The position numbers and the translations under genes are program-made. Below are positions 1 to 64,000 of a stretch of 64,000 bases of DNA, piece by piece. Within the stretch, counting starts at the first letter, position 1. Every line of letters starts with the position of its first letter. The stretch comes from Mycobacteriales bacterium (GTDB taxonomy: Bacteria > Actinomycetota > Actinomycetes > Mycobacteriales > SCTD01). The notes beneath the pieces were generated by a model. That model was not told the DNA's origin. It saw only the letters and a list, made by a program, of their open reading frames with translations, and ran no database searches. Location: positions 1 through 64,000 of the forward strand of contig JAUYQP010000022.1 of the NCBI GenBank assembly GCA_030697205.1, written 5' to 3'.

Positions 1-107
1 GGTTCAACCATCGACGCCTTCACGGCGAGATTGGGCTGCTCCCACCGGTCGAGTACGAGACCCTGCACCGCAAGTCCAGCCTCACCGAAGCAACCCGCTT
101 CGCGTGA
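1..107 (+). CDS. IS3-family transposase (integrase core), C-terminal fragment
   Basis: Reading from base 3, the peptide starts FNHRRLHGEIGLLPPVEYE and stops at TGA 105-107. The NHRRLHGEIG...PPVEYE pattern is the conserved C-terminal end of the DDE (rve) integrase core in IS3-family OrfB proteins, just after the catalytic Glu region. Only about 34 residues are in the window. The catalytic residues and the OrfA partner lie upstream and cannot be judged. Confidence 0.82.
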   Translation, partial: FNHRRLHGEIGLLPPVEYETLHRKSSLTEATRFA

Positions 108-140
108 GTTCAGACCCTCCATCAAACCCGGTACTTGACA
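1..140 (+). mobile_element. Right end of an IS3-family insertion sequence
   Basis: The left window edge lies inside an insertion sequence. Bases 1-107 encode the end of a transposase. The next ~33 bases (108-140) resemble IS3-family terminal repeats of actinobacteria (CTCCATCAAACCCGGTAC...) and finish in CA, the usual outer dinucleotide. Directly after, the sequence continues as an in-frame subtilase fragment, so the element sits inside that gene. The exact end (137-140) and the target duplication cannot be fixed without the left end. Confidence 0.75.
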
Positions 141-1011
141 CCCCGCCCGCAACCCGCGCCCTGGGCAGCGCTGGGACGACCGGGCCCGCGACCCCTATGA
201 CGACAACGGCCACGGCACCGCGGTCGCGTCGATGGCCGTCGGACGCAACCGGTCGGCGAGCAAGAGCCCCTCGGCAGCCCCCGGCTACCGACTGGCCGTT
301 GCCCGCGTGCTCAACGCCGGCGACCTCCTCGACGGCGACCTGGCGGCCGCGATCCGCTGGGCCACCGTCACCGTCAGGGCCGATGTCGTCAGCATGTCCG
401 TCAACCTCGCGGCGCCGCTGCCGGCTGCTACCCCGGTGGTGAGCGACCTGTTTGCGGCGCTCGAGGAGGCCCGCGACGCGGGGGTGTCGGTCGTGGTCTC
501 CAACGGCAACGGCTGGGGCAACGTGGGTGCGCTCCCCGGCGAGCCCGGGTGGGCCCGCGGCTTCGGCAACTCACGCGCCGCGCTGTCGGTGGGGGCAGCG
601 GGGGAGCAGGGCCTGCTCTTCACGACGGACCCGGAGGTGGTCGCCGAGCACGTTCCGACCTCGGCTGCTGCGACCGCGGACGATGCCTACTCGCCGGACG
701 GCGGCACCAGCTTCGCTGCGCCGTTCGTCGCGGGTCTGGCCGCGCGAGCGGTGGAGGCTGCCCGGCGCCGCGGGCGTCCCGCGCACCCCGCCCGGGTCGA
801 GCAGCTGCTCAAGCACGTGGCGGTCGACACGGTGACGCCGCCGACGTGGGAGGGCTACGGCGAGCTCGACCTGTCTGTGCTGCCTCTGCTCCTGCGGCAC
901 GCCGCCGCCGGGACGCTGCCTCCGCGCCCCCAGCCCGACGTCAGCGGCACCTACGTCGAGAGCGTCGCTGGCACCTTGCGCGAGGTGTGGACCGGCCCGC
1001 TCCCGCCGTGA
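141..1011 (+). pseudogene. Subtilisin-like serine protease (S8), 5'-truncated by the IS
   Basis: The frame is open from just after the IS end, but has no start codon before ATG 232 and a stop (136-138) inside the IS. The fragment keeps the catalytic His block (DDNGHGTAVASM, upstream of ATG 232), the oxyanion Asn block (VVVSNGNG) and the catalytic Ser block (GGTSFAAPFVAG). The catalytic Asp block (DTG), expected some tens of residues before His, is missing. Starting at ATG 232 would also drop the His, so no active protease can be made from this side. The lost 5' part may survive beyond the IS. It has no C-terminal membrane segment, which argues against a mycosin. The break is seen directly; loss of function is inferred. 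Confidence 0.85.
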
Positions 1012-1035
1012 GCCGGCGCGTGGCAGGCTGACGGC

Positions 1036-1662
1036 GTGGACACCATGCGCCTGTGTGCCGGCACGCTGGAGGTGGAGCACCCCGACCAGGTCCTGCTCGA
1101 CTACCTCGACGTGCGCAACGGCTACGCCTACCCCGCCTACGACCGGCTCGTGACCAACGGTGCGTCGTCGCTCGTCGACGCGGACCTGCTCGCGCCCGCC
1201 CTCATCGGCACCGAGGTCGACCGCGGTCGCTTCCGGCTGCTGAGCGAGCTGCTGCCCCACATCCAGGGCGTCGCCGACCTCCCGCCGGTGGCGCTGCAGG
1301 ACGCCGGCGACGACGTCGTGTCCCAGGTCGCCGACCTGTTCGCCGTGCTCGACGAGACGCCCTACGCCGGCAAGGGCGTCCGCGGGACGATCCTGTCGAA
1401 GGTGCTGCACCGCAAGCGCCCCGACCTCGTGCCGCTCTACGACAGCCGCATCTTCGAGAGCTACACAGCACCCGGCGCCATCGAGCGCGCGGCGCACCGC
1501 AGCTGGCGCGAGTTCATGGGCCTGCTCTGCCTGCAGATGCGCGACGACCTGCGCAGCGAGGCTGACGCGTTCGCCGAGCTCGACCGGGTCTGCGACTCCG
1601 CGGTCCCGTCCCTGCGTGTGCTCGACGTCCTCGTCTGGCGCACGGCGGACAGCTGGCACTGA
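1036..1662 (+). CDS. DUF6308-like conserved hypothetical protein
   Basis: A 208-residue soluble protein with no signal peptide or membrane segment. It looks like the actinobacterial DUF6308 family from memory (features such as NGYAYPAYDRLV, LHRKRPDLVPLYDSR and the Trp-rich end), with no known function. The start is GTG 1036; ATG 1045 is a possible alternative three codons in. A weak -10 (CAGGCT, 1024-1029) lies 6 bases before the GTG. The stop codon directly abuts the GTG of the K+ channel gene, so the two are probably co-transcribed. The family assignment is by recollection and moderate; the gene itself is well supported. Confidence 0.7.
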   Translation: MDTMRLCAGTLEVEHPDQVLLDYLDVRNGYAYPAYDRLVTNGASSLVDADLLAPALIGTEVDRGRFRLLSELLPHIQGVADLPPVALQDAGDDVVSQVADLFAVLDETPYAGKGVRGTILSKVLHRKRPDLVPLYDSRIFESYTAPGAIERAAHRSWREFMGLLCLQMRDDLRSEADAFAELDRVCDSAVPSLRVLDVLVWRTADSWH

Positions 1663-2700
1663 GTGGCCGTCCTGCCCCGGCTCCGGCCGGTTCCCGTGGT
1701 CGCGAGCGACGCGACGCTCGTCCTGCCGCAAAAGGAGCTCGCGCCGCTCGCCTCCGTCGTACGCCGCCTTGTCATCGCGCTGGGGCTGCTGCTCGGCGTC
1801 GCCGTCTTCGTCTGGCTCGACGGCGACGGCTACCGCGACGTCAACGAGGACGGGGTGTCCTTCCTCGATGCGCTCTACTACTCGACAGTCAGCCTCTCCA
1901 CGACCGGCTACGGCGACATCACGCCGGCGAGCGACACGGCCCGGCTGCTCAACGTCCTCGTCATCACGCCCATGCGGATCCTCTTTCTCATCGTCCTCGT
2001 CGGCACCACCGTCGAGGTCCTCACCGAGCGCACCCGCGACCAGATCCGGCAGAGCCGGTGGAGGGCCACCTTGCGAGACCACACGATCGTCGTCGGCTAC
2101 GGCACAAAGGGGCGCAGCGCGGTGCGCGCCCTCATCGAGGACGGCACCGACCTGTCGCAGGTCGTCGCGGTCGAGTCCGACCCGCGCCACGTCGCGGAGG
2201 CGACCGCCGACGGGATCGCGGTAGTGCAGGGCGACGGCACCCGCGACGAGGTGCTCGCCCGGGCGCAGCTCGCGACGGCCGCACGCGTCGTCGTGGCGGT
2301 CCCGCGCGACGACTCAGCCGTGCTCGTCACCCTGACGGTGCGAACGGGCAACCCGACGGCCTACGTCGTCGCGGCCGTCCGTGAGTCGCAGAACGCCGCG
2401 CTGCTCAAGCACTCCGGCGCCGACGCGGTGATCGTGTCGTCGGAGGCCGCCGGCCGGCTGCTCGGCGTGTCGGTCGCGTCGCCCGCGACGGGCGCGGTCT
2501 TCGAGGACCTGCTCGTGCCCGGCGAGGGACTCGAGCTCGTCAACCGAGCGATCGCCCCCGCCGAGGTCGGCAGCGACGTGCGGGCGACCGCCGACCTCGT
2601 CGTCGCGGTGGTCCGAGAGGGAGCGACGCTGCACTTCTGCGACCCCGGGGTGTCGCCGCTGAAGGCCGGCGACCAGCTCGTGGTGGTGCGCGGCAACTAG
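1663..2700 (+). CDS. Two-TM potassium channel with RCK (TrkA-N/TrkA-C) domain
   Basis: A 345-residue MthK/Kch-like ligand-gated K+ channel subunit of the cell membrane. A first helix at ~33-50 is followed by the pore loop with the selectivity filter TTGYGD at ~80-85, then a second helix at ~97-115. A Rossmann-type RCK domain begins at VVGYGTKG (~143) and ends with an acidic ESDPRH segment; a TrkA-C-like lobe ends the protein (LKAGDQLVVV). The family assembles as tetramers with an octameric gating ring that binds nucleotides or cations. Start GTG 1663 follows the previous stop with no gap. The 3' end shares a CTAG with the convergent lipoprotein gene. Confidence 0.9.
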   Translation: MAVLPRLRPVPVVASDATLVLPQKELAPLASVVRRLVIALGLLLGVAVFVWLDGDGYRDVNEDGVSFLDALYYSTVSLSTTGYGDITPASDTARLLNVLVITPMRILFLIVLVGTTVEVLTERTRDQIRQSRWRATLRDHTIVVGYGTKGRSAVRALIEDGTDLSQVVAVESDPRHVAEATADGIAVVQGDGTRDEVLARAQLATAARVVVAVPRDDSAVLVTLTVRTGNPTAYVVAAVRESQNAALLKHSGADAVIVSSEAAGRLLGVSVASPATGAVFEDLLVPGEGLELVNRAIAPAEVGSDVRATADLVVAVVREGATLHFCDPGVSPLKAGDQLVVVRGN

Positions 2701-3317
2701 CTCGCGGCGCGGGCGACCAGGGCCTTGGCGATCCTGACGGCCACGGAAGGGTCGGGCGTCGGGCGCGCGCCGTAGGCCACCAGCCAGGTCGTGGGCCCGG
2801 ACCGGAAGCGCAGGGTGAGCAGCTGCCCACCGTTGTCGGGCAGCGGCTGGGTGCTGGCCGCGGACTGGTCTCCCACCTGCTCCACCGCGACCTTCGTGCC
2901 GCCACCCGCTGCGAGGTCACCAGCGAGGTCGGCGCTGGCGCCCTTCACCGTGCGGAAGCGCACCGCCACGACCGACAGGACCCGGCCGTCGGTCGGGTGG
3001 GCGTACAGCACCGTGTAGGCGCTGGTGAAGCCGTTGGCCTTCAGGGCCTTGCCTGCCGCAGCAGGGTCGGCGGAGAAGGCCGCGATCGCTGCGAGGTCGC
3101 GCCGGCCGGTCGCGGTGAGCAGCGGGGTCATGCCCGCCGGTGCCTCGGCGGGCGTCGGGACGAGCTCGCGCAGCGGGTCGGGAGGCAGTGTGATGCCGGG
3201 GACGGGCGCGGAGACCACTGCCGCGCTCGGCCGGTCGTCGCCGTCGGAGCTGCAGCCTGACAGCGGCAGCACGAGCATCAGACCACCGGTGAGCAGACGG
3301 AGCGGGGCGCGGCGCAC
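2697..3317 (-). CDS. Putative lipoprotein of unknown function
   Basis: A 206-residue exported protein. After a short basic start (VRRAPLRLL) and a hydrophobic stretch, the lipobox LSGC puts the lipidated Cys near residue 22, followed by a Ser/Asp linker typical of lipoproteins. The mature part (about 180 residues) has no motif I recognise. A longer reading frame exists upstream, but GTG 3317 is preferred: it gives the signal peptide at once and sits 7 bases after a good -10 (TACTCT on this strand, 3330-3325), suggesting a leaderless mRNA. It is divergent from the DUF2567-like gene and convergent with the K+ channel gene, sharing the overlapping TAG stops in CTAG. Confidence 0.82.
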   Translation of the reverse strand: MRRAPLRLLTGGLMLVLPLSGCSSDGDDRPSAAVVSAPVPGITLPPDPLRELVPTPAEAPAGMTPLLTATGRRDLAAIAAFSADPAAAGKALKANGFTSAYTVLYAHPTDGRVLSVVAVRFRTVKGASADLAGDLAAGGGTKVAVEQVGDQSAASTQPLPDNGGQLLTLRFRSGPTTWLVAYGARPTPDPSVAVRIAKALVARAAS

Positions 3318-3324
3318 GCGGGGC

Positions 3325-3330
3325 AGAGTA
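3325..3330 (-). promoter_or_regulatory. -10 box, leaderless promoter of the lipoprotein gene
   Basis: TACTCT read on the minus strand, with 7 bases to the GTG at 3317. No clear -35 is seen. Confidence 0.5.
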
Positions 3331-3366
3331 CGGGTCGGAGCGCCCGGAAGGCAGGATGTGGGGGTG

Positions 3367-3939
3367 ATGAACCCGTGGGCGCCGCCGGAGCGCGACCTCA
3401 GCACCGGACCGCTCGCTGCCTTCGGGAAGGGGCCGCACGCGCCGTCGCCGCGGCCGTCGCTGCTCTCGGACCTGCTCGTCGCCCTCAGCGTGGCCGCGGG
3501 CGTGCTGCTCCTGGCGGCACCCGTGGGTCTGCTCTGGTCGGCCCTCGCCCCCCACGCTGACGTCGTCGTGCAGGCGCAGGGAGCGGGCTTCACCGAGCCC
3601 GAGGCCGAGGACTTCATCGGCTCCGACGCGTCCTTCGTCCTGCTCACCTGCCTGGTGGGCGGGGCGATCGGCTACGCCTGCTGGCGCACGCTTCGGCGCT
3701 GGGGCCCGGCTGTCGTGGTCGCGCTGGCGATCGCGTCGCTGGCCGCGTCGTTCGTCGCCGCCGAGGTCGGCACCCGGGTCGGGCGGGCGGACTTCCGCGC
3801 GGCCGTCGCCTCGGGCGCGCCGGCCGAGCTCGAGGCCAACGTCCGGCTGCTGGCCCGTGAGGCGACCGTCGGCTGGCCGCTCGCCGCCCTGCTCGGCTTC
3901 CTCGTCCCGCTGGCCTACAAGCGGGACGCTGCCTCCTAG
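3367..3939 (+). CDS. DUF2567-like integral membrane protein
   Basis: A 190-residue protein with a Pro-rich N-terminus followed by four predicted membrane helices (about 38-58, 92-108, 118-136 and 168-185). The pattern of LLWSALAPHA after the first helix, GGAIGYACWRTLRRWGP, and a final WPLAALLGFLVPLAY fits the actinobacterial DUF2567 family, whose function is unknown. ATG 3367 is taken as start; GTG 3364 is one codon earlier and would sit 6 bases after a weak CAGGAT -10. The gene ends in a CTAG shared with the convergent LON-domain gene. Confidence 0.75.
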   Translation: MNPWAPPERDLSTGPLAAFGKGPHAPSPRPSLLSDLLVALSVAAGVLLLAAPVGLLWSALAPHADVVVQAQGAGFTEPEAEDFIGSDASFVLLTCLVGGAIGYACWRTLRRWGPAVVVALAIASLAASFVAAEVGTRVGRADFRAAVASGAPAELEANVRLLAREATVGWPLAALLGFLVPLAYKRDAAS

Positions 3940-4598
3940 TTGGGGTTGACCGGCGTCCGGGCGAGCTCGGGCGCGGGGGCGCTCGACAGCACGCTCAGCA
4001 GCCGTGTCTCGTGGCGCAGCAGGGCCAGCTCGGCCCGCAGCCTGGTCGTGGCGTCCGTCGCGGCGAGCAGCCGCTGGCGGTCCTCGAGGTCGATGAGCAG
4101 GGCCGCGGCGACGGCGTAGGACAGCGCGGTGGGGTCGCTCGGCAGGTCGAGCTCGTCGAGCCCCTCGCCGGAGGCCGAGCGAAGGGCTGCGAGGTAGTCG
4201 CCGGTGGCCTCGCCGACCGCGGTGGCCAGCACCCCGGCGAGCGCCTCGTCACCGACCTCGTCGCGAAGCAGGTCGACGTGGCCGCGCAGGTAGGGCTTTC
4301 CGCGCTCGAGCGCACCGAGCCGGAAGCGCTGCCCGCCCGTCACGACGATGTCGTAGCGCCCGTCGGGGTAGGGCGAGACCCGCCGCAGCCTCGCGACCGT
4401 GCCGACCTCGTGCAGCGCAGCCACGCCCTCCTCGCCGACCTCCCGGCCCTGGCGGATCGCGATGATCCCGATGTCGCGCTGGTCCTCGGGTCGTTCGAGC
4501 AGCTCGCCGACGAGCACGCGGTAGCGGTCCTCGAAGACGTGCAGCGGCAGGACGAGCCCGGGCAGCAGCACGAGGCCGAGCGGGAAGAGCGGGAGCAC
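3936..4598 (-). CDS. LON peptidase N-terminal (substrate-binding) domain protein
   Basis: A 220-residue stand-alone LON-N domain. The start LPLFPLGLVLLPGLVLPLHVFEDRYR is the family's hallmark first strand-loop; a GTVARL... strand and a helical C-terminal half follow. The AAA+ and protease domains of full Lon are absent, as usual for this cytosolic family, whose exact role is unknown. GTG 4598 lies 6 bases after a -10 (TACCCT, minus strand 4610-4605), so translation is probably leaderless. It is divergent from hisD and convergent with the DUF2567-like gene. Confidence 0.88.
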   Translation of the reverse strand: MLPLFPLGLVLLPGLVLPLHVFEDRYRVLVGELLERPEDQRDIGIIAIRQGREVGEEGVAALHEVGTVARLRRVSPYPDGRYDIVVTGGQRFRLGALERGKPYLRGHVDLLRDEVGDEALAGVLATAVGEATGDYLAALRSASGEGLDELDLPSDPTALSYAVAAALLIDLEDRQRLLAATDATTRLRAELALLRHETRLLSVLSSAPAPELARTPVNPN

Positions 4599-4604
4599 CT
4601 GTCG

Positions 4605-4610
4605 AGGGTA
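4605..4610 (-). promoter_or_regulatory. -10 box, leaderless promoter of the LON-domain gene
   Basis: TACCCT on the minus strand, with 6 bases to GTG 4598. Confidence 0.5.
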
Positions 4611-4665
4611 GGTCGCGTGGCGGCTGTCACGCCGGTCTCGGGCGGTGCGCGCTGATCACCGCCGG

Positions 4666-4671
4666 TAGCGT
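4666..4671 (+). promoter_or_regulatory. -10 box of the his operon
   Basis: TAGCGT, 42 bases before the hisD GTG. The same hexamer occurs before the response regulator and the secreted subtilase. No convincing -35 is seen. A CTGGAG ribosome-binding site lies shortly before hisD. Confidence 0.45.
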
Positions 4672-4713
4672 GGGCAGTCCGCCAGCCCCCACCGCCAGAC
4701 CTGGAGCGCCGCC

Positions 4714-6003
4714 GTGCTGACCCGGATCGACCTACGCGGTCGACGTGACGCCGACCCGCTCCCGCTGCTGCCGCGCGCGGTCCTCGACGTCGCCGCCGGC
4801 ACCGACCTGGTGCGCCCCACCGTGGAGGACGTCCGCGACCGGGGGCTGGCCGCCGTGCTGGACGCCACCGAGCGCTTCGACGGAGTCCGGCTCGAGACCG
4901 TCCGCGTCCCGGCTGAGGCCTTGACCGCGGCCCTTGCCGCGCTCGACCCGGCCGTGCGCGCCGCACTCGAGGAGGCGGTCGTGCGGGCCCGTCGCGTCTC
5001 GACCGCCCAGCTGCGCGCCGACGAGGTCGTGCAGGTCGTCGAGGGCGCCACCGTGACCGAGCGCTGGGTGCCGGTCCGCCGCGTCGGCCTCTACGTCCCC
5101 GGCGGCCGCGTGGCCTACCCGAGCTCGGTCGTCATGAACGTCGTGCCCGCCCAGGTGGCCGGCGTCGAGAGCCTCGCCGTCTGCTCGCCCCCGAAGGCCG
5201 ACGGCCTGCCGCACCCGGTCGTCATGGCCGCCTGCGCCCTGCTCGGCGTCGAGGAGGTCTACGCCGTCGGTGGCGCCCAGGCCGTCGCGATGCTGGCCTA
5301 CGGCATCGAGGGCTGCCCTCGCGTCGACGTCATCACCGGCCCCGGCAACGTCTACGTCACCGCGGCCAAGCGGCTCGTGCAGGGCAAGGTCGGCATCGAC
5401 TCCGAGGCGGGCCCGACCGAGATCGCGATCCTCGCCGACGACACTGCCGTCGCGGCTCACGTCGCCGCCGACCTCGTCGCCCAGGCCGAGCACGACCCGC
5501 TCGCTGCGTGCCTGCTGGTCACCCCGAGCGAGGCGCTGCTCGACGCCGTCGACGCGGAGCTGCGCACGCAGGTCCCGGCGTCCACGCACCGCGAGCGCAT
5601 CGAGACCGCCCTCGCCGGCCAGTCCTCCCACGTCCTCGTCGAGGACCTCGAGCAGGGCCTCGAGGTCGTCGACGCCTGGGCGGCCGAGCACCTCGAGGTC
5701 ATCACGGCCGACGCCCCGGAGCGGGCCCGCCGGGTCCGCAACGCCGGCGCGGTCTTCATCGGCGGCCACACCCCGGTGTCGCTCGGCGACTACCTCGCGG
5801 GCTCCAACCACGTGCTGCCCACCGGCGGCACCGCGCGCTTCTCCAGCGGGCTGTCAGCGCAGTCGTTCCTCAAGCGGATGTCGCTCGTCCACTACACCGC
5901 CGAGGCGCTCGCCACCGTCGCCCCCCACGTCACCGCGCTCGGCGGGGCGGAGGACCTGCACGCCCACGTCGAGGCCGTGCAGGTCCGGGTGCGGGACCGG
6001 TGA
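4714..6003 (+). CDS. hisD: Histidinol dehydrogenase
   Basis: A 429-residue cytosolic enzyme that carries out the last two steps of histidine synthesis, histidinol to histidine with two NAD+. The whole family pattern is present: [42 protein letters not shown] (~207-220) and SEAGPTEI, then the zinc and catalytic region with QAEHDPLA and the late AEHLEV/ARF...H segments. Length is normal. It is the first gene of a long operon; its TGA overlaps the GTG of hisC (GTGA), implying translational coupling. Confidence 0.97.
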
Positions 6004-7085
6004 GCCTGCCGGTCCGCGACGACCTGGTCGGCAAGCGCCCCTACGGCGCTCCGCAGCTGCCTGACGCCGTCCAGCTCAACGTCAACGAGAATCCCTTCCC
6101 GCCGTCGGAGGCACTCGTCGCCGACATCGCGGCGGCGGTCGCGCAGGCGGCGCGCACCCTCAACCGCTACCCCGACCGCGACGCGATCGCCCTGCGGACG
6201 GACCTCGCGTCGTACCTCTCCAGGGTCACCGGGGTCGCCCTGTCGGTCGGCCAGGTCTGGGCGGCGAACGGCTCCAACGAGGTGCTGCAGCAGGTCTGCC
6301 AGGCCTTCGGCGGGAGCGGCCGCACCGCGCTCGGGTTCGAGCCGTCGTACTCCATGCACCCCCTGCTCGCACAGGGCACCGGCATGCGCTGGGTCGGTGA
6401 GCTGCGGGCCCCCGACTTCACCCTCGGTGCCGACGCCGCGGTCGCCGCGGTACGCGCCCACCGGCCGGCGGTCACCTTCCTCACGACCCCCAACAACCCG
6501 ACCGGCACCGTCACCGGGCTCGACGTCGTGGCCGCGGTCTGCGAGGCGAGCGACGGCATGGTCGTGGTCGACGAGGCGTACGCCGAGTTCGGCGCGGCGA
6601 CCTCCGCGGTCACCCTGCTCGCCGACTTCCCGCGGCTGCTCGTGTCGCGCACGATGTCGAAGGCCTTCGCCGGGGCGGGCCTGCGGCTCGGCTACCTCGC
6701 CGCGTCGGAGGAGGTCGTCGACGCTCTCCAGCTGGTGCGGCTGCCCTACCACCTGTCGGCCCTCACCCAGGCCGCCGCCCGGGCCGCCCTCGCGCGCACC
6801 GACGAGCTGCTCGGCACGGTCGACGCCGTCAAGGCGCAGCGCGACCGGATGGTCGCCGGCATCACCGCGCTCGGCCTGACGGTCGTCCCCACCGGCGCGA
6901 ACTTCTGCCTGTTCGGGCCGTTCACCGACCCGCCCGCGACGTGGCGGTCGCTGCTCGACGCGGGCGTGCTCGTCCGCGACCTGTCCACCACCCCGGGCCT
7001 GGCCGGCTGGCTGAGGGTCAACGCCGGCACGCCCGACGAGACGTCCGCCTTCCTGGCAGCCCTTGCCGGTGTGGTCCAGGGCTGA
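6000..7085 (+). CDS. hisC: Histidinol-phosphate aminotransferase
   Basis: A 361-residue PLP-dependent class II aminotransferase (fold type I) converting imidazole-acetol phosphate to histidinol phosphate. It shows the substrate-end motif [16 protein letters not shown] in the cofactor domain, VVDEAYAEF with the PLP-contacting Asp/Tyr, the Schiff-base Lys in [17 protein letters not shown], and the C-terminal Arg in GWLRVNAG. Start GTG 6000 overlaps the hisD stop. It may also serve other aromatic or imidazole acceptors, as in some actinobacteria, which sequence alone cannot tell. Confidence 0.96.
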
Positions 7086-7086
7086 C

Positions 7087-7842
7087 GTGGTCGAGCCCGT
7101 GACGGACTCGCCACCCCGGGAGGTGCGGCGCGCGGTCTTCCGGCAGAGCTGGCAGGACCTCACCTTCCTGCACTGGCCGGTGGACCCCGCCGTCGTGGCG
7201 CCGCTGCTGCCCGCAGGGACCCGACCCGACGTGCACGAGGGCCAGACCTGGGTCGGGCTGGTCCCGTTCGTCATGTCTGGCGTGCGGATCCTGGGGACTC
7301 CCGCGATCCCGCACCTGTCGCACTTCGCCGAGACCAACGTCCGCCTCTACGCCGTCGACGGCACGGGCCGGCGTGGCGTGGTCTTCAGGTCGCTGGAGGC
7401 CGCCCGGCTGCTGCCCGTCCTCGCGGCCCGTGCCACCTACCACCTGCCCTACACCTGGGCCCGGATGTCGGTCGCGCGCGACGGCGACAGTCGGACCTAC
7501 ACCACGCGGCGCCGCTGGCCCGGACCGAGAGGGGCCGGTGGCACGGTGCGGGTGCGGATCGGCGACGAGCTGCGAGCCCCGGACCCGCTGAGCAGCTTCC
7601 TCACGTCGCGGTGGGGGCTGTTCTCGACCTGGTACGGCGGGCAGACGGCCTGGGCGCCGGTGCACCACGCGCCCTGGCGGCTCCACGCAGCGACGGCCGT
7701 CGTCAGCGACGACCTCGTCGTGGCAGCTGGCCTGCCGGCTCCGGACCTCCCGCCCCACGTGCTGTGGTCGCCGGGTGTCGACGTGCGGATCGGTCGGCCG
7801 ACGCGGCTGGACCTGTCGAGCGCGGATAGCCTGATCCCATGA
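7087..7842 (+). CDS. DUF2071 (YqjF-like) protein within the his operon
   Basis: A ~251-residue protein with the DUF2071 pattern: [25 protein letters not shown] at the start, [27 protein letters not shown] and a C-terminal [12 protein letters not shown]. The family is widespread, has an acetoacetate-decarboxylase-like fold by report, and has no firm function. It lies 1 base after hisC and its end overlaps hisB (ATGA), so it is transcribed with the pathway. GTG 7087 is used; GTG 7099 is possible. Nothing links it to histidine chemistry except position. Confidence 0.85.
7827..7832 (+). promoter_or_regulatory. Internal -10 box before hisB
   Basis: TAGCCT inside the end of the DUF2071 gene, 6 bases before the hisB ATG (7839). 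It could give a leaderless hisB transcript in addition to read-through. Confidence 0.4.
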
Positions 7843-8426
7843 GCCGCAGGGCGCTTGTCGAGCGCGTGACCAAGGAGAGCGACGTCCGCGTCGAGCTCGA
7901 CATCGACGGGACCGGTCAGGCCTCGTCCGACACCGGGGTCCCCTTCTTCGACCACATGGTCGCGCAACTCGGTCGGCACGGCGGGTTCGACCTGACCGTC
8001 GTCACCAAGGGCGACCTCGAGGTCGACGCCCACCACACCGTCGAGGACACCTCGCTCGCGATCGGTCAGGCGCTGCGCGAGGCGCTGGGCGACAAGGCCG
8101 GCATCCGCCGCTTCGGCGACGCACTGGTGCCGCTCGATGAGTGCCTGGTGCAGGCCGCCGTGGACCTGTCCGGCCGGCCCTACCTCGTGCACGAGGAGCC
8201 GCAGATCGTCGAGCTGATCGGCTCCTACGACACGACGCTCACCAAGCACATCTGGGAGAGCTTCGTCGCGCAGTCCGGCATCGCCCTGCACGTGCGGGTG
8301 CTGTCGGGCCGCAACGCCCACCACGTCGTGGAGGCGCAGTTCAAGTCCGTCGCGCGGGCGCTGCGCACCGCCTGCGAGCTGGACCCGCGGGTGGCGGGAG
8401 TGCCCTCCACCAAGGGCTCGCTGTGA
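7839..8426 (+). CDS. hisB: Imidazoleglycerol-phosphate dehydratase
   Basis: A 195-residue monofunctional dehydratase (no HisN-type phosphatase domain, as usual in actinobacteria) for the sixth step of histidine synthesis. The two Mn-binding HHxxE-type motifs are intact: DAHHTVEDT near residue 65 and [11 protein letters not shown] near residue 165, along with GVPFFDHM and the PYLV segment. ATG 7839 overlaps the preceding stop and is followed at the 3' end by a GTGA overlap with a small membrane protein gene. Confidence 0.97.
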
Positions 8427-8581
8427 GCTGGCTGACGGTCCTCTACGTGCTGTTCGTCGCGGGCGCCCTCGCCGGCGCGGGGTGGCCCTGCCGGATCGCG
8501 TTCTCGTCGTGGCGCTCGGGGCGGGCGACCCCCGATGCCGTGACGCCCGCGCGGCCGCGCCGCCCGAAGGTCCGGCGGTGA
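8423..8581 (+). CDS. Small membrane protein (52 aa) between hisB and hisH
   Basis: A 52-residue reading frame starting [20 protein letters not shown]: one hydrophobic helix at ~3-20, then a basic, Arg/Pro-rich tail. Its GTG overlaps the hisB stop and its TGA overlaps the hisH GTG, so it fits the coupled chain of the operon exactly; that positioning is the main evidence it is real. Function unknown. Translation of short linking frames like this may mainly serve to carry ribosomes to the next gene. Confidence 0.65.
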
Positions 8582-9180
8582 CGCGGGTCGTCGTCCTCGA
8601 CCACGGCTCCGGCAACCTGCGCTCCGCCGAGCGCGCGCTCGCTCGGGCCGGGGCCGACGTCGAGGTCACCAGCGACGAGCAGGCCGCCCGCGAGGCGGAC
8701 GGTCTCGTCGTACCCGGTGTGGGTGCCTTCGCCCACTGCATGGCCGCGGTCAACGCGGTGCGCGGCGCGACGGTCGTCTGGGACCGGCTGCGCAAGGGGC
8801 GGCCGGTGCTCGGCATCTGCGTCGGGATGCAGGTGCTGTTCGAGAAGGGCGTCGAGCACGGCGTCGAGACCACCGGTATGGGGATCCTGCCCGGCACCGT
8901 CACCCGGCTGCAGGCCGACGTCGTGCCGCACATGGGCTGGAACACCGTCGACGTGCCGGCCGGCTCTGCGCTGTTCGCGGGCGTCGAGGACCAGCGCTTC
9001 TACTTCGTGCACTCCTACGCCGCCCGCGAGGTCCCGGACGCGCTGACCACCACCGCGGTCCACGGCGAGCGCTTCGCCGCTGCCGTCGAGCGCGGGCCGC
9101 TGTCGGCCACCCAGTTCCACCCGGAGAAGAGCGGCGACGCGGGTCTCGCGCTGCTGCAGAACTGGTTGAGGACGCTGTGA
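8578..9180 (+). CDS. hisH: Imidazole glycerol phosphate synthase, glutaminase subunit
   Basis: A 200-residue class I amidotransferase that supplies ammonia to HisF. The start [13 protein letters not shown] and the nucleophile Cys81 in GICVGMQ are typical, and the His181/Glu183 pair is in FHPEKS, completing the triad. VPHMGWN and FYFVHSYA also match the family. It is coupled by GTGA overlaps to the small genes on both sides. Its partner hisF is displaced about 2.2 kb downstream, behind priA and the ParA pair. Confidence 0.96.
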
Positions 9181-9506
9181 GCAAGCAGCGTCAGCGCGAT
9201 CGCGAGGCCCGGCAGGCCGCCCGGGCCGCCGAGGTCGCGCGCGCAGCCAAGGCCCGTGAGCGCAAGGCGCGCGTCGAGAAGCTCAAGCCCACGATCCCGC
9301 CCCGGCCCCCGAAGCAGAAGCGGTTCGGGGCGTTGCCCACCCGGGTCCGGCTCAGCCTCGCGGTCGGCTGGCTCGCCACGCAGTTCCTCGTGTGGCAGGT
9401 CTTCCCCGAGACCCGCACCCGCATCGGCTTCGCGATCATGTCGCTTGCCGCACTGCCCCTCGTCGTGGTCCTCACCCGCGACACCGCCACCAGGAGACGA
9501 CTGTGA
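9177..9506 (+). CDS. Small membrane protein between hisH and priA
   Basis: A 109-residue protein. The first ~45 residues are strongly charged and helical (repeated Arg, Lys, Ala, Glu), then a Pro-rich linker, then two hydrophobic segments at about 60-76 and 84-99, and a short basic tail. GTG 9177 overlaps the hisH stop and its own stop overlaps the priA GTG. No domain is recognised. A membrane anchor or packing role is possible but unsupported. Confidence 0.75.
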
Positions 9507-10240
9507 ACCCGCTCGAGCTGCTGCCCGCCGTCGACGTCGCCGACGGGCAGGCGGTCCGCCTCGTCCAAGGAGCCGCCGGCTCGGAGACGTCCTACGGCTC
9601 ACCGCTCGACGCGGCGCTGCAGTGGCAGACCGATGGTGCGGAGTGGGTCCACCTCGTCGACCTCGACGCGGCCTTCGGACGCGGCAGCAACTACGACCTG
9701 CTCGTCGACGTCGTCGGTCGCCTCGACGTGCGGGTCGAGCTGTCGGGCGGCATCCGCGACGACGAGTCCCTCGAGCGGGCGCTCGCCACCGGCTGCGCGC
9801 GCGTCAACCTCGGGACCGCGGCGCTCGAGACCCCCGAGTGGTGCGCGTCGGCGATCGCCCGCCACGGCGACCGGATCGCCGTCGGCCTCGACGTGCGCGG
9901 CACGACCCTGTCGGCGCGCGGCTGGACCCAGGACGGTGGCGAGCTGTTCGAGGTCCTCGCGCGCCTCGACGCCGAGGGCTGCGCGCGCTACGTCGTCACC
10001 GACGTCAAGCGCGACGGCACCCTGACCGGCCCCAACGTCGAGCTGCTGCGTGACGTCTGCGCCGCCACCGATCGCCCTGTCGTCGCCTCCGGTGGCGTGT
10101 CGTCGCTGGACGACCTGCGGGTGCTCGTCGGCCTGGTGGGCGACGGGGTCGAAGGGGCCATCGTCGGCAAGGCGCTCTACGCGGGTGCCTTCACGCTCCC
10201 GGAGGCCCTGCAGGCCGTCGCCGCCGCCGCCACCCCCTGA
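9503..10240 (+). CDS. priA: PriA: bifunctional HisA / TrpF isomerase
   Basis: A 245-residue (beta/alpha)8 isomerase. The N-terminal catalytic Asp11 is in [18 protein letters not shown] and the second Asp is in [15 protein letters not shown] (~170). Two phosphate-binding loops are visible (SGGIRDDE and ASGGVSS). ARGW at ~138-141 carries the Arg and Trp that actinobacterial PriA uses to accept both ProFAR (histidine) and PRA (tryptophan) substrates. No separate trpF occurs in the trp block at 17505-23068, which supports dual function. This is the only enzyme shared by the two pathways of this supra-operon. Dual activity is inferred from motif and context. Confidence 0.93.
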
Positions 10241-10290
10241 CCCTGCCGCCACCCCCGTCCTGCCGCCGCCCCCGCACCCACCGCGGCGAC

Positions 10291-10346
10291 GATCTTCGCC
10301 TCCTTGCGATCTGGTGAGCGTGGCGGTCCGCAAGAGGGCGAAGATC
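10291..10346. repeat. Long imperfect inverted repeat after priA
   Basis: Arms GATCTTCGCCTCCTTGCG (10291-10308) and CGCAAGAGGGCGAAGATC (10329-10346) match in 16 of 18 positions around a 20-base loop. It may be a terminator (no T-run), a REP-like palindrome or an operator. Just after it, GGGGGTTGCGGGGC repeats twice in tandem (about 10349-10378). Confidence 0.7.
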
Positions 10347-10444
10347 ACCGGGGGTTGCGGGGCGGGGGTTGCGGGGCGGGGGGTGAGCGAGGACACGGCG
10401 GCGGGACAGGGGCAGCGGGCCTGCGGGCTGCGACACTCTGCGGC

Positions 10445-11218
10445 ATGAGGCTGGCCGTCTGCTCGTCCAAGGGCGGCGTGGGCAAGACCGCCACCGCCGC
10501 CAACCTCGCCGCAGCGCTCGGCGCCCGCGGCCTGCGGGTGCTCGCTGTCGACGCCGACCCGCAGGACTCCCTGGGTCGCGCCTTCGGGGTGGTCGCGAAG
10601 GGCCGCGACGACTCCCTCGCCGGGCTGCTCGAGGACCTCGACGCCGACCCTCGCTCGGTGGTCCGCACCGACGCCGCCCCCGGTGTCGACGTGCTGCCTG
10701 CCCACTCCTCGCTGGAAGCAGTCGGGACGGCGCTGGCGGCTCAGGGCGGGATCACGACGGCCGTACGCCGGGTCCTGCGCCCCCTCGTCGACGACTACGA
10801 CCACGTGCTGCTCGACACCCACGGCGACCTGGGCAACCTCACGCTGGCTGCCGTGTGCGCGGCCGACGCGGTCCTGACGGTCTTCACCTCTGACCCGGGC
10901 TCGGCGCTCGGCGCGGTCCGGGTGTCGGCCTTCCTCGACCAGCACCGCCGCTTCGAGAACACCTCCGCGCAGCTGCTCGGCCTGGCCTGCTCCCTGTGGG
11001 ACAAGGAGGGGCGGGCCGCCCGCGAGGTGGCCGAGGCGCTCGCCGGCACCGACCTGCCCCTGCTCGAGACGCGCATCCCGCTGTCGCGCCGGGTGCCCAG
11101 CGCCACCCTCGCCAAGCGGCCGGTGGTGCTGTCCGCTCCTACCTCGCCGGTCGCGCTGGCCTACACCGCGCTCGCCGACGAGGTGCTCGCCGCAGCCACC
11201 GCCAGGGGGATCGCGTGA
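10445..11218 (+). CDS. ParA/MinD-family ATPase inside the his operon
   Basis: A 257-residue SIMIBI ATPase. It has the deviant Walker [15 protein letters not shown] near residue 9, the switch Asp region [11 protein letters not shown] (~37-47), a Walker B-like [14 protein letters not shown] and a helical C-terminal half. The family dimerises on ATP and positions DNA, plasmids or protein assemblies. No ParB gene or parS-like site was noticed nearby. ATG 10445 lies 7 bases after a GACACT -10-like box. Its stop overlaps the 68-aa downstream frame, an obvious candidate partner. Its lodging between priA and hisF is unexpected. Confidence 0.9.
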
Positions 11219-11421
11219 ACGACCTGCTCGACGACCTGCAGGCCGAGCGGGTCGCGCCCAAGCCGGCGCTGCCCCGCCCGCCCGACGACAGCACCCCGTC
11301 GGTGGCGCTGCGCTGGACCCCGCTCCAGTGGACCCGGCCGCGCCTGGCTGTCCCTGCCCGTGGCGGGTTGAGCCTGCGGGTCGGTCCGCTGACCGTCGAG
11401 CTCACCCGCACCGACCCGTGA
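11215..11421 (+). CDS. 68-aa hypothetical protein coupled to the ParA-like ATPase
   Basis: The frame overlaps the ParA stop (GTGA) at its start and the hisF GTG at its end. It begins [20 protein letters not shown], acidic then Pro-rich. The second half ([13 protein letters not shown]... then [17 protein letters not shown]) looks like two or three short beta strands. No known domain is recognised. The strict coupling suggests a small activator or adaptor of the ATPase, but this is inference from position alone. Confidence 0.65.
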
Positions 11422-12179
11422 CCCGCGCCGTCCGGGTGGTGCCCTGCCTCGACGTCGACGCGGGGCGGGTCGTGAAGGGCGTCAACTTCACCGACCTCGT
11501 CGACGCGGGCGACCCCGTCGAGATGGCCCGGGTCTACGACGCCGAGGGTGCCGACGAGCTGGTGTTCCTCGACATCACCGCGAGCAGCGGGTCGCGCGAG
11601 ACGACCTACGACGTGGTCCGCCGGACCGCCGAGCAGGTCTTCATCCCCCTGACCGTCGGCGGTGGCGTCCGCTCCGTCGACGACGTCGACCGGCTGCTGC
11701 GGGCCGGCGCCGACAAGGTCGGGGTCAACACCGCGGCGATCGCCCGGCCCGAGCTGCTCAGCGACATCGCGACCCGCTTCGGCAACCAGGTGCTGGTCCT
11801 CTCGGTCGACGCCCGGCGCGCGCCGGGCACCCCGAGCGGCTACGAGGTCACCACCCACGGCGGCCGTCAGGGCACCGGGCTCGACGCGGTCGAGTGGGCG
11901 GCCCGCGGCGAGCAGCTCGGCGTCGGTGAGGTCCTGCTCAACTCGATGGACGCCGACGGCACCCGCGCCGGCTACGACCTCGAGATGCTGCGGGCCGTGC
12001 GGTCCGCCGTGCACGTGCCCGTGATCGCGAGCGGGGGAGCGGGTGCGCTGGAGCACTTCGCACCCGCCGTCGACGCGGGCGCGGACGCCGTGCTCGCGGC
12101 CAGCGTCTTCCACTTCGGCCAGCTCACGATCGGCGACGTCAAGGGCGCGCTGCGGGAGGCCGGCCACCCGGTCCGCTGA
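11418..12179 (+). CDS. hisF: Imidazole glycerol phosphate synthase, cyclase subunit
   Basis: A 253-residue (beta/alpha)8 barrel that uses HisH-derived ammonia to make IGP and AICAR. It has the catalytic Asp in [18 protein letters not shown] near residue 12, [16 protein letters not shown], the second catalytic Asp in [10 protein letters not shown] (~177) and ASGGAG. GTG 11418 overlaps the preceding small gene. The loss of hisH-hisF adjacency is due to the intervening small gene, priA and the ParA pair. Confidence 0.97.
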
Positions 12180-12257
12180 GCCGCGCGGGAATCACGGGTG
12201 ACACCCCGGTGTCGGTACTGGGAGGGTGCGCCCGCCCCTGACGACCCGAGGAGCCGC

Positions 12258-14093
12258 GTGACCGACCCCGCACGGACACCGCCCGGTGTGATCCGCCGGG
12301 GCTTCGGCGTCCTCTGGGTCGCGGTCACCGAGCAGCGGGGGATCTTCGCGGTCTCCGCCGTCGGGTCGGCGCTGTTCGGTCTCATGACGATCGCGCAGGC
12401 CTACGTCTTCGGCCACATCACCGAGACCGTCATCGAGCCGAGCATCCGCCGCGGTGACGTCTCGACCGCGGCGCTGGTCGGCAGCTTCCTCGCCGTCCTC
12501 GGGGTCGCGACACTGAAGATCGTAGGCATCATCGCCCGACGCATCGGGGCCGGGATCATGCAGTACCGCCTGCAGGCCGACTACCGCCGCCGGGTCACTC
12601 GCCAGTACCTCCGCCTCCCGCTCGCCTGGCACCAGCGCCACCCGACCGGCCAGCTGCTCTCCAACGCCAACAGCGACGTCGAGGCGGCGTGGGGGCCCAT
12701 CGCGCCCTTCCCGTTCGCGGTCGGTGTCGTCGTCATGCTGGTGGGGACACTCGGCCTGCTCGTCGTCACCGACCCGGTGCTGGCGCTGGTCGGCTCGATC
12801 GTCTTCCCGGCGATCGCCGTCCTCACGGTCGTCTACTCCACGCGGATGACGCCGCTCATGACGCTCGCGCAGCAGCAGCGCGGCGAGGTCAGCACCATCG
12901 CCCACGAGTCGTTCGACGGCGCGCTCGTCGTCAAGACGCTCGGCAGGGAGGCGGACGAGACGGCCCGCTTCCGGGCCAAGGCGCTCGAGCTGCGCGACAC
13001 GATGACGCAGGTCGGCCGCGTGCGCGGGCTCTTCGACCCGGTCATGGAGGCGCTGCCCGTCATCGGTGTGCTCGTCGTCCTCGTCGCCGGCACCTCGCGG
13101 GTCGGCAGCGGCGCGATCGACAGCGGCGAGCTGGTCCGTGTCGCCTACCTCTTCACCCTGCTCGCCTTCCCCGTCCGCGCGGTCGGCTGGGTCCTCAACG
13201 AGCTGCCGCGCAGCGTCGTCGGCTGGGACCGCGTCCAGGGCGTGCTCACCGCGCAGGGCTCCCTCGAGCACGGCACCGCCGACCTTCCGGGCCACGGCCC
13301 GGTGTCGGTCGCGCTGCGCGGGGCGGGGTTCGCCCACGGCGACGACGTCGTCCTGACCGACGTCAGCTTCGAGGTCCCCGCGGGCCGGACCGTCGCACTG
13401 GTCGGTCCCACCGGCGCGGGCAAGTCCACCGTCGCCTCGCTGCTCGTCCGCCTCGTCGACCCGGTCACCGGCCAGGTCGCGTACGACGACACCCCGCTGC
13501 CGGCTCTCGCCCCGGGCCAGGTCGCCCGCTCCGCCGCGCTGGTCCCCCAGCAGACCTTCCTGTTCGACGACACCGTGCGCGGCAACGTCACGCTCGGTCA
13601 ACCCTTCACCGACGACGAGGTCTGGACCGCGCTGCAGGTCGCGCAGGCCGAGCGCTTCGTGCGCGCCCTGCCCGCGGGGCTCGACACCGTGGTGGGTGAG
13701 CGCGGCACGACGCTCTCCGGTGGCCAGCGGCAGCGGCTCGCGCTCGCGCGGGCGCTCGTGCGCCGCCCGCGGCTGCTCGTCCTCGACGACGCGACCTCCT
13801 CGGTCGACCCGCAGGTCGAGCAGCGCATCCTCACCGGGCTGCGCGCCGCAGGCCTGCCCTCGACGGTCGTCGTCGTGGCCTACCGCCGCGCGACGATCGC
13901 CCTCGCCGACGAGGTCGTCTTCCTCGACGACGGCCGCGTCACCGGGCGGGGCAGCCACGACCACCTGCTCGCGACCTCCGACGGCTACCGCAACCTCGTG
14001 ACCGCTTACGAGCGCGCCGAGGCCGAGCGTGACGCCGTGGAGCTGGAGGCGCTCGAGGCGCTGGAGCAGCTCGAGACCGGCAGGGTGACGTGA
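12258..14093 (+). CDS. ABC exporter half-transporter A, with degenerate NBD
   Basis: A 611-residue half-transporter with an N-terminal six-helix domain (~1-330) and an ATPase domain. Walker A GPTGAGKST, Q-loop LVPQQTFLFDDT, canonical signature LSGGQRQRLALARAL. The residue after Walker B is Asp rather than Glu (LLVLDDATSSVD) and the H-loop reads VVAYRR with Tyr in place of His, so its own catalytic site is degenerate. That is the mark of the non-consensus partner of a heterodimeric exporter (TM287/288-like). Start GTG 12258 follows a GAGGAG site; a longer upstream frame is unlikely. It overlaps half-transporter B (14090). Substrate unknown. Confidence 0.93.
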   Translation: MTDPARTPPGVIRRGFGVLWVAVTEQRGIFAVSAVGSALFGLMTIAQAYVFGHITETVIEPSIRRGDVSTAALVGSFLAVLGVATLKIVGIIARRIGAGIMQYRLQADYRRRVTRQYLRLPLAWHQRHPTGQLLSNANSDVEAAWGPIAPFPFAVGVVVMLVGTLGLLVVTDPVLALVGSIVFPAIAVLTVVYSTRMTPLMTLAQQQRGEVSTIAHESFDGALVVKTLGREADETARFRAKALELRDTMTQVGRVRGLFDPVMEALPVIGVLVVLVAGTSRVGSGAIDSGELVRVAYLFTLLAFPVRAVGWVLNELPRSVVGWDRVQGVLTAQGSLEHGTADLPGHGPVSVALRGAGFAHGDDVVLTDVSFEVPAGRTVALVGPTGAGKSTVASLLVRLVDPVTGQVAYDDTPLPALAPGQVARSAALVPQQTFLFDDTVRGNVTLGQPFTDDEVWTALQVAQAERFVRALPAGLDTVVGERGTTLSGGQRQRLALARALVRRPRLLVLDDATSSVDPQVEQRILTGLRAAGLPSTVVVVAYRRATIALADEVVFLDDGRVTGRGSHDHLLATSDGYRNLVTAYERAEAERDAVELEALEALEQLETGRVT

Positions 14094-15895
14094 CCGCCAC
14101 CAGCACCGCCGGCCCGACTGCCACGACCGTCGACGACCGCACCGTCGAGCGCGGGTCCTTCGCGACGCTCGCCCACGGCCTGCGGCTGACGCCGGAGTTC
14201 CGCCGTGGCCTGGGCGTCACGCTGCTGCTCGCGCTGCTCGCCACCGGCGGCAGGGTCGTCGTGCCCGTCGCGGTCCAGCAGACCATCGACCACGGCCTGC
14301 TCGCCGAGGGCGGACCCGACCTGGGGCTGGTCCGCCTGGCGTGCGGGCTCGCCCTGCTGGCCGTCCTGCTGACCGCCGTCGCGGCGTACCTCATGAACGT
14401 GCGGCTCTACCGCACCACCGAGGACGGCCTCGCGGCGCTGCGCGTGCGGGCGTTCCGCCGCGTCCACGACCTGTCGGTGCTGCACCAGCAGGCCGAGCGC
14501 CGCGGCTCGCTGGTCTCGCGGGTCACCTCCGACGTCGACACGATGAGCACCTTCATGCAGTGGGGCGGCCTGCTCGTGCTGGTCAGCGCCGCGCAGCTGC
14601 TGCTCGCGACCGTGCTGATGCTGGCCTGGTCGTGGCAGCTGACGCTGGTCACCTACCTGTGCTTCCTGCCGCTGTTCTTCGGGGTCCGGTGGTTCCAGAG
14701 CCGGCTGCAGCGGGCCTACGGCGCGGTCCGGGTGCGCATCGGTGAGCTGCTCGGAGCCATCGCCGAGTCGGTCGTCGGCGCGCCGGTCATCAAGGCGCAC
14801 GGCGTCGAGGCCCGCACCGCGGAGCGCATCGACCTGGCGGTCTCCCGCACCCAGCAGGCCCAGACCGCGGCGCAGCGGATCGCCGCGACGACGTTCTCCT
14901 CAGGTGAGCTGACCGCCGCCGTCGCGACCGGCGCCGTGATCGTCGTCGGGGTGCTGCTGGGGGTGGACGGTGGCATCACCACGGGCCGACTGGTCGGCTT
15001 CCTGTTCCTCGTGACGCTGTTCGTCCAGCCGGTCCAGGTCGCGACCGAGGTCCTCAACGAGGCGCAGAACGCCGTCGCCGGCATGCGCCGCGTCCTCGGG
15101 GTGCTCGACACGCCGAGCGACGTCGCCGACCCGGTCGACGGCGTGGTGCTCCCGTCCGGACCCGTGGGCGTGCGCTTCGACGGCGTCTCCTACGCCTACC
15201 CCGGCGGGCCGACCGTCCTGCACGACGTCACCCTCGACATCGCGCCCCGCACCCGGGTCGCGGTCGTGGGGGAGACCGGGTCTGGCAAGACGACCTTCGC
15301 CAAGCTGCTCACCCGGTTGATGGACCCGACGACCGGAGAGGTCCTGCTGACGGGTGTCCCGCTGCGCGGGGTCGCCTTCGACTCCCTGCGCAGCCGGGTC
15401 GTGATGGTGCCCCAGGACGGCTTCCTGTTCGACACCACCGTCGCCGACAACGTCCGCTACGGCCGCAGCGACGCCACCGACGACGACATCGCCCTGGCGT
15501 TCACCGAGCTCGGCCTCGCCGACTGGGTCGAGGGGCTCCCGCACGGCCTGCAGACGGCGGTGGGCGAGCGCGGCGAGTCGCTGTCGGTGGGCGAGCGCCA
15601 GCTCGTCGCGATCGCGCGCGCCTACATCGCCGACCCCGACCTGCTCGTCCTCGACGAGGCGACCTCCGCGGTCGACCCCGCCACGGAGGTGCGGCTGCAG
15701 CGGGCCCTCGACTCGCTCACCCGCGGCCGCACGACGCTGGCGATCGCGCACCGGCTGTCGACCGCCGAGGCGGCCGACGAGGTGATCGTCGTCGACGCCG
15801 GCCGGGTCGTGCAGCGCGGGCCGCACCGCGAGCTCGTCGGGCAGCCGGGGGTCTACCGCCAGCTGCACGCCAGCTGGACGACCCAGTCCCGGTGA
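14090..15895 (+). CDS. ABC exporter half-transporter B, with consensus catalytic residues
   Basis: A 601-residue partner of the preceding gene. Six membrane helices (~40-320), then the ATPase domain with Walker A GETGSGKTT, Q-loop VMVPQDGFLFDTT, Walker B LLVLDEATSAVD with the catalytic Glu, and H-loop AIAHRLST. Its signature is altered (LSVGERQLVAIARAY instead of LSGGQ). So the active composite site pairs this Walker A/B with the LSGGQ of half A, and the other site is silent. The GTGA overlap ensures balanced production. The pair could export lipids, drugs or peptides; nothing nearby points to a substrate. Confidence 0.93.
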   Translation: MTATSTAGPTATTVDDRTVERGSFATLAHGLRLTPEFRRGLGVTLLLALLATGGRVVVPVAVQQTIDHGLLAEGGPDLGLVRLACGLALLAVLLTAVAAYLMNVRLYRTTEDGLAALRVRAFRRVHDLSVLHQQAERRGSLVSRVTSDVDTMSTFMQWGGLLVLVSAAQLLLATVLMLAWSWQLTLVTYLCFLPLFFGVRWFQSRLQRAYGAVRVRIGELLGAIAESVVGAPVIKAHGVEARTAERIDLAVSRTQQAQTAAQRIAATTFSSGELTAAVATGAVIVVGVLLGVDGGITTGRLVGFLFLVTLFVQPVQVATEVLNEAQNAVAGMRRVLGVLDTPSDVADPVDGVVLPSGPVGVRFDGVSYAYPGGPTVLHDVTLDIAPRTRVAVVGETGSGKTTFAKLLTRLMDPTTGEVLLTGVPLRGVAFDSLRSRVVMVPQDGFLFDTTVADNVRYGRSDATDDDIALAFTELGLADWVEGLPHGLQTAVGERGESLSVGERQLVAIARAYIADPDLLVLDEATSAVDPATEVRLQRALDSLTRGRTTLAIAHRLSTAEAADEVIVVDAGRVVQRGPHRELVGQPGVYRQLHASWTTQSR

Positions 15896-17082
15896 CGGCG
15901 CGTCCCACCGCCGAGCGGGCGAGGACGGCGGTCGCGCTCGTCTTCGTCCTCAACGGCGTCGTGTTCGCCTCCTGGGTGTCCAGGCTCCCGGCCGTCCGGG
16001 ACGCGCTCTCCCTGACCACGGGCGAGCTAGGTCTGCTGCTGCTGTGCCTGTCGGCGGGGTCCGTGCTCGGGCTGCCGCTCGCCGGCCCGCTGTCGACCCG
16101 GCTCGGCCCCGACCGCACCGTGGTGGCGGGAGCCGGCGTGGTCGGTGTCGGGCTGCTGCTCGTCGCCCGTGGTGTCTCCGGCGGTGACGCCCTCGCCACG
16201 GGTGTGGGCCTCGGCCTCACCGGACTCGGCGTCGGGGTGTGGGACGTCGCGATGAACGTCGAGGCCGCTGGCGTGGAGCGCGCGCTCGGCCGGGTCCTCA
16301 TGCCGCGCTTCCACGCGGGCTTCAGCATCGGCACCGTCCTCGGGGCGCTGCTCGGAGCCGCCGCCGCGGCTCTCGACGTGGGGGTGCCGGTCCAGCTGTC
16401 GGTCACCGGGCTCGTCGCAGTCCTCGTCGTCACAGGCGCTGTGCGGGCCTTCCTGCCCGTCACCGCCGAGCACGCCGACCGGCAAGGGCTCTCGACCGCC
16501 GCGGCCTGGCGCGAGCCCCGCACCCTGGCCGTCGGCCTGCTCGTCCTGTGCTTCGCCTTCGCGGAGGGCACCGCCAACGACTGGCTCGCCGTCGCGCTGG
16601 TCGACGGCCACGGCGAGAGCGGCAGCACCGGTGCGCTGGGCTTCGCCTGCTTCGTCTCGACCATGACGCTGGTCCGGGCCACCGGCGGCGCGCTGCTCGC
16701 CCGGCACGGTCGCCCCGCGGTCCTGCGCGCGTCCGCAGCGCTCGCTGCGGTCGGCGTGGCCCTGGTCGTGACCGGTCCGTCGCTGCCCGTGGTGCTGCTC
16801 GGGGCGCTCGCCTGGGGAGCCGGCTCGGCGCTGGGCTTCCCGGTCGGGATGAGCGCCGCTGCCGACGACCCGCGGGGCGCTGCGGTCCGGGTGTCGGTCG
16901 TGAGCTCCATCGGCTACACCGCCTTCCTCGCGGGCCCGCCCCTGGTCGGGCTGCTCGCCGAGCCGCAGCGGCTCGGTGTCCTGCCCTCGCTGCTCGTGGT
17001 CCTCGTCGCCCTCGTCCTGGGGTCCCTGGTGGCGGCACGGACGGCACCGGCCACGGCGACGGTGAGGGCGCAGCAGGGCTGA
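15892..17082 (+). CDS. MFS transporter
   Basis: A 396-residue major facilitator protein with about 12 hydrophobic segments. The cytoplasmic loop between helices 2 and 3 reads LAGPLSTRLGPDRT, a relaxed version of the MFS signature. LGVGVWDVAMNVEAAGVER and the following MPRFHAGFSIGTVLGA match a group of predicted efflux permeases common in bacteria. GTG 15892 overlaps the ABC exporter gene, so two efflux systems sit side by side inside the his transcription unit. Substrate unknown; there is no regulator gene beside it. Confidence 0.88.
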   Translation: MTARPTAERARTAVALVFVLNGVVFASWVSRLPAVRDALSLTTGELGLLLLCLSAGSVLGLPLAGPLSTRLGPDRTVVAGAGVVGVGLLLVARGVSGGDALATGVGLGLTGLGVGVWDVAMNVEAAGVERALGRVLMPRFHAGFSIGTVLGALLGAAAAALDVGVPVQLSVTGLVAVLVVTGAVRAFLPVTAEHADRQGLSTAAAWREPRTLAVGLLVLCFAFAEGTANDWLAVALVDGHGESGSTGALGFACFVSTMTLVRATGGALLARHGRPAVLRASAALAAVGVALVVTGPSLPVVLLGALAWGAGSALGFPVGMSAAADDPRGAAVRVSVVSSIGYTAFLAGPPLVGLLAEPQRLGVLPSLLVVLVALVLGSLVAARTAPATATVRAQQG

Positions 17083-17130
17083 GGGCCCGGGGGGTGCTGG
17101 ACCGCACCGGGGTGCTGGGAGGATGTGGGC

Positions 17131-17508
17131 ATGGAGACCGCCGTGCGCCCCACCGACCTCGACCCTGCCATCGCGGCGCGCCTCAAGCGCGACGCCGACG
17201 GCCTCGTCGTGGCGGTGTGCCAGCAGCACGACACCGGTGAGGTCCTGATGGTCGGCTGGATGGACGACCAGGCGCTGCACCTCACCCTGACGACGGGCCG
17301 CTGCACCTACTGGTCGCGCAGCCGGCAGGAGTACTGGGTCAAGGGCGAGACGTCGGGCTCGCAGCAGTGGGTCAAGAGCGTCGCGCTCGACTGCGACGGC
17401 GACACCCTGCTCGTGCGCGTGGACCAGGTCGGTGGCGCCTGCCACACCGGCGACCGCACCTGCTTCGACGCGTCGCCGCTGCCGGCGGTCCTCGGCGAGC
17501 GGCCGTGA
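17131..17508 (+). CDS. hisI: Phosphoribosyl-AMP cyclohydrolase
   Basis: A 125-residue monofunctional PRA-CH (no HisE domain), which opens the purine ring of phosphoribosyl-AMP. [34 protein letters not shown] and the metal-binding DCDGDTLL...C...C set are all present (Asp-x-Asp near 88-90, then [11 protein letters not shown]). ATG 17131 is chosen over GTG 17125 because a GGGAGGA ribosome site (17117-17123) is 7 bases before the ATG. The stop overlaps the trpE GTG, joining the his and trp blocks. Confidence 0.96.
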
Positions 17509-18986
17509 GGCTCGGCTCGACCACCCCGACAGCAGAGGAGTTCGCGGCCCTCGACCAGCCGGTCGTCCCGGTCGTGCGTCGGCTGCTCGCCGACGGCGAG
17601 ACCCCGGTGGGGGTCTACCGCAAGCTCGCCGGCAACCGGCCCGGCACCTTCCTGCTGGAGTCCGCGGAGCAGGGCCGCCAGTGGTCGCGCTGGTCCATCG
17701 TCGGCGTCCGCAGCGCAGGGGTCCTCACCGAGCGCGACGGCCGTGCGGTGTGGCTCGGGGAGGGTCTGCCGACGACGAGCGACGACCCGCTCGAGGCGTT
17801 GCGCGAAGCCGCGGAGCTGCTGCGCAGCCCCAAGCCCGACGACCTGCCGCCGCTCACCGGCGGCCTGGTCGGCTACGTCGGCTACGACGCGGTGCGCCGC
17901 ATCGAGCGGCTGCCCTCGACCGCACCCGACGAGATCGGCATGCCCGAGATCGCGATGATGCTCGCGACCGACCTCGCGGTCCTCGACCACGGCGACGGCA
18001 CCGTCGTGCTCATCGCCAATGTCCTGCGCGGCGGCTCCTACGACGACGCCGTCGCGCGCCTCGACGCGATGGCGGCAGACCTCGCCAAGGCGACCGAGCC
18101 GTCGGTCGCCACGGTGGACCTCGCGGCCCAGCCCGAGGTCGTCCGGCGCACGTCGCCCGAGGACCACATGGCTGCCGTCGAGGTCGTCAAGGAGCACATC
18201 CGGGCCGGCGACGCCTTCCAGGTCGTGCTCTCCCAGCGCTTCGAGGTCCGCACCGAGGTCGACGCCCTCGACGTCTACCGCGTGCTGCGGGCGACCAACC
18301 CGTCGCCCTACATGTACCTGCTGCGCTTCGCAGGGCGGGAGTCGCCGTACGACGTCGTGGGGTCCTCTCCCGAGGCGCTCGTCACCGTCACCGACCGGCG
18401 CGCCGTCCTGCACCCCATCGCCGGGACCCGGCCGCGCGGCGCGACCCCCGAGCAGGACGCCGAGCTCGCGGCCGGCCTGCTCGCCGACCCGAAGGAGCGC
18501 AGCGAGCACGTGATGCTCGTCGACCTCGGGCGCAACGACCTCGGCCGGGTCTGCGTCCCGGGCTCGGTCGACGTCGTGGAGTTCATGAACGTCGAGCGCT
18601 ACAGCCACGTCATGCACATCGTGTCGACCGTCGTCGGCGAGGTCCTGCCGGACAAGCAGGCGTACGACGTCCTGCGGGCGACCTTCCCCGCGGGGACGCT
18701 CTCCGGCGCGCCCAAGCCCCGTGCGATGGAGATCATCGAGTCGCTGGAGCCGGCCCGGCGGGCCCTCTACGGCGGGTGCGTCGGCTACCTCGACGCGGGC
18801 GGAGACATGGACCTCGCGATCGCGATCCGCACCGCGGTCCTGCACGAGGGCACCGCCTACGTGCAGGCCGGTGGCGGGCTGGTCGCCGACAGCGACCCGG
18901 CGGCCGAGCAGGCGGAGTGCGAGAACAAGGCAGCGGCCGTGCTGCGGGCCGTGGCGGCCGCGGCGACCCTGCGCGCGGTGACGTGA
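17505..18986 (+). CDS. trpE: Anthranilate synthase component I
   Basis: A 493-residue chorismate-utilising enzyme that, with a TrpG glutaminase not seen here, makes anthranilate. The N-terminal FLLES element belongs to the tryptophan feedback site, and the catalytic domain shows [50 protein letters not shown], and [12 protein letters not shown]. The length fits stand-alone TrpE rather than a TrpEG fusion. The GTG overlaps the hisI stop, so there is no room for a trp leader or attenuator before it. Confidence 0.96.
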
Positions 18987-19516
18987 CGGCGGGCCGCGAG
19001 AGGTCGCTCGCGCTGCTGCTCGTCGCGGGTGGCGTGGTCCTGCTCGCGCTCTCGCTGCCCATGACGTGGGTCACCGTGCCGGCGTCCCTCACGATGCGGC
19101 CGGGTCCGGTGTCGCTCTCCGGGCTGATCGTCTTCGAGGACGGCCTTCTGCACGCCCTGCTCGTCGGCGCGCTGCTGCTCGGCCTGTGGCGGTGGGACGA
19201 CTGGCGGCGCACGACGGTCGCGGTCACCATCGTCCTGGTGTCGCTGGTGTGGCTCGGCCAGGCCCTCGAGCGCGCGGCGGAGGCGGGCAACGCCGCGGCC
19301 AGGGCCGACGAGGGGCCGCAGCGGCTCGGGCTCAACTGGCTCGAGGACCGCGGGTTGCTCGCCCGCCTCGCCCTTGCCGACCTCCCGGTCACGCCGTGGC
19401 CGTGGGTAGCCGTCGGCGGCAGCCTCGTCACCGCGTCCGGTGCCGTCCTGGTCCTCGTCCGGTCCCGCCGCTGGGAGGCCGCCGCCCCCGCCGGCGACGG
19501 CTGGTGGGCCGCGTGA
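18983..19516 (+). CDS. Trp-operon-type membrane protein, copy 1
   Basis: A 177-residue protein with four hydrophobic segments (~9-26, 46-66, 74-90, 136-158). Its first loop MTWVTVPASL parallels DWATVPVAGS of the next gene, so the pair looks like diverged tandem copies of the tryptophan-biosynthesis-associated membrane family (TIGR02234 / Trp_oprn_chp). This copy lacks the C-terminal WDxLDxGEDPT tail. It overlaps trpE and the next gene by GTGA. Function unknown. Confidence 0.72.
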   Translation: MTAGRERSLALLLVAGGVVLLALSLPMTWVTVPASLTMRPGPVSLSGLIVFEDGLLHALLVGALLLGLWRWDDWRRTTVAVTIVLVSLVWLGQALERAAEAGNAAARADEGPQRLGLNWLEDRGLLARLALADLPVTPWPWVAVGGSLVTASGAVLVLVRSRRWEAAAPAGDGWWAA

Positions 19517-20169
19517 GCGCAGGAGCCCGCCGCGAGCTCGGAGCGGCCGTGCTCGCGTGCCTCGTGGGGGCCGTGCTGGTGCTGCTCTCCCTGGTCCGCG
19601 ACTGGGCCACCGTGCCGGTCGCCGGCAGCGCCCTGCTGCCCGACCGCGTCGTCGGCGTCCGCGGGGCCGACCTGGTGCCGGGCGTGCGTGCCCTCGCGCT
19701 CGTCGGCCTGGCCGGTGTCGTCGGGCTGGCCGCCACCCGGGGCCGTGGTCGCAGCGCGGTCGGTGCGGTCCTCGGCCTGGTCGGGGTCGTCGTGGTCGTC
19801 GAGACGGTCCGGGCCGCGACCGACCTGCGGGCCAGGGTCCGCGGAGTCGACGCGATCGGTGACCTCGGAGGCGCCGGTGCGGTCGACGGCACGGTCGACG
19901 GCACGGCCTGGCCCGCCCTGGCGGTCCTCGGTGCGCTGCTGCTCGTCGCAGCGGGCGCGCTGGTGGCGGTGCGGGGCCGGCACTGGTCGGCGCTGTCGGA
20001 GCGCTACGACGCACCGGTCGGCGGAGCGCGCGGTGGCCGGGAGCCCGTGCCCGCCGAGTCGTCCACCGTGGCGCCCGCCGAGTCGTCCACCGAGTCGTCC
20101 ACCGTGGCGCCCACCGACAAGGCGCTGTGGGACGACCTCGACCGCGGTGAGGACCCCACCACCGGCTGA
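19513..20169 (+). CDS. Trp-associated membrane protein (TIGR02234-like), copy 2
   Basis: A 218-residue protein with four predicted helices (~9-27, 58-72, 80-98, 134-153), the RDWATVPV loop, a late RGRHWSALSERYD segment and the family's C-terminal signature LWDDLDRGEDPT. A linker of PAESSTVAP-like repeats lies before that tail, encoded by imperfect repeats of GCCCGCCGAGTCGTCCACC (~20050-20110). The family is found between trpE and trpC in actinobacteria; its role is unknown, and a membrane function linked to tryptophan supply is only inferred. Confidence 0.85.
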   Translation: MSAGARRELGAAVLACLVGAVLVLLSLVRDWATVPVAGSALLPDRVVGVRGADLVPGVRALALVGLAGVVGLAATRGRGRSAVGAVLGLVGVVVVVETVRAATDLRARVRGVDAIGDLGGAGAVDGTVDGTAWPALAVLGALLLVAAGALVAVRGRHWSALSERYDAPVGGARGGREPVPAESSTVAPAESSTESSTVAPTDKALWDDLDRGEDPTTG

Positions 20170-20253
20170 CCCCGGGAGGCGGACCCCCGGGTCGTCCCCG
20201 TACCCTCGGGCCGTGCGACCGGTCCGCGGTCGCCAGAGCGAGGGAGCCCCCCG

Positions 20254-21078
20254 GTGAGCGTGCTCGACGACATCCTCGTCGGGGTGCGTGAGGACCTCGC
20301 CGCCCGCCAGGAGCTGACCACGCTCGACCAGCTCAAGCAGCGCGCGACGACCCGGCCGGCCCCGCTCGACGGGGTTGCCGCGCTCAAGCAGCCGGGCGTC
20401 GCGGTCATCGCCGAGGTCAAGCGCAGCAGCCCCTCGAAGGGGGCGCTGGCCGCGATCGCCGACCCGGCCGGGCTCGCCGAGGACTACGAGGCAGGCGGCG
20501 CCAGCGTCATCTCGGTCCTCACCGAGCAGCGCCGCTTCGGGGGCAGCCTCGCCGACCTCGACGCGGTGCGGGCCCGGGTCGACGTACCCGTGCTGCGCAA
20601 GGACTTCGTGGTGTCGAGCTACCAGGTCTGGGAGGCCCGCGCCCACGGTGCCGACCTCGTGCTGCTCATCGTGGCCGCGCTCGAGCAGAACGCCCTCGTG
20701 TCGCTCGTGGAGCGCACCGAGTCGCTCGGCATGACGCCGCTGGTCGAGGTCCACGACGAGGAGGAGCTGGTCCGGGCCCTCGACGCGGGTGCGCGGGTGG
20801 TCGGTGTCAACGCCCGCGACCTCAGGACCCTCGAGGTCGACCGCGAGGTCTTCGGCCGGCTCGCGCCGCTCATCCCCGACAGTGCCGTGAAGATCGCGGA
20901 GTCCGGTGTGCGGGGGCCCCACGACCTGCTCCACTACGCCGCTGCCGGCGCCGACGCCGTCCTCGTCGGCGAGGGCGTCGTCGCGGGCGGCGACCCGCGC
21001 AAGGCCGTCGCGGCGCTCGTCACCGCCGGCGCCCACCCCTCAGCTCGCCACTCCGGTCCCGCAGGAGGACGCCCGTGA
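20254..21078 (+). CDS. trpC: Indole-3-glycerol-phosphate synthase
   Basis: A 274-residue (beta/alpha)8 enzyme for the fourth step of tryptophan synthesis, without a fused Trp[12 protein letters not shown] carries the catalytic Lys, followed by [25 protein letters not shown] with a second Lys, [20 protein letters not shown] and GEGVV. It begins after an 84-base gap, the only real break in the trp block, in which TACCCT (20201-20206) may be a -10; a GAGGGAG ribosome site precedes GTG 20254. The C-terminal end past residue 255 is Pro/Gly-rich. It overlaps trpB by GTGA. Confidence 0.96.
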
Positions 21079-22289
21079 CCGCCCCCCAGGTCTCGCTGCC
21101 CGACGCCGCCGGCCACTTCGGGCCCTACGGCGGCCGCTTCGTGCCTGAGGCCCTCATCGCCGCGCTCGACCAGCTCGCTCAGCAGCACCTCGACGCCGCG
21201 AGCGACCCGGAGTTCACCGGCGAGCTCGACCGGCTGCTGTCGACCTACGCCGGACGCCCGACGCCGCTCACGCACGCGCGCCGGCTCGGCGACCTGCTCG
21301 GCGGCGCGACCGTGCTGCTCAAGCGCGAGGACCTCGCCCACACCGGGTCCCACAAGATCAACAACGTGCTCGGCCAGGCCCTGCTCACCCAGCGGATGGG
21401 CAAGAAGCGGGTCATCGCCGAGACGGGGGCGGGGCAGCACGGCGTCGCCACCGCGACCGCCGCCGCGCTGTTCGGCTTCGACTGCACGGTCTACATGGGC
21501 GAGGAGGACACCCGCCGCCAGGCCCTCAACGTCGCCCGGATGCGACTGCTCGGCGCCGAGGTCGTCCCGGTCACGACGGGCACCCGCACCCTCAAGGACG
21601 CCACCAACGAGGCGTTCCGCGACTGGGTCGCCAACGTCGAGACCACCCACTACTGCATCGGCTCGGTCGTCGGCCCGCACCCGTTCCCCGCGATGGTCCG
21701 CGACTTCCAGCGCATCATCGGCGTGGAGGCGCGCCAGCAGTGCCTCGACCTCGTCGGCCGGCTCCCCGACGCCGCGGTCGCCTGCGTCGGCGGCGGCTCC
21801 AACGCGATGGGGCTCTTCCACGCCTTCATCCCCGACGAGTCGGTCGCGCTCATCGGCTGCGAGGCCGGTGGTGACGGGGTCGACACCGGCCGCCACGCCG
21901 CGCCGCTGACGGCCGGCACGCCGGGCGTGCTCCACGGCGCCCGCAGCTACCTCATGCAGGACGACGACGGGCAGACCCTCGACACCCACTCGATCAGCGC
22001 CGGCCTCGACTACCCGGGCGTCGGGCCCGAGCACTCGTGGCTGCGCGACGCGGGCCGCGCGCAGTACCGCGGCGTGTCCGACGCCGACGCGATGGCCGCC
22101 CTCGAGACGCTCGCCCAGCGCGAGGGGATCCTGTGCGCGATCGAGACCGCCCACGCGTTCGCGGGGGCCTTCGACTGGGTCCGCGGCCACGAGCGGCCCG
22201 CCGAGGAGCTGGTCGTCGTGATCAACCTCAGCGGCCGCGGCGACAAGGACGTCGACACCGCCGCCCGCTGGTTCGGCCTGCTCGGGTGA
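21075..22289 (+). CDS. trpB: Tryptophan synthase beta chain
   Basis: A 404-residue PLP enzyme that condenses indole with serine. [13 protein letters not shown] at the start, the Schiff-base Lys in [14 protein letters not shown] (~94), [12 protein letters not shown], the phosphate-binding [10 protein letters not shown] and the C-terminal LSGRGDKD are as in canonical TrpB1. It forms the alpha2beta2 complex with the next gene; the GTGA overlap suits 1:1 production. Confidence 0.98.
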
Positions 22290-23068
22290 GTGCCCTCGAC
22301 GAGCTGTTCGCGCGCTGCCGCACCGAGGGCCGCGCCGCGCTCATCGGCTACCTGCCGGTGGGCTACCCCACCTACGACGACTCGGTGGCCGCCATGACCG
22401 CGATGGTCGCCGCGGGCGTCGACGCGGTCGAGGTCGGCATCCCCTACACCGACCCCGGCATGGACGGGCCCGTCATCCAGGTCGCCGTCGACGAGGCGCT
22501 GCGCGGCGGGGTGCGCGTCAAGGACGCGTTCCGCGCGGTCGAGGCCGTCGCGGCGGCCGGGGGAGTGCCGCTCGTCATGGGCTACTGGAACCCCGTCGAG
22601 CGCTACGGCCCCGCCCGCTTCGCCGCCGACCTGCGGGCCGCCGGTGCCGCGGGCGCCATCACCCCCGACCTCATCCCCGAGGAGGCCGCGCCCTGGCTCG
22701 AGGCCGCCCGCGAGGTCGACCTCGACCCGATCTTCCTCGTCGCACCGTCGTCCAGTGACGAGCGCATCGGCGTCGTCGCCCGCACCAACCGCGGCTTCGT
22801 CTACGCCGCCTCCACGATGGGCGTGACCGGTGAGCGCGCCGCGACCTCCACCCGCGCGGTGGAGCTCGTCGAGCGGGTGCGTGTGCAGACCGACCTGCCG
22901 GTCTGCGTCGGCCTCGGCGTCTCCGACGGCGCCCAGGCCGCCGAGGTCGCGGCCTACGCCGACGGCGTCATCGTCGGCTCCGCCCTCGTGCGGGCCCTGC
23001 GCGACGGCGGGGTCGCCGCCGTCGAGGCGCTCGCGGCCGAGCTCGCCTCCGGTGTCCGTCGCCGCTGA
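22286..23068 (+). CDS. trpA: Tryptophan synthase alpha chain
   Basis: A 260-residue barrel that cleaves indole-3-glycerol phosphate. The catalytic Glu is in [17 protein letters not shown] with the catalytic Asp in the same stretch (family form ELGIPFSDPLADGP). [37 protein letters not shown] and [10 protein letters not shown] also match. The last trp gene; lgt follows 19 bases later with its own -10 box. Confidence 0.96.
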
Positions 23069-23075
23069 CCCGGCC

Positions 23076-23081
23076 TAGGGT
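23076..23081 (+). promoter_or_regulatory. -10 box, leaderless promoter of lgt
   Basis: TAGGGT with 6 bases to the lgt GTG (23088). There is no ribosome-binding site in between, which fits a leaderless transcript. Confidence 0.5.
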
Positions 23082-23087
23082 GGTCCC

Positions 23088-23918
23088 GTGACACTGGCCT
23101 ACCTCCCGAGCCCCTCCACGGGAGTCCTTGAGATCGGCCCGTTCCCGCTGCGCGCCTACGCGCTGTGCATCATCGCCGGCGTCGTCGCGGCGGTCGTCAT
23201 CGGCGAGCGGCGGTGGGTCGCCCGCGGCGGCACCAAGGGCGCGGTCGGCGACGTCGCCGGCATCGCGGTCCCGCTCGGCCTCGTCGGGGCCCGGCTCTAC
23301 CACGTCGTGACGAGCCCGGCGAAGTACCTCGACGACCCGCTCGCGGTCCTGCGTGTCTGGGAGGGCGGGCTCGGCGTGCCGGGCGGCATCGCTGCGGGGG
23401 TGCTCTCGGCGTACGTCGTGTGCCGTCGCCGTGGCTACTCGCCAGGAGCGATGGCCGACGCGTGCGCCCCCGGCGTGCCCGTCGCGCAGGCCATCGGGCG
23501 CTTCGGCAACTGGTTCAACCAGGAGCTGTTCGGCCGCCCGACGACGCTGCCCTGGGGCCTGGAGATCGACCCCGACAACCCCGACGCGATCGCAGGCGCG
23601 GAGGCCTACCACCCGACCTTCCTCTACGAGTCGCTGTGGTGCCTCGGCATCGCGCTGGTCGTCATCTGGGCCGATCGGCGCTGGCAGCTCGGCGGGGGGC
23701 GTGCCTTCGCGCTCTACGCGGGGCTCTACGCGATCGGGCGCGGCTGGATCGAGGCGCTGCGCATCGACGACGCGCAGGAGTGGTTCGGCCTGCGGCTCAA
23801 CGACTACGTCATGGCGGTCGTGCTCGTCGGCGCCGTCGCCTTCCTCGTCGCCCGTCGCGGCACCCGCCGCGAGCAGGTCGTCGAGCACCACCCCGAGCCC
23901 GTGGAGAGCGCCTCATGA
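23088..23918 (+). CDS. lgt: Prolipoprotein diacylglyceryl transferase
   Basis: A 276-residue inner-membrane enzyme that adds diacylglycerol to the lipobox Cys of prolipoproteins, such as the lipoproteins in this window. Seven membrane segments are expected. GLVGARLYHV, the Lgt signature region with IGRFGNWFNQELFG, HPTFLYESLW and the late Arg in GRGWIEALRIDD are all present. The C-terminus is short, without the long acidic tail seen in some actinobacteria. Start GTG 23088 is set by the adjacent -10. The stop overlaps the next gene by ATGA. Confidence 0.96.
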   Translation: MTLAYLPSPSTGVLEIGPFPLRAYALCIIAGVVAAVVIGERRWVARGGTKGAVGDVAGIAVPLGLVGARLYHVVTSPAKYLDDPLAVLRVWEGGLGVPGGIAAGVLSAYVVCRRRGYSPGAMADACAPGVPVAQAIGRFGNWFNQELFGRPTTLPWGLEIDPDNPDAIAGAEAYHPTFLYESLWCLGIALVVIWADRRWQLGGGRAFALYAGLYAIGRGWIEALRIDDAQEWFGLRLNDYVMAVVLVGAVAFLVARRGTRREQVVEHHPEPVESAS

Positions 23919-24619
23919 CCGGACACGCCGCCGAGATCCACCACGACCACCGCGACGTCACCGGGGGTTGGCTGCGGCCGGCGCTGTTCGGCGTCACCGA
24001 CGGGCTCGTCTCCAACACCGCGCTGGTCGCGGGCGTGGCCGGTGGTGGTGCCAGCGCCCGCGTGCTCGTCCTGACCGGGCTCGCCGGGCTGGTCGCCGGC
24101 GCGTTCTCCATGGCGACCGGGGAGTGGACGTCCGTGGCGTCGCAGACCGAGCTGGCCCGCGCCGAGATCGCGGTCGAGAAGGCCGAGATCGCCCGGGTGC
24201 CCAAGGCCGAGGAGGCCGAGCTCGCGGGCATCTACCGCAGTCGCGGTGTCGACGCCGCGACCGCGAAGGAGGTCGCCCGCCAGCTCAGCAGCGACCCCGA
24301 GACGGCCTGGCGGGTGCACGCCCGCGAGGAGCTCGGCATCGACCCCGACGACCTGCCCTCGGCCTGGCTGGCGGCCTGGACGAGCTTCGGCTCCTTCGCG
24401 ATCGGCGCGCTCGTGCCGGTCCTGCCCTACCTGCTCGGTGCCAGCTCGCTGCTGCTCATGGTGGTCCTCGCCGGGGTCGCGCTGTTCCTCGTCGGAGCGC
24501 TGGTCAGCCGCTTCACCGAGCGCACGGCCCTCTACGCCGGGACCCGACAGCTGGTGCTCGGCGCGGCGGCGACCGCCGTGACCTACGCGATCGGCAGCGC
24601 GGTCGGCACCGGCGTCTGA
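23915..24619 (+). CDS. VIT1/CCC1-family iron/manganese transporter
   Basis: A 234-residue membrane protein of the VIT family (DUF125). GVTDGLVSNTALVAGVAGGG forms helix 1, FSMATGEWTSVASQTEL ends helix 2, a charged metal-binding-type cytoplasmic segment with EKAEIARVPKAEEAELA follows, and three more helices occupy the C-terminal half (~150-230). Bacterial members move Fe2+ or Mn2+. ATG 23915 overlaps lgt. Its last 37 bases overlap the convergent sensor kinase gene. Confidence 0.92.
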   Translation: MTGHAAEIHHDHRDVTGGWLRPALFGVTDGLVSNTALVAGVAGGGASARVLVLTGLAGLVAGAFSMATGEWTSVASQTELARAEIAVEKAEIARVPKAEEAELAGIYRSRGVDAATAKEVARQLSSDPETAWRVHAREELGIDPDDLPSAWLAAWTSFGSFAIGALVPVLPYLLGASSLLLMVVLAGVALFLVGALVSRFTERTALYAGTRQLVLGAAATAVTYAIGSAVGTGV

Positions 24620-25887
24620 GCCTGGTAGGCCGCGGGTACCCGCACCTCGACCGTCACCCAGCCGTCGAGGCTGCGTACAGCGACCCGGCCGCCATGGACC
24701 TCGACCAGCCGTCGTACGACGTAGAGGCCCATCCCGAGTCCCTCTCGGTCGCGGGTCGGCCCGCTCGCGAGCTGGGTGAACGGCTCGAAGAGGCGCCCCG
24801 CGGTGGCGGCGTCGATGCCGGCGCCCTCGTTGGTGACGGCGATCCAGACCTCCGCGCCCTCCTGGCCCGCAGCCAGCAGCGGGACGCCTCCTGCCGCACC
24901 GTGCTGGACGGCGTTGTCGAGCAGGTTGGCCAGCACCTGGTGCAGCGCCTGCGGCGTCATGCGCGCGCGGCTGCCCTGCTCGACGAGCACCGACACGGGG
25001 TTCGCGGAGCGGCCGGACTGGGCGACGACCGAGGCGGCGACGGACCCGACATCTGCCTCGGCGGTCGGGTCCGGCGCGGTGGCCGAGGCCGCCGTGAGCA
25101 TGTTCTCGAGCAGCCGTGACAGCCGTTCCTCCTGCTCGACGACGGCATGGAGGAGCTGGCTGCGCGCGGCGGGGCCGAGCCGCTCGCCGCGCTGCAGCAG
25201 GGTGAGGGCGGCACCGCGGATGCCGGTCAGCGGGGTGCGGAACTCGTGGCTGACGGTGGCGATGAGGTCGGCGCGGATGCGGTCCGCCTCGGCGAGGCGC
25301 GCCCGCACTCCCTGGTCGCCGTCGTGCAGCTCGTGCGCGAGCGCCTCCGCGCTGGCCCGCGCGATCTCGTCGGCGCGCCAGAACAACAGCAGCACGCCGG
25401 TTCCGACGACGCCGAACGCGAGGTGGGTGACGACCCAGACCAACGCGGCGCCTTCGTGCCCGTAGACCTCGACGTTGCCGAACACGACGACGACGGCCTG
25501 GCCGGCCGCCACGTAGGCGACCGCCGTGCCGTAGACGACCCAGTCCTGGTAGAGCGCGGCCGCGGCCAGCGCCAGCAGGATGTGCAGGTGGAGCTCCTCA
25601 CCCTGGCGGGTCAGGTGCACCAGCAGGCCGGACGAGGTCAGCAGGCCCACGGCCACGGCGCCGGCCCGCACGCGGCGGGGCAGCGGCGCGAGGGCGACGC
25701 CGAGCAGCGCGGCGAGCAGGAGGGCGCCACCCGCACCGTTCAGCTCACCCCGGCCGGTGACCCTCGCGGCCACGACGACGCCGGGGATGTGCAGCGCCAG
25801 CAGCCAGCACAGGATGCGGTGCCGCCACAGGAACTCCTCCGTCGCGAGCGCCCGACCGTGCGGGAGCCATCCGGGGGAGCGGGTCAC
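24583..25887 (-). CDS. Membrane sensor histidine kinase
   Basis: A 434-residue kinase. About six hydrophobic segments fill residues 27-170 with no large periplasmic domain, so the sensed signal is probably in or near the membrane. The dimerisation helix carries phospho-acceptor His214 in TVSHEFRTPLTG, followed by the N-box NLLDNAVQHG and the G-boxes (NEGAGID, GLGMGLYVVRRL). No response regulator is adjacent, so its partner lies elsewhere. GTG 25887 is preferred to ATG 25923 because AGAGGAGT sits 8 bases upstream. Its promoter region has the hairpin motif also found before the glycosyltransferase at 58124. Confidence 0.9.
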   Translation of the reverse strand: MTRSPGWLPHGRALATEEFLWRHRILCWLLALHIPGVVVAARVTGRGELNGAGGALLLAALLGVALAPLPRRVRAGAVAVGLLTSSGLLVHLTRQGEELHLHILLALAAAALYQDWVVYGTAVAYVAAGQAVVVVFGNVEVYGHEGAALVWVVTHLAFGVVGTGVLLLFWRADEIARASAEALAHELHDGDQGVRARLAEADRIRADLIATVSHEFRTPLTGIRGAALTLLQRGERLGPAARSQLLHAVVEQEERLSRLLENMLTAASATAPDPTAEADVGSVAASVVAQSGRSANPVSVLVEQGSRARMTPQALHQVLANLLDNAVQHGAAGGVPLLAAGQEGAEVWIAVTNEGAGIDAATAGRLFEPFTQLASGPTRDREGLGMGLYVVRRLVEVHGGRVAVRSLDGWVTVEVRVPAAYQAQTPVPTALPIA

Positions 25888-25921
25888 CTGTCCAGACTCC
25901 TCTGGGTGGACTCCTCTTTCC

Positions 25922-25939
25922 ATGGCCCGAAGGGACCAT
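25922..25939 (-). promoter_or_regulatory. Near-palindromic hairpin motif upstream of the sensor kinase
   Basis: On the minus strand ATGGTCCCTTCGGGCCAT, 34 bases before the kinase GTG. As RNA it folds into a 7-bp stem with one G-U pair and a CUUC loop. An 18-base site with one substitution lies at 58154-58171 in the same orientation before a glycosyltransferase gene. Operator or 5'-UTR element; which of the two is unknown. Confidence 0.55.
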
Positions 25940-25960
25940 TTCGGACGTAACCGCCGAACG

Positions 25961-25976
25961 GGTGACGGGAGTCACC
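25961..25976. promoter_or_regulatory. Perfect inverted repeat between the sensor kinase and gltB
   Basis: GGTGAC-GGGA-GTCACC, about 140 bases before gltB. A possible operator for gltB or for the divergent kinase gene; no known regulator motif is matched. Confidence 0.4.
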
Positions 25977-26022
25977 GCTCGGTGCGCACGGAGGGCGGGC
26001 CGTCCTGCGGTGCCCCGTCGTG

Positions 26023-26028
26023 TAACCT
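26023..26028 (+). promoter_or_regulatory. Candidate -10 box of gltBD
   Basis: TGTAACCT contains the -10 TAACCT, about 86 bases before the gltB ATG, leaving an 80-base leader. No clear -35 is seen. Confidence 0.35.
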
Positions 26029-26114
26029 GTTCGTCATCTGCGCAGGGCCAGCGACGTCCCGGGTGAGCAGCCAGCACGACCCGCTCAAGCACCCGATCGG
26101 AAGGCCCCGCACCC

Positions 26115-29100
26115 ATGACGTCCCGCACCGCCGGCTCCGGCCTGCCGACTGCCATGCCTGTCAAGCAGGGGCTCTACGACCCCGCTCACGAGCACGACGC
26201 GTGCGGGGTCGCCTTCGTCGTCGACATCGCCGGTCGGGCGAGCCACGACATCGTCGAGCAGGGCCTCACCGCGCTCACCAACATGGAGCACCGCGGCGCC
26301 TCGGGTGCCGAGCCCGACAGCGGCGACGGCGCCGGGATCCTGCTCCAGGTGCCCGACGCGTTCCTGCGCACGGTCGTCGCCGACCTCCCGCCCGCGGGTC
26401 ACTACGCCGTCGGCACCGCCTTCCTGCCGGTCGACCCCGACGAGGCGGCCCGCGCGATGGCAGCCATCGACGCGATCGCCGAGGGAGAGGGGCTGCGCAC
26501 CCTCACCTGGCGCGACGTCCCGGTCGACGCCGACGCCGCCGGGATCGGGGCGACCGCCCGCTCGGTGATGCCGGTGTTCCGCCAGCTCGTGCTCGTGGCG
26601 GCCGACCCGCAGCTGTCGTCGTACGCCCTGGAGCGCCGGGCCTTCGTCACCCGCAAGCGCGCGGAGCACGAGACCGGCACCTACTTCGCGTCGCTGTCGG
26701 CCCGCACGGTCGTCTACAAGGGCATGCTCACGACCGCCCAGCTGCAGCGCTTCTTCCTCGACCTGTCCGAGCCGTCGCTGGTGAGCGCGCTGGCGCTGGT
26801 GCACTCCCGCTTCTCGACCAACACCTTCCCGAGCTGGCCGCTCGCCCACCCCTACCGCTACATCGCGCACAACGGCGAGATCAACACCGTGCGCGGCAAC
26901 CGCAACTGGATGCACGCGCGTGAGGCGCTGCTGCGCGGCCCGGACGAGCTGCCCGACGACCTGTCCCGTCTCTTCCCCATCTGCAGCCCCGCGGCGTCGG
27001 ACTCCGCGAGCTTCGACGAGGTGCTCGAGCTGCTCCACATGGCCGGGCGCTCGCTGCCGCACGCGGTGCTGATGATGGTCCCGGAGGCGTGGGAGAACGC
27101 CCCTGACATGGACCCCGCCAAGCGGGCCTTCTACGAGTTCCACGCGGCGCTGATGGAGCCGTGGGACGGCCCGGCGTGCGTCACCTTCACCGACGGCACC
27201 GTGATCGGGGCGGTGCTCGACCGCAACGGCCTGCGCCCCTCGCGCTGGTGGCAGACCGCCGACGGCCGCGTGATCCTGTCCAGCGAGGTCGGCGTGCTCG
27301 ACATCGCGCCGGACCAGGTGGTGGCCAAGGGCCGCCTGCAGCCCGGGAAGATGTTCCTCGTCGACACCGCAGAGGGCCGGGTCGTCTCCGACGACGAGGT
27401 CAAGAGCGCGCTGGCTGCGGAGCACCCCTACCAGGACTGGCTGCACAGCGGGCTCATGCAGCTCGAGGACCTGCCCGAGCGCGAGCACGTCACCTACTCC
27501 CACGAGTCGGTGCTGCGCCGCCAGCAGACCTTCGGCTACACCGAGGAGGAGGTGCGGCTGCTCATCACGCCGATGGCCAAGAACGGCATGGAGGCCCTCG
27601 GGTCGATGGGCACCGACACGCCCGTCGCGGTGCTGAGCCAGCGGCCGCGGCTGCTCTTCGACTACTTCAGCCAGCTCTTCGCGCAGGTCACCAACCCACC
27701 GCTGGACGCGATCCGCGAGGAGCTCGTCACGAGCCTGGCCGGCTGCATCGGCCCGGAGCAGAACCTCCTCACCCCGAGCCCCGCGAGCTGCCGGCAGATC
27801 GTGCTGCCCTTCCCGGTCATCGACAACGACGACCTGGCGAAGATCATCCACATCAACGAGGACGGCAACCTGCCGGGCTTCTCCTGCGTGAAGGTCCACG
27901 GCCTCTACCCCGTCAACGGCGGGGGAGAGGCGCTGCGTGACGCCCTCGACCGGGTGCGGCGCGAGGTGTCGACCGCGATCGCCGCCGGCGCCCGCATCAT
28001 CGTGCTCTCCGACCGCGACTCCACCGAGCACATGGCGCCGATCCCGTCGCTGCTGCTCACCAGCGCGGTCCACCACCACCTCATCCGCGAGAAGACCCGC
28101 ACCCGCGTCGGTCTCGTCGTCGAGGCCGGTGACGCCCGCGAGGTCCACCACGTCGCGCTGCTCATCGGCTACGGCGCGGCGGCCGTCAACCCCTACCTGG
28201 CCTTCGAGACCATCGAGGACCTCATCGCCGACGGCACGCTCACCGGGGTCGAGCCTCGGGCCGCGGTCCAGAAGTACGTCAAGGCCGCGGGCAAGGGCGT
28301 GCTGAAGGTCATGAGCAAGATGGGCATCTCGACCATCGCCTCCTACACCGGCGCCCAGGTCTTCGAGGCGCTCGGGCTGTCGCAGGAGCTCGTCGAGGAG
28401 TACTTCACCGGCACGACCTCGCGGCTCGGCGGGATCGGCCTCGAGGTCATCGCGGAGGAGGTCGCGGCCCGCCACCGCCGGGCCTACCCCGACAACGCCA
28501 CGGAGCGCGCCCACCGCCGCCTCGACGTCGGTGGCGAGTACCAGTGGCGCAGGGAGGGCGAGGTCCACCTGTTCAATCCGGAGACCGTCTTCGCCCTGCA
28601 GCACTCGACCCGCACCCAGCAGTACGACGTCTTCAAGACCTACACCCAGAAGGTCGACGCGCTGTCGACCCAGGCGGGCACGCTGCGGGGGCTGTTCGCC
28701 TTCCGGAGCGACCGCGCCCCGGTGCCGATCGACGAGGTCGAGCCGGTCAGCGAGATCGTGAAGCGCTTCAACACCGGCGCCATGTCCTACGGCTCGATCA
28801 GCGCCGAGGCCCACGAGACCCTGGCGATCGCGATGAACCGCCTCGGTGCGCGCAGCAACACCGGCGAGGGAGGCGAGGACTCCGAGCGCCTGCACGACCC
28901 GGAGCGGCGCAGCGCCATCAAGCAGGTCGCGTCCGGCCGCTTCGGCGTGACCAGCGAGTACCTCGTCAACGCCACCGACATCCAGATCAAGATGGCCCAG
29001 GGCGCCAAGCCCGGTGAGGGCGGCCAGCTGCCAGGTCACAAGGTCTACCCGTGGATCGCCAAGACCCGGCACTCCACCCCCGGCGTGGGGCTCATCTCCC

Positions 29101-30668
29101 CGCCGCCGCACCACGACATCTACTCCATCGAGGACCTCGCCCAGCTCATTCACGACCTCAAGAACGCCAACAGCGACGCGCGCATCCACGTCAAGCTGGT
29201 GGCCGAGGTCGGGGTCGGCACGGTCGCGGCCGGCGTCTCCAAGGCGCACGCCGACGTGGTCCTCATCTCCGGGCACGACGGCGGCACCGGCGCCTCGCCG
29301 CTGACCTCCCTCAAGCACGCGGGTGCCCCGTGGGAGCTCGGCCTGGCCGAGACCCAACAGACCCTGCTGCTCAACGGCCTGCGTGACCGCGTCGTGGTGC
29401 AGGTCGACGGCCAGCTCAAGACCGGGCGCGACGTCGTCATCGGCGCTCTGCTCGGCGCCGAGGAGTACGGCTTCGCCACCGCCCCGCTCGTCGTCAGCGG
29501 CTGCATCATGATGCGGGTCTGCCACCTCGACACCTGCCCCGTCGGCGTCGCGACGCAGAACCCCGAGCTGCGCAAGAAGTTCAGCGGTACGCCGGAGTTC
29601 GTGGTGACCTTCTTCGAGTACGTCGCCGAGGAGGTCCGCGAGATCCTCGCCTCGCTGGGCTTCCGGTCACTGCAGGAGGCCATCGGCCACGTCGAGGTGC
29701 TCGACACGCAGCGCGCCGTCGAGCACTGGAAGGCGGGGGGTCTCGACCTCGCACGTGTCCTGCACGTGCCGGAGATGCCCGCAGGCGCCTCGCTGACCTG
29801 CACCACCACGCAGGACCACGGCCTGCAGCACGCGCTCGACAACACCCTCATCCAGCTGTGCGAGGGCGCGTTGGCCGGCGGCACACCGGTGCGCCTCGAG
29901 CTGCCGGTCCGCAACGTCAACCGCACCGTCGGCACGATGCTCGGCGCCGCCGTGACGCGGGCCCATGGCGGGGCGGGCCTGCCCGAGGGCACCATCGACA
30001 TCACCCTCACCGGCAGCGCCGGACAGTCCTTCGGAGCGTTCCTCCCCCGCGGCATCACGCTGCGCCTCGAGGGCGACGGCAACGACTACGTCGGCAAGGG
30101 CCTGTCCGGCGGCCGCATCGTGGTGCGACCCGACCGGGCCGCGACCTTCGCCGCCGAGGACAACGTCATCGCCGGCAACACCCTGCTCTACGGCGCGACC
30201 AGCGGCACGCTGCTCGTGCGCGGGCGCGTCGGCGAGCGCTTCTGCGTCCGCAACTCCGGCGCGACCGCGGTCGTCGAGGGCGTGGGCGACCACGCCTGCG
30301 AGTACATGACCGGTGGGCGCGTCGCGATCCTCGGCACGACCGGGCGCAACGTCGCGGCCGGCATGAGCGGTGGCACCGCCTACCTGCTCGACGCCGACTC
30401 GTCGCTGGTCAACCCGGAGATGGTGGACCTGGAGGGGCTCGACGAGGGCGACGTCGAGACGTTGCGCCGGATGCTCACCGAGCACGCCACCGAGACCGGC
30501 TCGCCGGTCGCGCAGCGGCTGCTCGACGAGGGCGCGCTCGCGACCCGCTTCACCAAGGTGATGCCGCGCGACTACAAGAAGGTGCTCCTCGCGATGGAGC
30601 AGGCCCGGGAGTCCGGGGACGACGTCGACGCGGCCGTCATGCAGGCCAGCGCAGCCGCGAGCAAGTAG
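26115..30668 (+). CDS. gltB: Glutamate synthase (NADPH), large subunit
   Basis: A 1517-residue GOGAT alpha subunit that makes two glutamates from glutamine and 2-oxoglutarate. A 29-residue propeptide precedes the nucleophile Cys30 (HDACGVAFV), exposed after processing. The class II glutaminase domain (~30-430) includes [14 protein letters not shown]; then come the central domain, the FMN synthase domain with [14 protein letters not shown] and [12 protein letters not shown], the [3Fe-4S] cysteines in [15 protein letters not shown] (~1130-1141) and the C-terminal beta-helix (GxxG repeats such as [11 protein letters not shown]). Length and order are normal. gltD follows after 9 bases. Confidence 0.98.
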
Positions 30669-30677
30669 GAGACTGAC

Positions 30678-32117
30678 ATGGCTGACCCCACCGGCTTCCT
30701 CACCACGGGCCGCGCGCTCCCGACGCGCCGCCCCGTCGACGTGCGCATCCGCGACTGGAAGGAGGTCTACGAGGAGTTCCCCGCGCAGGCCCTCCACGAC
30801 CAGGCCGGTCGCTGCATGGACTGCGGCATCCCCTTCTGCCACAACGGCTGCCCGCTCGGCAACCTCATCCCCGAGTGGAACGACCTGGTCTGGAAGGACG
30901 ACTGGCGCGAGGCCGTCGAGCGGCTGCACGCGACCAACAACTTCCCGGAGTTCACCGGTCGGCTGTGCCCCGCGCCGTGCGAGGCGGCCTGCGTCCTTGG
31001 CATCAACGACGACCCGGTGACCATCAAGCAGGTCGAGGTGGAGATCGCCGACCGCGCCTGGGCCGACGGTCTCGTGACCCCGCAGCCGGCCGTGCACCCG
31101 ACCGGCAAGAAGGTCGCGGTCGTGGGCTCCGGCCCGGCCGGGCTCGCGGCCGCCCAGCAGCTCACCCGCGCCGGCCACGACGTCGTGGTCCTGGAGCGGG
31201 CCGACCGCATCGGCGGCCTGCTGCGCTACGGCATCCCCGAGTTCAAGATGGAGAAGGCGGTCCTCGACCGGCGCCTGGAGCAGATGCGGGCCGAGGGCAC
31301 CCGCTTCGAGACCGGCGTCGACGTCGGCGTCGACGTGACCGTCGAGCAGCTGCGGGCCGACTACGACGCGGTCGTGCTGGCAGGCGGGTCCACGCTCGGG
31401 CGCGACCTGCCCGTCCCGGGTCGCGAGCTGTCGGGCATCCACCTCGCGATGGACTACCTCGAGCCGGCCAACCGGGTGCAGCTCGGCGACCTGGAGTCGT
31501 GGCCGATCGACGCCGCCGACAAGGACGTCGTCATCATCGGCGGTGGCGACACCGGCGCGGACTGCCTCGGCACCGCCCACCGCCAGGGCGCCCGCTCGGT
31601 CACCCAGCTCGAGATCATGCCGCGCCCGCCGCAGGAGCGCGCGTCGTCGACGCCGTGGCCGACCTGGCCGCTGGTCTACCGCACCAGCAGCGCCCACGAG
31701 GAGGGCGGCGAGCGGGTCTTCGGTGTCAACACCGAGCGCTTCACCGGCGCTGAGGGTGCCGTCACCGGCCTCGACCTCGTCGAGGTGGAGATGGTCGACG
31801 GCCGCTTCGCCCCGGTGACCGGCAGTGAGACGCACCTGCCCGCGCAGCTCGTCCTGCTCGCCATGGGCTTCGTCGGGCCGCAGCGCGACGGCCTGCTCGA
31901 CGCCCTCGGCGTCGAGCTCGACCCGCGCGGCAACGTCGCCCGTGACGACACCTGGGCGACGAGTGTCCCCGGCGTCTTCGTCGCCGGCGACATGGGCCGT
32001 GGCCAGTCGCTGATCGTGTGGGCCATCGCCGAGGGCCGCTCCGCCGCGGCCGCCGTCGACCGCTTCCTCATGGGCGACACGCTGCTCCCGTCCCCGGTCG
32101 TCCCCACCAGCCGCTGA
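30678..32117 (+). CDS. gltD: Glutamate synthase (NADPH), small subunit
   Basis: A 479-residue FAD/[4Fe-4S] subunit that passes NADPH electrons to GltB. The N-terminal cysteine clusters CMDCGIPFCHNGCPLGN and LCPAPCEAACVLG are complete, followed by the FAD-binding GSGPAGLAAAQQL, GGLLRYGIPEFKM, the NADPH-binding IIGGGDTGADC and the final FAD motif GVFVAGDMGRGQSLIVWAI. ATG 30678 has AGGAG just upstream. Structured repeats follow the gene. Confidence 0.98.
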   Translation: MADPTGFLTTGRALPTRRPVDVRIRDWKEVYEEFPAQALHDQAGRCMDCGIPFCHNGCPLGNLIPEWNDLVWKDDWREAVERLHATNNFPEFTGRLCPAPCEAACVLGINDDPVTIKQVEVEIADRAWADGLVTPQPAVHPTGKKVAVVGSGPAGLAAAQQLTRAGHDVVVLERADRIGGLLRYGIPEFKMEKAVLDRRLEQMRAEGTRFETGVDVGVDVTVEQLRADYDAVVLAGGSTLGRDLPVPGRELSGIHLAMDYLEPANRVQLGDLESWPIDAADKDVVIIGGGDTGADCLGTAHRQGARSVTQLEIMPRPPQERASSTPWPTWPLVYRTSSAHEEGGERVFGVNTERFTGAEGAVTGLDLVEVEMVDGRFAPVTGSETHLPAQLVLLAMGFVGPQRDGLLDALGVELDPRGNVARDDTWATSVPGVFVAGDMGRGQSLIVWAIAEGRSAAAAVDRFLMGDTLLPSPVVPTSR

Positions 32118-32128
32118 TCCCTCGGCCC

Positions 32129-32182
32129 GCGCGGGTCCGTCGGACTGCGCGGGTCCGTCGGCCTGCGCGGGTCCGTCGGCCT
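32129..32182. repeat. Three 18-bp tandem repeats downstream of gltD
   Basis: GCGCGGGTCCGTCGGACT at 32129-32146, then two identical units with CCT in place of ACT at 32147-32164 and 32165-32182. Only one base differs among the copies. The array starts 11 bases after the gltD stop and does not look protein-coding. Confidence 0.85.
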
Positions 32183-32200
32183 ACACACGCCTGTGCCGCG

Positions 32201-32236
32201 CCTTGCTGCAGTGCACGCCCTCCGCGTGCACTGCAC
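32201..32236. repeat. Hairpin unit 1 (12-bp stem) after gltD
   Basis: TGCAGTGCACGC (32207-32218), loop CCTCC, GCGTGCACTGCA (32224-32235). It is related to unit 2, whose copy begins 56 bases later, with a G-to-C change in one arm matched by C-to-G in the other. Confidence 0.8.
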
Positions 32237-32253
32237 AGGCCTGCCCACGGACG

Positions 32254-32300
32254 GCCCCTTGCTGCACTGCACGCCCGGTGCGTGCAGTGCAGCAAGGGGC
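32254..32300. terminator. Hairpin unit 2: perfect 21-bp stem, possible gltBD terminator
   Basis: The arm GCCCCTTGCTGCACTGCACGC would be 21 bases (32254-32274), with loop CCGGT (32275-32279) and a fully complementary arm at 32280-32300. No T-run follows, but such hairpins can terminate in high-G+C actinobacteria. It may instead be a mobile palindromic repeat. Confidence 0.6.
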
Positions 32301-32355
32301 GCAACGGGTGTGGGGCGACCCGGCGGTTCGCCGGTCGTGCTGCGCGCAGCGTCGG

Positions 32356-32361
32356 TAGCGT
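32356..32361 (+). promoter_or_regulatory. -10 box of the secreted subtilase gene
   Basis: TAGCGT, 28 bases before GTG 32390; the same hexamer as before hisD and the response regulator. Confidence 0.45.
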
Positions 32362-32389
32362 GCGCTCCGGGGCAAGCGTGAGGAGCACC

Positions 32390-34069
32390 GTGCGGATCGC
32401 GAGGCGACGAGGTCTGGGACTCGTGCTCAGCGGCCTGCTCGCCGCAACGGCACTGGGTCCCTCAGCACCCGTCAGCGTCGACGGACCGGTCCAGCACTTC
32501 GTGGTGCTCTACGCCGAAGGCGCGGAGCCGAGCGCTGCCCGCCGCGCCGTGGGCGCGTCCGGTGGCACGGTGCTGTCGGACGACCCGGACACCGGCATCG
32601 CGGCCGTCACCAGCCCCGACCCGCGGTTCGCCGACCGCGCCCGCGCGCACCGGGTGCTGGCCGGTGCCGCCCGCGACCGCGTCGTCGGCCGGTCACCCAT
32701 GCGACGCGCGTGGGGGTCGTCGACAGCGGTGACGGCAGCGACGGGGACGGCAGCGAGGACAGCGAGGACAGCGAGGACAGCGGCAGCCTCGACGGGGGAG
32801 CCGCTCGAGAGCCAACAGTGGGACATGCGAGCCCTACGCCAGGCCGAGGCGCGCGTCGCGCACGTCGTGGACAGACGGGTCCTGGTGGCCGTCATCGACA
32901 CCGGTGTCGACGGCAGTCACCCCGACCTCACCGCGGTGCTGGACAGGCAGCGCAGCCGCAACTTCACCACCGACCTCCCCACGGACCCCGGCGGCACGGA
33001 GCTCGACGGCCCCTGCGAGGTCGCGGGTTGCGTCGACCCCGTCGACCGGGACGACAACGGGCACGGCACCCACGTCGCGAGCCTCGTCGCCGCCCCGGTC
33101 AACGGTCGCGGCATCGCGGGGACCGCGCCGGGCGTCCGGATCGTCAACCTGCGTGCCGGTCAGGACAGCGGGTACTTCTTCCTGCAGCCGACCCTCGACG
33201 CCATCACCTACGCCGGGCGGATCGGCGTCGACGTCGCGAACCTCAGCTTCTACACCGACCCGTGGCTGTTCAACTGCGCCGACAACCCGGCGGACTCACC
33301 GGCCGAGCAGCAGGAGCAGCGCACGATCGTCGCGGCGACGCAGCGCGCGGTCGACTTCGCCCGCAAGCGGGGCGTCACCCTGATCGCGGCCTCGGGCAAC
33401 GAGGGCCTCGACCTCGGCGCTCCCGGTGTCGACGCGAGCAGCCCTGACTACCCGCAACCCACGTCCACCCGCGACGACACCCGCACCCGGGTGCTCGACA
33501 ACGCCAGCTGCCTGTCGATGCCCTCCGAGGCGACCGGAGTGCTCGACGTCACGGCGACGGGGCCGAGCGGCCGCAAGGCGTCGTACTCCAGTTTCGGGGT
33601 GGAGCAGGCGGTCGTAGCGGCTCCTGGCGGTGACGCGCTCGACGGCTCGCGACCCTTCCCGGCGAACCAGGTTCTGGGGGCGTTCCCGAGGGCCGTGCTG
33701 CGGGCGGAGGGCCTCATCGCCGCGGACGGCCGGCCGCTCGACGACACGGTGGTCCGCGACTGCCAGCCGGCCGGCTGCGCTTACTACCGCTGGATCCAGG
33801 GGACCTCGATGGCCGCTCCGCACGCTGCCGGCGTCGCGGCGCTGATCGTCAGCCGACACGGCGGTCGTGACGCCGCGCACCGGAGCGGGTGGACGTTGCG
33901 CCCGTCGACCGTGGAGCGGCTGCTGCGCGCCTCCGCGGTGGACCGGGCCTGCCCGGCCGGCGGTGTGCAGGCCTACGAGGACGGCAGCAGGCACCGCTGC
34001 GTGGGGACGCCCAGCGTCAACGGCTTCTTCGGTGACGGCACCGTCGACGCCCTGCGCGCGGTCTCCTGA
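32390..34069 (+). CDS. Secreted subtilisin-like serine protease (S8)
   Basis: A 559-residue exported protease. The signal peptide starts VRIARRRGLGLVLSG, with a small-residue cleavage area near residue 28. An I9-type propeptide (VQHFVVLYAEGAEPS...) and a low-complexity Ala/Thr linker come next. The catalytic triad is complete: Asp in VAVIDTGVDGSHPDL (~170), His in NGHGTHVASLVA (~226), Ser in GTSMAAPHAAGVAALI (~475); the oxyanion Asn is in AASGNEG. Four to six Cys in the catalytic domain suggest disulfides. GTG 32390 has AGGAG 4 bases upstream; GTG 32378 is an alternative. A longer upstream frame runs through the repeats and is not believed. Confidence 0.93.
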   Translation: MRIARRRGLGLVLSGLLAATALGPSAPVSVDGPVQHFVVLYAEGAEPSAARRAVGASGGTVLSDDPDTGIAAVTSPDPRFADRARAHRVLAGAARDRVVGRSPMRRAWGSSTAVTAATGTAARTARTARTAAASTGEPLESQQWDMRALRQAEARVAHVVDRRVLVAVIDTGVDGSHPDLTAVLDRQRSRNFTTDLPTDPGGTELDGPCEVAGCVDPVDRDDNGHGTHVASLVAAPVNGRGIAGTAPGVRIVNLRAGQDSGYFFLQPTLDAITYAGRIGVDVANLSFYTDPWLFNCADNPADSPAEQQEQRTIVAATQRAVDFARKRGVTLIAASGNEGLDLGAPGVDASSPDYPQPTSTRDDTRTRVLDNASCLSMPSEATGVLDVTATGPSGRKASYSSFGVEQAVVAAPGGDALDGSRPFPANQVLGAFPRAVLRAEGLIAADGRPLDDTVVRDCQPAGCAYYRWIQGTSMAAPHAAGVAALIVSRHGGRDAAHRSGWTLRPSTVERLLRASAVDRACPAGGVQAYEDGSRHRCVGTPSVNGFFGDGTVDALRAVS

Positions 34070-34170
34070 GGAGCGTCGACAGCAGGTTCACCCGTCTGCC
34101 GCTGGCCGTGACCCGGTCCGGACCGTCACGCTGGGTAGGAGGTCGTCGTTGCGCCGGTCGGGAGGTGGTC

Positions 34171-35043
34171 GTGTACTCGCTCGTCAGCGCTGGCGTGCTC
34201 GCCTGCGACCTGGTCAAGCACCCGCGCGGTGCGCAGGTCGCCGACGTCGTGGACCGGGTCCTCGCCTTGGAGCCCACCGACCTCGAGGCGCTGGCCGCGA
34301 CGTCGGGCGACGGCCTGGAGGGCGACCGTCAGGCCGTGCTCCAGGCCGCGCGGGAGGTCCCGCAGATGCGGACCCTGCTGCGCGGGGTCGGTGCCGCGGT
34401 CGGGGACGCCCAGCCCGACGGCACAGAGGCGCGCACCATCGTCGACGCGCTGTCCCAGACGCTGCTGGGTGACCTCGACGACCTCCTCGCGCTGTTGCTG
34501 CGCGAGGCTCCGCTGGACGACCCGGAGGTCCCGCCCGCGGTCGTCCAGGCCGCGCTCGACGCCGTGTCGGCGACCTGGGTCGGGGCCGCCGCTGGCCCCG
34601 ATGTGCTCGCGGCCACCGAGCGCCTGCGCCGCCGCTGGGACGACGCGTTGCCGGTCGTGCCGCCGCCTCTGCCCGACGGCTATGGCGGCCATGCCCCGGA
34701 CCTGCGCGACCTGCTCGACGCGATCGGACGGCTCGACGGTGCGGCGTGGTCGCGGGTCGACGCCGCCCACGACAGCAAGAGGGGCGGCCTGGCCTGGTCC
34801 GAGGCGATGCACCTCGCCTGCCGTGCGGCCCACGACGACCACCGGGTCGTCGCGGTGGCCCGAGGCCAGCTCGCCGCCGCGCGCGCACTGCGGCTGTCCG
34901 CGGTGTCGACCACCCCCGTGGCCGGGAGCGCGGCGATGGCGGTGACCGCTGCGGTCCAGGCGACCTGCGTGCTCGACCTGCTCGACGTCGAGACCGCCCG
35001 CACGCTGCTCGGAACCTGGCAGGCCGGGTCGGGCGCGCTGTAG
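34171..35043 (+). CDS. Hypothetical helical protein of unknown function
   Basis: A 290-residue protein that I do not recognise. It is rich in Ala, Leu, Asp and Val, mostly helical by eye, with no signal peptide or clear membrane helix; its start (VYSLVSAGVLACDLVKHP) is only weakly hydrophobic. It may contain two similar helical halves. GTG 34171 follows a GGGAGG site (34160-34165) by 5 bases. It lies 101 bases after the secreted protease gene in the same direction and 48 before pyk, which has its own -10. Codon use is like its neighbours. Confidence 0.75.
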   Translation: MYSLVSAGVLACDLVKHPRGAQVADVVDRVLALEPTDLEALAATSGDGLEGDRQAVLQAAREVPQMRTLLRGVGAAVGDAQPDGTEARTIVDALSQTLLGDLDDLLALLLREAPLDDPEVPPAVVQAALDAVSATWVGAAAGPDVLAATERLRRRWDDALPVVPPPLPDGYGGHAPDLRDLLDAIGRLDGAAWSRVDAAHDSKRGGLAWSEAMHLACRAAHDDHRVVAVARGQLAAARALRLSAVSTTPVAGSAAMAVTAAVQATCVLDLLDVETARTLLGTWQAGSGAL

Positions 35044-35079
35044 GTCGCGTGCCGTGCAGACGGCCTCCGGCGTACGTCC

Positions 35080-35085
35080 TAGGGT
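35080..35085 (+). promoter_or_regulatory. -10 box, leaderless promoter of pyk
   Basis: TAGGGT with 6 bases to the pyk GTG (35092). Confidence 0.5.
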
Positions 35086-35091
35086 GGCGGG

Positions 35092-36555
35092 GTGAAGCGC
35101 CGCGCGAAGATCGTCTGCACGCTCGGCCCCGCGACGCACTCCTACGAGGGCGTGCGCGCGCTGGTCTACGCCGGCATGGACGTCGCCCGGCTCAACTTCT
35201 CCCACGGCACCTACGAGCAGCACGCCGAGGTCTACGCGTGGGTGCGCGCGGCGAGCGACGAGTCCGGTCGCGGGGTGGGGGTGCTCGTCGACCTGCAGGG
35301 TCCCAAGATCCGGCTCGGCACCTTCGTCGAGGGCCCGGTCGTGTGGGCCACCGGCGAGACCGTGACGATCACCGTTCGCGACGTCGAGGGCACCCACGAC
35401 CTGGTCGGTACGACGTACAAGGGCCTGGCCGCCGACGCGCAACCGGGCGACCGCGTCCTGGTCGACGACGGCAAGGTCGGCCTGAAGGTGCTCGAGGTCG
35501 ACGGTGACGACGTGCGCCTGCTCGTCACCGAGGGCGGGCCGGTCAGCAACAACAAGGGGCTGTCGCTGCCGGGCGCGGTGAGCGTGCCCGCGCTGACCGA
35601 GAAGGACGAGGCCGACCTGCGCTTCGCGCTGACGCTGCGGGCCGACATGGTCGCGCTGTCGTTCGTGCGCCACGAGGACGACATCCGCCTCGTCCACGCT
35701 GTCATGGACGAGGTCGGGGCCCGACTGCCGGTGCTCGCCAAGATCGAGAAGCCGCAAGCGGTGGCCCGGCTGCGCGAGATCACCGAGGCCTTCGACGGGC
35801 TCATGGTCGCGCGCGGTGACCTCGGCGTCGAGATGCCGCTCGAGAAGGTCCCGCTGGTCCAGAAGGAGTGCGTGCAGGGCGCGCGCGAGCTGGCCAAGCC
35901 GGTCATCGTCGCGACCCAGATGCTCGACTCGATGATCACCAACAGCCGGCCGACCCGGGCCGAGGCGTCCGACGTGGCCAACGCGGTGCTCGACGGTGCC
36001 GACGCCCTCATGCTGTCGGGGGAGACCAGCGTCGGCAGCTTCCCGATCGAGGCTGTGGCGACGATGGCGCGCATCATCGTGGGGGCCGAGGAGGCCCTGT
36101 GGCGGCTCCCGGCGGTCCTCAAGGAGCCCGACACGATCGGTACCGCGATCGCCAAGGCCGCCACTGAGGTCGGCGCGGCGGTGGGCGCGAAGGCGCTCGT
36201 CGCGTTCACCCAGAGCGGCGACACCGGCCGGCGACTCGCCCGGCACCGCTCACCGATCCCGCTGCTCGCCTTCACGCCGATCCCGGTCGTCCGCAGCCAG
36301 CTGGCGCTGGTGTGGGGCGTCGAGACGTTCCTGGTGCCCACCGTGCAGCACACCGACGAGATGGTGCGTCAGGTCGACAGCGCGATGCTCGACCTCGGGC
36401 GGATGGAGCGCGGGGACCTCGTCACGATCGTCGCGGGCAGCCCGCCCTCGACGACCGGCTCGACCAACGCGATGCGCGTCCACCGGCTCGGCAACCCGCC
36501 CGCGCCCGGCAGTCGTCGGGCCACCGACCAGCAGGACGCGACCTTCCCGCGCTAG
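35092..36555 (+). CDS. pyk: Pyruvate kinase
   Basis: A 487-residue glycolytic enzyme (phosphoenolpyruvate + ADP to pyruvate + ATP). KRRAKIVCTLGPATHSYE opens the A domain, with ARLNFSHG, DLQGPKIRLG, the B-domain lid, the signature with the active-site Lys in AKIEKPQAV, MVARGDLGVEMP (~238-249), ATQMLDSMI, and AEASDVANAVLDGADALMLSGET. The C domain closes with TIVAGSPPSTTGSTNAMRVH. GTG 35092 is supported by the -10 six bases upstream. The end shares a CTAG with the convergent small gene. Confidence 0.97.
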   Translation: MKRRAKIVCTLGPATHSYEGVRALVYAGMDVARLNFSHGTYEQHAEVYAWVRAASDESGRGVGVLVDLQGPKIRLGTFVEGPVVWATGETVTITVRDVEGTHDLVGTTYKGLAADAQPGDRVLVDDGKVGLKVLEVDGDDVRLLVTEGGPVSNNKGLSLPGAVSVPALTEKDEADLRFALTLRADMVALSFVRHEDDIRLVHAVMDEVGARLPVLAKIEKPQAVARLREITEAFDGLMVARGDLGVEMPLEKVPLVQKECVQGARELAKPVIVATQMLDSMITNSRPTRAEASDVANAVLDGADALMLSGETSVGSFPIEAVATMARIIVGAEEALWRLPAVLKEPDTIGTAIAKAATEVGAAVGAKALVAFTQSGDTGRRLARHRSPIPLLAFTPIPVVRSQLALVWGVETFLVPTVQHTDEMVRQVDSAMLDLGRMERGDLVTIVAGSPPSTTGSTNAMRVHRLGNPPAPGSRRATDQQDATFPR

Positions 36556-36788
36556 CTCGTCCCGGCGACCGCCGCGAGGATCAGCGCGACCATCTGCTCG
36601 CGGCTGATCACCGGCGGCTCCATAGGCGCGAGCGCGGCCCGCTGCAGCGGCAGCGGGGGTGGTGCGGCGGCCGGCGGTTCGGCGGGACCGGGTGGTGGCG
36701 GCGCGCTGGCGCCCGGGGCCCGCACGGGCGCGGCTGGCAGGGGAGGGGCGGCCTCCGGCACGCCCGACCCGACGGGTGGGATCTCCAC
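36552..36788 (-). CDS. Small Pro/Ala-rich protein with conserved-looking C-terminus
   Basis: A 78-residue protein: a Pro/Ala-rich first two-thirds with PPPPGP and PPAAAPPPLP runs, then a more ordered end MEPPVISREQMVALILAAVAGTS. Its GTG is preceded by a strong AGGAGGT site (minus strand 36800-36794) at 5 bases, much better than chance and the main reason to accept the gene. It is convergent with pyk and overlaps its stop in CTAG. No signal peptide; function unknown. Confidence 0.65.
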   Translation of the reverse strand: MEIPPVGSGVPEAAPPLPAAPVRAPGASAPPPPGPAEPPAAAPPPLPLQRAALAPMEPPVISREQMVALILAAVAGTS

Positions 36789-36850
36789 GACGCACCTCCT
36801 GTGCCGTCACGTGCCCCTGAGGATCGGCAGCCGGGCGGTGCGTGTCGTCA

Positions 36851-36874
36851 CCCGGGCGGGTAGTCCCGGGCGGG
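36851..36874 (-). terminator. Candidate terminator after the tRNA
   Basis: CCCGGGCGGG occurs twice, 4 bases apart. The self-complementary CCCGGG cores can pair to form a hairpin downstream of the minus-strand tRNA. Confidence 0.4.
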
Positions 36875-36895
36875 CAGGGCGGATCGTGCGGAGTG

Positions 36896-36969
36896 TGCCC
36901 CCGGTGGGATTCGAACCCACACTGGCGGGTGTTTGAGACCCGTGCGTCTGCCGGTTGCGCGACGAGGGC
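36896..36969 (-). tRNA. tRNA-Leu (anticodon CAA), short variable region
   Basis: A complete 74-nt cloverleaf. The acceptor is GCCCTCG with CGGGGGC plus A73. The D-arm has the Leu-type GGCAGACGC with a 3-bp stem. The anticodon stem is CGGGT/ACCCG with loop CTCAAAC (anticodon CAA, codon UUG). The T-arm is GTGGG-TTCGAAT-CCCAC. U8-A14, A15-U48, G18, G19 and the T-loop are conserved. The variable region is only CCAGT, 5 nt, instead of the long arm normal in bacterial tRNA-Leu. CCA is not encoded. Either a functional variant or a pseudogene. Confidence 0.88.
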
Positions 36970-37105
36970 TGTGCGGTGGTGGTGCGGTGGTGGTGCGGGT
37001 ACCTGGCGTGTTGTCAGGCGGCTCTGAGCCTAGAGCCCGGCACCGGACCCGCAACGCACGCGGGCCGCGACACCGGCGCGCCCGCGGGCTGGGGGGTGGC
37101 CCGAC

Positions 37106-37111
37106 TAGCGT
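37106..37111 (+). promoter_or_regulatory. -10 box of the ANTAR response regulator
   Basis: TAGCGT, 43 bases before GTG 37155. Confidence 0.45.
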
Positions 37112-37154
37112 GTGCTGCTCGCTGCCGACCAGCAAGGACGGACCGGAGTCTGAC

Positions 37155-37757
37155 GTGACCGCTGCACCCACCACCCGCGTGCTCATCGCCGAGGACGAGG
37201 CGCTCATCCGCCTCGACCTCAAGGAGATGCTCCAGGAGGAGGGCTACGACGTCTGCGGGGAGGCCGGTGACGGGGCCACCGCCGTGCGGCTCGCCCAGGA
37301 GCTGCGCCCAGACCTCGTGGTGCTCGATGTGAAGATGCCGGTCCTCGACGGCATCTCCGCCGCGGAGCAGATCGTCGCGGAGCGGATCGCCCCGGTCGTC
37401 ATCCTCACGGCCTTCTCCCAGCGTGACCTGGTCGAGCGGGCCCGTGAGGCCGGTGCGATGGCCTACCTCGTCAAGCCCTTCCAGAAGAAGGACCTGCTGC
37501 CGACCATCGAGATGGCGGTGGCGCGCTTCGCCGAGCTGGTCGCGCTCGAGGGCGAGGTCGCGGACCTGTCCGGCCGGCTCGAGGCACGCAAGCTCGTCGA
37601 CCGCGCCAAGTCGGTGCTCCAGACCGACCACGGCCTGTCCGAGCCCGAGGCGTTCCGCTGGATCCAGCGGGCCTCCATGGACCGCCGGGCGAGCATGCGC
37701 GCGGTGTCGCAGGCCGTGCTGGACGGCACGGCCGGGCCGCACCTCGACGCCGGCTGA
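37155..37757 (+). CDS. pdtaR: ANTAR-domain response regulator (PdtaR-like)
   Basis: A 200-residue two-component regulator. The receiver domain has the acidic pair in VLIAEDEALI, phospho-acceptor Asp in DLVVLDVKMPVLDG (~62), a switch Thr in ILTAFSQ and Lys in YLVKPFQKKD. A coiled-coil linker leads to the RNA-binding ANTAR domain (~140-190: LEARKLVDRAKSVLQ...EAFRWIQRASMDRRASM). ANTAR proteins bind paired hexaloop hairpins in mRNA leaders and prevent termination. The usual kinase is PdtaS (HisKA_2); none is in this window, and the HisKA kinase at 24583 is of another type. Confidence 0.92.
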   Translation: MTAAPTTRVLIAEDEALIRLDLKEMLQEEGYDVCGEAGDGATAVRLAQELRPDLVVLDVKMPVLDGISAAEQIVAERIAPVVILTAFSQRDLVERAREAGAMAYLVKPFQKKDLLPTIEMAVARFAELVALEGEVADLSGRLEARKLVDRAKSVLQTDHGLSEPEAFRWIQRASMDRRASMRAVSQAVLDGTAGPHLDAG

Positions 37758-37760
37758 CGC

Positions 37761-37797
37761 TGGGTAGCGAAGACGTCACCCAGGGAGAGTTCTCCCG
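37761..37797 (+). terminator. Two stacked hairpins after the response regulator
   Basis: CTGGGT (37761-37766) can pair with ACCCAG (37779-37784), and GGGAGA (37784-37789) with TCTCCC (37792-37797). A plausible terminator; a possible ANTAR-like two-hairpin target was considered but the loops do not fit well. Confidence 0.4.
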
Positions 37798-37809
37798 CAA
37801 GACGGATGA

Positions 37810-37823
37810 ACGTCGTACGACGT
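37810..37823. promoter_or_regulatory. 14-bp perfect palindrome upstream of livJ
   Basis: ACGTCGTACGACGT, about 165 bases before livJ. A good candidate operator for the livJHMGF operon; the regulator is unknown. Confidence 0.4.
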
Positions 37824-37987
37824 GGGGATGACGGCTCAGCTGCGCTCCGTTCGGACACGCTGAGGTCACGACACGGCCCGGTGCCTAGCCACCGGCGTCA
37901 CGGTGTGTGTACGGTCCGCCCTGCTGCAGCGACTCAGCTGCGCGCGCCTGCCACGAGCTGGCGCTGTACGAGACCCCTGGAGTGCGT

Positions 37988-39157
37988 GTGCTCAACCGAC
38001 GACTGTTCCGCCTGGCCGTACCCCTGGCCGTCGGAGCCCTGACGCTGGCCGCCTGCGGCGACGGCGACTCCGAGACCCCGGGTGAGGACGGCAAGAAGTC
38101 CTACACGATCGCGTTTCAGGGCCCGCTGTCCGGCGACAACGCCGCGATCGGCGAGAACGAGGCCAACGGCGTCAAGCTCGCCATCAAGCTCGCCAACGAG
38201 AAGGGCGACCTGCCCTTCACCCTCAAGTACTCCGGCCAGGACGACCTCGGCTCGCCCGAGGGCGGGCCGACCGCCGCGCAGAAGTCCATCGACGACGCCG
38301 AGGTCATGGCCGTCGTCGGCCCGGCGTTCTCCGGTGCCTCGAAGGCCTCGGGCCCGCTGTTCAGTGACGCCAAGCTCGCCGCGGTGTCGCCGTCGGCCAC
38401 CAACCCCGACCTCACCAGCCAGGGCTTCACGTCGTTCTTCCGCGTCGTGCCGCCGGACGACGCCCAGGGCGCAGAGGCCGCGAACTACATCTCCAAGACC
38501 CTGAAGGCCAAGAAGGTCTACTCGCTCAACGACAAGAGCGAGTACGGCGTGGGTCTCGCGGGCGTGCTCGACAAGACGCTCCAGGCCAACGGCACGGCCA
38601 TCGTCCAGGAGGGTGTCCCGATCACGAAGGACTACTCCACGGTCGCCCAGAAGGTGAAGAACTCCGGCGCCGACGCGATCTTCTACAGCGGCTACTTCCC
38701 GGAGCTCGCCCTGCTGTCGAAGGCGCTCAAGAGCGCGGGCTACGCCGGCACGATCCTGTCCGGTGACGGCTCCAACGACGACGAGTACATCAAGCAGGCC
38801 ACCGCCGAGACCGCCGAGGGCGTCTACCTGTTCTGCCCCTGCGGTGACGCGAACGTCGACCCGAACGCCAAGGAGTTCGCCGCGGCGTACACGGCCGAGT
38901 TCAAGAAGCCCGCTGGTGCGTACTCGCCGGAGTCCTTCGACGCCGCCAACGCCATCATCGCGGCCATGAAGTCCGTCGGTGCCGACCTGACCCGCGAGAA
39001 GGTCCTCGAGGCCATCCGTGGCGTCGACTACAAGGGCATCACCAAGCAGATCAAGTTCACCGACAAGGGCGAGGTCGAGGGCAAGACGATCTTCGTCTAC
39101 CAGGTGAAGGCCGGCAAGCGCGGCGTTCTCGGCACCACCGCGGACCTGATCAGCTAG
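37988..39157 (+). CDS. livJ: Branched-chain amino-acid ABC transporter, substrate-binding lipoprotein
   Basis: A 389-residue lipoprotein. Signal VLNRRLFRLAVPLAVGALTLAACG with lipobox LAAC (Cys at ~22), then a two-lobed Peripla_BP_6 fold: IAFQGPLSGDNAAIGENEANGVKLAI, VVGPAFSGASKASGPLF, NDKSEYGVGLA, IFYSGYFPE, and SPESFDAANAI. It captures leucine, isoleucine, valine or related amides outside the membrane for LivHMGF. GTG 37988 has GGAG 5 bases upstream; the frame extends further upstream without sense. Followed by a hairpin before livH. Confidence 0.95.
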   Translation: MLNRRLFRLAVPLAVGALTLAACGDGDSETPGEDGKKSYTIAFQGPLSGDNAAIGENEANGVKLAIKLANEKGDLPFTLKYSGQDDLGSPEGGPTAAQKSIDDAEVMAVVGPAFSGASKASGPLFSDAKLAAVSPSATNPDLTSQGFTSFFRVVPPDDAQGAEAANYISKTLKAKKVYSLNDKSEYGVGLAGVLDKTLQANGTAIVQEGVPITKDYSTVAQKVKNSGADAIFYSGYFPELALLSKALKSAGYAGTILSGDGSNDDEYIKQATAETAEGVYLFCPCGDANVDPNAKEFAAAYTAEFKKPAGAYSPESFDAANAIIAAMKSVGADLTREKVLEAIRGVDYKGITKQIKFTDKGEVEGKTIFVYQVKAGKRGVLGTTADLIS

Positions 39158-39176
39158 GTCCGTCAATGCCACCCGG

Positions 39177-39210
39177 CGGGGCCGGGACGCCTTCGGGCGT
39201 CTCGGCCCCG
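39177..39210 (+). terminator. Strong hairpin between livJ and livH
   Basis: Arm CGGGGCCGGGACGCC, loop TTCG, arm GGCGTCTCGGCCCCG: 14 of 15 Watson-Crick pairs plus one G-U, closed by a UUCG tetraloop. No T-run. It probably ends or attenuates transcription after livJ, or protects the livJ 3' end, allowing more binding protein than permease. Confidence 0.75.
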
Positions 39211-39232
39211 CTGCGCGTGGTTGGCCACCGGG

Positions 39233-39264
39233 TTGACCGGTCCCGTAAGGCTTTGCCCTAGTCT
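39233..39264 (+). promoter_or_regulatory. Candidate promoter of livHMGF
   Basis: TTGACC (39233-39238) and TAGTCT (39259-39264) with a 20-base gap, longer than ideal. Placed after the terminator hairpin and about 115 bases before livH. Confidence 0.35.
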
Positions 39265-39323
39265 TCTCGCGCGCACCCACAGGTGCCGCTCACCGGCCTG
39301 TACCGGTACCCCGCACGCCTCTG

Positions 39324-39356
39324 ATGAACCCCTGACGAACCCCTGCTGAACCCCAG
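39324..39356. repeat. Three imperfect 11-bp repeats before livH
   Basis: ATGAACCCCTG, ACGAACCCCTG, CTGAACCCCAG in tandem, 23 bases before the livH ATG. Possible regulatory or unstructured leader sequence. Confidence 0.6.
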
Positions 39357-39378
39357 CCGACCCTGGAGCCCCCACCCC

Positions 39379-40302
39379 ATGTGCTTCACGAGCCAGTTCT
39401 GGGACCTCACGGTCGCCGGACTCGCGATCGGCGCGGTCTACGCGCTCATCGCCCTGGGCTACACGCTCGTCTACGGCGTCCTGCAGCTGATCAACTTCGC
39501 GCACAGCGAGGTCTTCATGCTCGGAGCCTTCGGCGGCGTCTTCGCCCTCCGCCCCCTCGTCGACGAAACCCCCTCCGGCTTCGGCTCGGTGGTCTTTGTG
39601 ACCGTCGGCGTCCTCGCTGGCGGCCTGGTCGGCTCCGCGGCGGCGTTCGTCCTGGAGCGCACGGCCTACCGGCCACTGCGCAAGCGCAACGCACCGAGGC
39701 TGGCCTACCTGATCAGCGCCATCGGCGCCTCGCTGTTCATGATCAACATCGCGGGCAAGGAGTTCGGGCGGCTGGCGACCAACGTGCCGAAGCTCTACAC
39801 CAACGGCACCGTCTTCACGCTGTTCGGCGCCGAGGTCAAGACCGAGCAGCTCGTGCTCGCCGGCGTGGCGCTGCTGATGCTGCTCCTGCTCGACCGGCTG
39901 GTCAACGCCACCAGGCTCGGTCAGGGCATCCGCGCCGTCGCGCAGGACGCCGAGACCGCGAGCCTCATGGGCGTCGACATCGACCGCGTCATCGTCACGA
40001 CGTTCCTCATCGGTGGGTTCCTGGGCGGTGTCGCCGGCTTCCTGTTCGGCTCGATCACCAACGTCCAGAACACGATGGGGTTCATCCCTGGCGTCAAGGC
40101 CTTCACGGCGGCCGTGCTCGGCGGCATCGGCAACGTGCGCGGAGCCATGTTGGGTGGCCTGCTGCTCGGCCTCGTCGAGAACTACGGCGTCGCCTGCACC
40201 GACTCCGCGTACCGCGACGTGGTCGCGTTCTCGATCCTCGTCCTCGTGCTTCTGGTGCGCCCGTCGGGCATCCTGGGCGAGCGCCTGGGACGGTCGGCGT
40301 GA
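39379..40302 (+). CDS. livH: Branched-chain amino-acid ABC permease LivH
   Basis: A 307-residue inner-membrane permease with about eight helices. The family start GLAIGAVYALIALGYTLVYGVLQLINFAHSEVFMLGA, the cytoplasmic coupling segment RLGQGIRAVAQDAETASLMGVDIDRV, GAVLGG-type AAVLGGIGNVRGAMLGGLLLG, and the terminal VLLVRPSGILGE are all typical. Forms the channel with LivM. ATG 39379 sits after a CTGGAG site. Confidence 0.95.
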   Translation: MCFTSQFWDLTVAGLAIGAVYALIALGYTLVYGVLQLINFAHSEVFMLGAFGGVFALRPLVDETPSGFGSVVFVTVGVLAGGLVGSAAAFVLERTAYRPLRKRNAPRLAYLISAIGASLFMINIAGKEFGRLATNVPKLYTNGTVFTLFGAEVKTEQLVLAGVALLMLLLLDRLVNATRLGQGIRAVAQDAETASLMGVDIDRVIVTTFLIGGFLGGVAGFLFGSITNVQNTMGFIPGVKAFTAAVLGGIGNVRGAMLGGLLLGLVENYGVACTDSAYRDVVAFSILVLVLLVRPSGILGERLGRSA

Positions 40303-40354
40303 CCGCGCACCGCACCACCCTGACCCGCACCACCCGCACCTCCAGGAGGACGGC

Positions 40355-41725
40355 GTGACCACCGCTCCCGCCCCGACGCCGAGCACCCCGTTCGGGGTGA
40401 ACGACCTCAAGAAGCTCGGCACCGGACTCCTGCTCGGGCTGCTCGCAGCCCTGATCACCGGTCCGGTGCAGGGCACCGCCGACGCCCCGACTCGGGCCTT
40501 CCGCGGCGCCATCCTCGATGGCCGCGTGGTCCTCTACCTGCTGCTGGGCCTCGCCATCGGCGCGGTGCTCGTCGCCAAGGACCGCGGGCTGCTCGACAAC
40601 CGCCTGCCGAAGGTGCAGCCCGTCGTCGCGGTCCAGAACGCGATGCGCAACGACCGTCGGCTGTTCTGGGCGGCGCTCGTCCTCGCAGCCCTGTTCGCAA
40701 TCCTGTTCCCGCTGACGCTGGAGCCGTTCTGGCAGCGGGTCCTCGCGTCGCAGATCGCCATCTACGTGCTGCTCGCGCTCGGCCTCAACGTCGTCGTCGG
40801 CCTCGCCGGGCTGCTCGACCTCGGTTACATCGCCTTCTTCGCGATCGGCGCCTACACGACGGCCTACTTCACGGGCAAGCTCCCGGTCGAGCCGCCGTTC
40901 ATCCTCAACCCGTTCTTCGTGGTGCCCTTCGCGGTGCTTATCGCGGCGCTGTCCGGCGTCGTGCTGGGCGGGCCGACGCTGCGGCTGCGCGGCGACTACC
41001 TCGCGATCGTCACGCTCGGGTTCGGCGAGATCGTCCGCATCCTGCTGGTCAACGGCGACAAGGCCCCGTTCACCGAGGCCAACATCACCAACGGGCCGCG
41101 CGGCGCCGCCGGCATCCCGCACCCCTCGATCGATCTGGGGTTCTGGAGCTACGACTGGAAGCTCGGGCAGCTGCCGTACTACTACCTGCTGCTCGTCGTG
41201 ATCATCATCGTGGTGATCCTGTTCCGCAACCTCGAGGAGAGCCGGGTCGGGCGCGCCTGGACGGCCATTCGCGAGGACGAGGTCGCTGCCGGGGCCTCCG
41301 GCGTACCGACCGTGAAGTTCAAGCTGCTGGCGTTCTCCATCGGTGCGTCCACGTCGGGCCTCGCCGGTGTCTTCTACGCCACCAACATCGGCTTCATCGC
41401 CCCCGACCAGTTCCTGTTCCTCGCGTCCATCCTCGTGCTGACGATGGTCATCTTCGGCGGGATGGGCTCGATCATCGGCGTCATCGCGGGTGCCGCAGTC
41501 CTGCAGTGGCTGCCCAACGCCCTGCGCGACTACGTCGCCCCCGAGGACCGCTACATCTACTTCGGAGTGCTGCTCGTCATCATGATGATCTTCCGACCGC
41601 AGGGGCTGATCCCCTCCAAGCGCAGGGCCCGCGAGCTCAAGATGTCCGAGGCGGGCATCGGCGGCGCCGACTCCCTCGGCAGCCCGACCGGCACCGCCGG
41701 CAGCAGCAAGGGCGCGGCCACGTGA
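40355..41725 (+). CDS. livM: Branched-chain amino-acid ABC permease LivM
   Basis: A 456-residue permease, longer than the usual ~330-420 because of an N-terminal extension with two extra hydrophobic segments (~20-35 and 50-68). The core begins at about residue 120 (ASQIAIYVLLALGLNVVVGLAGLLDLGYIAFFAIGAYT), with LRLRGDYLAIVTLGFGEIVRI, GRAWTAIREDEVAA and IVIFGGMGSIIGVIAGA-like VFGGMGSI. GTG 40355 follows AGGAGGA by 4 bases. Overlaps livG by GTGA. Confidence 0.94.
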   Translation: MTTAPAPTPSTPFGVNDLKKLGTGLLLGLLAALITGPVQGTADAPTRAFRGAILDGRVVLYLLLGLAIGAVLVAKDRGLLDNRLPKVQPVVAVQNAMRNDRRLFWAALVLAALFAILFPLTLEPFWQRVLASQIAIYVLLALGLNVVVGLAGLLDLGYIAFFAIGAYTTAYFTGKLPVEPPFILNPFFVVPFAVLIAALSGVVLGGPTLRLRGDYLAIVTLGFGEIVRILLVNGDKAPFTEANITNGPRGAAGIPHPSIDLGFWSYDWKLGQLPYYYLLLVVIIIVVILFRNLEESRVGRAWTAIREDEVAAGASGVPTVKFKLLAFSIGASTSGLAGVFYATNIGFIAPDQFLFLASILVLTMVIFGGMGSIIGVIAGAAVLQWLPNALRDYVAPEDRYIYFGVLLVIMMIFRPQGLIPSKRRARELKMSEAGIGGADSLGSPTGTAGSSKGAAT

Positions 41726-42807
41726 GCGCGCAGCCCGTCGAGTCCGCCGTCCCCGCGACGGCCGACAACGTCCTCGAGGTCAAGGGCGTCACGCTCCGCT
41801 TCGGCGGCCTCACGTCGCTCGACAACGTCACGCTCACCCACCAGCGCGGCCAGATCCTGTCGGTGATCGGCCCCAACGGCGCCGGCAAGACCTCGCTGTT
41901 CAACTGCCTCACCGGCGTCTACACGCCGCAGGAGGGCTCGGTCGTCTTCCGGCCCGACGCCGGCAAGGACCTCGAGGTCGTGGGCAAGAAGCCCTACGAC
42001 GTCAACCGCATGGGCGTGGCCCGCACCTTCCAGAACATCCGCCTCTTCAACGCGCTCACGGCGCTGGAGAACGTCAAGATCGGCGTCGAGTCGCACCAGA
42101 AGACCGGGCCGGTCGGCGCGATGCTGCGCCTTCCGAGCGCCCGCAGGGACGAGCGCGAGAGCGACGAGGAGGCCTTCCGCCTGCTCGACTTCGTCGGCCT
42201 CTCGCAGCGCGCCAACGAGGTCTCGTCCTCGCTGCCCTACGGCGACCAGCGCCGCCTCGAGATCGCCCGCGCCCTGGGTACCCGTCCGAAGCTCCTGCTG
42301 CTCGACGAGCCTGCCGCCGGCACCAACCCGGCCGAGAAGCGCCAGCTCGAGGTCCTCATCCGCAAGATCGCCGAGACCGGCATCAGCGTCCTGCTCATCG
42401 AGCACGACATGCGCCTGGTCATGGCGGTCGCCGCGCACGTCGTGGTCCTCAACTTCGGTCAGGTGATCGCCTCCGGCCGACCCGAGGAGGTCCAGCGCGA
42501 CGCGAAGGTCGTCGAGGCCTACCTCGGCGGTGGCGACGCCGCGACCGACGCCGCCACAGGAGCCGCGGTCAACGCCCGCACCGCGGCGCTGGCCGACGGC
42601 TCCGGTGACGACACGCCGCCGCCTGCCAAGCGCACCTCGCCGGCCACCGCCGCCAAGAGCGGACGGTCCACGGCTGCTGCCGTCAAGGCTCCCGCGAAGA
42701 AGGCGGCCGCGGCGAAGGCTCCCGCGAAGAAGGCGGCCGCGGCGAAGGCCCCCGCTGCGAAGGCCCCCGCGAAGAAGGCTGCCCCGGCCCCGAAGAAGAA
42801 GGCGTAG
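41722..42807 (+). CDS. livG: Branched-chain amino-acid ABC ATPase LivG with H1-like tail
   Basis: A 361-residue ATPase. Walker A IGPNGAGKTS, Q-loop ARTFQNIRLF, the LivG-type signature LPYGDQRRLEIARAL, Walker B KLLLLDEPAAG and H-loop LIEHDM are intact and the normal domain ends near residue 272 (AYLGGG). About 90 further residues follow: a spacer, then KAPAKKAAAAKAPAKKA-type repeats ending PKKKA, with some 15 Lys. Such tails occur on histone-H1-like and HU proteins and are unusual on LivG. Part is encoded by a 30-bp tandem repeat. It could bind RNA, DNA or acidic lipid; function unknown. Confidence 0.93.
   Translation: MSAQPVESAVPATADNVLEVKGVTLRFGGLTSLDNVTLTHQRGQILSVIGPNGAGKTSLFNCLTGVYTPQEGSVVFRPDAGKDLEVVGKKPYDVNRMGVARTFQNIRLFNALTALENVKIGVESHQKTGPVGAMLRLPSARRDERESDEEAFRLLDFVGLSQRANEVSSSLPYGDQRRLEIARALGTRPKLLLLDEPAAGTNPAEKRQLEVLIRKIAETGISVLLIEHDMRLVMAVAAHVVVLNFGQVIASGRPEEVQRDAKVVEAYLGGGDAATDAATGAAVNARTAALADGSGDDTPPPAKRTSPATAAKSGRSTAAAVKAPAKKAAAAKAPAKKAAAAKAPAAKAPAKKAAPAPKKKA
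42685..42744. repeat. 30-bp tandem repeat encoding the LivG tail
   Basis: Two identical 30-bp units, 42685-42714 and 42715-42744, each encoding KAPAKKAAAA; a third, degenerate copy follows. Identical codons across units show recent duplication or slippage. Confidence 0.85.
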
Positions 42808-42809
42808 AG

Positions 42810-43526
42810 ATGCTCCTCGAACTCGACGATGTCCAGGTCAAGTACGGCGCGGTCGTGGCCCTCAAGGGCATCAGCCTGTCGGTGGAGCAGGGCGAGATCG
42901 TCACGCTGCTCGGTGCCAACGGTGCCGGCAAGACGACGACCCTGCGCACCATCTCCGGCCTGCTGCGGCCCTCCCACGGGCAGGTCCGCTTCGAGGGCAA
43001 GCCGATCGGCAAGGTCCCCGCGCACGAGATCGTCTCGCTGGGCATCGGGCACGTCCCCGAGGGCCGTCGGGTCTTCCCGATGATGTCGGTGACCGAGAAC
43101 CTCGAGATGGGCGCCTACCAGCGCAAGGGCGGCAACAAGAAGGTCATGGAGCACGTCTTCGACCTGTTCCCCGTCCTCGGCCAGCGCAAGAGCCAGGACG
43201 GCGGCACCCTGTCCGGTGGCGAGCAGCAGATGCTCGCGATCGGCCGGGCGCTCATGAGCCAGCCCAAGGTGCTGCTGCTCGACGAGCCCTCCATGGGCCT
43301 CGCCCCGCTGATCGTCGCGAAGATCTTCGAGATCATCAAGACGGTCAACGACGAGGGCACGACCGTCCTGCTGGTCGAGCAGAACGCCGCGCAGGCGCTC
43401 AAGCTTGCCGCTCGCGGCTACGTCCTCGAGACCGGTTCGATCGTCATGAGCGACAACGCCGACACGCTGCTGACCGACGACCGCGTGCGTGCCGCCTACC
43501 TCGGTGAGGAGATCGGCGCGGCCTGA
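42810..43526 (+). CDS. livF: Branched-chain amino-acid ABC ATPase LivF
   Basis: A 238-residue ATPase of normal length. Walker A LGANGAGKTTTLRT, VPEGRRVFPMMSVTENL (the LivF hallmark), signature LSGGEQQMLAIGRAL, Walker B VLLLDEPSMGLAP, H-loop-type LVEQNAAQAL. It pairs with LivG to drive LivHM. It starts 2 bases after the livG stop, and has no tail like that of LivG. Confidence 0.96.
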   Translation: MLLELDDVQVKYGAVVALKGISLSVEQGEIVTLLGANGAGKTTTLRTISGLLRPSHGQVRFEGKPIGKVPAHEIVSLGIGHVPEGRRVFPMMSVTENLEMGAYQRKGGNKKVMEHVFDLFPVLGQRKSQDGGTLSGGEQQMLAIGRALMSQPKVLLLDEPSMGLAPLIVAKIFEIIKTVNDEGTTVLLVEQNAAQALKLAARGYVLETGSIVMSDNADTLLTDDRVRAAYLGEEIGAA

Positions 43527-43560
43527 CGACCGGGCTCGGGCAGGGCCCGGGGGCACCCGG

Positions 43561-43587
43561 CCGGAGGCGCTACGCTGCGGCCTCCGG
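43561..43587 (+). terminator. Hairpin after livF
   Basis: CCGGAGGC and GCCTCCGG form a perfect 8-bp stem around an 11-base loop 34 bases after the livF stop. The loop contains TACGCT, which could alternatively be a -10. Confidence 0.5.
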
Positions 43588-43621
43588 ACCGACCAGCCCA
43601 GTGCCGCGCTGCGAGCCCGGA

Positions 43622-43659
43622 GTGCTCACCCAGCCTGCCGGCGCCGCCGGCGGGAGCAC
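43622..43659 (+). other. Nested stem-loop before the GNAT gene
   Basis: GTGCTC (43622-43627) pairs with GAGCAC (43654-43659), enclosing GCCGGC-GCC-GCCGGC (43637-43651). Located 30 bases before the GNAT start codon; a terminator or a leader structure. Confidence 0.45.
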
Positions 43660-43688
43660 CCGCACCATCTCCCCCCGGAGGCACTGCC

Positions 43689-44324
43689 ATGGTCCGTCGC
43701 GCGGTGCGCATCCGGACGGCGGTCGAGACCGACCTCCCGGCACTGCTCGACTTCGGTGACGAGCTGCGCGACCAGCTGCTGCCGGTCGCCGAGGGCGCGA
43801 ACCGGGCCGCGGCGCGCGGCGTCGCACGCAACATGGCGGCCCGCTCGGGCCTCGCGACCCGCTACCTCGACGCGATCGCAGACCCCGGGCGCCACCTCGT
43901 GCTCGCCGTCGGGCCGGAGGACGAGCCGCTCGGGATGGCGCTGTTCACGGTGACGTCGGCCAACGCGCTGCTCGACCTGCCCGCCGTCCACATGAGCCAC
44001 GCCGTCGTCCCTGACCGGCACCGCCGCCGCGGTGTCGGCAAGGCGCTCGTGGCGGCCTGCGCGACCTTCGCCGAGGAGCGCGGCCTCGACCAGGTCGTCG
44101 TGTCGGTCCACCCGGGCTCGCGCGAGGCCAACCGCTTCTTCGCCCGCCTCGGCTTCGCGCCGCTCGCCGTGCGCCGGGTCGCGCCGGTCGCGGTGGTGCG
44201 CCGGCAGCTCGCCACGCTCGGTGAGCTCTCGCCCGCCGACCACGTCGTACGCCAGCTCCGTCGCCCCATCCGGCGGCCGACGCGGGCCGTCGCCCCGCTC
44301 GGGCCCAGCGACCCCGACGCGTAA
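43689..44324 (+). CDS. GNAT-family N-acetyltransferase
   Basis: A 211-residue acetyltransferase. The acetyl-CoA-binding motif A is VVPDRHRRRGVGKALVAACATFAEE (R-R-R-G-V-G-K, ~115-125), followed by EANRFFARLGF. The N-terminal start RIRTAVETDLPALLDF is typical of GNAT proteins. ATG 43689 follows GGAGG at 7 bases. The C-terminal 40 residues are Arg/Pro-rich and outside the domain. Target unknown. After its stop ACGCGTAACCG is nearly duplicated. Confidence 0.88.
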   Translation: MVRRAVRIRTAVETDLPALLDFGDELRDQLLPVAEGANRAAARGVARNMAARSGLATRYLDAIADPGRHLVLAVGPEDEPLGMALFTVTSANALLDLPAVHMSHAVVPDRHRRRGVGKALVAACATFAEERGLDQVVVSVHPGSREANRFFARLGFAPLAVRRVAPVAVVRRQLATLGELSPADHVVRQLRRPIRRPTRAVAPLGPSDPDA

Positions 44325-44365
44325 CCGACGCGTAACCGACCCGGGGCCGACCCTGCGTCGGGCCG

Positions 44366-44773
44366 TCAGCTCCGGGGCTGGAGCACCAGGCAGGTCAGCC
44401 GTGCGGTGCACAGCCGGGTGCCGGCCTCGTCGGTGATCGTCGTCTGCGACGTCACGAGCGTGCGACCGGCTGACACCACCTCGCAGGTCCCGGTGACCGT
44501 GCCCGACGTCGCGGAGCGGTGGTGGGTGGCGTTCATGTCGACCCCGACGACCTGCCTGCCCTCGCCGGCGTGGACCGCGGCGAGGACCGAGCCGAGCGTC
44601 TCGGCGAGCGCGATCGAGGCGCCGCCGTGCAGCAGGCCGAAGGGCTGGCGGTTGCCCTCCACCGGCATCGTGGCGACGACCCGGGTGGGGCCCACCTCGA
44701 GGAAGACGACACCGAGCTTGTCGTTGAGCTCACCCATCGTCGCGGTCATGAACTCCCGCAGGTCGTCCGTCAC
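44366..44773 (-). CDS. PaaI-like hotdog-fold thioesterase
   Basis: A 135-residue single hotdog domain. PFGLLHGGASIALAETLGSVLA contains the HGG motif and the helix residue (Glu) used in acyl-CoA hydrolysis by this family, and VVGVDMNATHHRSATSG is the following strand-loop. Members hydrolyse phenylacetyl-CoA, DHNA-CoA or other thioesters. GTG 44773 is divergent from polA with 24 bases between the start codons; the -10 regions of both genes overlap. Confidence 0.9.
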   Translation of the reverse strand: MTDDLREFMTATMGELNDKLGVVFLEVGPTRVVATMPVEGNRQPFGLLHGGASIALAETLGSVLAAVHAGEGRQVVGVDMNATHHRSATSGTVTGTCEVVSAGRTLVTSQTTITDEAGTRLCTARLTCLVLQPRS

Positions 44774-44783
44774 AGCTGCTCCC

Positions 44784-44789
44784 TAGACT
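44784..44789 (+). promoter_or_regulatory. -10 box, leaderless promoter of polA
   Basis: TAGACT with 8 bases to GTG 44798. On the other strand TAGGGA (44785-44780) lies 6 bases before the thioesterase GTG, so two divergent -10 elements share CTA bases. Confidence 0.5.
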
Positions 44790-44797
44790 CAGGCCTC

Positions 44798-47521
44798 GTG
44801 GCAGCCAAGCAGATCGACTCGAGCCCCGCGACACCGCGTCTGCTGCTGCTGGACGGCCACTCGCTGGCCTACCGCGCCTTCTTCGCGCTGCCGGTCGAGA
44901 ACTTCAGCACCACGACGGGGCAGCCCACCAACGCGGTCTACGGCTTCACCGCGATGCTCATCAACGTCCTGCGCGACGAGGCGCCCACCCACGTCGCGGT
45001 CGCCTGGGACCTCCCGCAGCCGACCTTCCGCCACGAGGCCTACGCGGGCTACAAGGCCACCCGCTCGGAGACCCCCTCGGACTTCAAGGGCCAGGTGTCG
45101 CTCGCGCAGGAGGTGCTCGACGCGCTGCGGATCCGCTGCGTCAGCGCGCCGGGCTTCGAGGCCGACGACGTCATCGCGACGCTGGCCACGCAGGCCGAGC
45201 AGCAGGGCATGGACGTCCTGATCGTCACCGGTGACCGCGACAGCTTCCAGCTCGTCAGCGACAGGGTGACCGTCCTCTACAACTCCCGCGGGGTCAGCGA
45301 CATGCGCCGCATGACGCCGTTGTCCGTTGAGGACAAGTACGGCCTCACGCCGCTGCAGTACCCCGACTTCGCGGCGCTGCGCGGCGACCCCAGCGACAAC
45401 CTCCCCAACATCCCGGGCCTCGGGGAGAAGACCGCGACCAAGCTCATCCAGCAGTACGGCGACCTCGACGGCCTGATCGCGCACGTCGACGAGGTCAAGG
45501 GCAAGATCGGTGACAGCCTGCGGGCCCACGTCGCCCAGGTCGTGCAGAACCGCGGCCTCACCGAGCTGCGCCGCGACGTGCACCTCGACGTGCGGCCCGA
45601 GGAGCTCACCGTCGGGCAGTGGGACCGCGACGAGGTCCACAAGGTCTTCGACGCCTTGCAGTTCCGGGTCCTGCGCGAGCGGCTCTACGCCACCCTGTCG
45701 GCCGTCGAGCCCGAGGCCGACCAGGGCTTCGAGGTCGACGCCCGGGTGCTGGCCCCCGGCGAGGTGGCCGGCTTCCTGGCGGGCCTGCCGGCAGCGGTCC
45801 GGGTGGGCGTGCACGTCCGAGGTCACTGGGGCCGCGGCACCGGTGACGCCCACGGCCTGGGCCTCGCGGCGGAGTCGGCCCCCGAGGGCGAGACCCGCGA
45901 GGGGGCCGCCGGCTACGTCGACCTCGAGCAGGCCAGCCCCGAGGACGAAGCCGCGCTGGGGGAGTGGCTCGCCTCCGACCACCAGAAGGCGTTCCACGAC
46001 CTCAAGGGCCCGCTGCTCGCGCTCGGTGCCCGGGGCTGGGCCGTCGGCGGGGTCACCTCCGACACCGCGCTCGCGGCGTACCTCGCCCTGCCCGGTCAGA
46101 TGTCGTTCGACCTCGCCGACCTCTCCCTGCGCTACCTGCGCCGCGAGCTGCGCGCCGAGGCCGAGGACGACGGCCAGCTCACCCTCGACGGTGACGACGA
46201 GGGTCCCGACGCGACCGCCGCCCATGACGCGGTCCTGCGCGCGCAGGCCGTCGCCGACCTCGCGGTCGCGCTCGACGCCGACCTCGAGCGGCGCGGGGGC
46301 ACCGGCCTGCTGCGCGACCTCGAGCTGCCGCTGGTGTGGGTGCTCGCCGACTGCGAGCGCACCGGCATCGCGGCCGACGTCGACCAGCTCACCGAGCTCG
46401 AGACGCGGCTGCGCGAGCAGGTCAAGTCCGCGGCGGAGGCGGCCTACGACACGGTCGGCCACGAGTTCCACCTCGGCAGCCCCAAGCAGCTGCAGACGCT
46501 CCTGTTCGACGAGCTCGGCCTGCCGAAGACCAAGAAGATCAAGACCGGTTACACCACCGACGCCGACGCGCTGCAGGGCCTGATCGGCACGCACCCGGTC
46601 ATCGAGGCGCTGCTGCTGCACCGCGAGATGACCCGGCTGCTCATGGTCGTCGAGAAGCAGCTCCTGCCGACCGTCGCCGACGACGGCCGCATCCACACGA
46701 CCTACAAGCAGATGGTCGCGGCGACCGGCCGGCTGTCCAGCGACAACCCCAACCTCCAGAACGTCCCGATCCGCACCCCGCAGGGCCGCGAGATCCGCCG
46801 CGGCTTCGTGCCGGGTCCGGGCTTCGAGGCGCTCATGACCGCCGACTACAGCCAGATCGAGATGCGGATCATGGCGCACCTCTCCGACGACGCGGGCCTC
46901 AAGGAGGCCTTCAGCACCGGTGAGGACCTGCACACCTTCGTCGCCTCCCGCGCCTTCGGGCTGCCCGTCGACCAGGTCGACCCGGAGCTGCGCCGCCGGG
47001 TCAAGGCCATGAGCTACGGCCTGGCCTACGGCCTGTCCGCCTACGGCCTCGCGCAGCAGCTGCAGATCACGCCCGACGAGGCCAAGGAGCAGATGACGGC
47101 CTACTTCGAGCGCTTCGGTGGCATCCGCGACTACCTGCGTGACGTCGTCGACCAGGCCCGCAAGGACGGCTACACCTCGACGATCCTCGACCGCCGGCGC
47201 TACCTCCCCGACCTCACCAGCGACAACGGCCAGCGCCGCAGCATGGCCGAGCGGATGGCGCTCAACGCTCCGATCCAGGGCTCCGCGGCCGACATCATCA
47301 AGCTCGCGATGCTCGGCGTCGCCCGCGAGCTGAAGGCCCAGGGACTGTCGTCACGGCTGCTGCTCCAGGTCCACGACGAGCTCGTCCTCGAGGTCGCGCC
47401 GGGGGAGCGCGAGACCCTGGAGGCCCTGGTGCGCAAGGAGATGGGCGGCGCCTACCCGCTCTCGGTCGCGCTCGACGTCTCGGTCGGCGTCGGCCCGACC
47501 TGGGACGACGCGGGCCACTGA
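44798..47521 (+). CDS. polA: DNA polymerase I
   Basis: A 907-residue replication/repair polymerase. The N-terminal 5'-3' exonuclease (~1-300) shows LLLLDGHSLAYRAFFAL, AYKATRSETP, FEADDVIATLA, VTGDRDSFQLV and GDPSDNLPNIPGLGEKTA. The middle 3'-5' exonuclease-like region lacks the DxE metal motif, as in other actinobacterial PolA, so no proofreading is expected. The polymerase domain has TGRLSSDNPNLQNVPIRT, motif A TADYSQIEMRIMAHLS (~683), the O-helix RRRVKAMSYGLAYGLS and motif C LLQVHDELVLE (~858). GTG 44798 is set by the -10. Confidence 0.97.
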   Translation: MAAKQIDSSPATPRLLLLDGHSLAYRAFFALPVENFSTTTGQPTNAVYGFTAMLINVLRDEAPTHVAVAWDLPQPTFRHEAYAGYKATRSETPSDFKGQVSLAQEVLDALRIRCVSAPGFEADDVIATLATQAEQQGMDVLIVTGDRDSFQLVSDRVTVLYNSRGVSDMRRMTPLSVEDKYGLTPLQYPDFAALRGDPSDNLPNIPGLGEKTATKLIQQYGDLDGLIAHVDEVKGKIGDSLRAHVAQVVQNRGLTELRRDVHLDVRPEELTVGQWDRDEVHKVFDALQFRVLRERLYATLSAVEPEADQGFEVDARVLAPGEVAGFLAGLPAAVRVGVHVRGHWGRGTGDAHGLGLAAESAPEGETREGAAGYVDLEQASPEDEAALGEWLASDHQKAFHDLKGPLLALGARGWAVGGVTSDTALAAYLALPGQMSFDLADLSLRYLRRELRAEAEDDGQLTLDGDDEGPDATAAHDAVLRAQAVADLAVALDADLERRGGTGLLRDLELPLVWVLADCERTGIAADVDQLTELETRLREQVKSAAEAAYDTVGHEFHLGSPKQLQTLLFDELGLPKTKKIKTGYTTDADALQGLIGTHPVIEALLLHREMTRLLMVVEKQLLPTVADDGRIHTTYKQMVAATGRLSSDNPNLQNVPIRTPQGREIRRGFVPGPGFEALMTADYSQIEMRIMAHLSDDAGLKEAFSTGEDLHTFVASRAFGLPVDQVDPELRRRVKAMSYGLAYGLSAYGLAQQLQITPDEAKEQMTAYFERFGGIRDYLRDVVDQARKDGYTSTILDRRRYLPDLTSDNGQRRSMAERMALNAPIQGSAADIIKLAMLGVARELKAQGLSSRLLLQVHDELVLEVAPGERETLEALVRKEMGGAYPLSVALDVSVGVGPTWDDAGH

Positions 47522-47551
47522 GACCTACGACGCCGAAGGGCCTCCGCGTCG

Positions 47552-47557
47552 TACCGT
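47552..47557 (+). promoter_or_regulatory. -10 box before the P-loop kinase-like gene
   Basis: TACCGT, 7 bases before GTG 47565; it overlaps the alternative GTG 47556. Confidence 0.4.
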
Positions 47558-47564
47558 GGCTGAC

Positions 47565-48125
47565 GTGCAGCGGGTCCTCGTCGTCGGTCAGAGCGGCTCC
47601 GGCAAGACGACGCTCGCGCGACTGCTCGCAGCCCGGCTCGGGGTCGCGCACGTCGAGCTCGACGCGCTCTTCCACGGCGCGGGCTGGCAGCCGCGACCGT
47701 CCTTCGAGACCGACGTCGACGCCGCGACGACGGGGCCGCGGTGGGTGGTCGACGGCAACTACGGCGCGGTGAGGGACCTGCTCTGGGCGCGGGCGGACAC
47801 CGTGGTGTGGCTCGACCTGCCGCGCTGGCTCACGACGTCGCGCGCGCTGAGGCGGTCGGTCGCGCGGGCTGCCCTGCAGGTGCCGCTGTGGAACGGCAAC
47901 CGCGAGCGCTGGTCGACGATGCTGAGGGCGACCCACCCGGTGCGGTGGTCGTGGCAGACCCACGCGCGCCACCGCGCGGAGTACGCGCAGCGCCTCGCCG
48001 ACCCGCGCTGGTCAGGGCTGCAGGTCGTGCGGCTGCGGACCCGCGCCTCGGTGCGAGCGTGGGAGGGCCGGTTCGCGAGCAACCCGCCTCAGTCGACCGA
48101 GCCTCCAGCGGCACCTGCGGCCTGA
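47565..48125 (+). CDS. P-loop nucleoside-kinase-like protein (topology modulation/FlaR type)
   Basis: A 186-residue single-domain ATPase. P-loop VVGQSGSGKTTLARLLAARLG at the start, VELDALFH with a Walker-like Asp, WVVDGNYGAVRDLLW, VVWLDLPRWLTT and a basic lid. This is the adenylate-kinase-like family often labelled 'topology modulation protein', with no proven substrate. GTG 47565 is favoured over GTG 47556 because it lies 7 bases after TACCGT. The last 37 bases overlap the convergent marR-like gene. Confidence 0.85.
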   Translation: MQRVLVVGQSGSGKTTLARLLAARLGVAHVELDALFHGAGWQPRPSFETDVDAATTGPRWVVDGNYGAVRDLLWARADTVVWLDLPRWLTTSRALRRSVARAALQVPLWNGNRERWSTMLRATHPVRWSWQTHARHRAEYAQRLADPRWSGLQVVRLRTRASVRAWEGRFASNPPQSTEPPAAPAA

Positions 48126-48607
48126 CGCCCGTCGCGCTGGGCGGGGACAGCCCCGTCGACGTCGCGCAGCAGCCCCACGACTCGCTCGAGGTGCGCCGCG
48201 CAGGTCGCGAGCTCGAGGTCGGACAGCGGCGCCAGTGCGCGGTCGAGGTGGCGCACCTGGGCACTTGCCACCAGGGCCGCGGTGCGCCGCCCCTGCGCGG
48301 TGACGTGGACCAGGCTGACCCGGCCGTCGGCCGTGCTGCGGCGTCGCTGCAGCAGCCCGTCGGCCTCGAGCCCGGCGACCAGGCGCGCGGTGGCACCCGG
48401 GTCGTGCCGGGTGCCCCGCGCGAGCTCGCCCATCGGCAGCGGTCCGTGCTCGACGACGTGGTCAAGCACGCTGACCGCCTGCTGCGGCAGCGCCAGGCCG
48501 ACGGTGGCCATGCGGAGCGCGAAGCCGCGTCGGCTGGCGGACAGCCGCAGCAGCAGCGTCAGTGACTGGCGGAGCGACTCGCGGCTGGCCTCGCGCTGCG
48601 CGGCCAC
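48089..48607 (-). CDS. MarR-family transcriptional regulator
   Basis: A 172-residue winged-helix regulator: a first helix, then LPQQAVSVLDHVVEHGPLPMGELAR and HDPGATARLVAGLEADGLLQRRRSTADGRVSLVHVTAQGRR, the recognition helix and wing with the conserved D-x-R. The C-terminal helix closes the dimer. It lies 10 bases downstream of the second Liv operon's binding-protein gene in the same direction, so it is probably its last gene and a candidate repressor of it. Confidence 0.9.
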   Translation of the reverse strand: MAAQREASRESLRQSLTLLLRLSASRRGFALRMATVGLALPQQAVSVLDHVVEHGPLPMGELARGTRHDPGATARLVAGLEADGLLQRRRSTADGRVSLVHVTAQGRRTAALVASAQVRHLDRALAPLSDLELATCAAHLERVVGLLRDVDGAVPAQRDGRQAAGAAGGSVD

Positions 48608-48617
48608 GGTCGGTGCC

Positions 48618-49901
48618 TCAGCCGGCCGTGTAGGGGACGAACTCGGCGCCCTCGCAGGTGAAGCCCGTGGCCGGCATCACGCGCTGGTACTTCCCGCCCT
48701 TGATCTCGGCGAGCATCCAGCAGGTCGCGGGCTCCTGGTCGCCGGGGTTGGACGGGGCCAGCAGGCCGGCGGCGTCGAACTCCTTGGTCTCGATGAGCGC
48801 CTTGACGACGTCCTCGGGCTTCGCGCCACCGCCACCGGCCGCTGCGCGGGCCTGGCTGTAGAGCATGCCCGCGGCCCACGCGTTGGCGCCGAACAGGTCG
48901 GCCTTGGCGCCCGGGTGGACCTTCTGGAGCCACGTCAGGTAGTCGTCGACGCCCTTGCTCGCGGTGCGGTCCTCGCCGAGGAACATCGCCGTCGACAGCG
49001 GCACGAGGACGCCCTCGGCGGCAGCCGGGTCGGCCACGCTGAAGAAGTTCCCGTCGTACGCCGGGGTGGACGTGATGACCTCGGGCCGCCAGCTCTGCTG
49101 CTTGGCGTCGTCGAGGATGCGCGCGATCGTCTCGATGTTGAAGCCGTCGAGGCTGAGCCACTTCACGCCGGCCGAGCGCATCTTGATCACGTCGGCGGTG
49201 TAGTCGGTCTGCACGTCGATCTGCACCTCACGGGTGAAGGCGACCTTGCCGCCGATCTTCGTCAGGCCCGCGACGAGCTGCTTGGCCGAGAAGGCCGTGC
49301 GGGTGTTGACGAGCACTCCCAGCTTCTCGACCGCCCCCGGGTGGTCCTTGGCGATCTGCTTGAACGCGCCGATGGACTGGCCCGGCGGGCGCGGCGCAGG
49401 CGTGAGGACCGTCGCGATCGAGGCGAGGGTGGGGTCGAGCTGCTGGAAGACCGCGGGCAGCTTGGGGAACTTCGGCAAGACATCGGCGGCGCACCCGTCG
49501 ATCGCCGAGATGCTCCCGACGAAGGCCTCGACCTTGGGGGCCATCGCCTCGTAGGCCGAGCGGGTCGCGTTGCAGTCGATCTTGGAGTCGGCGGTGACCA
49601 GCTCCAGGGGCCGGCCGTCGATGCCGCCCTCGCTGTTGACCTTGGCGACGTAGGCCTCCATCGCCTGGCGCGCGCCCTTGAACAGGCCCGTCACGGGCCC
49701 GGTGAGGTCGACGATGTTGCCGATGAGGATGGGGGTCCCCTCCGTGTTGGAGGTGACCGTCGGTCCCGGCTCGTCGGTCGGTGACGCCTGCTTGGCGGAC
49801 TCGCCGCCGCTGCAGGCGGTGAGGACGAGCGCAGTCGCGGCGAGCACGGCGCTGCCGCGGACCGCCCTCGTAGACCGGGAGGGCTTCTGGTGGTGCGACA
49901 C
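48618..49901 (-). CDS. ABC transporter substrate-binding lipoprotein (Liv type), second system
   Basis: A 427-residue lipoprotein: basic start VSHHQKPSRSTRAVRG, lipobox LTAC at ~34, Ser/Thr/Pro linker, then a Peripla_BP_6 domain beginning ILIGNIVDLTGPVTGLFKGARQAMEAYV. Its ligand site differs from LivJ at 37988 (VGSISAIDGCAADVLPKF in place of the AFSGASKA region) and it has at least four extra Cys, perhaps disulfides. The ligand could be an amide or other small molecule. GTG 49901 has AAGGAG 5 bases upstream; a longer frame upstream is a shadow. Confidence 0.9.
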   Translation of the reverse strand: MSHHQKPSRSTRAVRGSAVLAATALVLTACSGGESAKQASPTDEPGPTVTSNTEGTPILIGNIVDLTGPVTGLFKGARQAMEAYVAKVNSEGGIDGRPLELVTADSKIDCNATRSAYEAMAPKVEAFVGSISAIDGCAADVLPKFPKLPAVFQQLDPTLASIATVLTPAPRPPGQSIGAFKQIAKDHPGAVEKLGVLVNTRTAFSAKQLVAGLTKIGGKVAFTREVQIDVQTDYTADVIKMRSAGVKWLSLDGFNIETIARILDDAKQQSWRPEVITSTPAYDGNFFSVADPAAAEGVLVPLSTAMFLGEDRTASKGVDDYLTWLQKVHPGAKADLFGANAWAAGMLYSQARAAAGGGGAKPEDVVKALIETKEFDAAGLLAPSNPGDQEPATCWMLAEIKGGKYQRVMPATGFTCEGAEFVPYTAG

Positions 49902-49924
49902 GGGATCTCCTTCGACCAGGGGTG

Positions 49925-50773
49925 TCAGCGGGGGAGCGGGACGTGCGGGACGGACGGGACGTGCGGGACGTTCTGCGGGGCGGGTGCGCCGGACGGTGCG
50001 CCGGACGAGGAGGCGAGGTAGGCGTCGTCCACGAGGTCGCGCACCTCGTCGGGAGTGCCGGCGGCGCGGACCCTGCCGCCGGCAAGCACCACGGCGGTGT
50101 CGGCGACCTCCAGGGCGGTGCGCGCGAACTGCTCCACGAGCAGCACCGGAGTGCCCTCCTGTGCGACCTGCGCGACCAGGGCGAACAGCTCCGCGACGAC
50201 CACGGGTGCGAGGCCCATGCTGATCTCGTCGAGCAGCAGGACGTCGGGACCGGTCGTGAGCGCGCGGCTCATGGCGAGCATCTGCTGCTCCCCGCCGGAC
50301 AGCGTGCCGGCGAGCTGCCGCCGGCGCTCGCGCAGCCGGGGAAAGCGGACGTAGGCCTGCTCCTCGACGTCGGCCCGGCGGACGCCGGGGCGGTGCGTCC
50401 ACATCCGGAGGTTCTCGGCAACCGTGAGGTTGGGGAAGACGCCCCTGCCCTCGGGCACGCTGCACAGGCCGGCGCGCGCGAGCCGCTCGGGACTGGTCCG
50501 GACCTGCGGGCCCTGCACCGCCTTGCCTCGCACGAGCACGGTGCCCGAGGACGCGACGGTCCGCCCGCTGGCGACCCGCAGCAGCGTGGTCTTGCCGGCA
50601 CCGTTGGGCCCGAGCAGCGCGACGACGCCGCGGGCCGGCACGACCAGGTCGACCTCGTGCAGCACCTGGACGCGGCCGTAGCCGGCGCTCACGCCGCGCA
50701 GCTCGAGAGCGGGCTGTCCCTCGGCCCCTTCCCTGCCGGTGCGCGGCGTCGGCAGGGTCGCGGCCCGGCTCAC
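49925..50773 (-). CDS. ABC transporter ATPase, LivF type, second system
   Basis: A 282-residue ATPase. Walker A LGPNGAGKTTLLRV, VPEGRGVFPNLTVAENLRM, signature LSGGEQQMLAMSRAL, Walker B LLLDEISMGLAP (Ile replaces the usual Pro after Glu) and VEQFARTAL. A Pro-rich tail of ~30 residues (PSGAPAPQNVPHVPS...) follows the domain; it is encoded by short GGGACGTGCGGGAC-like repeats near 49935-49970. GTG 50773 overlaps the LivG-type gene. Confidence 0.94.
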   Translation of the reverse strand: MSRAATLPTPRTGREGAEGQPALELRGVSAGYGRVQVLHEVDLVVPARGVVALLGPNGAGKTTLLRVASGRTVASSGTVLVRGKAVQGPQVRTSPERLARAGLCSVPEGRGVFPNLTVAENLRMWTHRPGVRRADVEEQAYVRFPRLRERRRQLAGTLSGGEQQMLAMSRALTTGPDVLLLDEISMGLAPVVVAELFALVAQVAQEGTPVLLVEQFARTALEVADTAVVLAGGRVRAAGTPDEVRDLVDDAYLASSSGAPSGAPAPQNVPHVPSVPHVPLPR

Positions 50774-51576
50774 AACATCACCTGCTCACGGTCCGGCGCG
50801 GCGGTGACCGGGGGACCGGCCGGGCGACCGGCCGGGGGGCCCGCCGGTGGGGCGGCTCCAAGGTAGGCGTCCTGCACGCGCGGGTCCGCCTGCACCTCGG
50901 CGGGGGAGCCCTGGGCGAGCACCTGCCCGAAGTCGAGGACGGTGACGGTCGTGCAGACCCGCATGACGAGCTCCACGTCGTGCTCGACCAGCAGCACCGC
51001 GGTGCCCTGTGCGGCGACCTCGAGCAGCAGGTCACCGAGGTCGCGGGTCTCGGACTCGTCGAGGCCCGACCCCGGCTCGTCGAGCAGGAGCGTGCTGGGC
51101 CTCGTGGCGAGCGCGCGGGCCAGCTCGAGCAGGCGGGCGCTGCCGGTCGGGAGCTCGGCGGCGGCCGTGTCGGCCAGGTGTCCCAGGCCGGTGCGCTCGA
51201 CCAGGGTGTCGGCGACCTGGCGGGCACTGCCGCGACCACTGCCGGACACACTGCGCCAGCCGCGCTCGACCTCGGCGGCCAGCAGGACGTTGTCGCGCAC
51301 GCTCAGCGAGCCGAAGACCTCGAGGCGCTGGAAGGTGCGGCCGAGCCCGCGCCGGGACCGCTGGCCGGGGCCGAGGCGGGTCACGTCGCGACCGTCGAGG
51401 ACGACGCACCCGGTGCGGGGGCGCTGCAGCCCCGTCGCGACGTTGAACAGCGTCGTCTTGCCGGCCCCGTTGGGGCCGATCAGCCCGGTGACCAGGCCGT
51501 CGGCTGCCTCGAGCGTCACGCCCCTGAGGGCGGAGATGCCGCCGAAGCGGACCGTCACATCATCGACCCGCAGCAC
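50770..51576 (-). CDS. ABC transporter ATPase, LivG type, second system
   Basis: A 268-residue ATPase. Walker A IGPNGAGKTTLFNV, GRTFQRLEVFGSLSV, signature LPTGSARLLELARAL, which departs from the usual LPYGxQRxLEIA, Walker B TLLLDEPGSGLD, LVEHDVELV. A Pro/Gly-rich end (PPAGPPAGRPAGPP) replaces the Lys tail of the first LivG. GTG 51576 is chosen because AAGGAGGAGG (51595-51586) lies 9 bases upstream; the longer frame starting at 51630 lies mostly within the permease gene. Overlaps the permease by 17 bases. Confidence 0.92.
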   Translation of the reverse strand: MLRVDDVTVRFGGISALRGVTLEAADGLVTGLIGPNGAGKTTLFNVATGLQRPRTGCVVLDGRDVTRLGPGQRSRRGLGRTFQRLEVFGSLSVRDNVLLAAEVERGWRSVSGSGRGSARQVADTLVERTGLGHLADTAAAELPTGSARLLELARALATRPSTLLLDEPGSGLDESETRDLGDLLLEVAAQGTAVLLVEHDVELVMRVCTTVTVLDFGQVLAQGSPAEVQADPRVQDAYLGAAPPAGPPAGRPAGPPVTAAPDREQVML

Positions 51577-53470
51577 CGGCGAGCACCTCCTCCTTGTCGG
51601 GGACCGCTGTGGTCGTCGGCGGGGTCTCACGCACGGGCCGGTGCCGACGGACCGAGTCGAGGAAGCTGCCCACGACGCCGTTCTGCTGGGAGCCCAGGCC
51701 GATCGCGCCGAGGCCCACGAGCAGCGGCACGACCCCCTGCACCGAGCCCAGGGCGTCCTGCAGGAGCGGGCCGAGCTCCAGGAAGACCCCGGCGAGCAGG
51801 ACGCCCGTGACGGTGCGCACCCCCCAGATCACGGCCAGGAGGAAGAGGGTCAGGCTGAGCACCAGCCCGAAGTCGGTGTTGCCGATGGCCCCCTGCTGGC
51901 CGCCGAGCAGGGCGCCGCCCAGTCCGGCCAGCCCGGCCGACAGGGCGAAGACGCCGAGCTTGGTCGCGCGGACACCGACGCCGATGGTCGCGGTGCCGGT
52001 CGGGCTGTCGCCCATCGCGACGAGCCGCCGGCCCATCGTCGAGCGCCGCAGCGCGAGCACGCCGCAGCCGCAGACGGCGAACGCGGCGCACACCGCGACG
52101 AGGTAGGCGCGGTCACCGGCGAGGGACAGGCCGAGGTCGGGGCGCGGGACGCGCAGCGACAGCGAGTTGCCCATCACCGAGGCGTTGCTGAAGAAGGCGT
52201 CCTCCATGGCGTAGGCGAACGCCAAGGTCGCGAGGGCGAGGTAGAGACCGCGCAGCCGCAGGGCCGGCAGGGCCACGAGCGCGCCCACCGCGGCCGGGAC
52301 GAGGACGGCAGCGGTGAGGGCGAGGGCCGACCCCGACCCGCCGTCCACGCGGGCCATCGTCACGGCGCCGATGCCCGCGAAGGTGAGCTGGCACAGGGAG
52401 ACCTGGCCGCCGTACCCGGTCAGGGGCACGAGGCTCAGCAGGATCAGGCCGACCGCGACGCCGTGCGTGAGGGTGTCGACCCGTGGACCGGGCAGGGTGA
52501 CGGCTGCGACCGTGGCCAGGGCCAGGAAGACCGCTGCGACGACCAGCGACTCCCTGCCACCGGCCACGCGTGGAGCCCGCAGCGTGGCCGGCCGTCCGGC
52601 CCGCAGCCGGGCCTGCGGGAGCACGAGCAGAGCGAGGAAGAGGAAGACCATCGGGATCACGGGCTGCACCTGGCTGAGCCAGTCCAGGGTGAGGTAGCCG
52701 ACGGCCATGGCCTGGACGACGCCGAGCAGCACGCCACCGACGAAGGTCAGCGGCAGGTTCGTGAGCCGCCCGACCACGGCGGCCGCGTAGCCGTTGATGA
52801 CGAGCAGCGTCAGGGACACCGCGTCGAGCTGGACCTGGGAGGCGAGCAGGATCCCTGCCAGGGCGGCGAGCGAGGACCCGAGACCCCACCCGAGCATGCT
52901 GACCCGGCCGGGGGAGGCGCCGGCCAGCGCGGCGAGCTCCCGGTCGTCGACGACCGCCCGCATCGTGACCCCGGTGCGGCTCAGGTGCAGGAACGCCCAC
53001 AGGCCGAGCGACACGGCCACCGCGGTGCCGACGATGACCAGCTGGTGGGCGGTGAGCACGACACCCAGCACGGTCACGTCGTTGCCGAGGAAGAAGGGCG
53101 GCAGTCGGTGCGGGTCGGTCGGGTCCCACACGGTGTGGGTGAGCCCGATGAGCAGCAGCAGCAGGCCGATCGTGACCGTGAGGGTCACCTCGAGCGGGGC
53201 TCCGGACAGGCGGCGCAGCAGCAGCCGCTCGACCGCGATCCCGAGCAGTGGCGCCAGCACGAGCACGACCAGGACGAGGGCTGCCGGCGCGGCGAGGCCC
53301 CGCCAGACGCTGAGCTCCCAGTAGGCGAAGGCCCCCACCATGCCGATGGCGCCGTGCGCGAAGTTGAAGACCCCGGAGGTCGTGTAGGTGACGACGAGCC
53401 CGCAGGCCGTCAGGGCGTAGACGCAGCCCATCACCAGTCCCGCCACGCCGAGCGCGAGGAACGTGTCCAC
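51560..53470 (-). CDS. Fused LivH-LivM ABC permease, second system
   Basis: A 636-residue membrane protein that joins both permease halves. Residues ~1-290 are LivH-like (VDTFLALGVAGLVMGCVYALTACGLVVTYTTSGVFNFAHGAIGMVGAF, coupling segment RTGVTMRAVVDDRELAALAG); residues ~320-620 are LivM-like (ILLSLVPLTGYGGQVSLCQLTFAGIGA, LRLRGLYLALATLAFAYAMED, STMGRRLVAMGDSP). About 16-18 helices. GTG 53470 gives the family's usual start; ATG 53521 would add 17 polar residues. The fusion fixes 1:1 stoichiometry and distinguishes it from livH/livM at 39379-41725. Confidence 0.92.
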   Translation of the reverse strand: MDTFLALGVAGLVMGCVYALTACGLVVTYTTSGVFNFAHGAIGMVGAFAYWELSVWRGLAAPAALVLVVLVLAPLLGIAVERLLLRRLSGAPLEVTLTVTIGLLLLLIGLTHTVWDPTDPHRLPPFFLGNDVTVLGVVLTAHQLVIVGTAVAVSLGLWAFLHLSRTGVTMRAVVDDRELAALAGASPGRVSMLGWGLGSSLAALAGILLASQVQLDAVSLTLLVINGYAAAVVGRLTNLPLTFVGGVLLGVVQAMAVGYLTLDWLSQVQPVIPMVFLFLALLVLPQARLRAGRPATLRAPRVAGGRESLVVAAVFLALATVAAVTLPGPRVDTLTHGVAVGLILLSLVPLTGYGGQVSLCQLTFAGIGAVTMARVDGGSGSALALTAAVLVPAAVGALVALPALRLRGLYLALATLAFAYAMEDAFFSNASVMGNSLSLRVPRPDLGLSLAGDRAYLVAVCAAFAVCGCGVLALRRSTMGRRLVAMGDSPTGTATIGVGVRATKLGVFALSAGLAGLGGALLGGQQGAIGNTDFGLVLSLTLFLLAVIWGVRTVTGVLLAGVFLELGPLLQDALGSVQGVVPLLVGLGAIGLGSQQNGVVGSFLDSVRRHRPVRETPPTTTAVPDKEEVLAGAAGR

Positions 53471-53537
53471 GTGGCCCCGTCCTGTCCGGTGGTCCTGCCG
53501 GGTGTTGCGTGCCGATGTCAAGCACGTGGCCGAAGTG

Positions 53538-53553
53538 TGTGACCCACGTCATG
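53538..53553. promoter_or_regulatory. CRP-like palindrome upstream of the second Liv operon
   Basis: TGTGA-CCCACG-TCATG, matching 8 of 10 positions of the TGTGA-N6-TCACA consensus bound by actinobacterial Crp. It sits 68 bases before GTG 53470. Confidence 0.3.
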
Positions 53554-53625
53554 GGCCGTCCACCGACCAGGCCGGAAACAGTCACAAGGGACTACTCGCG
53601 CCAGACGTCCGGCCAGGAGGTGGGA

Positions 53626-54897
53626 TCAGGTACGACGGGAGCGCACGACCAGGGCGACCGTGAGCAGCACGGCGACCGCTGTGGCGACGGCGATGACGGG
53701 ACCGGGCGACCGCGGGTCGACGGTGAGGATGACGGCGGCCTCGACGGGCAGCGCGAGCAGCAGCACCCGGCCGGGCAGGGGGTCGCGCGTGGCTATCGCG
53801 CGGTAGACCAACAGCTGCACGACCGACAGCGCTCCGCCCTGCAGGACGAACAGGGGGGCGAGCGGCGCGAGCGAGCCGTAGCTCTCACCGAAGGTCAGCT
53901 CCAGAACAGGCCGCGCCAGCAGGGCCGCCCCTGCGACCTCCAGCAGCGTCAGCCCGACGACGACGAGCACCGCGCGCCGCAGCACGGCCCGGCCGGCATC
54001 GGGCTCCGACAAGCGCGGGAAGACGACGACGGCGACCACCTGCGGCAGCCAGAACGCCGCCTTGGCGCAGACGGCGCCGACGCTGTAGCGGCCGGACTCG
54101 TCGCCCGGAAGCACGTTGCGCGCCAGCAGCAGGTCGAGGTTGGCCAGTGCGAGCAGGGCAAACAGGCCGCTCGCCGCCGCCGCTCCCTCGCGCAGCCCGG
54201 GCAGCTGCAGGGGCGACCTCGGGCTAGGGGAGCCCCCGCGGGCGACCAGGGCCAGGGCCAGGCCGGCCGCCACTGCGGTCCCCAGCGCGAGGGCGGCCAG
54301 CACCGCCGCCGGGTCGCCGTCGATCGCGAGCGGCATCAGGCCCACGGCCTTGCCCACCGCCTGCGCGCAGATGACGAGCGCCAGCGCCCCGAAGCGCTCG
54401 GCTCCCTGAAGCAGGCCCATGGCGGCGGAGAGCACGGCGAGGGGCAGCAGCCCGGCGGCGACCCAGAGGGGGCCGGCGACCCCGACGTGGAGGAAGGCCG
54501 CGACGACGGGGGCCGTCAGGGCGGCGAGGCCCGACACGACGGCGCCCGTCGCACAGGCCCGGACCAGCAGCGCCCGCTCCCGCGGGCCAGGCGTCTCGCG
54601 TGCGGGCCGGCGCGCGACCGAGCGGGCGACAACGGCCTGCAGCGCGAGTGCGGGCACCGAGGCGACGAGCAGGACTCCCAGCAGGGCGTTGAGCTCGCCG
54701 TAGCCGTTGGCGTCCAGCGCGCGTGAGGCGGCGACGGCCAGCAGGTAGCCGATGACGTTGACCAGGGTGAGAGCCGGCGCGACCAGCCCGCCGCTACGGG
54801 CCAGGGAGCGGCGCCCGTCCTGCGTGCCGGGGTCGACCAGGGCCGCCGAGTCCGCCGAGGTGGGGACGAGGACGACCGCGGGCGGGTGGTCCTCCAC
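53626..54897 (-). CDS. Polysaccharide flippase-like membrane protein (MOP superfamily)
   Basis: A 423-residue protein with about 12 hydrophobic segments in two halves: LVNVIGYLLAVAASRALDANGYGELNALLGVLLV at the start, LLARNVLPGDESGRYSVGAVCAKAAFWLPQVVAVVVFPRLS in the middle. This matches Wzx-like or MurJ-like flippases of the MOP superfamily, which turn lipid-linked glycans across the membrane. The position beside glycosyltransferase and AftD genes supports a cell-wall glycan substrate. GTG 54897 is followed within 8 residues by the first ordered region; a weak CACGCT -10 is 6 bases upstream. Divergent from the next gene with 42 bases between starts. Confidence 0.85.
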   Translation of the reverse strand: MEDHPPAVVLVPTSADSAALVDPGTQDGRRSLARSGGLVAPALTLVNVIGYLLAVAASRALDANGYGELNALLGVLLVASVPALALQAVVARSVARRPARETPGPRERALLVRACATGAVVSGLAALTAPVVAAFLHVGVAGPLWVAAGLLPLAVLSAAMGLLQGAERFGALALVICAQAVGKAVGLMPLAIDGDPAAVLAALALGTAVAAGLALALVARGGSPSPRSPLQLPGLREGAAAASGLFALLALANLDLLLARNVLPGDESGRYSVGAVCAKAAFWLPQVVAVVVFPRLSEPDAGRAVLRRAVLVVVGLTLLEVAGAALLARPVLELTFGESYGSLAPLAPLFVLQGGALSVVQLLVYRAIATRDPLPGRVLLLALPVEAAVILTVDPRSPGPVIAVATAVAVLLTVALVVRSRRT

Positions 54898-54926
54898 GCC
54901 TGCAGCGTGACACAGCGGGGGTGCCG

Positions 54927-54932
54927 TAGGTT
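54927..54932 (+). promoter_or_regulatory. -10 box, leaderless promoter of the 549-aa membrane protein
   Basis: TAGGTT with 7 bases to GTG 54940. Confidence 0.45.
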
Positions 54933-54939
54933 CGAGGAC

Positions 54940-56589
54940 GTGCCGCTGTCGCGCGTGAGCTCGCGACTGGGGCTCCTCGCGGGCGTGGCTCTCGCGCTGC
55001 TCCTGCTCGCACCCCTGCTGGGTGCGGACCACGTGCTCGTGCGCGACATGGTCTTCGTGCCGCGGCAGCCGCTGACGAGTGCGCTGCTCGGCCTCGACGG
55101 CGTGCCGAGGGCGGTGCCGAGCGACCTGCTGGTCGCGCTCGCCGGACGGGTCGTCCCGACGGGCTGGCTGCAGGACCTCGTCCTTGTCGGCATCGTCGTG
55201 ACGGCGGCGTGGGGAGCGGCGCGGCTGGTGCCGTCGACGGCACCGGTCGCCGCGCTCACGGCGGCCACGGCGTACGCCTGGTCGGCCTATCTCCATGAGC
55301 GCCTGCTGCTCGGTCAGTGGGCGCTGCTCGTCGGCTGGGCGGTCCTGCCGTGGGCGGCCCGCGCGGCGCTGGACTGGCGTCGCGGGGAGCCGGGGTGGCG
55401 CGCGGTCGCCTGCCTGGCCGTCGCGGCCTGCGGAGGTGCGTCCGCCGGACTGCTCGTCGGGCTCGTGGTCGTGGTCTGCGGGCGTCCCGTGCGCGCGCTC
55501 ACCGCCACGGCGCTGGTGTCGCTGCCGTGGGCCCTCCCCGCGCTGCTCACGCCGTCCGGGCTCTCCGGTGGCGACCCTGCCGGCGTGGCCGCCTTCGCCA
55601 GCCGGGCGGACACGCCGCTCGGGGTCGTCGGGAGCCTGCTGACCGGTGGTGGGGTCTGGGCGCCGGCTGCGGTCCCCCCGGGTAGGACGGCCGGGCTGGC
55701 GGCAGCCGTCGTCGTCCTGCTGCTCGCCGCCGCCGGCGGACGGGCGCTGCTCACCGGCCTCGGCCCGCGGCTGCCCATGGTCGCGGCCGTGGGGCTGCTG
55801 CTGGCGTTGCTCGGTCGGCTGCCTGGCGTCGCGGACGCGCTGCGCTGGGCCGTGGTGCACGTCCCGGCCGCCGGGCTGCTCCGCGACGGGCAGAAGTGGC
55901 TCGCCCCGCTGGTGCTGCTCGTCGCGGTGGCCGCCGGGTGCGGAGCGGCAGCTGTCCTGGAGCGGCTGCGTGCGCCTCGCACGCGGGTCGCCGCGGGCGC
56001 CCTCGCGGTCCTGGCGCCGCTGGCCGCGCTGCCGGGTGCGGCATGGGCGGAGGGCGGCCGGCTGACGACGAGCAGCTACCCCGCCGACTGGGAGGCGGTG
56101 ACGGCCCGGGCCGGCGACGGACCGGTGCTCGTGCTGCCGTGGGGCGCCTACCGGGCCTTCCCGTGGACCGGGGACCGCACCGTGCTGGACCCGGCGCCCC
56201 GCTTCCTGCGCGGCCGCGCGGTCGTGGACGACGACCTGCCGCTGTGGACCGGCTCGGTGCGCGGCGAGGACCCGCTGGCCGACCGGCTCGACGCAGTCGT
56301 CAGCTCAGGCGGGCCGCTGCTGGGCGTGCTGCGCGCCGAGGGCATCACCCAGGTGCTGCTCGAGCGCACTCCACGCGGCGTCGACCTCGCCGCCGAGCAG
56401 CGCCGGCTGGTCGGTCTGCAGCCGGTCGTCGAGACGCCCGAGCTGGTCCTGCTCGACGTGCCCGGAGCCGTCGCCCGGCCCGCCGACCGACCGCCCCTCG
56501 GGCCGGTCGTGGCGGGCGACGTGCTCGCGGTCCTGCTGGGCGGGCTGGCCGCCGGACAGGTGGTCCGGGGAGCCCGTCGGGCTCACTGA
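54940..56589 (+). CDS. Multi-spanning membrane protein of the AftD locus
   Basis: A 549-residue protein with about 10-11 helices in the first ~390 residues and a soluble C-terminal domain (~395-520) with WGAYRAFPWTGDRTVLDPAPRFL, then a last helix. An early acidic loop (GADHVLVRDMVFVPRQPLT) follows helix 1, as in GT-C enzymes. It is probably a membrane glycosyltransferase or partner acting on lipid-linked sugars; mycobacterial genomes have a similar-looking protein near their aftD region. I cannot assign a family. GTG 54940 is set by TAGGTT. Confidence 0.75.
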   Translation: MPLSRVSSRLGLLAGVALALLLLAPLLGADHVLVRDMVFVPRQPLTSALLGLDGVPRAVPSDLLVALAGRVVPTGWLQDLVLVGIVVTAAWGAARLVPSTAPVAALTAATAYAWSAYLHERLLLGQWALLVGWAVLPWAARAALDWRRGEPGWRAVACLAVAACGGASAGLLVGLVVVVCGRPVRALTATALVSLPWALPALLTPSGLSGGDPAGVAAFASRADTPLGVVGSLLTGGGVWAPAAVPPGRTAGLAAAVVVLLLAAAGGRALLTGLGPRLPMVAAVGLLLALLGRLPGVADALRWAVVHVPAAGLLRDGQKWLAPLVLLVAVAAGCGAAAVLERLRAPRTRVAAGALAVLAPLAALPGAAWAEGGRLTTSSYPADWEAVTARAGDGPVLVLPWGAYRAFPWTGDRTVLDPAPRFLRGRAVVDDDLPLWTGSVRGEDPLADRLDAVVSSGGPLLGVLRAEGITQVLLERTPRGVDLAAEQRRLVGLQPVVETPELVLLDVPGAVARPADRPPLGPVVAGDVLAVLLGGLAAGQVVRGARRAH

Positions 56590-56735
56590 CCCGCGTCGTA
56601 GACCGCCGCGGGGTCCTGGCTGACGGTCGTGTCGGTGGCGCTGCCGCTGGGGGCGCCGCCCTGCGTGACGACGACGCCGGCCGTGGCGGCGCCGGCGAGG
56701 ACGAGTCCGGCGATGATCGTGGCGATGGTGTCCAT
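56583..56735 (-). CDS. DUF2613-like small membrane/secreted protein (50 aa)
   Basis: A short frame with a good AGGAGA site upstream of ATG 56735. It starts MDTIATIIAGLVLAGAATAG: one helix at ~5-24, a Gln-Gly-Gly turn, a Ser/Thr-rich part and the end DPAAVYDAGQ. Size and layout match the DUF2613 family, which in mycobacteria lies next to aftD (Rv0236A beside Rv0236c, as I recall). Here aftD is 2.3 kb away in the same locus. Its 3' end overlaps the convergent membrane gene by 7 bases. Function unknown. Confidence 0.75.
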   Translation of the reverse strand: MDTIATIIAGLVLAGAATAGVVVTQGGAPSGSATDTTVSQDPAAVYDAGQ

Positions 56736-56807
56736 GGTGCGTTCTCCTGTGCTCGGTGGTGCGTGAGGGGCGGTCAGGTCGGTCGGGTCGGTCGGAATCC
56801 GGTCGGG

Positions 56808-58124
56808 TCAGCGCGGGGGAAGGACCTCGGAGAACGCGCTGGCCGTGGCGCGCCAGGTGAAGCGGGCGGCGTGGGTGCTCGCGCCGGCCCCGAGCCGGCT
56901 GCGTAGCGGCGCGTCGAAGAGCAGCGTGCGCAAGGCATCGCGCAGGCCGGCGTGGTCGTCGACGAGCAGGCCCGTGGCGCCGTCCACGATGGACTCCGCG
57001 AGGCCGCCGGCGCCGCGGAAGGCTACTGAGGGGGTCCCGTGGGTCCCGGCCTCGACGACCGACAGCCCCCATCCCTCCTTGAGCGACGGGACGGCGTGGA
57101 CCCACGCGCGGGCGAGCAGGTCGGCCTTCTCCTGCTCGGTCACCCGGCCGTGCAGGTGGACGACGCCCTCGAGACCGAGCTCGGCGACGCGGGTGCGCAG
57201 CGCGGGCAGCCAGTACCCGTCACCGGCGACCTCGACCTGCAGGCCGGGGATCTCGTGGCGCAGCGCGGCGGCGGCCTCGAGGACCAGCTCGACGCGCTTG
57301 TGGGGGACGACGCGTCCCAGGACGGCGATGGTGGGCACGGGTGCTCGACCGGTGGTGGTCGGCAGCGCGGGGGAGGTGCCGTTGTGCACGACCGTGATGC
57401 GCTCGCGGTCGACGCCGAGCCCGGTCAGCTCGTCGCGCGTGACCTCCGACACCGCGACGTAGCGGCACCGACGGTTGACCCGCGGTGCGAGCCAGGACTC
57501 GAGCCACCAGCCCACGCGGGCGCCCAGGCGACCGAAGACGACGGGCCACTGCTCGCGGTGCACGTGGTGCACGAGGACGACGACCGGTCGACGGGTCCAC
57601 AGGCTGGCGAGGAAGGGCACTCCGTTGTGGACCTCGACGACGCTGCCTGAGCGGCCCAGTCGGCCGAGCAGCATGAGCACCGCGGCCCAGGCGTAGACGC
57701 TGAGGCGGTTGCCGCGCCGGACGTAGCGCACGCCGTTCTTCACCTCGTCGCGGGGGGCGTTGCGGTGCGCCGCGCAGAAGAAGGTGACGTGGTCGCCGGC
57801 AGCGGCGAGCCGGGCGGCGACCTGCTCGACGTAGAGCTCGGAGCCACCGCCCTCGGGGTTGGCGAGGTCGCGCCAGTTGAGGATGAGCACGTCGCGGCCG
57901 GCGGGCGGCGCGGTCGGGCGGACGGAGGGGCGGCGGGGCGACGGGACGAGGTCAGCTAGCGGCGCGTCGGGCACGGGGAGGGGTCGCTCCGCGTGCGCCG
58001 AGCCCGAAGTCAGGGAGCTCGTGGTGCGCGTGGTCACGCTGGTCTCGGGTCCTCTCGTCGCACGGCCGGGGCTCCTGTCCGTGCTGGGTCGGGTCGTGCC
58101 GCGTGCGGTGCACCGGCGTTGCAC
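56808..58124 (-). CDS. GT4-family glycosyltransferase
   Basis: The catalytic part is a GT-B fold retaining glycosyltransferase: VLILNWRDLANPEGGGSELYVEQVA opens the acceptor domain, and the donor domain has VLGRVVPHKRVELVLEA and the EX7E motif EGWGLSVVEAG. It probably adds a sugar to the lipid-linked glycan of this locus. Start uncertain: the frame opens at GTG 58124 with a GGAGG only 3 bases away, and the first ~75 residues are low-complexity; GTG 58037 is an alternative. A hairpin motif shared with the sensor-kinase promoter lies 30 bases upstream of 58124. Confidence 0.9.
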   Translation of the reverse strand: MQRRCTARGTTRPSTDRSPGRATRGPETSVTTRTTSSLTSGSAHAERPLPVPDAPLADLVPSPRRPSVRPTAPPAGRDVLILNWRDLANPEGGGSELYVEQVAARLAAAGDHVTFFCAAHRNAPRDEVKNGVRYVRRGNRLSVYAWAAVLMLLGRLGRSGSVVEVHNGVPFLASLWTRRPVVVLVHHVHREQWPVVFGRLGARVGWWLESWLAPRVNRRCRYVAVSEVTRDELTGLGVDRERITVVHNGTSPALPTTTGRAPVPTIAVLGRVVPHKRVELVLEAAAALRHEIPGLQVEVAGDGYWLPALRTRVAELGLEGVVHLHGRVTEQEKADLLARAWVHAVPSLKEGWGLSVVEAGTHGTPSVAFRGAGGLAESIVDGATGLLVDDHAGLRDALRTLLFDAPLRSRLGAGASTHAARFTWRATASAFSEVLPPR

Positions 58125-58153
58125 CAGCCTCCGTCAGTGGGACGCTCTTGGAC

Positions 58154-58184
58154 ATGGCCCGACGGGACCATCCTGAGGTGGTCC
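58154..58184. promoter_or_regulatory. Twin dyad between the glycosyltransferase and methyltransferase genes
   Basis: ATGGCCCGACGGGACCAT (58154-58171) matches 25922-25939 in all but one base. It overlaps a second dyad, GGACCA (58165-58170) with TGGTCC (58179-58184) and an 8-base loop, followed by TTTT. Either an operator for the divergent pair or an RNA hairpin in the glycosyltransferase leader. Confidence 0.55.
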
Positions 58185-58232
58185 TTTTAGGCGGTACCGG
58201 GACGATGTGGGCAGGACGGGACGGTCGGGCCG

Positions 58233-58238
58233 TAGGGT
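58233..58238 (+). promoter_or_regulatory. -10 box, leaderless promoter of the methyltransferase-aftD unit
   Basis: TAGGGT with 7 bases to GTG 58246. Confidence 0.5.
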
Positions 58239-58245
58239 CGCGGGC

Positions 58246-59025
58246 GTGGTGACGCCGGGTGAGCAGACGTCCGTCGGAGCGGAGCCGCTGCCGCCGCTCG
58301 GCTCGCTGGCCCGCAGCCGGGCGCTGTGGAGCGCCTACGGCTACGAGCAGAGCGACCCAGCCCGCTTCTACTCGCTGCTCGCCCGCGACAGCGCGCGCCA
58401 GGTGGCCAGCTACGCCGACCTGACGGGTGCGCTGCTGCTCGACGTCGGAGGTGGCCCCGGCTACTTCGCCGACGCCTTCCGGGCCCTCGGCGCGCACTAC
58501 GTCGGCCTCGACGCCGATGCGGGGGAGCTGTCCCTGCACGGCCGTGACGTCGCGGCGGGCACGGTCCTCGGGAGCGGGCTCGCGCTTCCCTTCCGGGACG
58601 GCGCCGTGGACGTCTGCTACTCCAGCAACGTCCTCGAGCACGTCGCGCAGCCGGTGGTGATGGCCGACGAGATGGTGCGGGTGACCCGGCCGGGCGGCGT
58701 GGTCTTCCTGTCCTACAACAACTGGCTGGCCCCGAACGGCGGCCACGAGACCGCGCCCTGGCACTACCTGGGCGGCCACTTCGCCGCCGAGCGCTGGGCC
58801 CGTCGTCACGGGCAGCGCCCGAAGAACGACTACGGCCACTCGCTGTTTCGCACCTCGGTCGCCCAGATGCTGCGGTGGAAGGACGAGCGGGTCGCAGCGG
58901 GCGTCGTCGAGGTCGTCGAGGTCCTCCCGCGCTACCACCCGCGGTGGGCGTCCTGGGTGGTGCGCGTGCCCGCGCTGCGCGAGGTCGCGACGTGGAACCT
59001 CGCCCTGGTGCTGCGCCGCCGGTGA
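58246..59025 (+). CDS. SAM-dependent methyltransferase of the AftD locus
   Basis: A 259-residue class I methyltransferase (Methyltransf_11 type). Motif I LLDVGGGPGYFADAF (~65-79), acidic end of beta 2 in GLDADAGE, motif near DVCYSSNVLEHVAQP and RVTRPGGVVFLSYNNW. The C-terminal half has a NGGHETAPWHYLGG segment seen in the mycobacterial homologues from the arabinan locus (Rv0224c-like, by recollection). Probable substrate: a sugar or lipid of the cell-wall glycan. GTG 58246 (or 58249) follows the -10 directly. It overlaps aftD. Confidence 0.88.
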   Translation: MVTPGEQTSVGAEPLPPLGSLARSRALWSAYGYEQSDPARFYSLLARDSARQVASYADLTGALLLDVGGGPGYFADAFRALGAHYVGLDADAGELSLHGRDVAAGTVLGSGLALPFRDGAVDVCYSSNVLEHVAQPVVMADEMVRVTRPGGVVFLSYNNWLAPNGGHETAPWHYLGGHFAAERWARRHGQRPKNDYGHSLFRTSVAQMLRWKDERVAAGVVEVVEVLPRYHPRWASWVVRVPALREVATWNLALVLRRR

Positions 59026-62000
59026 CCGAGCCACCGCGGCCGGCAGCACCCGGCTCCGGCGCCGTCGAACGCCTGCGCGTCGCGGTCGCCTGCCTGGTCC
59101 TGACCGCGGTGGTCGCCCGTCAGGAGGGCGGCCGGGTCGTCGGTGACACCAAGCTCGACCTCACCGCCGACCCGCTGGGCCTGCTGGCCCGGGCCCTGCA
59201 CCTGTGGGACCCCGAGGGCGGCGCCGGTCAGCTGCAGAACCAGGCCTACGGCTACCTGTTCCCGCTGGGCCCGGTGATGCTGGCGCTGCAGTCGGCCGGC
59301 GTCCCCGACTGGTTCGCGCAGCGGCTGTGGCAGGCGCTCGTGCTGTGCGTCGCCCTGCTCGGCGTGCGCGCGCTCGCAGAGCGCCTCGGCATCGGGACGC
59401 CGTCGACCCGGCTGCTCGCCGGGCTGGCCTACGCGCTCGCGGCCCGACCCGTGTCGCAGCTGGGTGCCATCAGTGTCGAGGTCTGGCCCTACGCGCTCGC
59501 TCCCTGGGTGCTCGTGCCGCTGGTCACCGGTGCCCAGCGGGGGAGTCCGCGCCGTGCCGCGGCCCTGTCGGGCCTCGCGGTCCTCCTCGTCGGTGGCGTC
59601 AACGCCGCGGCGACGCTGGCCGTCGTACCCCTCGGCGTGCTCTGGATCGCGCTGCAGCCACCCGGTCCTCGTCGCCGCAGGCTCGCGGCCTGGTGGTCGG
59701 TGTCGCTCATCGGCGCGACCGCCTGGTGGCTCGGGCCGCTGCTGGTGCTCGGGCGCTACTCGCCACCGTTTCTCGACGTCATCGAGTCCGCGGCCACGAC
59801 CACCCGCCAGACCGGTCTGTGGTCGGTCCTCACCGGCAATGACCTGTGGCTGCAGTACCTCGCGCTCGGTGCGCCGGCCCGCCCGGCCGGTCACCTGCTC
59901 GTCACCGAGGCCGCGCTGGTCGTCTGCTCGACAGCGGTGGCCGCGCTCGGGCTGGTCGGTGTCCTGCACCGCCGCACACCGCACCGCGCCTTCCTCGTCG
60001 GAGGTGTGCTGCTCGGCCTGCTCGTCGTCGGTGCCGGCCACGTCGGGGACCTCGACGGTCCGTTCGCGGCCGTGGAGCGCGACCTGCTCGACGGGGCGCT
60101 GTCGCCGTTGCGCAACGTCCACAAGTACGACCTGCTCCTCCGGCTCCCGCTGGCGCTCGGTCTCGCGGCAGCCGCGGCCACGGTGCGCCGGCCGCTCCGG
60201 CACCTCGGGCGAGGTCGGGTGCCGCGGGCCGCGACCCGGCCGGTCGCGGTGCTCGCGGCCCTCGCGATCGCGGGAGCGGCCACCCCCGCGCTGACGTCGC
60301 TGCAGCCGACGGGATCGCACCAGGGCGTGCCCGGCTACTGGCGCGACGTCGCCGAGTGGCTCGCCGACGCCGAGCCCGGACCAGCTCCCGCGCGGGCGAT
60401 GGTCGTGCCGGCCGCACCCTTCGGCAACAACGCCTGGGGCCGCACCGGCGACGAGCCGCTGCAGGTGCTCGCGCGCTCGCCCTGGGTGGTCCGCGACGCA
60501 GTGCCGCTCGGCGGGCCGGGCGTGACCCGGGTGCTCGACGCGGTCGAGGAGGCGCTGCGCTCCGGCCGCGGCTCGCCCGCGCTGGCCGCCTACCTGGCGC
60601 GGGCCGGTGTGCGCCACCTCGTGGTGCGCAACGACCTCGACACGACAGCGAGCGGCGCGACCCGACCGCTGGTCGTCCATGCCGCGCTGGCCGCGTCGCC
60701 GGGCCTGCGGCGGGTCGCCGTGTTCGGGCCCCCGGTGGGCGCCGGCTTCGGCACGGGCAGCCAGGTGTACGACGCAGGGCTGTCCCCGACGTACCCCGCC
60801 GTCGAGGTCTTCGAGGTCCTCGACGGCGACGGGGTGGTGGCCGTCGAGTCGTGGTCGCGGGCCGGCACGCAGCGGGTCTCGGGCGGCCCCGAGTCGGTCC
60901 TCCCGCTGCTCGAGACCGGTGCCCTCGCGGTACGCGGCGCCGTCCGCCTGGCGGGCGAGCCGGAGCTGCCCGGGGAGCAGAGCGAGCTCCGCACGGTCAC
61001 TGACGGCTACCGCGACCGCGAGGTCGACGTCGGTCGAGCCAGCGACGGCCCGTCCGCCACGCTCGGCGGGGGGAGCGGGCGGCGGCTCGAGCGACCGGTC
61101 GCCGACTACCTCCCCCTGCCGGTGGGTCCGACGCGCACGACCGCCGTGGTCACGGGCGTGACGGCGGTCCTCGCCTCGTCCTCGGCGTCGGACGCCGACG
61201 CGTTGCTGCTGCGCGGCCGCGACCACCACTCGGCCGCCGCCTTCGACGGCGACGGCGCGACGACCTGGGCGACGGGCGGAGTGGTCCCGGTCGGGCAGTG
61301 GGTCGAGGCCCGCTTCCCCCGCACGACCCTGACCGCCGTCGAGCTCACCGCGCCGCTGCTCGCCGGGGCCGCTGCCGTGCCGTCTCGCGTCCGCGTCACC
61401 ACCGACGACGGCAGCACCGAGGTGCCGCTTGCCGGCGGGACGACCAGGGTCGGCCTCGGCGGGTCGACAACGCGGCTGCGACTCACGATCACGTCCGTCA
61501 CCGGCGCGGGGAGCTCCGGCCTCGGCGTCAGCGCCCTCGAGGGCCGGTTGCTGACCGGCGACGGGGACCTGCTGGCCAGCCGGGCCCTGCGTGTGCCGGC
61601 CGATGCCGCCGTGCTGACCGGCGGTCGCCCCGCTGCGGGCCCGGCGTCGTTCGTGCTCTCGGCCGGCCGCCGCGACCGTGCGGGCTGCCTGCTCGTCGGC
61701 GACCGCCCGACCTGCTCGCCGGCGCTCCCGCTCGACGACGAGGACGACGAGGCTGTCGACCGCGTCCTCACCGTCGACGAGGCGGCCTTGCTCGGGGTGG
61801 CGCTGCGCGGGCGGGCACGGGGCGGCGAGGCCCTCGACGCCCTGCTGCAGCAGGGTCAGCCGATCACCGCCCGGGCCAGCAGCCGGGCCGTCGCCGACCC
61901 GGCCGCGCGTCCCGCGGCGGTGCTCGACCGTGACTTCCGCACCGCGTGGTCGGCCGCGCCCCTCGACCCCGACCCCATCGTGGTGCTGGAGCTGCCGACC

Positions 62001-63296
62001 GCCCAGCGGATCACCGGCGTCACCGTCGTCGTCGACCCCTTCCTGCCGGCCTCGCGCCCGCGCTCGGTCTCCGTCCGCGTCGACGGCGGGCCGGTGCGCA
62101 CCGCGGCGCTCACCCCGGCCGGCGAAGGGGTCGTCCCGGCCGCGGTGGGGCGTCGCGTCGAGATCGGCTTCCCCGACGTCGAGCGCCGCACGAGCATCCG
62201 CCCGGACGGGCTCGTCGAGGAGTTGCCGGTGGGCGTGACGGAGCTCCGGCTGCTGGGCCCGCCCCGCGACCTGCGGCAGTCGGTGCCCGCGGACCGACCG
62301 CTCGCCCTGCCGTGCGGGCAGGGCCCAGCGGTCGCCGTCGATGGAGCGCTGCGGGTCGTCACCCGGGTCACGACGACCGTCGGCGACGTCCTCGCCGGCC
62401 GCGACGTGACGGTGCTCCCCTGCGGGGGCGGCCCGCTCGAGCTGTCCGCCGGGGAGCACCGGGTGCAGGCGGCGCGCACCGCCACGGTGCAGGTCACCGG
62501 GCTCGTCCTCACCGACCTGGCGCGCGGGGCCCCGACCGTGGCTGCGGACCGCGTCGACGCGGTGCGCAGCTGGGGTCCCGTCCGCCGCTCCCTCGACGTG
62601 GCGGCCGGTCCCGAGGCCTGGCTGGTCGTGCACGAGGCCTTCAACGAGGGGTGGACCGCGCGCCTCGGGGACGAGCGCCTGCGGCCCGTGCGGCTCGACG
62701 GGTGGCAGCAGGGCTTCCTGCTGCCGACCGGCGGTGGTCAGGTCGTCCTCGAGTTCGCACCCGACCGGCCCTACCGCCTGGCGCTGCTCGGCGGCGCGGC
62801 GCTCGCGGTGTGGCTCGTGCTGCTGGCCGCGGTGCGGCCGAGGCGCCCCGCTCCCGACCTGCGCCTCGACGCACGCCGCCGGCGGTGGCCCGGGCTGCTC
62901 CTGGCCGCGGTCGCGGTGCCGATCGTCGGGGGACCGGCCGGTGTGGTGGCCGGGCTCGGGGCCGCCGCCCTGGTCCGCCTCGGCGGCTGGCGGCTCCTCA
63001 CCCCCCTCGGAGTGGCGGGCCTCGTGGCCGCGGGCAGCCTGGTGGCCCTGGAGCCCTGGCCCGGTCGGGCCCTCGTCGCGGCACCCGCGCAGGCCTGTGC
63101 GCTGCTCGCCGTGGCAGCGCTGGCCGTCAGCCTGTGGCGACCGGCCCCTGCCCTGCCGTCCCCCGACCCTCGCCCGGACCAGGGCCAGGACCCCGAGCCC
63201 CAGGCCGATCCCTCGTCCGACCCGGACCCCGGCCGCGCAGCCGCATCGCCGGCTCCTCCACGGCCCGCTGCAGGGCCCACGACACCGCCAGGGTGA
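59022..63296 (+). CDS. aftD: AftD-like (DUF3367) arabinofuranosyltransferase
   Basis: A 1424-residue membrane enzyme. The GT-C part (~1-470) begins with a helix and [24 protein letters not shown], then [35 protein letters not shown] and [17 protein letters not shown], which is the DUF3367/AftD pattern with the putative catalytic Asp. The large extracytoplasmic part holds a discoidin/F5-8-type C domain (~700-830: [21 protein letters not shown]) and another beta domain (~1000-1080). Final helices (~1245-1370) and a Pro/Asp-rich tail follow. It adds alpha-(1-3)-arabinofuranose to arabinan in mycobacteria; substrate here is inferred. Its last 170 bases overlap the convergent acyltransferase. Confidence 0.93.
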   Translation: [1424 protein letters not shown]

Positions 63297-64000
63297 CCCC
63301 GACCGTCACGGCGAGCACGGTCCAGAACCGCCCGGTGAAGAAGCCGATCTCCAGGCCGTCGAAGACGAGCGCCAGCACGACGAGGTGCAGGAGGAAGATG
63401 CCGTAGGAGATGCGCCCCAGCCAGGCCACCGGCCGGCTGGTTAGCAGTGCGCCGACCGCTCCGGTGGACCCTTTCCCGGGTGCCGCCGCCGCCGTGGCGG
63501 GCAGGACGAGCAGCACCGCAGCGGCGCCGTAGAGCAGCGTGCGCGAGAGCGTCTCGCTCGGGGTCAGCAGTGCCAACCCGTAGGGGCCGGTCAAGGGCGT
63601 CGTCGCGACCGCGAACAGTGCCGCCGCACCCACCCAGCAGGTCGTGCCGTCGCCGGCCAGGTCGCGCAGCCACGGCACGCCGCTCGCCGACAGGGCCGCC
63701 AATCCCATGCCCAGCCCAAACCAGTCCGCGTGCCCCGGCAGCCAGTAGCCGGCGTGCGGTGGGAGCAGGTCGTGCGCGACCGCCGCCTGCCAGCCAAGAC
63801 CCACACCGACCATCAGCCCGCACAGCCGGAGCTGGCTGCGCAGGGTCCGGCCGGCGAGCCGGCCCAGCAGCGGCAGTGCCAGGTAGAAGGTGACCTCGGT
63901 CGCGAGCGACCACATCTGGGTGAGGCCAGCGGGGAGGCCGCTCTCGACGTAGACCTGGGTCAGGGTCAGCTGCCGCACCCAGTCGACCGCTGTGAGCCCG
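63127..64000 (-). CDS. Acyltransferase family 3 membrane protein, N-terminus beyond the window
   Basis: The final 290 residues or so of an OafA/YrhL-like acyltransferase. The frame is open to the window edge (VDWVRQLTLTQVYVESGLPAGLTQMWSLATEVTFYLALPLLGR), so GTG 63978 is not the true start. QMWSLATEVTFYLALP is the family's central motif; the catalytic His block near the N-terminus is outside. Eight helices remain, with ISYGIFLLHLVVLA near the end. It probably O-acylates an envelope glycan. The Pro/Gly/Arg tail (~50 residues) is antisense to the AftD tail. Confidence 0.9.
   Translation of the reverse strand, partial: GLTAVDWVRQLTLTQVYVESGLPAGLTQMWSLATEVTFYLALPLLGRLAGRTLRSQLRLCGLMVGVGLGWQAAVAHDLLPPHAGYWLPGHADWFGLGMGLAALSASGVPWLRDLAGDGTTCWVGAAALFAVATTPLTGPYGLALLTPSETLSRTLLYGAAAVLLVLPATAAAAPGKGSTGAVGALLTSRPVAWLGRISYGIFLLHLVVLALVFDGLEIGFFTGRFWTVLAVTVGVTLAVSWALQRAVEEPAMRLRGRGPGRTRDRPGARGPGPGPGEGRGTAGQGPVATG

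What the first reader, a model, noticed from the sequence alone, without database searches (positions are those of the whole stretch)
36896..36969. Leucine (CAA) tRNA with a class I-like 5-nt variable region
All tertiary-contact bases are kept and the D-arm is clearly leucine-type, but the long variable arm that defines bacterial tRNA-Leu is missing. It would read UUG, a rare codon in this DNA. It may be a special UUG decoder, an acceptor for a non-standard role, or a decaying copy. Similar short forms may exist in other actinobacteria at this locus; I cannot verify this.
Basis: partly seen in the sequence, partly recalled or inferred. Interest (0 to 1): 0.65.

Follow-up and report, generated by a model that had tools for sequence, protein, structure and literature searches.

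The report
Leucine tRNA without long arm
A leucine tRNA that lacks the long side arm described as standard for bacterial leucine tRNAs turns out to be a healthy, widely conserved working form across actinobacteria and in several phages, so the arm is probably not needed to make a leucine tRNA.

Summary
Window 36896-36969 (- strand) encodes an intact 74-nt tRNA-Leu(CAA) with a 5-nt variable region (CCAGU). It is neither an oddity nor a relic. It is the only CAA gene in this assembly, and the genome's UAA and UAG leucine tRNAs are also short; only CAG is class II. In 197 genomes of the class, 81 carry a short Leu-CAA and 37 a long one. UAA is mostly short, UAG mostly long; CAG and GAG genes examined on chromosomes were all long. 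The gene sits beside pdtaR in 137 of 172 short loci and 13 of 17 long loci, so one locus holds either form, with at least four switches on a pdtaR tree. The tRNA is 97% identical among nine relatives while its flanks are about 40% identical. Short forms keep the reported LeuRS determinants (A15-U48, G18G19, A20a, A73) but have their own core. The same type occurs in phages of E. coli, Lactobacillus, Enterococcus, Synechococcus and Pseudomonas. Most likely it is an ordinary LeuRS-charged UUG decoder, in a class I-like tRNA-Leu family that I found mentioned only in passing in the open literature.

The parts
36896..36969 (-). tRNA-Leu(CAA) gene, 74 nt, class I-like
   Evidence: ARAGORN; RF00005 51.3 bits; MFE cloverleaf
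36933..36935 (-). anticodon CAA (reads UUG)
   Evidence: ARAGORN anticodon position 35 of the gene; read directly from the sequence
36921..36925 (-). variable region CCAGU, 5 nt (class II tRNA-Leu has 11-18 here in the genes examined)
   Evidence: sequence; all 82 short CAA genes in the class survey have exactly 5 nt, G47 and U48 invariant
36944..36960 (-). D-arm GCGC-AACCGGCAG-ACGC with A14, A15, G18G19, A20a and C13-A22 mismatch: the leucine-type core
36896..36896 (-). discriminator A73; no CCA encoded after it
37155..37757 (+). pdtaR-like ANTAR response regulator, divergent neighbour that marks the orthologous locus
35092..36555 (+). pyruvate kinase-like gene on the other side (convergent)
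   Evidence: ORF list (name from sequence motifs); found beside Leu-CAA in part of the loci

Best explanation
This is a genuine, functional leucine tRNA for UUG, belonging to a coherent family of class I-like tRNA-Leu. The cell's single leucyl-tRNA synthetase most likely charges it by reading A73 and the elbow/core (A14, A15-U48, G18G19, A20a), not the long variable arm. Shown here: gene integrity, conservation, orthology by locus, retained leucine core, no other CAA gene in the assembly, and a single LeuRS gene. Inferred: expression, charging by LeuRS, and decoding of UUG on the ribosome.
For: Only CAA gene in the 4.0 Mb assembly. All stems intact; 97.4% of stem cells paired in 86 distinct short CAA genes, with many two-sided changes. 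tRNA 97% identical between family loci while 120-bp flanks are 45% and 39%. A15:U48 in 177 of 177 distinct tRNA-Leu genes; A22 opposite a non-pairing 13, and A73, in nearly all short forms. In this genome the combination A15:U48 + 13-A22 mismatch + A73 occurs only in the four tRNA-Leu genes. Class-wide survey: 81 genomes short, 37 long, none with both inside the pattern. Same locus beside pdtaR for both forms. One LeuRS per genome over the family cut-off. A review reports that A15-U48, G18G19 and A20a are essential for E. coli LeuRS, that variable-arm sequence and folding do not correlate with charging, and that variants lacking the arm stay active (PMC9976931).
Against: No expression or charging data. 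No sigma-70-like promoter or terminator was found near the gene, although that scan suits actinobacteria poorly. Two of 86 short CAA genes do not show A73: L146 (U73) and L339 (probably a boundary shift in the call).
Confidence: 0.92

Rival explanations
1. A decaying copy or pseudogene of a class II tRNA-Leu that lost its arm by deletion.
For: The missing arm is unusual against the usual description of bacterial tRNA-Leu; the short CAA copy in one genome that also has a class II CAA (G034, L146) carries U73.
Against: 97% identity against about 40% in flanks, compensatory stem changes, sole CAA gene, and a coordinated different core (A9 with C12-G23 in 102 of 113 short, G9 with G12-C23 in 63 of 64 long), so it is not a plain deletion.
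Confidence: 0.03
2. A tRNA with leucine anticodon used for a non-translational role (amino-acid donor for a modifying enzyme) or as a regulatory RNA.
For: Class I shape; rare codon.
Against: No other CAA decoder exists in the genome; the neighbours pdtaR and pyk are equally beside class II CAA genes; the same type occurs with TAA and TAG anticodons and in phage tRNA clusters.
Confidence: 0.03
3. It is charged with an amino acid other than leucine (UUG recoding) by another synthetase.
For: Class I shape would remove one feature that separates it from class I tRNAs.
Against: It keeps the leucine core, which no other tRNA type of the genome has in combination; orthologous loci swap between short and class II tRNA-Leu, which would change the code each time.
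Confidence: 0.02

Closest known systems
Canonical bacterial tRNA-Leu (class II)
   Same: Leucine anticodon, A73, A14, A15-U48, G18G19, A20a, non-pairing 13 and A22; same genomic locus in relatives
   Different: 5-nt variable region instead of 11-18; C13-A22 with A9 (C9 here) and mostly C12-G23, instead of G13-A22 with G9 and G12-C23
Animal mitochondrial tRNA-Leu(UUR)
   Same: Leucine tRNA for UUR without a long variable arm; identity reported to rest on A73 and A14 (PMC9976931)
   Different: Here a bacterial chromosome, a bacterial LeuRS with editing domain, intact stems and co-existence with class II tRNA-Leu in the same cell
Short tRNA-Leu(TAG) of a mycobacterial tRNA cluster (PMC6582537), and the M. 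tuberculosis set in which tRNA-Leu-2, -3 and -5 are singled out as having a long loop (PMC11541572)
   Same: Passing mentions of what is probably the same tRNA type
   Different: Treated there as a cluster peculiarity or not discussed; no survey, locus analysis or core analysis
[quoted passage not shown]
   Same: CAA anticodon without a long arm
   Different: That gene is a tRNA-Met with a changed anticodon; here the core is leucine-type and conserved across many families

Membership tests
Transfer RNA (Rfam RF00005) | cloverleaf scoring above the gathering threshold | tested here: met
   51.3 bits against 29
Class II bacterial tRNA-Leu | long variable arm (10 nt or more) | tested here: not met
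   5 nt, CCAGU
tRNA-Leu (identity, regardless of class) | A73, A14, A15-U48, G18G19, A20a | tested here: met
   elements as listed in PMC9976931
tRNA-Leu (identity, regardless of class) | leucine anticodon | tested here: met
   CAA
tRNA-Leu (identity, regardless of class) | charged by LeuRS | not testable with these tools
   needs aminoacylation; a single LeuRS gene is present with editing domain
tRNA pseudogene | broken stems, relaxed conservation, functional copy elsewhere | tested here: not met
Allo-tRNA with 8/4 or 9/3 acceptor branch | acceptor/T-stem lengths other than 7/5 | tested here: not met
   7/5

The most novel reading that the evidence does not exclude
A coherent second architecture of bacterial tRNA-Leu (class I-like, own core, NCAGU variable region) exists beside the class II one. 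It has replaced it, or been replaced by it, repeatedly at UUR and CUA codons in actinobacteria, and is shared by phages of several phyla, which may have moved it between hosts or used it because it evades a check that reads the long arm.
Probability: 0.3. Interest if true: 0.75.

Novelty: new variant of a known kind. Interest (0 to 1): 0.58.

Why it matters
General accounts, and some software motifs, treat a long variable arm as a mark of bacterial tRNA-Leu. Here many actinobacteria decode UUG and UUA, and some CUA, with tRNA-Leu lacking the arm, while using class II forms for CUG and CUC in the same cell with one LeuRS. That gives natural paired substrates for the question of what LeuRS, SerRS, modification enzymes and tRNA-attacking toxins read in the arm. 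It also warns against classing such genes as mispredicted or pseudo, and against tRNA-seq pipelines that assume an arm for Leu.

Tried and rejected
A genome-contig scan with a pattern off by one base found nothing and was repeated with the right spacing. The antisense Plastid-ycf2 hit is far below its gathering score and was dropped as chance. The fold-energy z-score (-0.94) is not evidence either way. A promoter/terminator scan gave nothing. A paper on M. tuberculosis LeuRS and the variable arm that I know of was not held. Nine literature searches found no dedicated description; subscription papers could not be searched. The pattern surveys require GGCAG in the D-loop, so they miss genes with GGTAG or GGAAG there, and bldA-type genes; their counts are lower bounds, not a census.

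Full report
What is there. The - strand of window 36896-36969 encodes an intact tRNA with anticodon CAA. Its four stems are 7, 3 (plus a C13-A22 mismatch), 5 and 5 pairs, and the variable region is CCAGU. The minimum-energy fold is the cloverleaf. The gene is about 186 bp from, and divergent to, a pdtaR-like response regulator gene that starts at 37155, and convergent with a pyruvate kinase-like gene.

Is it alone? In the 4.0 Mb assembly, 44 tRNAs pass Rfam's score. Reading them with ARAGORN gives four tRNA-Leu: CAA, UAA and UAG with 5-nt variable regions, and CAG with 15. A broader pattern for any CAA anticodon followed by a T-arm, with a variable region of any length, hits only this gene. 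So the short form is the only CAA gene found, and two sister isoacceptors are short as well.

How widespread? A BLAST search finds relatives in 50 of 61 genomes of the family and order. Every one of the 30 fetched as loci reads as tRNA-Leu(CAA) of 74-75 nt before the CCA end. A pattern survey of 197 genomes of the class finds 81 genomes with a short CAA gene (always exactly 5 nt; G47 and U48 invariant) and 37 with a long one (13-17 nt). None has both within the pattern; one genome outside that set, G034, has both. My hand counts from the tables are about 94 short and 24 long for UAA and 19 short and 63 long for UAG. All CAG and GAG chromosomal genes examined were long. Short UAA or CAA genes also occur in other families of the phylum outside the class, while many others there have only long ones. 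The scan of named genomes stopped at 119 stretches, all with Actinomycetota names, among them Mycobacterium, Corynebacterium, Rhodococcus, Streptomyces, Amycolatopsis, Micromonospora and Cellulomonas.

Same locus, two forms. The pdtaR gene lies beside the CAA gene in 137 of 172 short loci (usually divergent, 50-300 bp away), but also in 13 of 17 long loci. On a tree of the pdtaR proteins the label short/long needs at least four changes. The class of the tRNA has therefore switched in place several times. Long and short forms differ in a coordinated way in the core: G9 with G12-C23 in 63 of 64 long genes, A9 with C12-G23 in 102 of 113 short ones. The window's gene and close relatives form a third state, C9 with G12-C23. 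That argues for replacement between two established tRNA types rather than simple loss of the arm (inference).

Selection. Nine family members are 97% identical over the tRNA but about 45% and 39% identical in the 120 bp on either side. In 86 distinct short CAA genes, 97.4% of stem cells are paired, with many two-sided changes. One oddity is an A31-C39 mismatch in 34 of the 86. This is not a decaying gene.

Mechanism. The review PMC9976931 reports that E. coli LeuRS needs A15-U48, G18G19, A20a and A73, that variable-arm sequence and folding do not correlate with charging, and that variants lacking the arm remain active. All 177 distinct tRNA-Leu genes collected here, short or long, keep A15-U48, and nearly all keep A14, A22 opposite a non-pairing base 13, and A73. 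Within this genome no other tRNA type has that combination. There is one LeuRS gene over the family cut-off per genome; in this genome it has the usual catalytic, editing and anticodon-binding domains. The simplest account is that LeuRS charges both shapes through the elbow and the discriminator. Charging itself is inferred.

Beyond actinobacteria. BLAST of short sequences against phage records finds many annotated tRNA-Leu genes. Phage loci read in full carry the same type, with a 5-nt variable region (mostly NCAGU), C13-A22, A15-U48 and A73; they come from phages of E. coli (wV8), Lactobacillus, Enterococcus, Synechococcus, Prochlorococcus, Streptomyces, Corynebacterium, Mycobacterium and Pseudomonas. 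Base 9 and the D-stem of three of them are printed shifted by one base, because ARAGORN started those genes one base early. The same tRNA shape is thus carried into hosts of several phyla.

What is known. Passing remarks exist: a short-loop tRNA-Leu(TAG) in one mycobacterial cluster (PMC6582537), and a statement that in M. tuberculosis tRNA-Leu-2, -3 and -5 in particular have a long loop (PMC11541572). Phage records annotate such genes as tRNA-Leu. No paper found in the searchable open library describes the family, but subscription papers were not searched, so priority is uncertain.

Verdict. Observation confirmed; not a pseudogene and no sign of a special role; an ordinary UUG decoder of an unusual and widespread shape. 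New variant of a known kind.

Noticed in passing
genome G000 (whole assembly of the window): No tRNA-Leu(GAG) gene was found in the assembly, although CUC makes up 48% of leucine codons in the window's CDS-like ORFs and most relatives have a second class II tRNA-Leu. Probably an assembly gap, but not shown.
   Followed up: partly
L031:4001-5280 (Tsukamurella tyrosinosolvens NZ_LR134447.1): A site-specific integrase gene abuts the 3' end of the orthologous short tRNA-Leu(CAA), which suggests the tRNA serves as an attachment site for an integrated element.
   Followed up: no
L236:601-674 (Mycobacterium phage Bonray): A short tRNA-Leu with GAG anticodon, an anticodon that was always class II in the chromosomal genes read here.
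   Followed up: no
L357:151-227 (Escherichia phage wV8), L358, L359, L360, L362: Phages of E. coli, Lactobacillus, Synechococcus, Enterococcus and Prochlorococcus carry class I-like tRNA-Leu of the same type.
   Followed up: partly
L146:124-200 and L119:116-201 (genome G034): One genome has both a class II and a short Leu-CAA; the short copy has U73 instead of A73.
   Followed up: no
short tRNA-Leu(CAA) genes in general: A31-C39 mismatch at the end of the anticodon stem in 34 of 86 distinct genes; unexplained.
   Followed up: no
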